37,313 nucleotides of DNA from a bacterium. Lineage in GTDB: Bacteria; Pseudomonadota; Alphaproteobacteria; Rickettsiales; RI-342. Shown here piece after piece: positions 1-37,313 of this stretch (position 1 is its first letter; every line of letters starts with the position of its first letter). The stretch spans positions 1 through 37,313 of the forward strand of contig WGMV01000024.1 of the NCBI GenBank assembly GCA_016124905.1, in the 5' to 3' direction. The position numbers and the translations under genes were made by a program. The notes beneath the pieces are model-generated. The model made no database searches. It was not told where the DNA came from and saw only the letters and a list, made by a program, of their open reading frames with translations.

Positions 1-1
1 G

Positions 2-2059
2 AGACTTCGTCAGCGTTTGTTTTTGATTCTCGTCAGCCTTGCCGTTCCCGTGGTGGTGGAAATTTACCTCATTGTGCAGAATATGCAGGCGACCATTCGT
101 TTTTCCCAGCTGGAGACGATGGGCAACACCTATCAGCGCCCCATGATGGACATGCTGGATGCCGCAGGAAGGCTGCGCCTGGCGCTTGACCTGCAACAGA
201 ATGTCGGCCCGAATGTGCAGGCGATAGACAAAGCCATTGAGGAATTGAAAACCAACCAGGCGGCCTATGGGCAGGATCTGCAATTTACCAAGGAAGGGCT
301 TGCCATCCGCAAGCGCGAGCAACTTGAACCTCAGCTTTTCATCAAACGCTGGGAAGAGATCAAAACCGGGTTGAAAACCAACCCCGATGCGCAGATGGAA
401 CCGCTTGCCGCGTTCCTGAACGATATTCGCGGCATCATTACCCATTCGGGCGATACGTCCAACCTGATTCTCGACCCGGATCTGGACAGTTATTACTCCA
501 TGGATGTGACGCTGCTGGCACTGCCGCAGACCATTCACCGCCTGGCCGACATCATGCACGAAGTGCACACCGACATGGCAGATGGCATTACGCCTGACGA
601 GCAAACCCAACTGGCCATCCGCGCCCAGATGCTTCAGGAGGCCGACGGCGACCGCATTAAGGCAAGCCTTGAAACATCCATGAACGAGGACCCCAATTTT
701 TATGGTGTTCTCCCCGGCTTTAATGATGCCATCAAGCCCGCATTGCAAACCTATACCGACGCCAACCAGGCCTATATCGCCGCTTTGCGTGCCCTGGCTG
801 CCGGGCAGCCGGTGAGCAAAGAGGAACTGCTGGAAAAAGGGCAGGCCGCCTATACGGCTGCCAATAAATTATGGGTGATTTCCGCCAACGAGCTGGATGG
901 ACTGCTGAATGTGCGCATCGCCGATTTCAATCAGCAAAAAATCACCGCGCTGGCAACTTCCGGCGCCGCGATGCTGTTTGCGCTGTTTATCTTCTGGCTG
1001 GTTGGCCGCAATATCACCAAGTCGGTCACCGGGCTTGCGGAGCGCATGAATGTGCTCGCATCCGGCAATCGTGATGTGGAGATTCCCTTTACAGAAGAGA
1101 AATCCGAAATCGGCGTGATTGCCGTGGCGCTTGAGAAACTGAAGCAGACGGCCATTGCCGCCGACCGCATGCAGCAGGAGCAGGCCGAGGAGCAGGCCCG
1201 CAAAGAGGCGCGCGCGCGCAAGCTGCTGGCCACCATCGACAGCTTTAAAACCACCGCCAGCAACGCCATCGGCGATGTAGCCGGCCAGGCAAAAGAACTT
1301 GACGATGCCGCCGAGCGCATGCGTGAAATGGTGGGAACCGCCAGCAAGGACTCCAAGAGCGTGGCGGAGTTTTCCGAGCAGACCAGCGGAAACGTGAATG
1401 CGGTTGCCGCCGCCGCCGAGCAGATGAGCGCCTCGGTGCGCGAAATCGCCTCGCAGGTGTCCCGCTCCACACAGGCTGTTGAACAGGCCGTTTCAAGCAC
1501 CACGGCCGCTGACAGCGCCGCCAAAACACTGGCCGAAGCCAGCCAGGCCATTGGCGATATTGTGCAGCTGATTCAGGATATCGCCAACCAGATCAACCTG
1601 CTGGCGCTGAATGCCACCATCGAGTCCGCCCGTGCAGGCGAATATGGCAAGGGCTTTGCCGTGGTGGCGTCGGAAGTGAAAAACCTGGCCCAGCAGACCA
1701 CCAAAGCCACCGAGGATGTCGCCGCTCAGATCGAGCGCATTCAGGGCGTGGCGACCGATGTGGTAGGCTCGATGGACAAAATCAAAACCTCCATCAATCA
1801 GGTGAGCCAGTATGCCAGCGGCATTGCGAGTGCGATCGAAGAACAGTCCGCCGTGACGAATGAGATTTCGCGCAACATGATGGTGGCGTCTACCGGGGTT
1901 AAGCAGATCACCGACAATATCAGCCATATCAGCGATATGAATAACAGCGCTTATGACACCACGCAGGAAGTGCAGCGTTCCGCCAGTGTTCTGTCGGACC
2001 ATGCAAGCCAGCTGAAGGAAGAAATCGGCAACTTCATCAAGGAAGTTTCCGGCGCTTAA
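2..2059 (+). CDS. Methyl-accepting chemotaxis protein, 5' end cut by window edge
   Basis: This is a transmembrane chemoreceptor that would signal to a CheA/CheW array. The frame is open from base 2, and the TTG at 17 is only an internal possible start, so the true start lies outside the window. Counting from that TTG, a first membrane segment covers about residues 2-20. A periplasmic sensing region of about 290 residues follows, then a second membrane segment at about 312-330 and a HAMP-like linker containing [20 protein letters not shown]. The rest is a long coiled-coil signalling domain. Its hairpin tip is clear: [20 protein letters not shown] followed by [15 protein letters not shown], the hallmark of the MCP family. 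The sensor domain resembles no ligand-binding family I can name. No C-terminal CheR-docking pentapeptide is evident; the protein ends FIKEVSGA. No other che genes are in the window. Confidence 0.95.
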
Positions 2060-2165
2060 TTCGTCATATGCGTCAGGCGCATGGCTGATTTGCCGCGCAC
2101 AACTGACGGTTTCATCACGCCGTCATATTACACCGGCATATTGCCCTCATTGAATGGAGGGCGTC

Positions 2166-2750
2166 ATGGCCAATGTGATGATTATCGATGATGAGCAAGC
2201 CAAGTTGCTGGAGCTCTCGAAACGACTGAAAGCCGCCGATGAATCGCTGACGATTATTCAGCGCTGCGTGCGCAGCCATGAGGATGTGCTCAAAGTTGTT
2301 GAGGAGATTCTCCAGGGGCATACGCTGGATGACCAGCCGGTAAACAAGTATTCCGATGAGAACCGCTCCAAAACAGGTTTGACCATTGACGCGATTTTCA
2401 GCGATGTTGATACGAAACTGGACGAAAAAAGCAGCGGCGGTTTTGTTACTCCCACCATCCTAACGCTGCTGGACATGAAAGCGGGCTATCTTCTGATCAA
2501 AGCCGCCGTTGCCGCTAATATCCCCGTTGCGGCGCATACCACTGTCCCTACCCCTCGAACTGATTTCTATGATTTTGACGAATTCTTCGAAGGGATGGAA
2601 GGCACGGCGGACAAAAGTGGAGCGCGGGCATTTCTCGAAATGGAATCTCTGGCAGGCGTATATATTCCCGACGATCTGGCCGTCATTGAAAAGGGCCATG
2701 CCGAACAGGCGCGCAGCTGGCTGAAGGACGTTCTGCCCGCCGGGATTTAA
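2166..2750 (+). CDS. Divergent receiver-like (CheY-fold) protein
   Basis: This is probably a stand-alone receiver-like signalling protein of 194 residues. The start at 2166 is chosen over the ATG at 2154 because GGAGG (2156-2160) lies 5 bases ahead of it. The N-terminus VMIIDDEQ gives the acidic pair D8/D9 after a hydrophobic strand. IDAIFSDVD offers D80 as a possible phosphoacceptor. However, the spacing between the acidic pair and D80 is about 20 residues longer than in CheY, because of an inserted polar stretch (DDQPVNKYSDENRSK). The conserved Lys-Pro near the end of a receiver is absent; the equivalent place reads GVYIPDDL. It may therefore be an atypical or non-phosphorylated receiver. 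There is no output domain. It lies 106 bases after the chemoreceptor, so a chemotaxis-related role is possible but only inferred. Confidence 0.6.
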   Translation: MANVMIIDDEQAKLLELSKRLKAADESLTIIQRCVRSHEDVLKVVEEILQGHTLDDQPVNKYSDENRSKTGLTIDAIFSDVDTKLDEKSSGGFVTPTILTLLDMKAGYLLIKAAVAANIPVAAHTTVPTPRTDFYDFDEFFEGMEGTADKSGARAFLEMESLAGVYIPDDLAVIEKGHAEQARSWLKDVLPAGI

Positions 2751-2772
2751 AGCCAGCTTCTTCACGTCATCC

Positions 2773-2801
2773 TTGAAGCCTGGAATGGTCGGGCGTATGA
2801 T
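2773..2801 (+). promoter_or_regulatory. Sigma-70-like promoter for the small secreted protein gene
   Basis: TTGAAG (2773-2778) and TATGAT (2796-2801) are separated by exactly 17 bases. Transcription would begin near 2808, leaving a leader of about 20 bases that contains GGAGGG (2817-2822) just before the ATG at 2828. This is a motif match only. Confidence 0.5.
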
Positions 2802-2827
2802 TCCTCCATGTGTCGTGGAGGGATGCT

Positions 2828-3109
2828 ATGAAAATCTTATGGGCCATATTGCCGGTTTTTATTGTTGCCAGCGGCGCGCTGGCAGCACCCCTTCCCCCCG
2901 CTTCAGGCCAGGGAATGCCAGATAACCCCCCCCCTCTCAGCCATGAGGCGCGCATTAAGCTGGAAGAAAAATCCAGCGAGGATGCCTCCCCCGATGCCAT
3001 CAACCAAAGCGAAGCGGAAAAGCTAGAGAAGCTGGCTCCGGCTGCCGGTCAGGCCGCTGGCTCCAAAGCCGACCCATTGCTGGATATACGCCCGCTGCTT
3101 GAGCAATAA
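2828..3109 (+). CDS. Small secreted protein of unknown function
   Basis: A 93-residue protein that I do not recognise. The ATG at 2828 is preferred over the upstream GTG at 2810, because GGAGGG at 2817-2822 is correctly placed and the protein then begins with a classical signal peptide: MK, a hydrophobic core ILWAILPVFIVASG, and an ALA cleavage site near residues 17-19. The mature part is short, proline-rich at first (PLPPASGQGMPDNPPPLS), then charged and probably helical with many Glu, Lys and Ala residues. It has no cysteine and no further membrane segment. It is likely to be free in the periplasm or exported. It has its own promoter and is followed by a 258-base gap, so it is probably monocistronic. 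Confidence 0.65.
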   Translation: MKILWAILPVFIVASGALAAPLPPASGQGMPDNPPPLSHEARIKLEEKSSEDASPDAINQSEAEKLEKLAPAAGQAAGSKADPLLDIRPLLEQ

Positions 3110-3367
3110 GATTCTTCGCGTTGACATGCTGCATGCTTTTTAAGCACGCCATCGCCTAATCCCCCTTAGCGCTTCGGCTTATACGGCCTGGTAGAAGCGC
3201 CAATATACAGCCTTGGCTCCGCTTGACCTCTGCCCATTGTCGCGCACAATCGGTCAACCCTGGGTTGGATTTATAGGCTTGATTCCATCAATTTTTAGTA
3301 GTATGCAGTGCTGGTTTGAAACAAATCACCCAGATTTGTACCAATAGAGAACAGGGGGGTCAACAAC
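3110..3367. other. Intergenic region upstream of luxR
   Basis: A 258-base leader with no credible open frame. It contains the inverted repeat at 3321-3339. Near the start codon, a run of six G (3354-3359) serves as a strong Shine-Dalgarno-like sequence about 8 bases before the luxR ATG. A weak promoter candidate, TTGATT then TATGCA about 17 bases on, lies near 3280-3306. No lux-box-like CT-N12-AG palindrome was found here. Confidence 0.5.
3321..3339. repeat. Inverted repeat ACAAATC-N5-GATTTGT upstream of luxR
   Basis: Perfect 7-base arms (3321-3327 and 3333-3339) flank the spacer ACCCA. The element lies 28 bases before the luxR start codon. It could be an operator or a small leader hairpin. 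It does not match the lux-box pattern, so a different regulator, or chance, is more likely than LuxR autoregulation. Confidence 0.4.
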
Positions 3368-4120
3368 ATGGAACTGGCTGAATATATTGCCGAAACCAAC
3401 GATTGCTTCTCTGATAACGACTTGTTTGAGAAACTTCAGGCCTTTGTGAAGCCATTCGGCTTGGATAGCTTGATTTTCTGCCTTATGACCAACCATCCCT
3501 CCATCGGCGAACGCGCCAAACACGGAAAAATTGTGGGCTATCCACAGGACTGGATGAAGTTTTATCAGGAACAGAATTACGAGCTCGTAGACCCTATCCG
3601 CAAGGAGGTCATGAAAACGCAGCGTGTTTTCACCTGGAGGGAGGCAGACAAGCTCCAGCCCTTCAACCGTCATGAGCGCACCATGATGAGCGAGGCGCGG
3701 GAAGCGGGTCTGCGAGATGGCATCGCCGTGTCTCTGCAAAACAGCTACAACGAGATTGTCGCGTTCGGCTTTGCAAGCCAATCCGGCGGGGTGGATGTTT
3801 CCCCCAACCTGCTGAGCGCGCTAAAGCTGGCATCGGTTCAATTTTACGATGTCTACCAAAGCCTGAAACGCAAAAACAGCGAGCAGCCACCCAGGATTTA
3901 CCTGACCGAGCGCGAGGCCGAGGTGCTGAAATGGAGCGCGGCCGGCAAAAGCCGCTCGGCCATTTCCGAAATTCTCGATATTTCCGAAAATACCGTGAAT
4001 TATCACCTAAAGCGGTGCTTCACGAAACTGAACGCCAACTCCAACACGCTGGCCGTGCTGAAAGCGGTGCGGCTTGGGTTGCTGGACCAGAGCCATACGC
4101 CGAATATCCATTCTTATTGA
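3368..4120 (+). CDS. LuxR-family quorum-sensing transcriptional regulator
   Basis: A 250-residue acyl-homoserine-lactone receptor and DNA-binding regulator. The N-terminal autoinducer-binding domain (about 1-165) carries the diagnostic set. W62, Y66, D75 and P76 lie in YPQDWMKFYQEQNYELVDPI, followed by W90 in FTWRE and G118 in GLRDGIAV. These align with TraR W57, Y61, D70, P71, W85 and G113. The C-terminal LuxR/GerE helix-turn-helix (about 177-240) has LTEREAEVLKWSAAGKS with E183, L187 and G193, the remaining conserved family residues. With all the ligand-pocket residues kept, it should bind a real AHL rather than act as a ligand-free solo. The cognate synthase gene starts about 106 bases downstream on the same strand, and a palindrome between them is its likely binding site. 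The start follows a run of six G. Confidence 0.95.
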   Translation: MELAEYIAETNDCFSDNDLFEKLQAFVKPFGLDSLIFCLMTNHPSIGERAKHGKIVGYPQDWMKFYQEQNYELVDPIRKEVMKTQRVFTWREADKLQPFNRHERTMMSEAREAGLRDGIAVSLQNSYNEIVAFGFASQSGGVDVSPNLLSALKLASVQFYDVYQSLKRKNSEQPPRIYLTEREAEVLKWSAAGKSRSAISEILDISENTVNYHLKRCFTKLNANSNTLAVLKAVRLGLLDQSHTPNIHSY

Positions 4121-4152
4121 GGCACTCCGAACCTGCACGGCGTTAACCTTTC

Positions 4153-4170
4153 CCTACCAAGGTTGGTAGG
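4153..4170. promoter_or_regulatory. lux-box-like palindrome upstream of luxI
   Basis: CCTACCAA (4153-4160) and TTGGTAGG (4163-4170) are perfect 8-base arms around a GG centre. The element fits the general CT-N12-AG rule for LuxR-type binding sites (CT 4154-4155, AG 4168-4169). It sits between luxR and luxI. If centred near -42 as in classical lux promoters, transcription would start near 4204, just ahead of the luxI GTG start at 4227. The site, its position and the adjacent LuxR gene agree, but binding is inferred. Confidence 0.8.
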
Positions 4171-4226
4171 TTCGCCAATTGTAATAAAACCTATCCTTGC
4201 CCGGCATTCCTGCTGGGAGATGGTTC

Positions 4227-5051
4227 GTGATTTTCGGCTTTTCGGAATTAAGCTGCAACCCGTTATATCCGCGTTACCTTGCCTTTCGGCATCAGGTGTT
4301 CAATGAATTGCTTCAGTATCATCTGACCGGAAACCCGGTGTATCTTTTTCATGCTTACGGCGCCGCCCGGGATGATCAGAACATGGAAGGGTTCGGCGTT
4401 GAGTATGATGATTACGACATTCCCAAAACCCTGCATCTGGCCTTTGTGGATGCCTCGGAACGTTCATCGCTGGAGTCCTTTTTTCCTCATATCCAAACGC
4501 AGGGGCATGAAGGAACCGTGCGAGGCTGCCTGAGGTTTCTGCCGACCGACGGGCCCTACATGATCAAGGATAATATTGAGCGCGGTGTGTGGAAACATGT
4601 CAGGCTGCTTGAGGATCTTCCGGCCCAGGCCAATATTTACGAGGCGTCGCGCATTGCGGTGGACCCTCGGCTTGGCCGCGATAACGCGATGCGCGAAACC
4701 GTCCTCGACAACCTGGTTTACAATAATGTGGAACTGGCGGTGCGGCTGAATGTGCCGAAGATGGTGGGCATCATGTATGACCGCGTGTGGACCAGCGTGT
4801 ATCGCAACCGCGGGGTGCCCATCCGCTATCTGAGCGAGCCCTTCCATGTGGATGACGGCCCGCCCATCATCATCGGTGAAATCATCACCACCGGCGATGT
4901 GCTGGATGATTTAAACCGTCTTTATTCCGACCGGATTGAACAGGGGCTGATCCGCCCTGCAACGATTGACCCGGGCACGCTGACGGCGCACCAGAAGCTT
5001 GTGCAGCGGCATTATGACACATACGAGCCCCTGCCCAGAGAGACCGTATGA
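4227..5051 (+). CDS. LuxI-family acyl-homoserine-lactone synthase
   Basis: It would make an AHL signal from S-adenosylmethionine and an acyl carrier. The GTG at 4227 is preferred over the upstream TTG at 4197. GGGAGA lies at 4215-4220, and the upstream start would fall close to or before the predicted transcription start. This gives 274 residues. Family residues are visible: R21 and F25 in FRHQVF, D61 and D64 in EYDDYD, R103 in RGCLRFLPT, and E139 and R142 in YEASRIAV. Two features are unusual. The position of the conserved tryptophan (W34 in LuxI) is Y31. About 15 extra residues separate it from the D61/D64 pair. A C-terminal tail also makes the protein longer than the usual 190-230. The stop overlaps the next start by ATGA (5048-5051), so expression is translationally coupled. 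Confidence 0.93.
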   Translation: MIFGFSELSCNPLYPRYLAFRHQVFNELLQYHLTGNPVYLFHAYGAARDDQNMEGFGVEYDDYDIPKTLHLAFVDASERSSLESFFPHIQTQGHEGTVRGCLRFLPTDGPYMIKDNIERGVWKHVRLLEDLPAQANIYEASRIAVDPRLGRDNAMRETVLDNLVYNNVELAVRLNVPKMVGIMYDRVWTSVYRNRGVPIRYLSEPFHVDDGPPIIIGEIITTGDVLDDLNRLYSDRIEQGLIRPATIDPGTLTAHQKLVQRHYDTYEPLPRETV

Positions 5052-5668
5052 CCGCCGCCGCTGTGTCTTCCATCGCCTCGTCCTCATCATCTTCCAGCCA
5101 TGGAGACAGGCTGGGCAAAATTCAGGTGCTGGTGATGGACAGCAGCGAAACCATCACCGAGCTTTTCAAGGATATTCTCCAGACACTCGGCTTTTCCAAA
5201 ATCTATATTGCTCATGACGGACAGAAGGGCGCCGAACTGCTCAAAACCATGCGCATCGACCTTATCATCACGGACTGGGAGTTACGCATCAGCCGCAATG
5301 TCCATAACGGGCAAAGCCAGCTTGTCTCGATCAACGGCGTGAATTTTGTGCGGAGCATTCGCTTTTCCGGAAAATTTCCGCTCTTATGCGTTCCCGTGAT
5401 TATGCTGATGGACGAGGTGACCGGCAAAAAAGTGGAGGGCGCGCGGGATTCAGGCGTGAATGAGATTGTGGTGAAACCGCTTAATGCCGAAGAGCTTTGC
5501 AGCCGCATCATGGCCGTTATTGATCATCCGCGCCATTTTGTTACCGCCATGACCTACAAAGGCCCCTGCCGCAGGCGCAAAAAAAATACTGTGCCGGTTC
5601 AGGAAGACCGGCGTAAAACTGAAGTTCGCATCATCAAATACGATGAGCTTCAGCGCAGGAGTTTATGA
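5048..5668 (+). CDS. Response-regulator receiver protein coupled to luxI
   Basis: A 206-residue receiver-domain protein. A Ser-rich leader (residues 7-17) precedes the domain at about 24-155. The phosphoacceptor is D76 in IDLIITDWEL. D31 in VLVMDSS supplies the first-strand acid, where most receivers have two. K143 is in IVVKPLN. The Ser/Thr switch position of strand 4 appears to be methionine (VIMLMDE). About 15-20 extra residues follow D76 (RISRNVHNGQSQLVS). The C-terminus is basic (YKGPCRRRKKN), resembling a tail seen in single-domain alphaproteobacterial receivers, and has no known DNA-binding domain. It overlaps luxI upstream and the next gene downstream by ATGA, so all three should be one transcript under the lux box. 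The partner kinase is not in the window. Confidence 0.88.
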   Translation: MTAAAVSSIASSSSSSSHGDRLGKIQVLVMDSSETITELFKDILQTLGFSKIYIAHDGQKGAELLKTMRIDLIITDWELRISRNVHNGQSQLVSINGVNFVRSIRFSGKFPLLCVPVIMLMDEVTGKKVEGARDSGVNEIVVKPLNAEELCSRIMAVIDHPRHFVTAMTYKGPCRRRKKNTVPVQEDRRKTEVRIIKYDELQRRSL

Positions 5669-6189
5669 TGTCCAGCCCGGTTGCGGCCAATAAAGACGGC
5701 AAAGAAAAGGAAGATAACGTCGTTTATATGAGCGAGCCAAACCACAGTCTTAAAAAAATGATCGGCGAGGATGTGGAGCTGACCTCTATCTTCACGACTG
5801 AAAAAATCAAACGCTGCCAGACCATCATTGATGAGGCCAAGGCAGGGTTTTTCGACACGGTGCGCGGCGATATGGCTCGGCTGGAAACCGCCATGGCGCG
5901 CGCGCAGGAGCTGGAAAGCCGCCCGCAGGAGTTTTACAATATCATTCTGGTGCCCACACAGAATATCAAAGGTCAGGCCCTGGCTTTCGGCTTTCCGCTG
6001 ATTACCAGGATATGCGGGTATATCGTTGGCTATTGCAGTTCCAGCAAGCAAACCACGCATATCGCGCAGCAACTGATCCGCAAACTACTCGAAGCCCTGC
6101 ATTTCGCCGTGCAAAACAAAATCACCGACGATGGCGGCGCTGTTGGACGCGAACTGCTGAAAAGCCTTGAAGCGCTGCCGCTGAAGTAA
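5665..6189 (+). CDS. Uncharacterised protein coupled to the luxI-receiver operon
   Basis: A 174-residue soluble protein that I cannot assign to a named family. It starts within the stop of the receiver gene (ATGA at 5665-5668), preceded by AGGAG (about 5657-5661). A second ATG follows immediately at 5668. A charged, probably disordered N-terminus (residues 1-30) precedes a mostly helical body. A hydrophobic middle (GFPLITRICGYIVGYC) is followed by a long helix, HIAQQLIRKLLEALHFAVQNKI, and then GDGG-like TDDGGAVGRELLKSLE. From memory, proteins with this ending sit beside single-domain receivers in other alphaproteobacteria. A role as receiver partner, for example an HPt-like or phosphatase function, is an inference. 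No canonical HPt His motif is seen. Confidence 0.7.
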   Translation: MMSSPVAANKDGKEKEDNVVYMSEPNHSLKKMIGEDVELTSIFTTEKIKRCQTIIDEAKAGFFDTVRGDMARLETAMARAQELESRPQEFYNIILVPTQNIKGQALAFGFPLITRICGYIVGYCSSSKQTTHIAQQLIRKLLEALHFAVQNKITDDGGAVGRELLKSLEALPLK

Positions 6190-6385
6190 TGCGCTGGTAA
6201 AAGCACTTGATTCTCTTGATGCCGCCTAAAAGCGTTAACATCCGCCATTGCTGCCGACCATGGTGCCAAAAGAGAAATTCGAACACAAAAAAGCCATTGT
6301 TATTTATATATATGCATTGGGGGAACCCCCACTTTCATCCCTAAATTATCAGGCTTTTATTGGAGCTAATGGGTGATCGCGATGA
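6190..6385. other. Convergent intergenic region with short GC hairpin
   Basis: This 196-base stretch lies between the convergent ends of the quorum-sensing operon and pdeM. TGGGGG (6318-6323) and CCCCCA (6326-6331) form a small inverted repeat with only two bases between. It is flanked by an AT-rich run (TTATTTATATATATG, 6299-6313). It may end transcription, but it lacks a clear U tract. No open frame of note. Confidence 0.35.
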
Positions 6386-7042
6386 TTAAACGGCATATAC
6401 TTTTTGCTGATGAATGAAATACACATCCCTATTCTGCTGTGGGATGGCTGTGGTGAACGCGGCACTGTCGATATCCAGACCGCCTGTATAGGCACCAAAG
6501 GCAGGCATGATAAGCTTACGCCCAGATTTTACAAAGCATGCGCCGCTCATACGGTGCCCCTTGATCGATAGCCTTGCCTTCGGATGGTAATGACCGCTTA
6601 TTTCCCATAGGTCGTCGCCCGTGGCTATATGGCGAAAATGAAGATCGTCCTTGATGTATTGCCTGCACCTGAGACCAGGAATGGTGTTACAGATGGCGGG
6701 ATCATGGTTTCCTTCTATCCAAATCCAATCTCTTACCTGATCGATGAGCGTTTGAAGCCGTTGGCGATCTTCCTCGCGCAGGCGGTCGGTGGCATGCACA
6801 TCGTGAAAACTGTCGCCCAGTGCCACCATCGTATCCGGCTGAAAGCGCTCGATGGCCTGCTCCATCTGCTCAAGCGTAGAGGCCGTGTCATACGGTGGCA
6901 GAAAGCTGCCAAAGCGCCCGAAAAAACTGCCCTTCTCAAAATGGATGTCTGAAATTCCCATGAGCTTTATTTCAGGAAACCATATCAAGCCTGGAGCATG
7001 CAGTTCTGCCTTTTTATTCGCAAACTGAATGAGTTGGGTCAT
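6386..7042 (-). CDS. pdeM: Ligase-associated DNA damage response endonuclease PdeM
   Basis: A 218-residue calcineurin-like metallophosphoesterase. The metal-binding motifs occur in order: D32 and H34 in ISDIHFEK, D77 in ALGDSFHD, N112 and H113 in EGNHDP, and GHYHPK near residues 150-155. The family name comes from its regular linkage to an Lhr-like helicase, an MBL exonuclease and an ATP-dependent DNA ligase. All three are present next door. Its ATG overlaps the stop of the helicase gene by four bases (7039-7042), so the two are co-translated. The length matches the family. The in vivo substrate of this family is not settled as far as I know. Confidence 0.92.
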   Translation of the reverse strand: MTQLIQFANKKAELHAPGLIWFPEIKLMGISDIHFEKGSFFGRFGSFLPPYDTASTLEQMEQAIERFQPDTMVALGDSFHDVHATDRLREEDRQRLQTLIDQVRDWIWIEGNHDPAICNTIPGLRCRQYIKDDLHFRHIATGDDLWEISGHYHPKARLSIKGHRMSGACFVKSGRKLIMPAFGAYTGGLDIDSAAFTTAIPQQNRDVYFIHQQKVYAV

Positions 7043-9462
7043 GCAGCTGCCTTTTTCAGCAAACCATCGCCTTTGCGATCCAGCGTGGCGCTATCCAGCA
7101 ATGCACTTTCCCCTTTGCCTTTGATGCGCTCGATCCCGATTTCCAGAAGTAATGGCACAGCCAAGGGCGAAATGCGATCCAGGTTGTGATGCTCAATGGT
7201 GATGCCTGCGACGAGGGTTTGCAGCCGCTCGATATCCGATAGTTTTTCATTCACTTCCTGACGAGTGGCGGTGAGCAGGATGTGGTCTGGCTCATATTTG
7301 CGCAGTACGTCGTAAATCAGGTCGGTGGACATGGTGACCTGTTTGCCGGTTTTCCGCTTGCCCGGGTTGCCCCGTTCCACCAGGCCTGAAATGACGGCGA
7401 TTTCGCGAAAGACGCGGCGTGCCATCTGGCTGCTTTCCACCCATTCTTCGCTGTTTTCTTGTGTGAGGGCGGCTTTGATGAGGGTTTCACTGTCATCGAC
7501 CGGCTTTAAACCCCAGAACCCCACGGCGTAATCCGTTGCGACAAAGCCCAGCGGCAGCAGGCCCTGCATTTCCATTTGCTGCGTCAGCAGTAGGCCGAGG
7601 GTCTGGTTGGCATTACGCCCGGCAAAACTGTAAATCACCAGGTATTCCAGCTTTTCATCGGGGAAGGATTCCGTCAGCAATCTATCCTCCCCCGGCAAGG
7701 CGGAGCGCTTGCGCTGTAAGGAAAGCCATGAGCGGATAAGGGGAGGCAGATGCTCCCATTCCCCTTCATCGTGCATCAGATGGCGTACGCGGTCTGCCAA
7801 GGAAATGGAGAGAGGCAGCCTACCGCCTTTAAAGGAAGGTATTTTGGGTTTGCTGCCCTTGGCCGGTTCTACCTCCACCGTCATTTCATGCACGCCTTTA
7901 TAGCTCAGCATCCTGCCTGCAAAAATGAACGTATCGCCCGGGGACAGGCCCTGAACAAAATATTCCTCTATCCGCCCCAAGTCGGTTTTCCGCCGCGAAC
8001 CTGTCCGCCTCATGCTGACGCGCAACGTTTCATATTCTACAATGGTTCCGGTATTCATGCGGTGGCGGCGTATCGCCATGGGCGTGGCGTGCCACAGGCC
8101 TTCTTCATTTTGCTCGATCCGGTGAAACCGGTCATAAGCCTTCAAGCTGTAGCCGCCATCGGCCACAAATCGTACGACCCGGTCGAATATGTCCTGAGTC
8201 AGGTAGCGATATGGGTGGGCCTTTATCAGCTGACGATACAATTCCTCGCTGGAGAACTGCCCCGCGCAGGCACAGTTCATGATGAATTGCGCCAGCACAT
8301 CCAGGCTGCCCTGTCGCAAGGGCTCTCCATCGATTTCACCATCGGCAATGGCATCCATCACGGCCATGCACTCAATCATCTCAAAGCGGTTGCAGGGCAC
8401 CAGCACAGCATCGCTCGGTTCATCAAGGCGGTGATTGGAGCGCCCTATGCGCTGCAGCAGGCGACTGATGCCCTTGGGCGCGCCAACCTGAATCACCAGA
8501 TCCACGGCTCCCCAGTCCAGCCCCATGTCCAGCGATGCAGTGGCCACGACGGCCCGTAATTTCCCCTCGGCCATCTTGGCCTCCACATTCAGCCGGTGCT
8601 GTTTGTCCAGCGAGCCGTGATGCAGGGCTATCGGCAGGCTGTCGCTGTTGGCTTCCCATAGTTTTTGAAACAGGAATTCCGCCTGTGCGCGGGTGTTGAC
8701 AAAGACGATGCTGTTACGCGCCTTTTGAATGGATATGTAAATATCCTCCACGGCATAGGCGGACATATAGCCGCTCCATGGCACCTTATCGCCTTTCAAC
8801 AAACGGATGTTCGGCACGGCCTGCGTTTTTGCATGGATGATGCGGGTATCTTCATGTAGCCATGATGCCAGGTTTTCCGGTTCCGCCACGGTGGCGGAAA
8901 GCCCAAAGACCTGCAATTCAGGCCGCATGGAACGCAGACGCGCCACGCACAGAGCGGTAAGATGTCCACGCTTTCCCGGAGCCAGGGAATGTACTTCATC
9001 AATGATAACGCGTTGCAGGTTCTGCATGAGGCCTGTTGCCTCGGCATGGGAAAGGATCAGTTCCAGCGATTCGGGCGTGGTAAGTAGAATGTGAGGCGGC
9101 TTCTTGAATTGGCGCTGCTTGCGGGATGCCGGTGTATCGCCCGTGCGCATCTCGATGGTGATGGGCAACTGCATGTCGGCAATGGGGGCTGCCAGATTAC
9201 GCTGAATATCGGCGGCCAGTGCCTTGAGGGGCGAGATATAGATGCTGTGCAGGAATGGTTTTTGGTTATCCGCCAGTTCCACCAGGCTGGGCAGAAAACC
9301 GGCCAGTGTTTTGCCGCCACCCGTCGGTGCGATCAGCAGGCTGGAATGGTTTTCCCTCGCAGCCTGTAACATTTCCATTTGGTGGGCGTGCGGCTCCCAC
9401 CCTTTGGTGGCGAACCAGTCCTGAAAACGTTTCGGCAGCGGCGCCTGCTTTCGTGACGGCAT
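7039..9462 (-). CDS. Ligase-associated DNA damage response DEXH-box helicase (Lhr-like)
   Basis: An 807-residue superfamily-2 helicase, ATP-driven and acting on DNA. Walker A is APTGGGKT with K51, and the DEXH box is IIDEVHSL. SAT is present in VFGLSATVAEPE. The second RecA domain carries SIVFVNTRAQAEFL, VVATASLDMGLDWGAVDLV and the arginine-finger motif LLQRIGRSNHR. The remaining ~400 residues fit the Lhr-core winged-helix and accessory region. It is first in a leftward operon with pdeM. It is divergent from the exonuclease-ligase pair, from which it is separated by 66 bases that must contain both promoters. Length and order match the known four-gene damage-response set. Confidence 0.94.
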   Translation of the reverse strand: MPSRKQAPLPKRFQDWFATKGWEPHAHQMEMLQAARENHSSLLIAPTGGGKTLAGFLPSLVELADNQKPFLHSIYISPLKALAADIQRNLAAPIADMQLPITIEMRTGDTPASRKQRQFKKPPHILLTTPESLELILSHAEATGLMQNLQRVIIDEVHSLAPGKRGHLTALCVARLRSMRPELQVFGLSATVAEPENLASWLHEDTRIIHAKTQAVPNIRLLKGDKVPWSGYMSAYAVEDIYISIQKARNSIVFVNTRAQAEFLFQKLWEANSDSLPIALHHGSLDKQHRLNVEAKMAEGKLRAVVATASLDMGLDWGAVDLVIQVGAPKGISRLLQRIGRSNHRLDEPSDAVLVPCNRFEMIECMAVMDAIADGEIDGEPLRQGSLDVLAQFIMNCACAGQFSSEELYRQLIKAHPYRYLTQDIFDRVVRFVADGGYSLKAYDRFHRIEQNEEGLWHATPMAIRRHRMNTGTIVEYETLRVSMRRTGSRRKTDLGRIEEYFVQGLSPGDTFIFAGRMLSYKGVHEMTVEVEPAKGSKPKIPSFKGGRLPLSISLADRVRHLMHDEGEWEHLPPLIRSWLSLQRKRSALPGEDRLLTESFPDEKLEYLVIYSFAGRNANQTLGLLLTQQMEMQGLLPLGFVATDYAVGFWGLKPVDDSETLIKAALTQENSEEWVESSQMARRVFREIAVISGLVERGNPGKRKTGKQVTMSTDLIYDVLRKYEPDHILLTATRQEVNEKLSDIERLQTLVAGITIEHHNLDRISPLAVPLLLEIGIERIKGKGESALLDSATLDRKGDGLLKKAAA

Positions 9463-9494
9463 TTTTATGCTCTGATTGTTTAGGATAAATCATA

Positions 9495-9505
9495 GAGTTG
9501 AACTC
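9495..9505. promoter_or_regulatory. Palindrome in the divergent repair-gene promoter region
   Basis: GAGTT-G-AACTC is a perfect 5-base-arm palindrome in the centre of the 66-base gap (9463-9528) between the helicase and exonuclease genes. AT-rich sequence suited to -10 elements flanks it on both sides, for example CATATAAAAAATAAATAGG. It could be an operator controlling both directions. It does not match the GTTC-N7-GTTC pattern of alphaproteobacterial LexA. Confidence 0.35.
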
Positions 9506-9528
9506 ATATAAAAAATAAATAGGCCTCT

Positions 9529-10551
9529 ATGAACTCCGCCCGCGAAAAACCTGAGAACTGGCTGCATGTAAATGATACCGGCCTTTATTGTGTGCCGGGC
9601 GATTTTTACATTGACCCCATGCGGCCGGTGGAAAAAGCGGTTGTCACGCATGGCCATGCCGACCATGCGCGGCCAGGCCACCGGCATGTGCTGGCCACCC
9701 CGGCGACGATTGCCATCATGCAACAGCGTTACGGCGCAAGCCTGGATGCGCAGTTGCAACAGGCGATCTATGGGGAGATGCTGGATATCAACGGTGTAAG
9801 GCTTAGCCTGCTTCCTGCCGGGCATATCCTTGGCAGCAGTCAGGTCATGATGGAATATGGCGGCAGCCGCATCATTGTATCCGGTGATTATAAGCGACGG
9901 CGTGATCCTACCTGCGAGGCCTTTACCCCGCACCCCTGTGATGTGTTCGTAACGGAAGCTACGTTCGGGCTTCCCGTCTTTCGTCATCCACCGGGTGAAC
10001 AGGAAGTGGGCAAGCTGTTACGCGCCTTGGAACTATGGCCGGAGCGGTGTATTTTGCTCGGCGCCTATGCACTTGGAAAATGTCAGCGCGTCATCTGCCT
10101 GCTCCGGGAAGCGGGTTATCATGAAACCATTTATCTGCATGGGGCCATGATTGGTCTATGTGAGCTGTACCAGAAATTCGGGGTGGATCTTGGTAGAATC
10201 GCACCGGTAGCGGGGATGGAAAAAGAGCCATTAAAAGGCACCATTATCATCGCGCCGCCTTCCGCTTTGCATGATCGCTGGTCGCGTCGTTTTCCCGATC
10301 CCATTACCGCCCTTGCATCCGGATGGATGAACATTCGCGCACGCGCGCGACAGAAGCTGGTAGAGCTCCCGCTTATCATTTCCGATCATGCGGACTGGGA
10401 GGAACTTACCCAAACCATCCATGATACCCAGGCCTCGGAAATTTGGGTAACGCACGGGCGGGAAGATGCACTGGTGCATTATGCAAAGACCCTTGGCCTT
10501 AAAGCCCGGCCTTTAGACCTGCATGGCTATGAGGATGATGAGGAATCATGA
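9529..10551 (+). CDS. Ligase-associated DNA damage response exonuclease (MBL fold)
   Basis: A 340-residue metallo-beta-lactamase/beta-CASP nuclease related to the SNM1/Artemis and mRNA 3'-end factor families. The zinc motif HxHxDH is explicit: H41, H43, D45 and H46 in THGHADHARPG. Further metal or beta-CASP residues are in LLPAGHILGSSQVMME, IVSGDYK and FVTEATFGLPVF, and near the end in ISDHADW and WVTHGREDA. It overlaps the ligase gene by ATGA (10548-10551). It would process damaged ends before ligation. The start at 9529 is the first in-frame ATG after the shared promoter region; AGG at about 9521-9523 is a weak ribosome site. Confidence 0.93.
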   Translation: MNSAREKPENWLHVNDTGLYCVPGDFYIDPMRPVEKAVVTHGHADHARPGHRHVLATPATIAIMQQRYGASLDAQLQQAIYGEMLDINGVRLSLLPAGHILGSSQVMMEYGGSRIIVSGDYKRRRDPTCEAFTPHPCDVFVTEATFGLPVFRHPPGEQEVGKLLRALELWPERCILLGAYALGKCQRVICLLREAGYHETIYLHGAMIGLCELYQKFGVDLGRIAPVAGMEKEPLKGTIIIAPPSALHDRWSRRFPDPITALASGWMNIRARARQKLVELPLIISDHADWEELTQTIHDTQASEIWVTHGREDALVHYAKTLGLKARPLDLHGYEDDEES

Positions 10552-12134
10552 AAGCCTTTGCCACCTTGCTGGATTCGCTTTCCTATACAGGTTCCACGCT
10601 GGATAAGCGGAGACTGATGGCGGATTATTTCCTTACCCGACCAGCCCCTGAGCGCGGCTGGGCACTGGCTGCGCTGGCCGGTACATTGACCTTTCCAGTG
10701 GCCAAATCCTCTCTTGTGCGTGAAATTGCCATGGAGCGCGTTGACCCGGTATTGCTCTCGCTTTCACGCGATTATGTCGGTGATCTGGCTGAAACCGTTG
10801 CGCTGATATGGCCGGGGAAGATAGATGAAGAAGCTCCGGGCTTGCCGGAAATCGTGCAAGAGCTCGGCTCCGTAAGCCGCGCGGTATTGCGTATAAAACT
10901 GCCCCATTGGCTGGACAGGCTGGACGCCAATGGAAGGTGGGCCTTGCTCAAGCTTATCACGGGCAATATCCGCATCGGGGTATCCGCTCGCCTTGCGAAA
11001 ACCGCTCTCGCTGATGCTTTTGCCAAGGATGTGGACGAGATTGAACAGATCTGGCACGGGGTACAACCGCCCTACCAAACCTTGTTTGACTGGCTTGAAG
11101 ACAAAAGCGATAAGCCGGAATTCCATCGTCAGGCATTCTTCATGCCCATGATGCTTTCGCACCCTATCGAGGAAGATGAGCTATCTGCACTGCCACTTGA
11201 CCATTATCAGGTAGAACTAAAATGGGACGGCATCCGGGTGCAGCTTGTGCGGGCTGGGGATAATGTCGCCATCTATTCCCGCACGGGTGATGATATCACC
11301 CATAGCTTCCCTGATATCGCCAGTGTGGCGCAGGCAATGAATGATGAAGAATTCGTTCTGGATGGTGAGTTGCTGACCACTCAGGATGGCGAAGTGGCAT
11401 CCTTCAATTCACTCCAGCAGCGGCTTAACCGCAAGTTGGTCAGCCCTTCTATGCTGACTCAATACCCCGCACATATAAGGCTTTACGATATCCTGGTGGA
11501 TGCCGGGGAGGATGTTCGTTCCTTTCCACTATCGCAGCGCCGTAAAAGGCTGGAAGCCTGGTACGGGCGTAACCGGCCCACACGCATGGATGTATCCGAA
11601 GTGCTGGCTGTACCGGATCATATCAGCATGGCCAGCCTACGGCATGCGGCGCGCCATGAACCACGTAACGGCGTGGAAGGGCTGATGATCAAGCGGCTGG
11701 ACAGCCCCTATATCGCTGGGCGTCCGCGTGGGCATTGGTTTAAATGGAAACGGCAGACACAGACATTGGATTGCGTATTGCTCTATGCCCAGCGTGGCAG
11801 CGGCAAGCGTTCGTCCTTTTATTCTGACTATACATTCGGCGTGTGGAATCAGGAGCAGCAATTGGTGCCCATCGGCAAAGCTTACTCAGGCTTTACCGAT
11901 GCTGAGCTGGGGAAGCTGGATAAGTGGATTCGCGCTAACACCAGCAACCGCTTTGGGCCGGTACGGGAAGTAAAACACGACCTTGTGCTAGAGATAGAGT
12001 TCGATTCCATCCATCCATCCAACCGCCACAAATCTGGCCTGGCTATGCGCTTTCCACGCGTTCACCGCATCCGCTGGGATAAACCCGCCCATGAGGCGGA
12101 CACGCTCGAAAATGCGCAAAAACTTGCCGTTTAA
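10548..12134 (+). CDS. ATP-dependent DNA ligase, cisplatin damage response type
   Basis: A 528-residue ATP-dependent DNA ligase. An N-terminal helical DNA-binding domain covers about residues 1-200. The adenylation domain begins with motif I, LKWDGIR, where K225 forms the AMP adduct. Other motifs are YSRTGDDITHSFPDI (motif Ia/III region), FVLDGEL (III), EGLMIKR (IV) and WFKWKRQ (V). The OB domain ends with RFPRVHRIRWDKPAHEADTL (motif VI). This is not the NAD-dependent replicative LigA, and it lacks the polymerase and nuclease domains of LigD. The family is called cisplatin damage response ligase because of its linkage to the exonuclease, helicase and PdeM found here. It is the last gene of the rightward repair operon. 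Confidence 0.94.
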   Translation: MKAFATLLDSLSYTGSTLDKRRLMADYFLTRPAPERGWALAALAGTLTFPVAKSSLVREIAMERVDPVLLSLSRDYVGDLAETVALIWPGKIDEEAPGLPEIVQELGSVSRAVLRIKLPHWLDRLDANGRWALLKLITGNIRIGVSARLAKTALADAFAKDVDEIEQIWHGVQPPYQTLFDWLEDKSDKPEFHRQAFFMPMMLSHPIEEDELSALPLDHYQVELKWDGIRVQLVRAGDNVAIYSRTGDDITHSFPDIASVAQAMNDEEFVLDGELLTTQDGEVASFNSLQQRLNRKLVSPSMLTQYPAHIRLYDILVDAGEDVRSFPLSQRRKRLEAWYGRNRPTRMDVSEVLAVPDHISMASLRHAARHEPRNGVEGLMIKRLDSPYIAGRPRGHWFKWKRQTQTLDCVLLYAQRGSGKRSSFYSDYTFGVWNQEQQLVPIGKAYSGFTDAELGKLDKWIRANTSNRFGPVREVKHDLVLEIEFDSIHPSNRHKSGLAMRFPRVHRIRWDKPAHEADTLENAQKLAV

Positions 12135-12190
12135 GAAAAACCATGCCCTCTGCGGCTTTAAATGCTGACAGACGCTATCGGAAGCGTCAA
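12135..12190. other. Short convergent gap with weak hairpin after ligase and tRNA-Leu
   Basis: GACGCT and AGCGTC, six bases apart (about 12171-12188), can form a small stem between the convergent ligase and tRNA-Leu. No U tract accompanies it on either strand, so a terminator call is weak. Confidence 0.25.
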
Positions 12191-12275
<85 letters not shown>

Positions 12276-12299
12276 ACGGGATATTTGGCAAGGGTGCTG

Positions 12300-12327
12300 G
12301 TTATAAAGGGTTGTTTGGCCGTGTCAA
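12300..12327 (-). promoter_or_regulatory. Promoter of tRNA-Leu
   Basis: On the minus strand, a perfect -35 TTGACA (12322-12327) and a -10 TATAAC (12300-12305) are 16 bases apart. The -10 lies 25 bases ahead of the mature tRNA 5' end. It occupies the gap between the coiled-coil gene stop at 12347 and the tRNA. Confidence 0.8.
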
Positions 12328-12346
12328 GGGCTGCTTGCTGGCTGGG

Positions 12347-14587
12347 TCAGGCGGGTTTGGCGTCCGCATCCGGGGTGACATCCATTCCCAGCACCTCGCG
12401 CTCCAGTTCCTGAAGCTTTCGCTGGGTTTCCTGGTAGATCTTCTCTTCCTCGTCCTTGAAGGCCTGGCGGGCATGCTCGAAATTATTGGCCATTTGCTGT
12501 TTCATCTGCTCGTGCTGCTGAAGCAGGATGGTCTGTTCCTTGCGGAGCAGTTCGCTTCGCTCGGCGGATTCCACCTGGATGCGCTTGAGCTCGCGTTCAT
12601 GTTCCTGAGACAGGGCAATTTCCTCCTGCTGATGCCAGAGGCGCGCTTCCTCGATCTGCTCTTCCAGTTTTTTCCGATGGGTTTTGATCTCGGCGGATAT
12701 ATCCTCCATTTCCTTGGAGCGCTTCTCGGCCGCCTTATCCACCATCTCCTTGAATTCGGCGATGTCCTTGTCGAGCTTGCTGGCCTCTTCGCCTTTGGCC
12801 TTGATCTGGCTTTCCAGCAATTTGCGAAACCGCTCCTGTTCTACCTGGATTTCCTGCTGGCGGCTTTTGAGGTGGGTTTCCTTTTCCTTGTATTCGGTGT
12901 CGGCCAGCTTCACCTTCTGCTGGCGCTGGGCCTCCAGGTCCTTCTGACGCGCATTGATGCGCTGACGAAGGGCGCGGGTCTGTTCTTTTTCCTGCTCAAT
13001 GGCCGCATTGTATTGCATGCGGTTTTGCTGAAGCTGCTCGAGGATGAATTTTCCCTGCTCGATGAATTCGAGGAAATTCTCCCTGCTGGCATCGCGCTGC
13101 TGGCTGCGGATGGATGTGGCTTTTTCCAGCGTGTCCTTGGCGATGCGTAGTTTTTCCTCCCAGGCCTGGTTTCGCGCGTTGCGCTTGATGTCCTTGATAA
13201 GGTCGGTGGTTTTTTTCTGCTCCGTCTGCACCAATGTGCGCTGGGCGGATTGCAGCTCGTCATAGAGGGCCTCGCCCTGTTTTTTGAGCGTTTCCATTTC
13301 GCTGGAGGCGGAACTCAGCATGGCCTGCTGCTCCTCCTGCATGCGCTGATGACGGGTGGCGGCGCGTTTTTCCAGTTCGGCGACCTTCTGGCGGGTTTCC
13401 TGAATAATCTGATCGTAGGCCTCTTTGCGGCGGCGCTGGTTATCCTGCGCCTGGCGCACCAGCTTTTCCTTCATAACGCGAAGTTTTTCGCGCTGATCGC
13501 CGGTGAATTGGTCGAGGTTTTTTTGTACCTCGCGGTGGAAAGCCTCAAGCTGGGCGTTCAGCTCCTTATCGAATTGCTCGGCCTGCTCTTTTTGCGTCTG
13601 CTCGGCCTGCTGCTCGATGATCTGTTTGGCCTGCTCGAACAGCTCCTGCGAGCGCACCAGCAGCTGATCGGTGTCGCCCTGCAGGTCTTTGTCGAAATTG
13701 TTGAGCGACTCTATATTGCTCAGGGTCATTTGCTGCTGCTTGGTCTGGAAGTTGGACTGGCGCCCTTTCAGAAACTGGATGAGCTCTTTTTGCGCCTGCA
13801 GCGCCTGCAGCACATCGCCCATACGGATATGCTGGTTGCAGAATTCCATTTTCTCCTTCACCAGCACGCGGTTTTCCTGGATTTCTTTTTGGTGGTCGCC
13901 CTTCAGTGAGCGAAAGCGCTCCTTGCCGCGCATCAGCAACTCGCTGAACTGTTCGCGCTCGCGGGCGATCATGGTTTCGAACTGCGAGCGTGCGCTGCCC
14001 TGGCTTTCCTGCATCTGTACGAGGAGTGCGGAAAATTCGCCGGCAATGTCGCGCGCGTGTTTTTTCTCCAGCTCCATCCGGCTTTTTTCGGCCATGTCGG
14101 CGATACTGGAAATGTCTTTTTCCTTCTGGGCGCGCGTGGCGCTCATTTCGCGTTCGAACAGCTGTTCCTTCTGCACCAGCACCTGCAGCAGGTGATTCAA
14201 TGCACCCTGTATTTCAACCACCCTGGGGTCGGCCGAATCGGAATATTTATGTTCCACCAGCTGGCGAATCTGGTCGATCTTCTGGCGCTTGGCGATGAAA
14301 TAGCTGCGGGCTTTTTCATATTCGCCGGTATGCATGTCGCGCGATTCATCAAATATCTGCTTGAGGCTCGCCTTGACGAGCTTGATCAGCTGATCTTCCT
14401 GATCCTCCGCTGTTTTGTGGTTTTCGGTGATGACCTCCTGCATGGAGCTGTCGGCCTGCTCCAGCTTTTTCTTGCTGTTTTCCACCGCGGCATCGAACCG
14501 CGCAAACTGCTCATCGTGCCAGGCGGGGGTTTCCACCGGCTGTACGGGCAGGGGCGCGGGCGCATGCGGTTTGGCTTTGTCGGCCAT
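12347..14587 (-). CDS. Large coiled-coil protein of unknown function
   Basis: A 746-residue, almost entirely charged protein rich in Glu, Gln, Lys and Arg. Heptad-like stretches run from about residue 30 to 730, for example QEVITENHKTAEDQEDQLIK, EKERDISS-like runs and ELKRIQVESAERSELLRKEQ. A Pro/Ala-rich N-terminus (KPHAPAPLPVQPVETPA) precedes it, and the C-terminus ends DVTPDADAKPA. No Walker A, ABC signature, signal peptide or membrane segment is visible, so it is not an SMC/RecN ATPase. It is more like a cytoskeletal or scaffold coiled coil. AGGG lies 5 bases ahead of the ATG. Hydrophobic open frames on the opposite strand are shadows of its composition. I cannot name a family; searches will be confused by low complexity. 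Confidence 0.85.
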   Translation of the reverse strand: MADKAKPHAPAPLPVQPVETPAWHDEQFARFDAAVENSKKKLEQADSSMQEVITENHKTAEDQEDQLIKLVKASLKQIFDESRDMHTGEYEKARSYFIAKRQKIDQIRQLVEHKYSDSADPRVVEIQGALNHLLQVLVQKEQLFEREMSATRAQKEKDISSIADMAEKSRMELEKKHARDIAGEFSALLVQMQESQGSARSQFETMIAREREQFSELLMRGKERFRSLKGDHQKEIQENRVLVKEKMEFCNQHIRMGDVLQALQAQKELIQFLKGRQSNFQTKQQQMTLSNIESLNNFDKDLQGDTDQLLVRSQELFEQAKQIIEQQAEQTQKEQAEQFDKELNAQLEAFHREVQKNLDQFTGDQREKLRVMKEKLVRQAQDNQRRRKEAYDQIIQETRQKVAELEKRAATRHQRMQEEQQAMLSSASSEMETLKKQGEALYDELQSAQRTLVQTEQKKTTDLIKDIKRNARNQAWEEKLRIAKDTLEKATSIRSQQRDASRENFLEFIEQGKFILEQLQQNRMQYNAAIEQEKEQTRALRQRINARQKDLEAQRQQKVKLADTEYKEKETHLKSRQQEIQVEQERFRKLLESQIKAKGEEASKLDKDIAEFKEMVDKAAEKRSKEMEDISAEIKTHRKKLEEQIEEARLWHQQEEIALSQEHERELKRIQVESAERSELLRKEQTILLQQHEQMKQQMANNFEHARQAFKDEEEKIYQETQRKLQELEREVLGMDVTPDADAKPA

Positions 14588-14671
14588 AAAACCCTATAAG
14601 TCGTTCAGCCAGCAGCCTATCCCATTGGCGTAAAAGAAAGGTTGCGATCGCCCGCGGCCTTACAATTCCGG

Positions 14672-14701
14672 TTGGCAGGCAACCCTTGGCTGGGGTATAA
14701 A
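14672..14701 (+). promoter_or_regulatory. Promoter of the NDUFA9-like gene
   Basis: TTGGCA (14672-14677) and TATAAA (14696-14701) are separated by 18 bases. Transcription from about 14708 would exclude the earlier in-frame start at 14642, supporting the ATG at 14729. Confidence 0.5.
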
Positions 14702-14728
14702 CCGACATTCCCACCAAATGAGGCCGCC

Positions 14729-15697
14729 ATGCATCCTGCCGATTTCGACCTGCGTGAATCCCGCGTCACGGTATTGGGGGGCTCGGGCTTTGTCGGGCGT
14801 TATGTAGTGCGCGCCCTGGCCAAGGCGGGCGCGCTGGTGCATGTGATCTGCCGTGACCCGCAGGGCGCGCTGGAAATCAAAACAGCAGGCTATGTGGGGC
14901 AGATTGTGCTGGACCATGGCGACATTACCAGCGATGCCTCGGTGGCCAAAGCGCTGGAATATAGCGATGCGGTGGTCAACCTGGTCGGTATTCTGCATGA
15001 AAGCGGCCGTCAGCGGTTTGCGGGCGTTCAGGCCCAGGGGGCGGAGCGTGTTGCCCAGGCTGCCGCCAAGGCCGGCGTAAAACGCCTGGTGCATGTTTCC
15101 GCCCTTGGGGTGGATAATGTGCCTTCCTCGGCTTATGCACGCACTAAACTGGCGGGTGAACGCGCCGTGCTGGCCGCCTATCCCAAAGCCACCATTTTGC
15201 GGCCCAGCGTGATATTCGGCCCCGAGGACGGGTTCTTCAACCGTTTTGCCGGGCTTTCCGCCCTGTTGCCCGTAATGCCGCTGATCGGCGGCAAAAGCCT
15301 GATGCAGCCGGTGTATGTGGGCGATGTGGCGGGCGCCGTGGTGGCATCGCTGACCCGGCTGGATACCGATGGCAAGGTTTACGAACTGGGCGGGCCTGCC
15401 GCGCATAGTTTCAAGGATATCCTGAGCTGGGTGATGGAGCAGACCGGGCATAAACGTCCCTTCCTGCCGATTCCCTTCCCCGTTGCCGCCGTGATGGGGG
15501 CATTTGCTGAACTTCTTCCGAAACCGGCGCTGACGCGCGACCAGGTGAAGCTGCTAAAGGCCGACAATGTGTTGACGGGCCGTCATCCCGGCCTGGCGGA
15601 ACTGGGTATCGAGCCCAATGCGTTTGAGACCATCGTGCCGGAATATCTGGAGCGTTACCGCAAGGGTGGGTATTATTCGCGCTTCAAGGCGGCGTGA
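14729..15697 (+). CDS. Complex I NDUFA9-like SDR-family NAD(P)-binding protein
   Basis: An atypical short-chain dehydrogenase/reductase of 322 residues, related to the NDUFA9 accessory subunit or assembly factor of respiratory complex I. The N-terminal Rossmann motif is VTVLGGSGFVGRYVVRAL (GGSGFVG at 17-23), followed by the family-typical VHVICRDPQGAL. VVNLVGIL, RLVHVSALGVD and the YxxxK-like AYARTKLAGER follow, then ILRPSVIFGPEDGFFNRFA and QPVYVGDVAGAV, both highly typical of this family. The ATG at 14729 is chosen because GAGG lies 5 bases upstream and a promoter lies between it and the earlier possible start. Alphaproteobacterial homologues often sit near the FzlA/QueG genes found downstream here. 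Catalytic activity is doubtful in this family; a structural role at complex I is known for the mitochondrial relative. Confidence 0.88.
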   Translation: MHPADFDLRESRVTVLGGSGFVGRYVVRALAKAGALVHVICRDPQGALEIKTAGYVGQIVLDHGDITSDASVAKALEYSDAVVNLVGILHESGRQRFAGVQAQGAERVAQAAAKAGVKRLVHVSALGVDNVPSSAYARTKLAGERAVLAAYPKATILRPSVIFGPEDGFFNRFAGLSALLPVMPLIGGKSLMQPVYVGDVAGAVVASLTRLDTDGKVYELGGPAAHSFKDILSWVMEQTGHKRPFLPIPFPVAAVMGAFAELLPKPALTRDQVKLLKADNVLTGRHPGLAELGIEPNAFETIVPEYLERYRKGGYYSRFKAA

Positions 15698-16846
15698 TTA
15701 TCGCTGCGGGGTTTCCTGTAGTTTGCTGATGGCCTCGGCGCGGGTGGCTTCCAGTTCCGTCCAGTGAGAGAAGAGCTTCTCCGCCGCCTTGGCGCTTTCT
15801 TCTCCCGAAGCCAATGCGGCCAGCTTACCGGCGATGGCATTGCCCGCATGGGCAACGAAATTACCTTTGGTACGGGAGGATTGCTCCAGGAAATTGGCCA
15901 TATCATGCGCGGCGCGGGGTTCCGCCACCGTGCCTGGCTGAATCATGGCTTCCGCCATGCGGCTGCCCTCCCCAATGCGGCGTTCGCGCCCCAGAACCGG
16001 GAAAATATACTGGCTGAAGGCCGTTAAGGTCACGGCAGGGGCGGAAAACAGCAATTCTGCCGTGTGGGGCAGATTGCCCAGAGTGGAAAGGCCGCTATCA
16101 TGCGCCTGGATGGCGGATTCGATATAGCTGCGCTGGACATCCGTAAGCCCATTAAGGCTGTTGCCCAAAAGGCCGCGGAAGCCGTCCACCGCACTTTTGC
16201 TGTTATTGATGAGTTCCTGCACGGTGATTTCATTCTGCCCAAGCATGCTTGAGATTCCGTGCCCTAAATCCTGACTCAAGGCAGACCAGTTTGCACCGCC
16301 ATTAACCATGCCTCGCTGCAGACCGTTCAAGCCCGGAACAACCACACCGGTCAGCGGGTCCGTCACGTTTCCCTGCATAAGCGCAGCAAGTCCTGTTGCG
16401 CCACCAACGGCAAGCCCGGCTCCGGCAACCAGTATTCCAGCTCCCGGCACAATCGCAGACAGAGCGGCAATGCCGAGATTGCGCGCGGTTTTCCAGGTGG
16501 CGGATACGGCCAGTTTGCGCGTGTTGTCGGGATGATGCTCATCCTCGGTGCCTATCCATTGCACCTTGTCCTGTTTGCGTTCGCCCAGATGGCTGGTGAA
16601 TTGCTTAATTTCGGTTTTGCCGCCCGCCAGAATGGCCTCGGCGGCATCCTTGCGCACATAGGTGCAGATCGCATCGTGATAAATCGCCGGTTTTTTGCCT
16701 ACCGGCTCATCATAGACCACCAGGTAGCGCTGAGCGTCGATATTGGGCTCGCTACCCACCGCTTTTGCCACCAGGCCGCGCTGTTGCCGCAGGATATCCT
16801 GACGGAGTGATGTTAAACCGCTTAACAATTCGTGATTGGTAGCCAT
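15698..16846 (-). CDS. Uncharacterised protein with central glycine-rich hydrophobic segment
   Basis: A 382-residue protein that I do not recognise. The ATG at 16846 is preferred to the upstream TTG at 16873; AGGA lies about 9 bases before it. Residues 1-115 are soluble and charged (YLVVYDEPVGKKPAIYHDAI). Residues 121-158 form a long Gly/Ala hydrophobic block (GIAALSAIVPGAGILVAGAG and on), which could be a membrane hairpin. The remaining 220 residues look helical, with motifs such as ITVQELINNSKSAVDGFRG and a charged C-terminal helix. There is no signal peptide. It ends next to the SDR stop and is divergent from fzlA. A membrane-inserting or exported factor is possible but speculative. Confidence 0.75.
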   Translation of the reverse strand: MATNHELLSGLTSLRQDILRQQRGLVAKAVGSEPNIDAQRYLVVYDEPVGKKPAIYHDAICTYVRKDAAEAILAGGKTEIKQFTSHLGERKQDKVQWIGTEDEHHPDNTRKLAVSATWKTARNLGIAALSAIVPGAGILVAGAGLAVGGATGLAALMQGNVTDPLTGVVVPGLNGLQRGMVNGGANWSALSQDLGHGISSMLGQNEITVQELINNSKSAVDGFRGLLGNSLNGLTDVQRSYIESAIQAHDSGLSTLGNLPHTAELLFSAPAVTLTAFSQYIFPVLGRERRIGEGSRMAEAMIQPGTVAEPRAAHDMANFLEQSSRTKGNFVAHAGNAIAGKLAALASGEESAKAAEKLFSHWTELEATRAEAISKLQETPQR

Positions 16847-16903
16847 GGCGCAATATCCTGAAAGCTGTTGCAAACAGAATAAGCCTTTTTTGTGAAAGCT
16901 TTA

Positions 16904-16917
16904 TGAAACCCGTTTCA
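16904..16917. repeat. Inverted repeat TGAAAC-CC-GTTTCA in divergent promoter region
   Basis: Six-base perfect arms around CC lie in the 144-base gap between the leftward orphan gene and fzlA. It could be an operator. An adjoining minus-strand TTGAAA (16914-16919) overlaps it and may be part of a promoter for the orphan. Confidence 0.3.
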
Positions 16918-16990
16918 AAAAGCCGCATACGGGGCATTGATGCCCGGGCGTTGATGGGTTAAGCATGGCGAGGATTTCAAGGACCGCTCG

Positions 16991-17662
16991 ATGCCCCGTA
17001 CGCTTCACCACACGCCCCTGCACCCGTTTTGCCGCAAAATCCGCGTGCAATTGAAGGAAAAAGGGCTGGAATGTCAGCTCAATGAGGTCAAGCCATGGGA
17101 GCGGCCGATTGAGCTGCTCACCCTAAACCCCGCAGGCGACGTGCCGGTGCTGGAAGAAGCCAGCGGCACGGTGGTAGTGGGGCATGGACCGGTGGCGGAA
17201 TATCTGGAAGAGGTTTACACGGAGCGGCCGCTTTTAGGCCGTACACCGGTGGAACGGGCGGAAATCCGCCGCCTGGTGGATTGGTTCGACCATAAATTCT
17301 TCGACGAGGTGACGCGCTACCTGCTGATGGAGAAGTATTTCAAGCGGCTGGCGGGCGGCGGCGGGCCGGAGAGCCTTTCCATCCGCGCGGGTAAAAGCAA
17401 CATTCTTTACCATCTGGACTACATTGCCTTTCTGACCCAGCGCCGGGTTTGGCTGGCGGGTGATCAGCTGACACTTGCCGACATCTCGGCGGCGGCGCAG
17501 CTTTCATCGCTGGACTATTTCGGCGATGTGCCATGGGAGCACAGCAAGGAAGCGAAAGAATGGTATGCGCTGATCAAATCACGCCCGGCATTCCGGCAGA
17601 TACTGGCCGATTACGTGCCCGGCGTGCGGCCACCGGAACATTACAATAACCTGGATTTCTAA
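16991..17662 (+). CDS. fzlA: FzlA-like glutathione S-transferase family protein
   Basis: A 223-residue protein with an N-terminal thioredoxin-like domain (LHHTPLHPFCRKIRVQLKEK) and a C-terminal all-helical GST domain (VDWFDHKFFDEV, WLAGDQLTLADISAAA). The extended C-terminus after SRPAFRQILADYVPG, finishing HYNNLDF, and the segment SSLDYFGDVPW match what I remember of Caulobacter FzlA. That protein is an essential GST homologue that binds FtsZ, curves its filaments and governs constriction without using glutathione. AAGGA lies about 7 bases before the ATG. FzlA is characteristic of Alphaproteobacteria, so it helps identify the host. A generic GST is the alternative, but the C-terminal tail favours FzlA. 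Confidence 0.82.
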   Translation: MPRTLHHTPLHPFCRKIRVQLKEKGLECQLNEVKPWERPIELLTLNPAGDVPVLEEASGTVVVGHGPVAEYLEEVYTERPLLGRTPVERAEIRRLVDWFDHKFFDEVTRYLLMEKYFKRLAGGGGPESLSIRAGKSNILYHLDYIAFLTQRRVWLAGDQLTLADISAAAQLSSLDYFGDVPWEHSKEAKEWYALIKSRPAFRQILADYVPGVRPPEHYNNLDF

Positions 17663-17706
17663 CGGTTGTAAAAAAACGGCCATGGTTTGTCTGTATGGTT
17701 GGGCCC

Positions 17707-19182
17707 ATGATAAACCTCGCACCGAACGCATCTGATCGCTACCTTGTCGCGTTTCAACGTTACCAGGATTGCAACTGGAGCCGACGCGCGCCGCTGGCGG
17801 GGCTGGCGGATGGCTATATCGGCCACAGGCCCGGCCTGGAATCCATCATTGACCTGGCCGGGAGCGACAGCGGTTTGCCGCTTCCCGCCCCCATGCAACG
17901 CGCCCAGTCCGAAGCCGTGAACAACCTGCTTGCATCTTACGGACGGATGCATGACGGCAAGAACCCTCCTGAAATTCATACCGTTCATCACTTTCTGGTC
18001 AATTGCTCCCAGGAACAGAAAATGGCGGTGGCGGCAGCCAATAAGGAGCTTACCGAGCCGTTTCCCGCCTTCATGCGCAAGGCCGCCTTTCAGGCGTTGA
18101 TGCAGCCGCTGAAGGTGCCGGGTTCGCTTGATCAGACCGTGCCGTATCTCGGCTCTTCGATCGATCTGTTCAAACACGCGCTTCAAACCCTGGGCAACGA
18201 GGAAAGAAACATCGTCCTGTTTCCACCAGGCATGTTCGACAAGTTCGCCGTAAGCGCGCATAATCTCGGGTTCGATGTGCGCCAGCCGGACAATCCGCCC
18301 CCAAACAGCGCCAAAATGACCCCCGCCACCCTGGCTTCCATGCTTGCCGATTCGAAGGACCGCTGCGCGGCTTTCGTTCTCTTCAACCCCGCTTATCCGA
18401 CAGGTGAGCATTACAACGAAGCCGAGTTAAAAGCCCTCGCCTGGGAATGTATCAAAGCAGGAGTGCCCGTGATTTGCGATGAAGTATTCGCGCAGATGGA
18501 ACTGTCCGCCCCGCATCATTCCATGGCATCCATTACCATCGACCTGCCGAACCAGCAGGGATGCATTTCAATGCATAATCACACCATTACGCTGTGCAGC
18601 AGCTCGAAATATCTTGGCCTTTTGCTGCCCCGCAAGATTTCCGCCGCCAGCACGGGCAACCCCGCATGGCAAGCCTCGCTGGAGCAGCGCATCCGTGAAT
18701 CCGACGAGCCCTTCAACGGTTGCGCACCTAACGGCTGGGCCATGATTGTGAGCCACCAGCTCAACAATGCCCCTCCCGAGCATCGAGTGCATATGCGCCA
18801 GCATCTTGAGCAGCGCTGGTCACTTGTCGCCGAGCAAGCGCGCTATGGAACGCAATGGTGGGACGATCCCGAAGCCTCCCCTTTTGCGATCCTGTGCTTT
18901 GACCCCGACCTTCTTTCCAACTATGGCATTGAGAATAACCTGGAGCTGATGGAGTATCTCCATCTTGTCGCCGGGGTGCACACGGGTTTATTGACGGCGA
19001 ACGGGTTTGAAGGGATGGGGGTTCGGATCAACTATGCCTGCCGCGAGCCGGATGTCACCACGGCTGCGCTGGATCGTATTGACCGGCTTGTCCGCAGCAT
19101 GGAACAGGGCATGGCCCCGTTTTACAGCGAAGTGCTGCAAATGGCCCATATGACGCGGTCGGAAGGCATGCGTGCATTGTAA
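17707..19182 (+). CDS. PLP-dependent aminotransferase-fold protein (class I/II)
   Basis: A 491-residue fold-type I PLP enzyme of unknown substrate. Landmarks are FNPAYPTGEHYNEAELKAL (equivalent to NPxNPTG), VICDEVFAQME with the aspartate that pairs the pyridine nitrogen, and LCSSSKYLGL with K301 as the Schiff-base lysine. GMGVRINYACRE supplies the carboxylate-binding arginine. The usual tyrosine after the aspartate is Phe here (DEVF). The first ~120 residues are longer than in typical aminotransferases of about 400 residues and contain no motif I know. The ATG at 17707 is chosen over 17695, but neither has a good ribosome site. It lies between fzlA and queG on the same strand. Transaminase, decarboxylase or C-S lyase activity are all possible. 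Confidence 0.8.
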   Translation: MINLAPNASDRYLVAFQRYQDCNWSRRAPLAGLADGYIGHRPGLESIIDLAGSDSGLPLPAPMQRAQSEAVNNLLASYGRMHDGKNPPEIHTVHHFLVNCSQEQKMAVAAANKELTEPFPAFMRKAAFQALMQPLKVPGSLDQTVPYLGSSIDLFKHALQTLGNEERNIVLFPPGMFDKFAVSAHNLGFDVRQPDNPPPNSAKMTPATLASMLADSKDRCAAFVLFNPAYPTGEHYNEAELKALAWECIKAGVPVICDEVFAQMELSAPHHSMASITIDLPNQQGCISMHNHTITLCSSSKYLGLLLPRKISAASTGNPAWQASLEQRIRESDEPFNGCAPNGWAMIVSHQLNNAPPEHRVHMRQHLEQRWSLVAEQARYGTQWWDDPEASPFAILCFDPDLLSNYGIENNLELMEYLHLVAGVHTGLLTANGFEGMGVRINYACREPDVTTAALDRIDRLVRSMEQGMAPFYSEVLQMAHMTRSEGMRAL

Positions 19183-19222
19183 ATTCCGTGATTGCGATTC
19201 TCTTCTCGGTTAGCATGGCAGC

Positions 19223-20266
19223 ATGAGCAGGTCCGTTTCATCCAAGCAGCTTATTGCCGACATGGCGCGCGCCGAAGGGTTCGATGCGGTTGGTTTTGCG
19301 CCACCCGCGCTGCCGGAACAGGCGGGTGAGGATTTGCGGATTTTTATCGAAAAGGGCTTTCACGGCGAAATGAGCTGGCTGGCCGAGCGCATGGTGGAAC
19401 GCAGCCATCCCTGGGCGCTGTGGTCGGACGTAAAATCCATCATCGTGCTGGGCATGAATTACGGGCCAGAGCAGGACCCGTTGCCCGAACTGGAGGCGAA
19501 GGATTGTGGCTATATTTCTGTCTACGCGCGCAACCGGGATTATCATGATGTGGTGAAAGGCAAGCTGAAGCAGCTTGCAGGGAAGATTGTGGGCCGCTTC
19601 GGCGGACAGGTGAAGGTGTTTGTGGATACCGCGCCGGTGATGGAAAAACCGCTGGCGGAGCTGGCGGGCATCGGCTGGCAGGGCAAACATAGCTGCGTCG
19701 TCAGCCGCCAGCATGGGAGCTGGCTGTTTCTCGGGGTGATTTATACCACGCTGGAGCTTGCGCCCGATGCGCCGGAGGCAAAATATTGCGGCCGCTGCAG
19801 CGCCTGCATCACCATCTGCCCCACGCAGGCCATTGTCGCCCCGCATCAGCTGGATGCAAGGCGCTGCATATCCTACCTGACGATTGAGCATAAGGGGTCG
19901 ATCGACGAAGAATTGCGGCCGCTGATGGGCAACCGCATTTACGGCTGCGATGATTGCCTGGCGGTGTGCCCGTGGAACAAGTTCGCCTCAACGGCGACAG
20001 AGGCCAAATTCCATGCACGCGAGGCCCTGAACATGCCAGCACTTTCCGACTTATTGCAACTGGATGAGGCTGGTTTTCGTAGCTTATTCGCCGCGTCTCC
20101 CATCAAACGCATCGGCTGGGAACGATTCATGCGCAATGTGCTGATTGCGGCGGGGAACAGTGGCGACCAATCACTCACCCATGCCATAGCCGTATTTGCA
20201 AAACACCAAAGCACCCTGCTGGCCGAGCATGCAAAATGGGCGCTAGGGCGCTTGCTTCCTAACTGA
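19223..20266 (+). CDS. queG: Epoxyqueuosine reductase QueG
   Basis: This enzyme catalyses the last step of queuosine tRNA modification, reducing epoxyqueuosine with a cobalamin cofactor and two 4Fe-4S clusters. The 347-residue protein has the N-terminal cobalamin-binding reductase domain, including KSIIVLGMNY, YARNRDYHDV, VDTAPVMEKPLAELAGIGWQGKH and SWLFLGVIYTT. The ferredoxin-like cysteine pattern CGRCSACITICPTQAI is followed by GCDDCLAVCPWN. A HEAT-like C-terminal tail ends LAEHAKWALGRL. All eight cluster cysteines are present. The ribosome site before the ATG is poor. The 3' end overlaps the tail of the opposing orphan gene by eight bases. Confidence 0.95.
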   Translation: MSRSVSSKQLIADMARAEGFDAVGFAPPALPEQAGEDLRIFIEKGFHGEMSWLAERMVERSHPWALWSDVKSIIVLGMNYGPEQDPLPELEAKDCGYISVYARNRDYHDVVKGKLKQLAGKIVGRFGGQVKVFVDTAPVMEKPLAELAGIGWQGKHSCVVSRQHGSWLFLGVIYTTLELAPDAPEAKYCGRCSACITICPTQAIVAPHQLDARRCISYLTIEHKGSIDEELRPLMGNRIYGCDDCLAVCPWNKFASTATEAKFHAREALNMPALSDLLQLDEAGFRSLFAASPIKRIGWERFMRNVLIAAGNSGDQSLTHAIAVFAKHQSTLLAEHAKWALGRLLPN

Positions 20267-21761
20267 GGTTGATCGTCTCGCCATTTGCGAACTGACCAAG
20301 GGCGGCAATCGCCGCGTCATTGACCGTCCTCCCACCGTGATGCGTCAGGGCACATACATCCGTCAACGGAATATCCATCATCAAGAGACCTTCTTCATGC
20401 GCGGCTGCCTGCGCATTCGGAAAGACCGAGATTATCTCGTTCAGCAGGCCGTTCAGCCGGTTGCGTTCATGCGTCTCGACCGTAAGCTGGACCCAGTGAT
20501 TTTCCGGCGCGTCAAGGCTGGGCTGGATTTCACCTAACGGATTATAATCACGTGCCCAATGCGCGGTTACGTTTACTTCCGGGAAATCCGGAACAAGCCG
20601 CTGCTCAAGGACCTGGGCCAAAGCGCCCGAGGCTTGCTCGCCCAAACCGATGAGCTCGCTGGCCCGCATGATGTAATGATAGAGAGGGAGGCCCAGACTA
20701 AGCAGGCGGCCTGGAATCATGACGAATCCCACGCCATCTGCGGTCGGCATTAGAAATTCGATGCTTTGCTCCAGGTTCAGCTTACTATCCTGGCCATAAT
20801 TCCCCTGCCCGAACAACAGGGCGATATCGCGCGCGATCGCCTGGTATCCCATTTGGTTCACGACCGATGACGGAATGGGGAATGCGAGCATGTTGTCGTT
20901 GAAGCCTTCCGCATCATACACCCAGTCCGTGACGTCCACGGGCTCATAATGCTCGTCATAATCAACACGCTTTATGGGTATGAAATATTCCCTGACCAGC
21001 GCTTCGTGCATCAACGGGTTGTCCAGCATGGCGCGGCCATAGGCCTGGTGCTGGGCGGTATGCTCCTCCAGCCATATCTTCAGCGGCTTCCAGCGCAGGT
21101 CAAACCAGGGATTCTCTACATCACGCATGCAATGGCGGAGCACGCCTTCCGTGTGGGCGGAGATTGTGTCCATGCGTGTGGCGATATCGCCGTATATCGC
21201 GCGCATGTTATTATAAACGGCCTGGCTGCGCCGAAGCTCGACCGTATCGAGCGTCATCGATTGTTGCATCGCCCCTTCGGGCAGCTGCAGTTCGGCGATG
21301 CGTTCCGCTTTTTTGGCTGCCTTATCCGCCGCCTGAACCGATTGAAAATAACGCAACACATCGCCATCAAGGGTGATTTCATGGGTATCGCTGATTTTGA
21401 GAAAGCCTGTCATGCTTCCAGCCAGCAGTGTGTCGCCTGCTCTACCGATTGCTTCGTTACCCTGTCCGACATGCTGTATCTGCAACACGTCGTGCATGGG
21501 GATGCCGAAAGTGAGATCGTGGATAAGGCCGCGCTCCCACGCTTCCAGTAATGCGCGTGTGGTGCTTTCGTTCGGATTCGGGGTGCGTATGATGCGGCTT
21601 CCGTCCCGATATTGCCAGTATCCGGTACTGATGCCCGCGCCGTTCAGTTCATCCGCAGCGGCACAAAGGTTTCGGGTTACCGTATCGACCACCCTGCCCG
21701 CCATCTGGCGAATGCCCGGGTTTTCGAAATCCAAATCGAGATGTGTGTCGCTGATTGCCAT
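20259..21761 (-). CDS. Uncharacterised 500-residue protein
   Basis: I cannot assign this protein. It is soluble and acidic, with no signal peptide or obvious transmembrane segment. Identifiable stretches are an N-terminus rich in Asp (ISDTHLDLDFENPG), a lysine/alanine helix (VQAADKAAKKAERIAELQLP), an aromatic-rich middle (VENPWFDLRWKPLKIWLEE, YFIPIKRVDYDEHYEPVDV) and a C-terminus with VQLTVETHERNRLNGLLNEI. A metal-dependent enzyme is not evident. The stop overlaps the end of queG on the other strand (20259-20266), and its start faces glutaredoxin across a short divergent gap. A weak AGG lies about 9 bases before the ATG. Its placement between two core genes suggests insertion into an otherwise conserved region. 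Confidence 0.75.
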   Translation of the reverse strand: MAISDTHLDLDFENPGIRQMAGRVVDTVTRNLCAAADELNGAGISTGYWQYRDGSRIIRTPNPNESTTRALLEAWERGLIHDLTFGIPMHDVLQIQHVGQGNEAIGRAGDTLLAGSMTGFLKISDTHEITLDGDVLRYFQSVQAADKAAKKAERIAELQLPEGAMQQSMTLDTVELRRSQAVYNNMRAIYGDIATRMDTISAHTEGVLRHCMRDVENPWFDLRWKPLKIWLEEHTAQHQAYGRAMLDNPLMHEALVREYFIPIKRVDYDEHYEPVDVTDWVYDAEGFNDNMLAFPIPSSVVNQMGYQAIARDIALLFGQGNYGQDSKLNLEQSIEFLMPTADGVGFVMIPGRLLSLGLPLYHYIMRASELIGLGEQASGALAQVLEQRLVPDFPEVNVTAHWARDYNPLGEIQPSLDAPENHWVQLTVETHERNRLNGLLNEIISVFPNAQAAAHEEGLLMMDIPLTDVCALTHHGGRTVNDAAIAALGQFANGETINLS

Positions 21762-21827
21762 CTTGTATACCTGTGATATGTTGGTTTTGTATCCTATTGG
21801 TTAATTGTTTAAGCTTTGTTGCTGTTT

Positions 21828-22082
21828 ATGTCCGCTGTCACCATTTATTCGACCACCGTTTGTCCCTATTGCGTGCGCGCTAAGGAGTTGCTGAAGCGCA
21901 AAGGGGTGAGCTATGCCGAAATCAATGTGGATGACGATGCCGAGCGGGCCAAGATGATCGAAAAGTCCGGCGGCCGCCGAACGGTCCCGCAGATTTTCAT
22001 CGGCAGCACCCATGTGGGCGGCTGTGACGACCTTTACGCGCTGGAACGCGAAGGCAAGCTGGACGCACTGCTGGCCGGCTAA
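21828..22082 (+). CDS. grxC: Glutaredoxin 3
   Basis: An 84-residue dithiol glutaredoxin that reduces disulfides with glutathione in the cytoplasm. The active site is C12-P-Y-C15 in TTVCPYCVRAKELL. The cis-proline and glutathione-binding residues are in RRTVPQIFIGSTHVGGCDDL, typical of GrxC. The start at 21828 (MSAVTIYS) is chosen over the TTG at 21816 because it gives the normal family N-terminus. No clear ribosome site is seen. Confidence 0.95.
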   Translation: MSAVTIYSTTVCPYCVRAKELLKRKGVSYAEINVDDDAERAKMIEKSGGRRTVPQIFIGSTHVGGCDDLYALEREGKLDALLAG

Positions 22083-22132
22083 GGACCCGAATTCTTCAAC
22101 TATGGGTACATTTTTCTGCCAGGGTTAGCAGG

Positions 22133-22957
22133 TCAACGCTTTTTGGCTTTTTTGGGCGCTTCAGGGGCGGGGTTGGCCCACAGGCTGAGCTGGCTGATGC
22201 GCACGGCGGAGACAGGCTCGGCCTCCGTTTCGGGATAGGCCAGCCAATTGATGCCGCCGATGGTCTCTTCCCGTGACATTTTCATGGGGGTGGCGGCTTC
22301 GGCGCGTAAGGTTCCATCCAGCCAGAGGCGAAGATGCATGGGCTTTTTGTCATCTTCTGGCAGGATCCATTCCTGCTCCACCGTCACCCAGTCGCCCAGG
22401 GCGGGCTCCTTGTCCACCGGCCAGTGCTCCACCTTGCAACCACCGAGGCCGTCAGGCTGATGAAAGGTGAGCCGGGCCTTGCCGTTCTGAAGCTCCAGGC
22501 GCACATATTCACCCATGCTGCCTTTTTCGCAGCCGAAGGGCGCGCCGCGGTACAGGCCGGGCAGCGCCACGCGCGGTGGAATGTCTTCCACGATGGAGAG
22601 GTAAAAGCGGTAACGGAAACAAACATGGCGCGTGTTGTCCGGCATGCCGCCCTGGGCGGCGAATTTTGGCCCGGCCTTATTGCTTTCCTCACCGTCCGGC
22701 CAGGAAAAGGCCATTTGCGGCGGCTGGCCGAAAGGGGTTGCCTCGGGTTGGCTGCTGCGCTCGGCCATGCCCCAGCTTTCAAACGGCTTGTCGTCGGCAA
22801 GAGCGGGATAATCAAACGCGAGCGGCATGCGCGCCGAGCAAGGTGAAACCGGCAGGGGCGCCTCTTCAACCGGGGGCTTGCTGCCCTGCCAGAAACCAAT
22901 GCCCGCGCCGATGGCCACAACGCCCAGGATAACCCCTGCTATCAGCCTGCCTGACAT
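22133..22957 (-). CDS. Membrane-anchored extracytoplasmic protein, lectin-like domain possible
   Basis: A 274-residue protein with one N-terminal membrane segment (IAGVILGVVAIGAGIGFW, about residues 5-22). It could serve as an uncleaved anchor or a signal sequence. A proline-rich linker (KPPVEEAPLPVSP) and a largely beta-strand domain follow. Blocks such as YRFYLSIVEDIPPRVALPGLYR, YVRLELQNGKARLTFHQPDG, DWVTVEQEWILPEDDKK, HLRLWLDGTLRAEA and AVRISQLSLW resemble the jelly-roll fold of polysaccharide lyase 14-like or concanavalin-like proteins. That is a fold guess only. The C-terminus is basic (APKKAKKR). It begins one base after the stop of the phosphomannomutase gene, so it is probably in the same operon, and a cell-surface carbohydrate link is plausible. 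Confidence 0.75.
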   Translation of the reverse strand: MSGRLIAGVILGVVAIGAGIGFWQGSKPPVEEAPLPVSPCSARMPLAFDYPALADDKPFESWGMAERSSQPEATPFGQPPQMAFSWPDGEESNKAGPKFAAQGGMPDNTRHVCFRYRFYLSIVEDIPPRVALPGLYRGAPFGCEKGSMGEYVRLELQNGKARLTFHQPDGLGGCKVEHWPVDKEPALGDWVTVEQEWILPEDDKKPMHLRLWLDGTLRAEAATPMKMSREETIGGINWLAYPETEAEPVSAVRISQLSLWANPAPEAPKKAKKR

Positions 22958-22958
22958 G

Positions 22959-24419
22959 TCAGTTCAGTTCCTTGGGAATGGCGACGTTGCAGGCCTTAAG
23001 GTGATTGCGCAGCACCGCTTTAAGAGATTCCAGCGAGGCCTTGTCCTGCCCTTCCGCCCGGGCAATGATGGCGGCCTGGGTGTTGCTGGCGCGGATGAGC
23101 CACCAGCCTTCAGGGCTGACCACGCGCACGCCGTCCACCGTCTGCACCTTGGCTTTCTCCGCTTTGAGGCGGGCATGGATTTCATCCACCACGGTGGTTT
23201 TGCGTGCTTCCTGCACATCGATGCGAATTTCGGGCGTGGAGAAACGCTGCGGCAGGCTGGCGGCAATCTCGCTTAATGGCTGGGTGGCGCGGGCGAGCAT
23301 GTCCAGCGTGCGCACGGCGGCGTAGATGCCGTCGTCGAAGCCGAAATAGCGATCGGCAAAAAAGATGTGCCCGCTCATTTCACCGGCAAGAAGGGCGTGT
23401 TCTTCCTTCATTTTGGCTTTGATGAGGGAGTGGCCAGTTTTCCACATGATGGGGCGGCCGCCATGTTTGGCAATGTCGGCAAAGAGGCTTTCGCTGGCCT
23501 TCACATCGGCAATGATGCAGGCGGTGGGGTGGCGCATGAGCAGATCACGCGAGAGCAGCATCAGCAGGTCATCGCCCCAGATGATGCGGCCCTGCCCGTC
23601 CACCACGCCGATGCGGTCGGCATCGCCATCGAAAGCCACGCCGATATCGTAGCCGCCCTCAATCACTTCCCTGATGAGCTGGGCGAGGTTCTCTTCCACC
23701 GTCGGGTCCGGGTGGTGATTGGGAAAGCGGCCGTCGATCTCGGCATTGATGACGTGATGCTCGCCCGGGAGCTGGGAAGCGAGTTTTTCCACCACCTCAC
23801 CGGCGGCGCCGTTGCCGGGGTCCCACACCACGCGAAGGCGGCGGCGGGCGCGGGTGTCGTCGTAACCCGCACGGAGGGTGGAGATGTAATCGTTCAGCAC
23901 GCTGGCATGGGTTTCCCAGCCGCCCGGCTTGCCGTGGCCGCCCTTGGCGGCGGTGCGGCCGAGCTCCTGAATATCCTCGCCATAAAAGGGCTGGCGGGCC
24001 AGCACCATTTTCATGCCGTTATGGTGGCCGGGATTGTGGGAGCCAGTGACCATCAGCCCGGCTTCCACCGGCAGGGTGAAGGCGGCGAAATAGAGCATGG
24101 GGGTGGGGCCGATGCCGATATTGACCACCTGGGCGCCGGCATCCTGCATACCGAGGGAGACGGCCTTGCTGAGGCCTGGGGAGCTCAGGCGACCGTCACG
24201 TCCCAGCGCGATGCGCGGGTTTTCCGCCCCGGTGGCGCTGGCCACCAGCATGGCGAAAGCACGGCCGATGGCATAGGCGTGCTGCTCGGTCAGCGTGACT
24301 CCCGCTTCTCCACGAATGTCGTAGGCACGCAAGGTGACGGGCTCCAGCCCGCAAGGCCAGGCATAGCCGTTCTCGCTGGCGGTTTCGGGTTCGATACGGG
24401 CGGCGGCGTTGTCAGTCAT
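22959..24419 (-). CDS. Phosphomannomutase/phosphoglucomutase
   Basis: A 486-residue alpha-D-phosphohexomutase of the AlgC/ManB type. It interconverts hexose 1- and 6-phosphates and so supplies nucleotide-sugar precursors for envelope polysaccharides. The phosphoserine loop is TGSHNP (S127). The magnesium loop is DGDADRIG, and the sugar-binding loop is GEMSGHIFF. The phosphate-binding end of domain 4 is GWWLIRASNTQAAIIARAEG. The N-terminus contains LRAYDIRGE. GGGAG lies 8 bases ahead of the ATG at 24419. It is followed one base later by the anchored protein gene. Confidence 0.94.
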   Translation of the reverse strand: MTDNAAARIEPETASENGYAWPCGLEPVTLRAYDIRGEAGVTLTEQHAYAIGRAFAMLVASATGAENPRIALGRDGRLSSPGLSKAVSLGMQDAGAQVVNIGIGPTPMLYFAAFTLPVEAGLMVTGSHNPGHHNGMKMVLARQPFYGEDIQELGRTAAKGGHGKPGGWETHASVLNDYISTLRAGYDDTRARRRLRVVWDPGNGAAGEVVEKLASQLPGEHHVINAEIDGRFPNHHPDPTVEENLAQLIREVIEGGYDIGVAFDGDADRIGVVDGQGRIIWGDDLLMLLSRDLLMRHPTACIIADVKASESLFADIAKHGGRPIMWKTGHSLIKAKMKEEHALLAGEMSGHIFFADRYFGFDDGIYAAVRTLDMLARATQPLSEIAASLPQRFSTPEIRIDVQEARKTTVVDEIHARLKAEKAKVQTVDGVRVVSPEGWWLIRASNTQAAIIARAEGQDKASLESLKAVLRNHLKACNVAIPKELN

Positions 24420-24483
24420 CAGGCATCTCCCAAAGCAGGCTAAACCTAGACCAGAGAGGCGCTCTTCACAAGGGTTTGCTTAA

Positions 24484-24493
24484 GGGAATTCCC
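24484..24493. promoter_or_regulatory. Palindrome and AT-rich promoter region of efp
   Basis: GGGAATTCCC is a perfect 10-base palindrome between the divergent phosphohexomutase and efp genes. It overlaps a possible promoter (TTGCTT near 24476, AT-rich TTTTAATTTTC near 24500). The role is unknown and could be chance. Confidence 0.25.
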
Positions 24494-24577
24494 GCGTGAT
24501 TTTAATTTTCTGGAAAAAACACCGGCAGCCATGTAGAAGCCAGCCATCGGGTTCATTAATGTTTTAAGGAAAAATCC

Positions 24578-25141
24578 ATGAAAATCGACGGTTCCGCGGT
24601 ACGCGCCGGCATGGTGATTGAGCATAATAACAAACTCTGGCTGGTCACACGCCACAACATCGTGGCCCCCGGCAACTGGCGCGCCATGAACCAGGTGGAG
24701 CTGAAAGACATCAAAACCGGCACCAAATCCAACCAGCGCTTCAGCTCGGACGAGAAAATCGAGCGCGTGCGTCTGGACCAGAAGGATTACCAGTACCTTT
24801 ACCCCGAAGACGATAATCTGGTGTTCATGGATAACGAGACGTTCGAACAGATCACACTTCACAAGGATCTGGCTGGCGAACAGCTTCCCTTTCTGCAAGA
24901 CGGCATGAAAGTGATCATCGAATCCTATGAAGGCGAGGCACTTAGCCTGAAGCTGCCCGAGCGCGTGACCATGGTGATCGTGGAAGCCGACCCGGTGGTG
25001 AAAGGCCAGACGGCCTCTTCCTCCTACAAACCGGCCAAACTGGAAAACGGCGTGCGCGTGATGGTGCCCCCCTTCATTGAGGCGGGCGAGAAGATCATCG
25101 TGAATACCGAGGACAATAGCTACGCCGGCCGGGCCGAGTAA
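24578..25141 (+). CDS. efp: Translation elongation factor P, non-lysine tip
   Basis: EF-P binds between the P and E sites of the ribosome and rescues stalls at polyproline. At 187 residues the length is standard. The C-terminal signature VVKGQTASSSYKPAKLENGVRVMVPPFIEAG is intact. AAGGA lies 7 bases ahead of the ATG. The tip of domain I reads APGNWRAMNQ where E. coli has KPGKGQAF. N33 therefore replaces the lysine that EpmA/EpmB modify, and it is not the arginine used by EarP-type proteins either. The following Arg (R35) is shifted by two. No modification genes are in the window. The IMPase-family gene follows after 80 bases, as in several alphaproteobacteria. Confidence 0.95.
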   Translation: MKIDGSAVRAGMVIEHNNKLWLVTRHNIVAPGNWRAMNQVELKDIKTGTKSNQRFSSDEKIERVRLDQKDYQYLYPEDDNLVFMDNETFEQITLHKDLAGEQLPFLQDGMKVIIESYEGEALSLKLPERVTMVIVEADPVVKGQTASSSYKPAKLENGVRVMVPPFIEAGEKIIVNTEDNSYAGRAE

Positions 25142-25221
25142 GGTTGTTTAAACTTATTTGACCGATGGTGGTTTCCCGTGCCGGATGCCTGGCATGGAAC
25201 AACAGTCATAAAGCGCACATC

Positions 25222-26040
25222 ATGGATTTCAACGGTTCCCCCATCCTCAGCATCATGGAAAAAGCGGCCAGCAAAGCGGCGCGCGGGTTGCTGCGTGATT
25301 TCGGCGAGGTGGAAAAACTCCAGGTATCCCGCAAAGGGTTGAGGGATTTTGTGACCGCGGCGGACCTGAAAGCCGAGGAGGTCATCCTCGCGCATCTTCG
25401 CCAGGCGCGGCCGGATTATGCCATTTTATCGGAAGAAGCGGGCGAAATTGCCGGGAATTCCGATTACCGCTGGGTGGTGGACCCGCTGGACGGCACCAAT
25501 AATTTTCTCCACTCCGTGCCGCATTTCTGCATTTCGATTGCGCTGGAGAAAAACACCCCTAAAGGCCCTGAAGTGCAGGCCGGGCTGATTTTCGAACCGC
25601 TGGTGCAGCAGCTTTTCTGGGCGGAAAAGGGCAAAGGCGCGTTTCACAACGGCGCGCGCATGCGGGTTTCATCCCGCAAGGAAATGGCGGAAGCGCTGAT
25701 TGCAACGGGCAATACCGCCTTTCGCGGTGAGAACCCTGATTACGACCGGCTTTCCATTGAACTCAGCCGCGCTTGCATGGGGCTACGCTGCATGGGTTCG
25801 GCCGCGCTGGACCTGGCTTATGTGGCCAGCGGCAAGCTGGAAGCCTTCTGGCAAATCGGCCTCAAGCAGTGGGACATGGCCGCAGGCATGCTGATGGTGA
25901 AGGAAGCCGGAGGCATTGTGCGCGACATGCGCATGCAAGGCGACCCCTACGTGACCAGCAACATTGTGGCCAGCAACGCCACGCTCGCCCCGCAGCTGGA
26001 CAAGCTGATGGCCCAGGCGATGCGTCAGGCGGCGGCATAG
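25222..26040 (+). CDS. suhB: Inositol monophosphatase family protein (SuhB-like)
   Basis: A 272-residue lithium-sensitive phosphatase-family member. The metal-binding motifs are in order: ILSEEAGE, VVDPLDGTNNFLH and QWDMAAGMLMVKEAGG. The start at 25222 (MDFNGSPIL) fits the conserved alphaproteobacterial N-terminus better than the ATG at 25165, although neither has a strong ribosome site. The following helix AAARGLLRDFGEVEKLQVSRKG is typical. The reaction is hydrolysis of inositol-1-phosphate or a related sugar phosphate. Bacterial SuhB can also work in rRNA transcription, which cannot be judged here. An A/T-rich hairpin terminator follows the stop. Confidence 0.92.
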   Translation: MDFNGSPILSIMEKAASKAARGLLRDFGEVEKLQVSRKGLRDFVTAADLKAEEVILAHLRQARPDYAILSEEAGEIAGNSDYRWVVDPLDGTNNFLHSVPHFCISIALEKNTPKGPEVQAGLIFEPLVQQLFWAEKGKGAFHNGARMRVSSRKEMAEALIATGNTAFRGENPDYDRLSIELSRACMGLRCMGSAALDLAYVASGKLEAFWQIGLKQWDMAAGMLMVKEAGGIVRDMRMQGDPYVTSNIVASNATLAPQLDKLMAQAMRQAAA

Positions 26041-26046
26041 GCTTTT

Positions 26047-26063
26047 AAAAAGCCCCGCTTTTT
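26047..26063 (+). terminator. Hairpin after suhB
   Basis: AAAAAGC (26047-26053) and GCTTTTT (26057-26063) flank CCC. The U-rich right arm makes a modest terminator. It lies 7 bases after the suhB stop and just before the next gene, so termination may be partial. Confidence 0.5.
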
Positions 26064-26077
26064 GATATAGTGGTGGA

Positions 26078-26452
26078 ATGAAACGATCTTTTCTGTTCCT
26101 GGTAGCGTTTTTATTCAGCATAGCGATGCTCGATCCGTCGCGCATTATCTGCTGCGAGGCCATGCTCGGCCTGGGTATGCCGAAAGCCGAAGCCGCCACC
26201 CCAGCCACCGATGCGATGCCGTGTCACGGCATGGCAGAGAAAGTCCTCGCCAAACCCGATAAGGACAAGCATGCGGGGCGGCAATGCCTGTTTGGTTCTG
26301 CCTGTGCCAAATGCATCTCCATGGCATGCATGCCGTCCTATGCGGGCAAGCCCTCTCCGGAGACCGTGCCCATGCGCAGCCTGCGCCCGGCGCATCAGGA
26401 TTTCATTGCGTATATCGTTGAGCTTTCTACGCCACCTCCCAAACAGGCGTAA
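26078..26452 (+). CDS. Small exported cysteine-containing protein
   Basis: A 124-residue protein with an N-terminal hydrophobic segment (SFLFLVAFLFSIAMLD, residues 4-19) suiting a signal peptide or anchor. Cys25-Cys26, a CHGM motif and a cluster CLFGSACAKCISMACMP follow, giving seven cysteines among His, Lys and Met residues. That composition suits metal binding, but I know no family for it. GGTGGA lies directly before the ATG. The next gene, also exported and cysteine-rich, starts 59 bases later with no terminator between, so they are likely one operon. Metal handling or a redox role is inferred only. Confidence 0.65.
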   Translation: MKRSFLFLVAFLFSIAMLDPSRIICCEAMLGLGMPKAEAATPATDAMPCHGMAEKVLAKPDKDKHAGRQCLFGSACAKCISMACMPSYAGKPSPETVPMRSLRPAHQDFIAYIVELSTPPPKQA

Positions 26453-26511
26453 TCTTTCACCGCCACTGGGCGGCGGTTCGTTTACGCTTTATCTTTAAAA
26501 GGGAGTTTCCC

Positions 26512-26733
26512 ATGAATCTGTTCTTACGTTCCATCGCCATGCTGATGCTGGCGTTTGTTGCAGCCTGCGCCTCACCTCAAAGCGGCATGGATTGCCCATG
26601 CGCCAAGGGTGATGGCAAGAAGTGCGAATGCACGACCTGCCATAAGGAAGGCGAAATCTGCCCCAAGTGCCACAAGGCGCATGGCAAGGATGAGCCCTGC
26701 AAAAAGTGCCATAAAACCCAAAAAGCCGACTAG
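26512..26733 (+). CDS. Cysteine-rich metallothionein-like lipoprotein
   Basis: A 73-residue lipoprotein. The signal peptide ends with a lipobox-like FVAAC, making Cys19 the lipidated residue. The mature part contains nine more cysteines, in CPC (28, 30), CECTTC (38, 40, 43), CPKC (50, 53) and CKKC (63, 66). His44, His54, His57 and His67 lie beside them, with many lysines. This repeated CxC/CxxC plus His pattern resembles metallothioneins or zinc ribbons, but placed on the outer face of a membrane. GGGAG at 26500-26504 is the ribosome site. A strong terminator follows. No assigned family is known to me. Metal sequestration is the likeliest role, without direct evidence for which metal. Confidence 0.8.
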   Translation: MNLFLRSIAMLMLAFVAACASPQSGMDCPCAKGDGKKCECTTCHKEGEICPKCHKAHGKDEPCKKCHKTQKAD

Positions 26734-26752
26734 TTTTTACGGCGATTCGGCG

Positions 26753-26784
26753 ACAAAGGGGGCTTCGGCCCCCTTTGTTTTTGT
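26753..26784 (+). terminator. Strong UUCG-loop terminator
   Basis: A perfect 11-base stem (26753-26763 with 26768-26778) closes a TTCG tetraloop, followed by TTTTTG. It ends the Cys-rich gene pair. Confidence 0.93.
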
Positions 26785-26842
26785 GTATTTGTTTTATTTA
26801 GGGCGGCCTTTCCCGGGCGGTTATTCCGAATAAAGCTTAATT

Positions 26843-26870
26843 TTGCTTGCCTTCGTTGAGGCACTATGGC
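26843..26870 (+). promoter_or_regulatory. Promoter of tRNA-Thr
   Basis: TTGCTT (26843-26848) and TATGGC (26865-26870) are 16 bases apart. The -10 lies 20 bases ahead of the tRNA 5' end. Confidence 0.5.
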
Positions 26871-26890
26871 ACATGGCAAGCTTTCCCAGT

Positions 26891-26965
26891 GCCGCCATGG
26901 CTCAGTGGTAGAGCGCACCCTTGGTAAGGGTGAGGTCCCGAGTTCAATCCTCGGTGGCGGCACCA
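26891..26965 (+). tRNA. tRNA-Thr (anticodon GGT)
   Basis: A 75-base tRNA with encoded CCA. The acceptor is GCCGCCA paired with TGGCGGC, discriminator A. The D arm is GGCTCAGTGGTAGAGC. The anticodon stem CACCC/GGGTG encloses TTGGTAA, anticodon GGT. The T arm holds GAGTTCAATCC. Its 3' end is 38 bases before fbaB, so it may share a transcript with it. Confidence 0.97.
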
Positions 26966-27003
26966 GGGGATTTTCAGCCGTATAAAAAACTTGGGAGGCT
27001 TCC

Positions 27004-27969
27004 ATGGCCGTTACGCGCCGCGTCAAAGACATCCTGTCATGGTATGAGTCCGACAATCCCGGCACCAAAGCCAGCCTTGCCCGCATGATGATGCATGGCA
27101 AGCTGGGCGGCACGGGCAAAATGGTGATCCTGCCGGTGGACCAGGGGTTTGAACATGGCCCGGCACGCAGCTTCGCCCCCAACCCCGATGCCTATGACCC
27201 GCATTACCATTTCAAGCTCGCCATTGATGCCGGGCTGAACGCCTATGCTGCTCCGCTCGGCATGCTGGAAGCGGGCGCAGGAACATTTGCGGGCGCCATT
27301 CCGCTGATCTTGAAAGTGAACAGCTCCAATTCCCTTTATCCCAACAGCAAAGCGCCGGACCAGGCCGTGACAGCCAGCGTCAAGGATGCGCTGCGCCTGG
27401 GTTGCTCGGCGATTGGCTTTACCATTTATCCCGGTTCGGGCGAAAGCTTCGCCATGATGGAAGAAATCCGCGAGATGTCGCTGGAAGCAAAATCCAAGGG
27501 GCTGGCTGTGGTGGTGTGGAGCTACGCCCGTGGCGAGGAGCTTTCCAAAGACGGCGAGACCGCGGCCGATGTGATTACCTATGCCGCCCATATGGCCGCC
27601 CTGCTCGGCGCCCATATCATCAAGGTAAAGCCGCCCACCAGCAAGCTGGGGCAGGATGAAGCCAAGAAGGTGTATGAAAAGCAGGTGATCCCCATTTCCA
27701 GCCTGACGGACCGCATTGCGCATGTGAAGCAGGCCACGTTCGGCGGGCGCCGTCTGGTCATCTTCTCCGGCGGTAATGCCAAAGGCAACGCCGATGTGCT
27801 GAACGAGATCCGCGAAATTCATGCCGGCGGCGGCGATGGCTCCATCATCGGCCGCAACTGCTTCCAGCGCCCACGCCAGGAAGCACTGGATTTATTGCGC
27901 GAAATCATCGCGATTTATAAATCCCCGCCATCCCCCGGGGTGAAGAAGCCGGTTAAAAAAGCGGCTTAA
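27004..27969 (+). CDS. fbaB: Class I fructose-bisphosphate aldolase (FbaB/DhnA type)
   Basis: A 321-residue glycolytic/gluconeogenic aldolase that cleaves fructose 1,6-bisphosphate through a lysine Schiff base without metal. Recognisable are ILPVDQGFEHGP near the start, LGMLEAGAGTF, IPLILKVNSSNSL and GCSAIGFTIYPGSGE. GAHIIKVKPPTSKL carries the likely Schiff-base lysine (K207 or K209), and the phosphate-binding end is LVIFSGGNAKG and IIGRNCFQRP. The Lys/Pro/Ala-rich C-terminus (PPSPGVKKPVKKAA) is a flexible tail. GGGAGG lies close upstream of the ATG. A hairpin terminator follows. It belongs with the efp, suhB and thiE genes that cluster in related genomes. Confidence 0.93.
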   Translation: MAVTRRVKDILSWYESDNPGTKASLARMMMHGKLGGTGKMVILPVDQGFEHGPARSFAPNPDAYDPHYHFKLAIDAGLNAYAAPLGMLEAGAGTFAGAIPLILKVNSSNSLYPNSKAPDQAVTASVKDALRLGCSAIGFTIYPGSGESFAMMEEIREMSLEAKSKGLAVVVWSYARGEELSKDGETAADVITYAAHMAALLGAHIIKVKPPTSKLGQDEAKKVYEKQVIPISSLTDRIAHVKQATFGGRRLVIFSGGNAKGNADVLNEIREIHAGGGDGSIIGRNCFQRPRQEALDLLREIIAIYKSPPSPGVKKPVKKAA

Positions 27970-27992
27970 ATCACATTATTTTTTGGGTGATT

Positions 27993-28028
27993 AACCTTTC
28001 CCTCGTTTCTGCGGCGGAAAGGTTTTTC
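27993..28028 (+). terminator. Terminator after fbaB
   Basis: AACCTTTCC (27993-28001) pairs with GGAAAGGTT (28016-28024) around a 14-base loop and runs into TTTTCC. Good stem and U tract. Confidence 0.8.
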
Positions 28029-28058
28029 CTGTTTTATCGATATTATTCATTGACATAA

Positions 28059-28077
28059 CCATGCGCGGCGCGCATGG
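28059..28077. repeat. Perfect 19-base palindrome upstream of the 1132-residue protein
   Basis: CCATGCGCG (28059-28067) and CGCGCATGG (28069-28077) surround one central G. It lies about 100 bases before the start codon, in an otherwise AT-rich leader that also holds TTGTTAACAA (a second palindrome near 28093-28102) and candidate promoter boxes (TTGATT near 28107, TAACAA near 28128). It is probably a regulator binding site, though this is not proven. Confidence 0.55.
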
Positions 28078-28180
28078 CAGCATTACGGTTTTGTTAACAA
28101 ATTTATTGATTTCCGTAACGGGCATTTAACAATCCCTCTGTAAAACAATAGAAAGTTAATTTCTCGCAGAGGACTCTCTC

Positions 28181-31100
28181 ATGGCCGATCGTCACACCGC
28201 AAACCGTGGCAATACCCCACTACATGATGAAGTAGTAAACAGGGTTGCCGGTAATATTATGGGCGCCATGGGAAGCATGGTGGCTGGCGCAACCTCTCCT
28301 CGCAGGGAGCAACTCGAAGCTCTGCAACGAGATATCTTAGATAACTATATTAACGGCACCACTCCCATCAGCTTTGAAGGGCTTGTGCAGCATCTGCGCG
28401 ATGGCGGGTTAGGCGATCAGGAAATCTTCAACGTTCTTACTACAGACCGGATGCTTGATGGCAGCAATGCCATCAGCATTACAGACGGCGTTTTGTCCGT
28501 AGATTATTCCCGTGCTGCCGAGCATGTATCCTTCTGGACAGCCCAGAATGGCAATGGAAACTACCTGGATGAACTGGACACGGCCGTTATTCAGCAGAAT
28601 GCCGCTTTTGTTACACAAGATTTTGCAATTGCCATTCAAAATGGCGTTGTGGCGGATGCAGCTCTGCTGAACCAGCTGGTTGGCGATCTCTCGCAGGATC
28701 AGCTTAGCCAGGCATTTAATGCTGCAATTGCCACGGCCCCGCTTGATCAAACGACCGCACAAAATCTGTTTAACCGTATGGATTCCGGTCATCGCGATAC
28801 TATTTTGGCAAATTTCCGCCCAAATGAAGCCGGAGCCTATCCTGCTTTTAACTCTACCCTTGCTGACTTTGTTATTGCCAACGATCGCAGTGCGTCTGAA
28901 ACCATTGGCAATGCGGCGCTTGCAAATAACCAGGCCAATTACGCCTACAGCCTCTTCCTTGGCTCTCCTTCGAGCTTCTCCAGCAGCTTTGCTGAGAGCG
29001 TCGTTTCCAGCGCTGCGTCCCAAGGCAGTGACCAGTTTCCCGCCGTACTGAACTCCGCCTGGAACATGGGGCTGGTATCGCGCGATTCGATCAGCGGCCT
29101 TATCACGGGTGGCTTCAATCCGGCCACCGCAACCGCTATCCTTGACCTTAGCGGCAGCGACTTTGACCAATCCCTCGCTAATTGGGCGCTTGGTGCAAAT
29201 AATTTCCAGTTCCTGACCGATCATGGCCTGACTGGTCAGATTTCGCAAGATCAGATCAACAGTCTGGTGGCCGGTAACCTGGATACCATCAAGGCCGAGC
29301 TGTCTACCGGTGGGCATGGCGCTTTCTCGGATACTTTTGGCACGGCGGCCCTAGAGTCTGGGATTCGCAGCATGGCGGCCAATGCCATTACCAACAACGA
29401 CTTCACAACATTGTCTACCGTGTTTGGCTTTGGCGGCATGGGCTCAAATCCGCAACTGGCCTCGCAGATTCTTGTGGCAGGCATCAATTCCACCTCGCAG
29501 CCGCAAGGTCTGGAATTTGTCCAGGATATGTACAGTCGTTATGGCGGCAGCCTGAACAATGATATTTTCGGCCCTCTTCTAGATGCATCCATTGCACATG
29601 GTGACATGGCGTTCGCCTATAAGGTTGCGACGGATCACATCGGCGCAGTCGGCAGCGATGATTTGAGAACGCTGCTGTCTTCCAATAACATCGCCGCCGC
29701 ATCCCCGGCCGATGTGTTCGCACTGTATGATCTCGCCAGCAGCACCATCGTGGATGGCGGCCTGAGCGGCGATTATACTCTGCTGGAAGGCCCTGAGGCC
29801 CTGAATGTATTGAATTTCGCTGCAGGCAACCTCGGCAATGCCGAACTGGGTGCTCGTGCCGAAACCACCATCATCGACATCATCACCTCCGACCGCAATA
29901 ATGCCGGTCTGCAGGGCGACTCGCAATTCAGCGGGATTGATCAGACGGCCCTGGTGAATGCCATTACCGGCAACGTGACGCTGCTCAACGCGGCCCTCAA
30001 CGACCCTGAAGTCAAAGCGGCCCTGGTTAGCGAGGGAATCCTTGATGATGTTGTAAATCAGTCGCTTACTGCGGCGCTGGCTCAAACCCCGCCTGCACTC
30101 AATCAGGCACTGACCAGCTATATCATTGAGAATCCCGATCAAATTTCCGCTGCCAACCTGCAGGCTATCGCCGGCAATGCGGATCTCATTAACAGCATTA
30201 CTCCGGCAGTAGTTCGCGTAAGCCTTATTAATAGCATCTCGGATGTTACCGTTTCCAACGGGCGCGGCATGCATGACCTTGCTCTGGATGGCGCACAGCA
30301 GACCGTGCTGTTTGACAGCCTACTGGCCACTTACACCAGTGAGCAAAGTTCGGAAGCTGTAAAAACCAAGGCTATGGACGGTATCCGCCAGATTCTGACT
30401 GGTAACGATAACGGCCTGCCGATGAGCGGCATGAATACTGCGCATGTTTATTCAGCCATCGCCGCTAAACCAGAGCTCGTTAATCAATTGTTTGGCACGG
30501 AACATAATCAGGATTTGATTACTGTTCTGCAGCAAGGCGGACTCGAAGGTGTTGCCAACGCTGTAATCGCATCCCCAGATGCAATGACGGCGACGATGCA
30601 GAATACGCTGGAATTCGAGGCGCTGCTTGACCATCTCGACCTGACAAACCCAGTAGTTATTCAGCACCTCGGTGAAACGATTTCATGGTCGCCTGTGGCT
30701 CATAATACCGTGGTTGCGGCTCTGGCTTCCGATGCGGATCGTGTTACGGAACTTCTTAGTGCCACCCCCGCTCCGTCCTTCCTGGCGGATGTGGTGAATA
30801 CCGCACTGGGTTCCGATATCGGCGTCAATATCGTGGCTGATATCGTGAATGATCCAGAAGCGCGTGGAATTCCAGGCGTGCTCGGCACTGTCATCAATAA
30901 CGCGGCATTGTTCGATGCCGCCTTTAATGACCCAACCGTCAATGCCAAGGATGACCTTACCTACGCAATCGAAAACCGCGCGGTTACCGTTAGCGTGGAT
31001 CGCTCCATCGCGATTGTTGCAGCCCATCCGGAATTTGCTGATAACCTACTGGTGAATGCCAACGGCGTGATGAGCGATGAAATGTATGCCGCCGCTCTTC

Positions 31101-31579
31101 AGAACCAGGCCCTGCTCAACAATGGCGACTCGCTGACGCTGATTATGAATGCTGCCATAGAGCGCGGGGATATGGATACGTTCCTGACCCTTCTTTCAGA
31201 ACACGGCTCCAGTCTTTCCACAGATCAGCTCAATAGCCTTCAAGTCACGAACGATGTTCAAATAACGCTGCCTAATGGCAACACTATGGGGGCTGCTACC
31301 TATGTGTATAATGCCATCCATGGTCTGGCGGAGGATAGCTGCGCTCCTGTCCAACTCACGGAAGATGGGCCGACGGTGCCGAATCAAGATTGCATTGATG
31401 GCGTGAATGCTAATCTTAGTGAACTTACCAGTGCCTATTATGATCATGTGCTTACAGCGGGAGAGCTCCTCAATACCGTTGGCGCTCAAACGCTTGGGGA
31501 TGTTTCTCATTCCCTTACCTCTCCCCAAGCCGGCGCTGGACAGCAACAGTCGCAGCAGCAGGATGGCCCGGGCATGTAA
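28181..31579 (+). CDS. Giant helical-repeat-like protein of unknown function
   Basis: A 1132-residue protein, the largest in the window, that I do not recognise. AGAGGA lies 7 bases before the ATG. There is no signal peptide and no membrane segment. The whole length is made of short amphipathic helices separated by Asn/Asp/Gly turns, with Ala, Asn, Leu, Asp and Ser dominating. Degenerate repeating phrases recur, such as IAAKPELVNQLFG, VAAHPEFADNLLV, VIASPDAMTATM, SQDQLSQAF, SQDQINSLV and STDQLNSLQ. That suggests an alpha-solenoid. Only two cysteines occur, both in a C-terminal loop (DSCAPVQLTEDG ... NQDC), where they could form a disulfide. The tail is Gln/Gly-rich (GQQQSQQQDGPGM). It has its own palindrome-bearing leader and terminator, so it is a monocistronic, separately controlled gene. 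Non-classical export or effector function is only a hypothesis. Confidence 0.85.
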   Translation: MADRHTANRGNTPLHDEVVNRVAGNIMGAMGSMVAGATSPRREQLEALQRDILDNYINGTTPISFEGLVQHLRDGGLGDQEIFNVLTTDRMLDGSNAISITDGVLSVDYSRAAEHVSFWTAQNGNGNYLDELDTAVIQQNAAFVTQDFAIAIQNGVVADAALLNQLVGDLSQDQLSQAFNAAIATAPLDQTTAQNLFNRMDSGHRDTILANFRPNEAGAYPAFNSTLADFVIANDRSASETIGNAALANNQANYAYSLFLGSPSSFSSSFAESVVSSAASQGSDQFPAVLNSAWNMGLVSRDSISGLITGGFNPATATAILDLSGSDFDQSLANWALGANNFQFLTDHGLTGQISQDQINSLVAGNLDTIKAELSTGGHGAFSDTFGTAALESGIRSMAANAITNNDFTTLSTVFGFGGMGSNPQLASQILVAGINSTSQPQGLEFVQDMYSRYGGSLNNDIFGPLLDASIAHGDMAFAYKVATDHIGAVGSDDLRTLLSSNNIAAASPADVFALYDLASSTIVDGGLSGDYTLLEGPEALNVLNFAAGNLGNAELGARAETTIIDIITSDRNNAGLQGDSQFSGIDQTALVNAITGNVTLLNAALNDPEVKAALVSEGILDDVVNQSLTAALAQTPPALNQALTSYIIENPDQISAANLQAIAGNADLINSITPAVVRVSLINSISDVTVSNGRGMHDLALDGAQQTVLFDSLLATYTSEQSSEAVKTKAMDGIRQILTGNDNGLPMSGMNTAHVYSAIAAKPELVNQLFGTEHNQDLITVLQQGGLEGVANAVIASPDAMTATMQNTLEFEALLDHLDLTNPVVIQHLGETISWSPVAHNTVVAALASDADRVTELLSATPAPSFLADVVNTALGSDIGVNIVADIVNDPEARGIPGVLGTVINNAALFDAAFNDPTVNAKDDLTYAIENRAVTVSVDRSIAIVAAHPEFADNLLVNANGVMSDEMYAAALQNQALLNNGDSLTLIMNAAIERGDMDTFLTLLSEHGSSLSTDQLNSLQVTNDVQITLPNGNTMGAATYVYNAIHGLAEDSCAPVQLTEDGPTVPNQDCIDGVNANLSELTSAYYDHVLTAGELLNTVGAQTLGDVSHSLTSPQAGAGQQQSQQQDGPGM

Positions 31580-31604
31580 TTATTAACATTACATTATGGC
31601 AATC

Positions 31605-31632
31605 TCCCCCGCCCTTGTGGCGGGGGTTTTTG
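31605..31632 (+). terminator. Terminator after the 1132-residue protein
   Basis: CCCCCGCC (31606-31613) and GGCGGGGG (31619-31626) form an 8-base GC stem with loop CTTGT, followed by TTTTTG. Confidence 0.92.
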
Positions 31633-31640
31633 TTTGTGTT

Positions 31641-32144
31641 TCAGGTGGGTGAGCCCATCCAGGCGAGAAGCAGCCAGGCAGCGAGCAGGATGTGGGAGGC
31701 GAGGCCGGCCAAGATGGCGGGCAGCCAGAGTTTGCAGCCGGGACGGCGGGCGCCTGTGCTGGCGATCATGACGATTTTGATGATGGTGATGACGGCGAAT
31801 TGCGTGAACCAGCTGGTAAACATGCTCCATTGCTGGGCGGCGGGCACGCCATGCAGCATGGCGGCAACAAGGCCTTCCAGCTTGCATGGCTGGATGGAGA
31901 GCGCAATGGTCAGCGGCCAGGTCAGCAAAGCCCATAGCATGATGGCCCAGACAGTGCGGCGGCGATGGTAGCCGAAGAAGCTGGTGAGCAGCAATATTTC
32001 CAGCATGATGTAGAGCGGCACGAGCGCCAGGCCGTCGATATTGCCGATACCATAGGCCGGGAAACAGCTGATGGCGGCCCAGGCGGCGGTGGGAAGCAGG
32101 GCCAGAGGCACGGCGGCGATGAGGGGGGTGATTCGCTTCTGCAT
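31641..32144 (-). CDS. Small multi-pass membrane protein
   Basis: A 167-residue integral membrane protein of unknown function. The N-terminus looks like a signal peptide (ITPLIAAVPLALLPTAAWA, with AWA-A cleavage). Further hydrophobic segments are LALVPLYIMLEILLLTSFFG, TVWAIMLWALLTWPLTIALS, FTSWFTQFAVITIIKIVMIA and LWLPAILAGLASHILLAAWL. The loops have three conserved-looking cysteines. It faces the thiE gene divergently with about 30 bases between, and its 3' end abuts the terminator of the giant gene. No family could be named. Confidence 0.7.
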   Translation of the reverse strand: MQKRITPLIAAVPLALLPTAAWAAISCFPAYGIGNIDGLALVPLYIMLEILLLTSFFGYHRRRTVWAIMLWALLTWPLTIALSIQPCKLEGLVAAMLHGVPAAQQWSMFTSWFTQFAVITIIKIVMIASTGARRPGCKLWLPAILAGLASHILLAAWLLLAWMGSPT

Positions 32145-32231
32145 GCCTTTTTGTATGCCTCCCCCTGAAATATTGCCATGAAAAAGCGGGAGCCGGGTGA
32201 CAAAAGCACGGCCTTTTCTTATGGTGCGGGC

Positions 32232-32891
32232 ATGGAAACTTGTCAGATTTACGCCATCACGCCACCTGAACTACCCGACCTGCCCGCTTTCGTGGAGCAG
32301 CTAAAAGCCGCACATGGCGCGGCGGACGGATTGCTGAGCGTGCTGCAGCTTCGCCTGAAGGATGTCCCCGATGATGCGGTGTTGCGCGCGGCGGACGGGT
32401 TGCTGCCGGTTTGCGAGGCGCTGGGGGTGGCGTTTATCCTGAATGACCGGGCGGACCTTGCTGTGAAAGCTGGCGCGGGAGGGGTGCATCTGGGCGAGGA
32501 GGACGGACGGCTGAGCGAGGCCAGACGGCTGCTCGGGCCGGAGGCCATCATCGGCATGTCCTGTTACGATAGCCTGGATACGGCGATGGAGCTGGCGGAG
32601 GCCGGGGCGGATTATGTGGCGTTCGGCAGTTTTTACCCCAGCACGACCAAGGAGAATACACGCCGCCCCTCGCCGCTGGTGCTGGCGCAATGGTCCAGCC
32701 AGTCGGAGGTTCCCTGTGTAGCGATTGGGGGCATCACGGCCGAGAATGCTGCCATTCTGGTTTCCCACGGGGCGGATTTTATCGCCACCATCTCCTACCT
32801 TTGGCAGAACCCGGCACTGCATGCGCAATATCTTGCCCGTATCATTCGTGAAACTCCGGTTCAGCCCGTGCAGCACCTCCTGACCGAATAA
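32232..32891 (+). CDS. thiE: Thiamine phosphate synthase
   Basis: It joins hydroxymethylpyrimidine diphosphate and thiazole phosphate to thiamine phosphate in a TIM barrel. The 219-residue form begins METCQIYAITPPEL. Key segments are LQLRLKD (substrate phosphate), FILNDRADLAVKAGAGGVHLG, IIGMSCYDSLDTAMELAEAGADYVAFGSFYPSTTKEN (split here for clarity as SCYDS, YVAFGSFYP and STTKEN) and AIGGITAENA. An in-frame ATG at 32178 would add 18 residues (MKKREPGDKS...). Neither start has an obvious ribosome site, and 32232 fits the family better. Conservation is somewhat loose, as is common in alphaproteobacterial ThiE. Confidence 0.85.
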   Translation: METCQIYAITPPELPDLPAFVEQLKAAHGAADGLLSVLQLRLKDVPDDAVLRAADGLLPVCEALGVAFILNDRADLAVKAGAGGVHLGEEDGRLSEARRLLGPEAIIGMSCYDSLDTAMELAEAGADYVAFGSFYPSTTKENTRRPSPLVLAQWSSQSEVPCVAIGGITAENAAILVSHGADFIATISYLWQNPALHAQYLARIIRETPVQPVQHLLTE

Positions 32892-32897
32892 GGGATG

Positions 32898-32968
32898 CAA
32901 GGGGCAAGCCCCTTGCTGGGGTTCGGGGCAAAGCCCCGACTTTACGGGCGAAGCCCGAATTTTTATTT
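32898..32968 (+). terminator. Three tandem GC hairpins, the last a terminator of thiE
   Basis: Hairpin 1 is CAAGGGGC/GCCCCTTG (32898-32915). Hairpin 2 is CGGGGC-AAA-GCCCCG (32924-32938). Hairpin 3 is CGGGC-GAA-GCCCG (32945-32957), followed by AATTTTTATTTTTT. The third is a typical Rho-independent terminator for thiE. The three share the GGGGC-AA-GCCCC theme, suggesting local duplication of a short palindromic unit. Confidence 0.8.
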
Positions 32969-32969
32969 T

Positions 32970-33707
32970 TTACAGCACGTGTTCTAGCATCAGCACCGCA
33001 TAAAGCGCCAGACACAGGGCGGGACCGAATGGAAAGGTGCCCGGCCCAAAACGTTTTTGCCAGAATAGTCCCAGAATGACGCCGAAAAAGCCCGACAGAA
33101 ACAGGAACGGCGCCCAGGCATCCAGCCAGAGCCAGGGGCCCGCGGCGGCCAGGAATTTGACATCGCCCAGGCCAAGGCCGTCGCGTTTGCGGATGGCCAT
33201 GTAGCCGTATTTCAGGCCCAGCCCCAGCAGCAGGCCGATGCCGAGATTCAGGCCGATATCCAGCCAGGCATGCTGTTGTTGCCAGGCATAGGCCAGGCCG
33301 AGCACGCCCAGCAGCAGGTTGAGATTGTTGGGCAGAATGCCGTGCTCCAGATCAATGACGCTGAGCAGCAGGAGCAGCAGGCCGAGAGCCGCCATCCAGC
33401 CGGCCAGAGGGGTTAGCCCAAACTGCCAGACCGGCAGGGCGGTTAATAGAGCCGCGGTCAACTCAATAAGCGGATAGCGGCCGGAAACGGAGATGTTGCA
33501 ATGGCGGCAATGCCCCTTGCTCAACAGCCAGGAAAACACGGGAAACAGGTCCCTCACGCCAAGCCGGTGGTTGCAGGCGGGGCAGTGGGACGGGGCCTTC
33601 ACCCAGTCCTCCCCCCGGGGCAGGCGCCAGGAAAGGGCGGTGATGAAACTGCCGAAGACCAGGCCGAAAGCGGCGGCGATGAGGGCTAGAATCAACGGGC
33701 TTGGCAT
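32970..33707 (-). CDS. Prepilin peptidase (A24 family, bifunctional)
   Basis: A membrane aspartyl protease that cleaves and N-methylates type IV pilin or type II secretion pseudopilin precursors. The N-terminal cytoplasmic domain has the zinc pair CPAC and CRHC. The catalytic aspartates are D119 in SVIDLEHGILPN and D182 in GLGLGDVKF (numbered from the chosen start). Around eight hydrophobic segments fit the family. The ATG at 33707 (MPSPLIL) is chosen over 33716, because AAGGA then sits 8-9 bases upstream. No pilin or secretion genes occur in the window, so the substrate is unknown. It is divergent from the phosphoribosyltransferase gene. Confidence 0.92.
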   Translation of the reverse strand: MPSPLILALIAAAFGLVFGSFITALSWRLPRGEDWVKAPSHCPACNHRLGVRDLFPVFSWLLSKGHCRHCNISVSGRYPLIELTAALLTALPVWQFGLTPLAGWMAALGLLLLLLSVIDLEHGILPNNLNLLLGVLGLAYAWQQQHAWLDIGLNLGIGLLLGLGLKYGYMAIRKRDGLGLGDVKFLAAAGPWLWLDAWAPFLFLSGFFGVILGLFWQKRFGPGTFPFGPALCLALYAVLMLEHVL

Positions 33708-33808
33708 AAGATGCATCCTTTGCGGCGAACTTATCCCCTATTGGTTAAGCAATGTCATACGTGTTTCACATTCCTCGGTTAGGTGAGAGGAAAATCAAGG
33801 ATATGAGC

Positions 33809-34438
33809 ATGACCAACAATCTTCCCATCTGGCCGGATGTTTCGTCCCATTGGATGCCTGCCGCGCAGGAACAGTTTTTTGTGGGCGATCAGAAATTATT
33901 CATGGTCTGCACCGAAGAGGATATCCGCGCTCGCATCCACACCATGGCCGACGAGATCGCCGAAAAATTTCGTGGTGCCGTTGATGAGCGAAACCCGCTC
34001 ATGCTTGTGAATATTCTCGAGGGGGCGACCTTTCTGGCCGCCGATCTTTCGCGCGCATTGCGCTGGAGGGGCATTCCCAATGACCTGTGCGCCGTGAAGG
34101 TCGTCAGCTACGATGAACACAACTCGCGTCTTGAGCATCCCCATATCTTCATGCCGGTGGATGCGTTTCAGAAACTCAATCTGCGCCATTGTGTGATGGT
34201 GGATGAAATCAGCGATACCGGCGGGACGTTCCGCGCCTTGAAAGAGGAGCTGGAGCGCAGCGTCAATCCACGGACCGTTCATTCCGCCGCGCTCATCACC
34301 CGCAAAGAAGGCGCCGCCGATTTTACCGGCCAGCTGTTCACCAGCGGGGAGTGGCTGGTCGGCTATGGCCTGGACGGCGATAACATGCTGCGCAGCCTGC
34401 CATTCGTGGCTGGGATTCCCGGTACCGGCAAGGGTTAA
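33809..34438 (+). CDS. Hypoxanthine phosphoribosyltransferase-type enzyme
   Basis: A type I PRTase of 209 residues that would salvage hypoxanthine and/or guanine with PRPP. The PRPP loop is VMVDEISDTGGTFRAL. The pyrophosphate loop region is LMLVNILEGATFLAADLSRAL, and VKVVSYDEHNSR contributes to the flexible loop. WLVGYGLDGDN near the end matches the purine-binding motif (VGYGLD). ATG 33809 is chosen over 33752 because AAGGA (33798-33802 region) precedes it; 33803 is an alternative. The C-terminus is short. Xanthine or guanine-specific activity cannot be excluded. Confidence 0.85.
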   Translation: MTNNLPIWPDVSSHWMPAAQEQFFVGDQKLFMVCTEEDIRARIHTMADEIAEKFRGAVDERNPLMLVNILEGATFLAADLSRALRWRGIPNDLCAVKVVSYDEHNSRLEHPHIFMPVDAFQKLNLRHCVMVDEISDTGGTFRALKEELERSVNPRTVHSAALITRKEGAADFTGQLFTSGEWLVGYGLDGDNMLRSLPFVAGIPGTGKG

Positions 34439-34461
34439 GTCGGGCAGCCTTGTTCAGGCGA

Positions 34462-34490
34462 TTGAAAAATTTACCGCTATTGGCTATAAT
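34462..34490 (+). promoter_or_regulatory. Strong sigma-70-like promoter
   Basis: TTGAAA (34462-34467) and a perfect TATAAT (34485-34490) are separated by 17 bases. It would start transcription near 34497, about 105 bases ahead of the Coq4-like gene, making that gene independent of the phosphoribosyltransferase. Confidence 0.8.
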
Positions 34491-34601
34491 GACTACAGCG
34501 CACAGGCGGCTTTGGAAAAGCCCGGGCAGGTTTATGACCTTTGCTGACGGGGGCTGCGATCCTGGCGCAACGGCGGACATCGCCGAGGGAGCTTTTGGAT
34601 C

Positions 34602-35222
34602 ATGCTCGAACCCCATCAGGAAGCTGCGGCGGCCGCCGCAACCATTGCAGCATCGCACCATCAATCCGGCCTGAAAACCTCCTGGAAGGACTGGACGCCG
34701 GGGCTGGATACGGGAAATCAATTGCTGGGGGAGGTGTACGATACCCTGCAGGGGAACGACCCGGACGCCATCAATTTTTTCGTCTGGCTGTTTGAGAACC
34801 CCAAATCCCCCATCGCCATGAAGGGCGCCATTTCGCTGGAGCGGCATGATTGCGTGCATATCCTGCTCGGACGCGGGCTGCTGCCGCAGGATGAGGCGTT
34901 CGTCATCGGCTACACGATGGGCACGGCCAAGAATATCAGCCGCTTTGAAGCGCGGCTGTTCAAGCTCATCACCAACAAGATCTACCCGAACCCTTACCGC
35001 TTCTCGGCCGATAATCTGGTGGCCTATAATATGGGCCTTCGGCTAGGGAAGCTGAACCCGGTCGGCAAAATCTACGATATGGCCCTGGAGACCATGAAGC
35101 ATAAGCGGATCGACGAGCTTCGCGCGCTATGTGGCATCGATGCGGAAGCCCTGCGGCGCGTGTATGCGGCTGAACAGGTGATGATTCCCGGCAGCAAGGA
35201 AAGCGAGCGTCTGCCTGTATAG
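34602..35222 (+). CDS. Coq4-like protein with HDxxHx11E motif
   Basis: A 206-residue soluble protein. ERHDCVHILLGRGLLPQDEA contains H82, D83, H86 and E98, exactly the HD-x2-H-x11-E zinc-site pattern of Coq4, the ubiquinone-biosynthesis protein. A following GYTMGTAKNISRFEARLFKL and an N-terminal block (FFVWLFENPKSPIAMKG) suit a helical Coq4-type fold. Coq4 organises the CoQ complex and has been implicated in the C1 steps of ring maturation. Overall similarity outside the motif cannot be judged here, so a paralogue with another role is possible. The Ala-rich N-terminus (about 25 residues) is probably disordered. GAGGGAG lies about 10 bases before the ATG. The gene has its own strong promoter. 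Confidence 0.65.
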   Translation: MLEPHQEAAAAAATIAASHHQSGLKTSWKDWTPGLDTGNQLLGEVYDTLQGNDPDAINFFVWLFENPKSPIAMKGAISLERHDCVHILLGRGLLPQDEAFVIGYTMGTAKNISRFEARLFKLITNKIYPNPYRFSADNLVAYNMGLRLGKLNPVGKIYDMALETMKHKRIDELRALCGIDAEALRRVYAAEQVMIPGSKESERLPV

Positions 35223-35285
35223 GCGGCGTCATGATTCCTTCATGGTTTTATGGGATTATCTCCAGGCACTGCTTGGATTATCTTG

Positions 35286-36527
35286 ATGCCGGATGTTTCT
35301 TCCTCCCCTCATTTTGACGTTGCCTGGATGGAGCCGCTGCTTGCCGATGAGGCAATGCGGGGAAAGCTGACACCGTTTCAGACCCATGGGGCGCAGACCC
35401 GGACGCTGTACCCGCTGCCGTTTCTTGAACATGTGGACAGGGCCATGCTGGATGATCTGGGCATTACCTGCCAGGGGCCCGTGCCCGCGCATCTGCCGCA
35501 GCACATCAACTACGAGCTTAATTTCACCGATACCCGGGGTGCTTACGCCGCCACCGATCCGGAGGTGGTGGCGGGTCTGACCCGTTACCTGCTTGCCTTC
35601 AATAACGGCAAGTATAACCTCGATGGGCAACTCCATATCGAGGCGCTGAAAGAGGATTTCGGCGGCTTGATCGTGGATAAGAGCAATGTGGTGTTCTTTC
35701 TCAATTTCAACAAGGATGACAAAATCTCCATTCAGCCGCTTTGCCAGTTTGAGCTTGATACGAGCGGCGAGGAGCCCGTGGTGGTGCGTCAGTTTATCGA
35801 ACTGGGCGCCCTCAATTTTTCCCGTGTGTATGATTTTGATTCAGAAGCCTATTTCAAGCTGGTTGGCCTGGCCAAAGGATGCACCTATCTGGGCGACGTT
35901 ACCGACCCCGAAGACCAGACGCCGGATGTGGCGTTCATGCGCGACATCACCAGCCTGACCGCGTCCCTTTTATCCGTGCACCGGCTGCTGGCCTGCTCCG
36001 TCGAATACCTGCCGGACCGCTACCCCACGCATGAGCCGCACCGGCTGTTTGTGGACGCCATCGTTAAAGACGAGGCGACGGGGCGGGACGTGGTGGTTTT
36101 CGGCCCCGCCAACAAGAAGAATGAGAAGGGCTTCGTGGTGTATGTGCCGCAGGGCACGCATACGGTGGATATGAATCCCGACGACGCCATTGCCCTGGCG
36201 GCATCGGATGCAAGCGGGCAGGGAACGTTCCTCATGTTTGTGCAACAGATGGATGCTGAAGGCGTGCCGACAGGTAAGTTTGCCGCGCGAGTTTATTCGC
36301 TGCAGGCCTATATTGCCGACCATGGTTTTCATGTGCAGCTGCCCGATGGCAGCTATGTGCTGGCGAATCTGGAAAATACCTGCCGCTATGACCCCGAGCG
36401 CGGCGCCATCCTCTCGCCTTCCGGCGAGATTGTTGCCGCCATCGGCCCCCAGGGTGCCAACACCATTACTGCAACGGGCGCCCAACAGGAAATGACACGC
36501 CCTGCACCAGGGCTCGTGGTTGAATAA
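35286..36527 (+). CDS. Uncharacterised soluble protein of about 413 residues
   Basis: I do not recognise this protein. The start is uncertain: ATG 35286 gives MPDVSSSPHFD, and ATG 35250 gives 12 more residues; neither has a clear ribosome site. It lacks a signal peptide and membrane segments. Notable stretches are FGGLIVDKSNVVFFLNFNKD, FIELGALNFSRVYDFDSEAY and LFVDAIVKDEATGRDVVVFG. The C-terminal third is mostly beta (VYVPQGTHTVDMNPDD, FHVQLPDGSYVLANLENTCR). It lies 63 bases after the Coq4-like gene with no terminator, so the two may be co-transcribed. A bidirectional terminator follows. Confidence 0.75.
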   Translation: MPDVSSSPHFDVAWMEPLLADEAMRGKLTPFQTHGAQTRTLYPLPFLEHVDRAMLDDLGITCQGPVPAHLPQHINYELNFTDTRGAYAATDPEVVAGLTRYLLAFNNGKYNLDGQLHIEALKEDFGGLIVDKSNVVFFLNFNKDDKISIQPLCQFELDTSGEEPVVVRQFIELGALNFSRVYDFDSEAYFKLVGLAKGCTYLGDVTDPEDQTPDVAFMRDITSLTASLLSVHRLLACSVEYLPDRYPTHEPHRLFVDAIVKDEATGRDVVVFGPANKKNEKGFVVYVPQGTHTVDMNPDDAIALAASDASGQGTFLMFVQQMDAEGVPTGKFAARVYSLQAYIADHGFHVQLPDGSYVLANLENTCRYDPERGAILSPSGEIVAAIGPQGANTITATGAQQEMTRPAPGLVVE

Positions 36528-36563
36528 AAAAGGGCGTGCCAAAGGCACGCCCCGAAATTTTTT
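36525..36563. terminator. Bidirectional terminator
   Basis: GGGCGTGCC (36532-36540) and GGCACGCCC (36544-36552) pair around AAA. Six to seven A precede the stem and seven T follow, so it can end both the rightward orphan gene and the leftward mdh. Confidence 0.95.
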
Positions 36564-36575
36564 GGCTCAAGGTGA

Positions 36576-37313
<738 letters not shown>

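Follow-up and report, generated by a model that had tools for sequence, protein, structure and literature searches.

Among the described systems closest to the genes reported here are small signalling proteins of Caulobacter. The Cle proteins are CheY-like receivers, mostly alphaproteobacterial, in which a tail of tandem [Y/F]xGP[D/E][R/K]R repeats binds c-di-GMP, and in CleD two arginines of this tail that stand 13 residues apart, R156 and R169, are important for the binding (Nesper et al., PMC5677366). The demonstrated activator of the Caulobacter Cle proteins is c-di-GMP, and their phosphorylation residues are dispensable (PMC5677366). HmrX, a stand-alone Hpt protein resembling the P1 domain of CheA, controls both motility and attachment in Caulobacter (PMC11481889). 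Furthermore, AHL control of the CckA-ChpT-CtrA proteins is known from Ruegeria KLH11 and Cereibacter (PMC3692519, PMC11655674), and luxI and luxR genes of unknown role have been reported in Micavibrio. A general link from AHL to phosphorelays in Alphaproteobacteria, the Cle proteins and the stand-alone HmrX are thus already known, while in the open-licence papers searched we found no AHL operon with a receiver of this kind. What is new at the locus described here is the gene order, the regular pairing of tailed receivers with an Hpt that has no His, and the placement of both under a lux box.

The window, that is, the whole 37,313-nucleotide stretch of DNA that was analysed, comes from a probably uncultured alphaproteobacterium whose 2.36 Mb genome is a draft in 47 contigs. 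Four genes stand head to tail on its + strand, with the coordinates that a preliminary description had given them: a luxR-type AHL receptor/regulator (3368-4120, 250 aa), a divergent luxI-type AHL synthase with a GTG start (4227-5051, 274 aa), a CheY-like receiver that by sequence is of the Cle type (5048-5668, 206 aa), and a His-less protein resembling CheA P1 and Hpt domains (5665-6189, 174 aa). Exact 4-nt ATGA overlaps, as reported before, join luxI to the receiver gene (5048-5051) and the receiver gene to the 174-aa gene (5665-5668); these three genes are therefore translationally coupled and not, as the preliminary description had put it, translationally fused, the frames overlapping with no fusion. 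A ribosome site for luxI, GGGAG, is found at 4215-4219, seven bases ahead of the GTG at 4227, and AGGAG stands ahead of the 174-aa gene. The next gene past it begins at 6386 on the opposite strand. Scanning the + strand from the end of luxI to 6189 found no terminator-like site, and the single + strand terminator-like match, at 4326-4339, falls within luxI; promoter-like sites in the scanned interval are consensus matches in only modest excess over shuffles. The layout suggests that luxI, the receiver gene and the 174-aa gene are read as one transcript. We also considered an assembly misjoin of two loci and rejected it, because two in-frame, exact 4-nt overlaps are unlikely at a false join.

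Both quorum-sensing proteins scored above the Pfam cut-offs, LuxR with Autoind_bind (3.3e-23) and GerE (9.8e-18) and LuxI with Autoind_synth (1.1e-9; 38.6 bits), and searching the genome itself found a single AHL-binding LuxR and a single LuxI. The LuxR is 34-38% identical to LuxRs from luxRI pairs of the same order. The LuxI is divergent and carries long inserts, and its alignment retains EYDDYD, R103, E139 and R142; in the FRHQVF motif, compared by eye, the R and F are retained and the Trp position is Tyr. The solved structures nearest to it are AHL synthases. Judged by their families, the catalytic residues and the lux box described below, luxR and luxI are an adjacent quorum-sensing pair that would make and sense AHL.

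The lux-box-like palindrome that had been noticed ahead of luxI, CCCTACCAAGGTTGGTAGGT, occupies 4152-4171, 73 bp upstream of the gene, and a genome-wide pattern search found it to be the sole exact CTACCANNNNTGGTAG in 2.36 Mb. At 28 luxI loci of the order and its neighbours, each 18-mer was given a score for how palindromic it is and for ends of the form CCTA...TAGG. A palindrome reaching the threshold occurred within -100 to -30 at 11 of the 28 loci, whereas three control windows taken from these loci each gave none, and the studied site tied for the best score among the 28 luxI promoters. This conservation of position across luxI loci lends comparative support to a real lux box, and 4152-4171 is probably one. 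Another site resembling a lux box, mismatched at one position, is present in the genome at C18:32129; it may be a chance occurrence.

The receiver gave a Pfam Response_reg match (4.7e-12) and retains, in alignment A3, the phospho-accepting Asp (D76) and the Lys (K143), and may thus still accept phosphate from another kinase. Of its acidic pair there is one Asp only (D31), the usual Thr/Ser position is Met, and about 20 residues are inserted after the phospho-Asp. R133, in ARDSG, is invariant in the same alignment and corresponds to CleD R113 by sequence position, a match made without the CleD sequence in hand. The preliminary description had treated this protein as a bare single domain; it has, however, a conserved C-terminal tail, common to the receivers of the module described below, with an arginine-rich region, DHPRHFVTAMTYKGPCRRRKKNTVPVQEDRRKT, at 5522-5620 on the + strand. 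A profile made from the tails alone of eight Asticcacaulis proteins (example tail: YFGPDRRRRQKADYNGPERR) matched the studied receiver with an E-value of 1.9e-8, whereas 1000 shuffles of the tail gave 0.007 at best, and at the scanned loci it matched receivers paired with an Hpt-like protein and no other receiver. The receiver profile in turn picked out full-length tailed proteins, four per genome, in two Asticcacaulis (Caulobacteraceae) genomes, well apart from ordinary receivers. From the tail-profile matches we conclude that the module receivers belong with Cle-type proteins by sequence, as CheY-like proteins with a putative c-di-GMP-binding tail. The first tail repeat is intact, YKGPCRR, with Cys at the D/E position as in one Asticcacaulis tailed protein; the second, in register at +13, is PVQEDRR, where only D-R-R is kept of YxGPERR. 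This second repeat is degenerate in the order, and c-di-GMP binding may accordingly be weak or lost. The genome encodes FliM and five GGDEF proteins. We had also considered the FATGUY type, another alphaproteobacterial single-domain receiver, and dropped it as the tail matches Cle.

The 174-aa protein, previously listed as unknown, gave no Pfam match on its own and is assigned no name by NCBIfam. Among 18 aligned homologues, taken singly, 11 matched Pfam Hpt, with E-values of up to 1 and a best of 1.1e-5, and the family profile found CheA P1 domains in the PDB with an E-value of 1.9e-7. The closest structural match to the AlphaFold model (pLDDT 83) is CheA P1, with Z 14.8 over 123 residues at 2.6 A, to be read beside weak Foldseek E-values (best 0.15) and the Z near 13 that helical bundles reach by chance; it is therefore the combination of fold, sequence profile and motif that carries the case for Hpt. 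On the model and the sequence profile, it is a CheA-P1/Hpt-like four-helix protein. When the CheA motif AHSIKGGAGTFGF was aligned to the degenerate H-box TQNIKGQALAFGF (5956-5994, + strand), Gln99 (5959-5961) fell at the position of the phosphorylated His, and the phospho-accepting His of HxxKG is replaced accordingly. In an alignment of 72 homologues, this His was missing in 40 of the 41 distinct homologues of the order and present in 18 of the 31 from elsewhere in the class, and the three paralogues of the genome itself (the 174-aa protein, C11:39972 and C11:26368) are all without it. Since the absence extends across the order and all three paralogues, the partner can be called a pseudo-Hpt, and the loss is a rule of the lineage and not a defect of one copy. 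In the tree, the 174-aa protein clusters, with support of 98/93, with homologues that come from two further families of the order.

Used on its own as the query, the 174-aa protein gave no hits in collections of genome and viral contigs, and the family profile was needed; homologues were present in 21 of the 88 related genomes searched. Those inspected either adjoin a gene for a receiver or are fused behind one, as the C-terminal half of a protein of about 350 aa. Receiver and Hpt-like protein were adjacent or fused in 40 of the 41 homologues of the order, and the 41st is cut by a contig end. The predicted model of a natural fusion had a pTM of 0.81. The pair stands, in several of the order's families, beside purM, DUF2066, a gene for an AI-2E-type transporter, an Hda-like gene and sometimes ppk, and elsewhere it adjoins unrelated genes. 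Receiver and Hpt-like protein constitute a widespread alphaproteobacterial module, as two genes or as one fusion, which is normally unrelated to quorum sensing.

Of 344 genomes of the order, 13 carry luxI, as do 59 of 385 in the class sample; 13 loci of the order (four of them weak or fragmentary), 60 of the class and 80 of named genomes were examined, about 140 being distinct after overlaps. The module was found at none of these roughly 140 other loci, in agreement with the earlier remark that no characterised system with this gene order was known, and cross-matching the positions of luxI and of the module in the class sample yielded no adjacent pair among the matches listed. Other receivers within 3.5 kb of luxI occur in several Ruegeria, in one Micavibrio and at the locus L166, none with an Hpt-like neighbour. 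L166, where genes for a 106-aa protein and a receiver follow luxI, was considered as a second case and rejected, its receiver being of another type with the tail absent. The preliminary description had held that absence of this order from every relative would refute its proposal; the order is indeed absent from the sample, but this does not disprove the operon and shows instead a lineage-specific arrangement, known from one draft genome.

Together, these observations led us to propose that the luxR/luxI operon has taken in a receiver/pseudo-Hpt module, so that AHL quorum sensing would drive a c-di-GMP-responsive CheY-like effector and a non-phosphorylatable partner through a single operon, with motility or attachment as output, a reading to which we give about even chances. 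LuxR with AHL would bind the lux box at 4152-4171 and give one transcript for luxI, the receiver and the pseudo-Hpt, and more signal would therefore mean more Cle-type receiver together with its binding partner. The receiver would respond to c-di-GMP through its arginine-rich tail. The pseudo-Hpt would dock on it, as the constant pairing, the natural fusions and the fusion model lead us to infer, and would hold, localise or tune it without phosphorylating it. By analogy with the Cle proteins, the output is likely to be on the flagellar motor or on attachment behaviour. A wider proposal, which we put forward tentatively and consider somewhat less probable than its negation, is that the Alphaproteobacteria possess a widespread, undescribed module in which a Cle-type receiver always comes with a CheA-P1-like protein, as an obligate pair or as a fusion, the His of this partner having been lost repeatedly, and which has here become the direct product of the AHL quorum-sensing operon.

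The retained D76 and K143 could also serve a different end. The receiver, raised by quorum sensing, may be a kinase decoy that binds a histidine kinase and inhibits it or that acts as a phosphate sink, while the pseudo-Hpt would compete against genuine Hpts. In plants, His-less Hpt proteins act as inhibitors, AHP6 being the precedent. The genome has 49 receiver-domain matches with which there could be cross-talk. In Rhodobacter sphaeroides the single-domain receiver Osp inhibits CckA (PMC9430884). The arginine-rich tail is, however, conserved family-wide, and a pure decoy would not need it; we regard this explanation as unlikely. Less probable still is a chance neighbourhood, in which the module landed after luxI and is merely co-transcribed with no role in quorum sensing. 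Such an origin would fit a gene order seen once, the other luxI loci of the order that are without the module, and the absence here of the coupled protein of about 100 aa that follows most luxI genes of the order. Against it, two exact 4-nt overlaps with intact frames suggest selection for coupled expression, and even a module that arrived by chance would be expressed in step with AHL all the same.

The preliminary description had itself proposed that the operon adds a phosphorelay component, linking it to two-component signalling. In a working step of this kind, receiver and 174-aa protein would hand phosphate on. The active-site residues of the receiver, the Hpt fold of the partner and the 18 His-bearing homologues of the class, which adjoin the same receiver type, would suit such a step, but Gln99 at the phosphorylation site and the 40 of 41 order homologues without His speak against it, and the receiver tail is of the Cle type. 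We therefore keep the reading of a coupled operon with a probable lux box ahead of it, and set aside the phosphorelay, which appears very improbable: as far as the residues indicate, the two proteins do not make up a phosphorelay step, the Asp and Lys of the receiver being present and the phosphorylatable His of an Hpt not. Least probable is local feedback, in which both proteins act on LuxR or LuxI and tune signal production, for although coupling to luxI translation gives a fixed stoichiometry and the small coupled protein that often follows luxI in the order may play such a role, the module is widespread without luxI.

If quorum sensing does drive the Cle-type effector as we propose, how much of a c-di-GMP effector is made would depend on cell density, with phosphotransfer uninvolved, and cell density and c-di-GMP, two bacterial decision systems, would be joined in one transcript. 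The locus also raises the question of why the histidine is lost repeatedly from the Hpt-like proteins that accompany tailed receivers, while their fold is kept. As the receiver/Hpt-like pairs are spread over Alphaproteobacteria, some culturable member should allow bench work on the module.

Compared with known systems, the locus resembles the ordinary luxRI pairs of its order in that luxR, lux box and luxI are co-directional and similarly spaced, but most of those pairs continue with the small coupled protein or with unrelated genes and not with a receiver module. Like Osp, it involves a receiver-like protein whose amounts are varied by a regulator; the activator of Osp is, however, CtrA and not LuxR, and the abstract describes no Hpt partner (PMC9430884). 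With HmrX the 174-aa protein shares a small, stand-alone four-helix build and the same best CheA P1 matches (1I5N, 8C5V, 2LD6), a likeness of structure; HmrX, however, has a candidate His, H81, and the 174-aa protein has Gln. The Cle proteins of Caulobacter provide the receiver domain, the Arg of helix alpha4 (here R133), the N-flanking Arg, the first [YF]xGPxRR repeat and tail Arg pairs 13 residues apart; the present receiver differs from them in its second repeat, which has lost Tyr, Gly and Pro, in the insert after the phospho-Asp, in its Hpt-like partner, in its seat in a luxI operon and in that its c-di-GMP binding is putative. Finally, as with CckA-ChpT-CtrA, AHL quorum sensing in an alphaproteobacterium would extend to proteins of phospho-signalling and to flagellar motility, but those proteins are encoded at separate loci and in KLH11 are controlled indirectly, whereas here the genes are part of the luxI operon itself and do not imply a phosphorelay.

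The module of a tailed Cle-type receiver and its Hpt-like partner lacking the phosphorylatable histidine has conserved genomic neighbours, namely purM, a DUF2066 gene, an AI-2E-family transporter gene and a gene for an Hda-like, DnaA-related protein (loci L057:3674-9198, L058:1717-7065 and L059:676-6377), and in some genomes it is also adjoined by ppk. In genome G078, one His-less Hpt-like homologue adjoins a che cluster (L052:1570-8514), whose CheA was identified by Pfam and whose other genes are CheW-, CheY- and CheB-like in size and content. In the window, a methyl-accepting chemotaxis protein (17-2059) and an orphan 198-residue protein (2154-2750) are encoded just upstream of luxR; neither Pfam nor NCBIfam gave a credible match for the latter, and its N-terminal start (MANVMIIDDEQAKLLEL) resembles a receiver.

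In the majority of luxRI loci of Rickettsiales and its neighbours, a helical-looking (predicted) protein of about 75-120 residues is encoded abutting or overlapping the luxI end, often by ATGA; examples among others are L064:6868-7167, L067:6591-6896, L161:5575-5928, L170:5501-5851, L172:5413-5694, L183:1886-2176 and L193:5594-5959. Several share a recognisable kinship (xxLxYLxxEAxxxGL), a Pfam scan of the one from L166 gave no match, and the window luxI lacks this follower. L166, from another alphaproteobacterium, carries an independent luxR-luxI-106 aa-receiver run (3996-6305), whose receiver is without the arginine-rich tail and apparently without the usual phospho-Asp (ILSTAYA).

Elsewhere in the window's own genome (G000:C18:32129; L144:1501-1516), a palindrome that differs from the lux box by a single mismatch separates a bamA-like gene from one resembling a gamma-type carbonic anhydrase; it may be a further target of quorum sensing or may have arisen by chance.

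In Asticcacaulis, tailed receivers 304-306 residues long (L336:1489-2403; L337:1462-2382) end in a helical-looking domain, in which a VLDVHLEAI stretch recalls the Hpt-like protein of the module; the C-terminal domains of CleD type may be related to that protein and have decayed.
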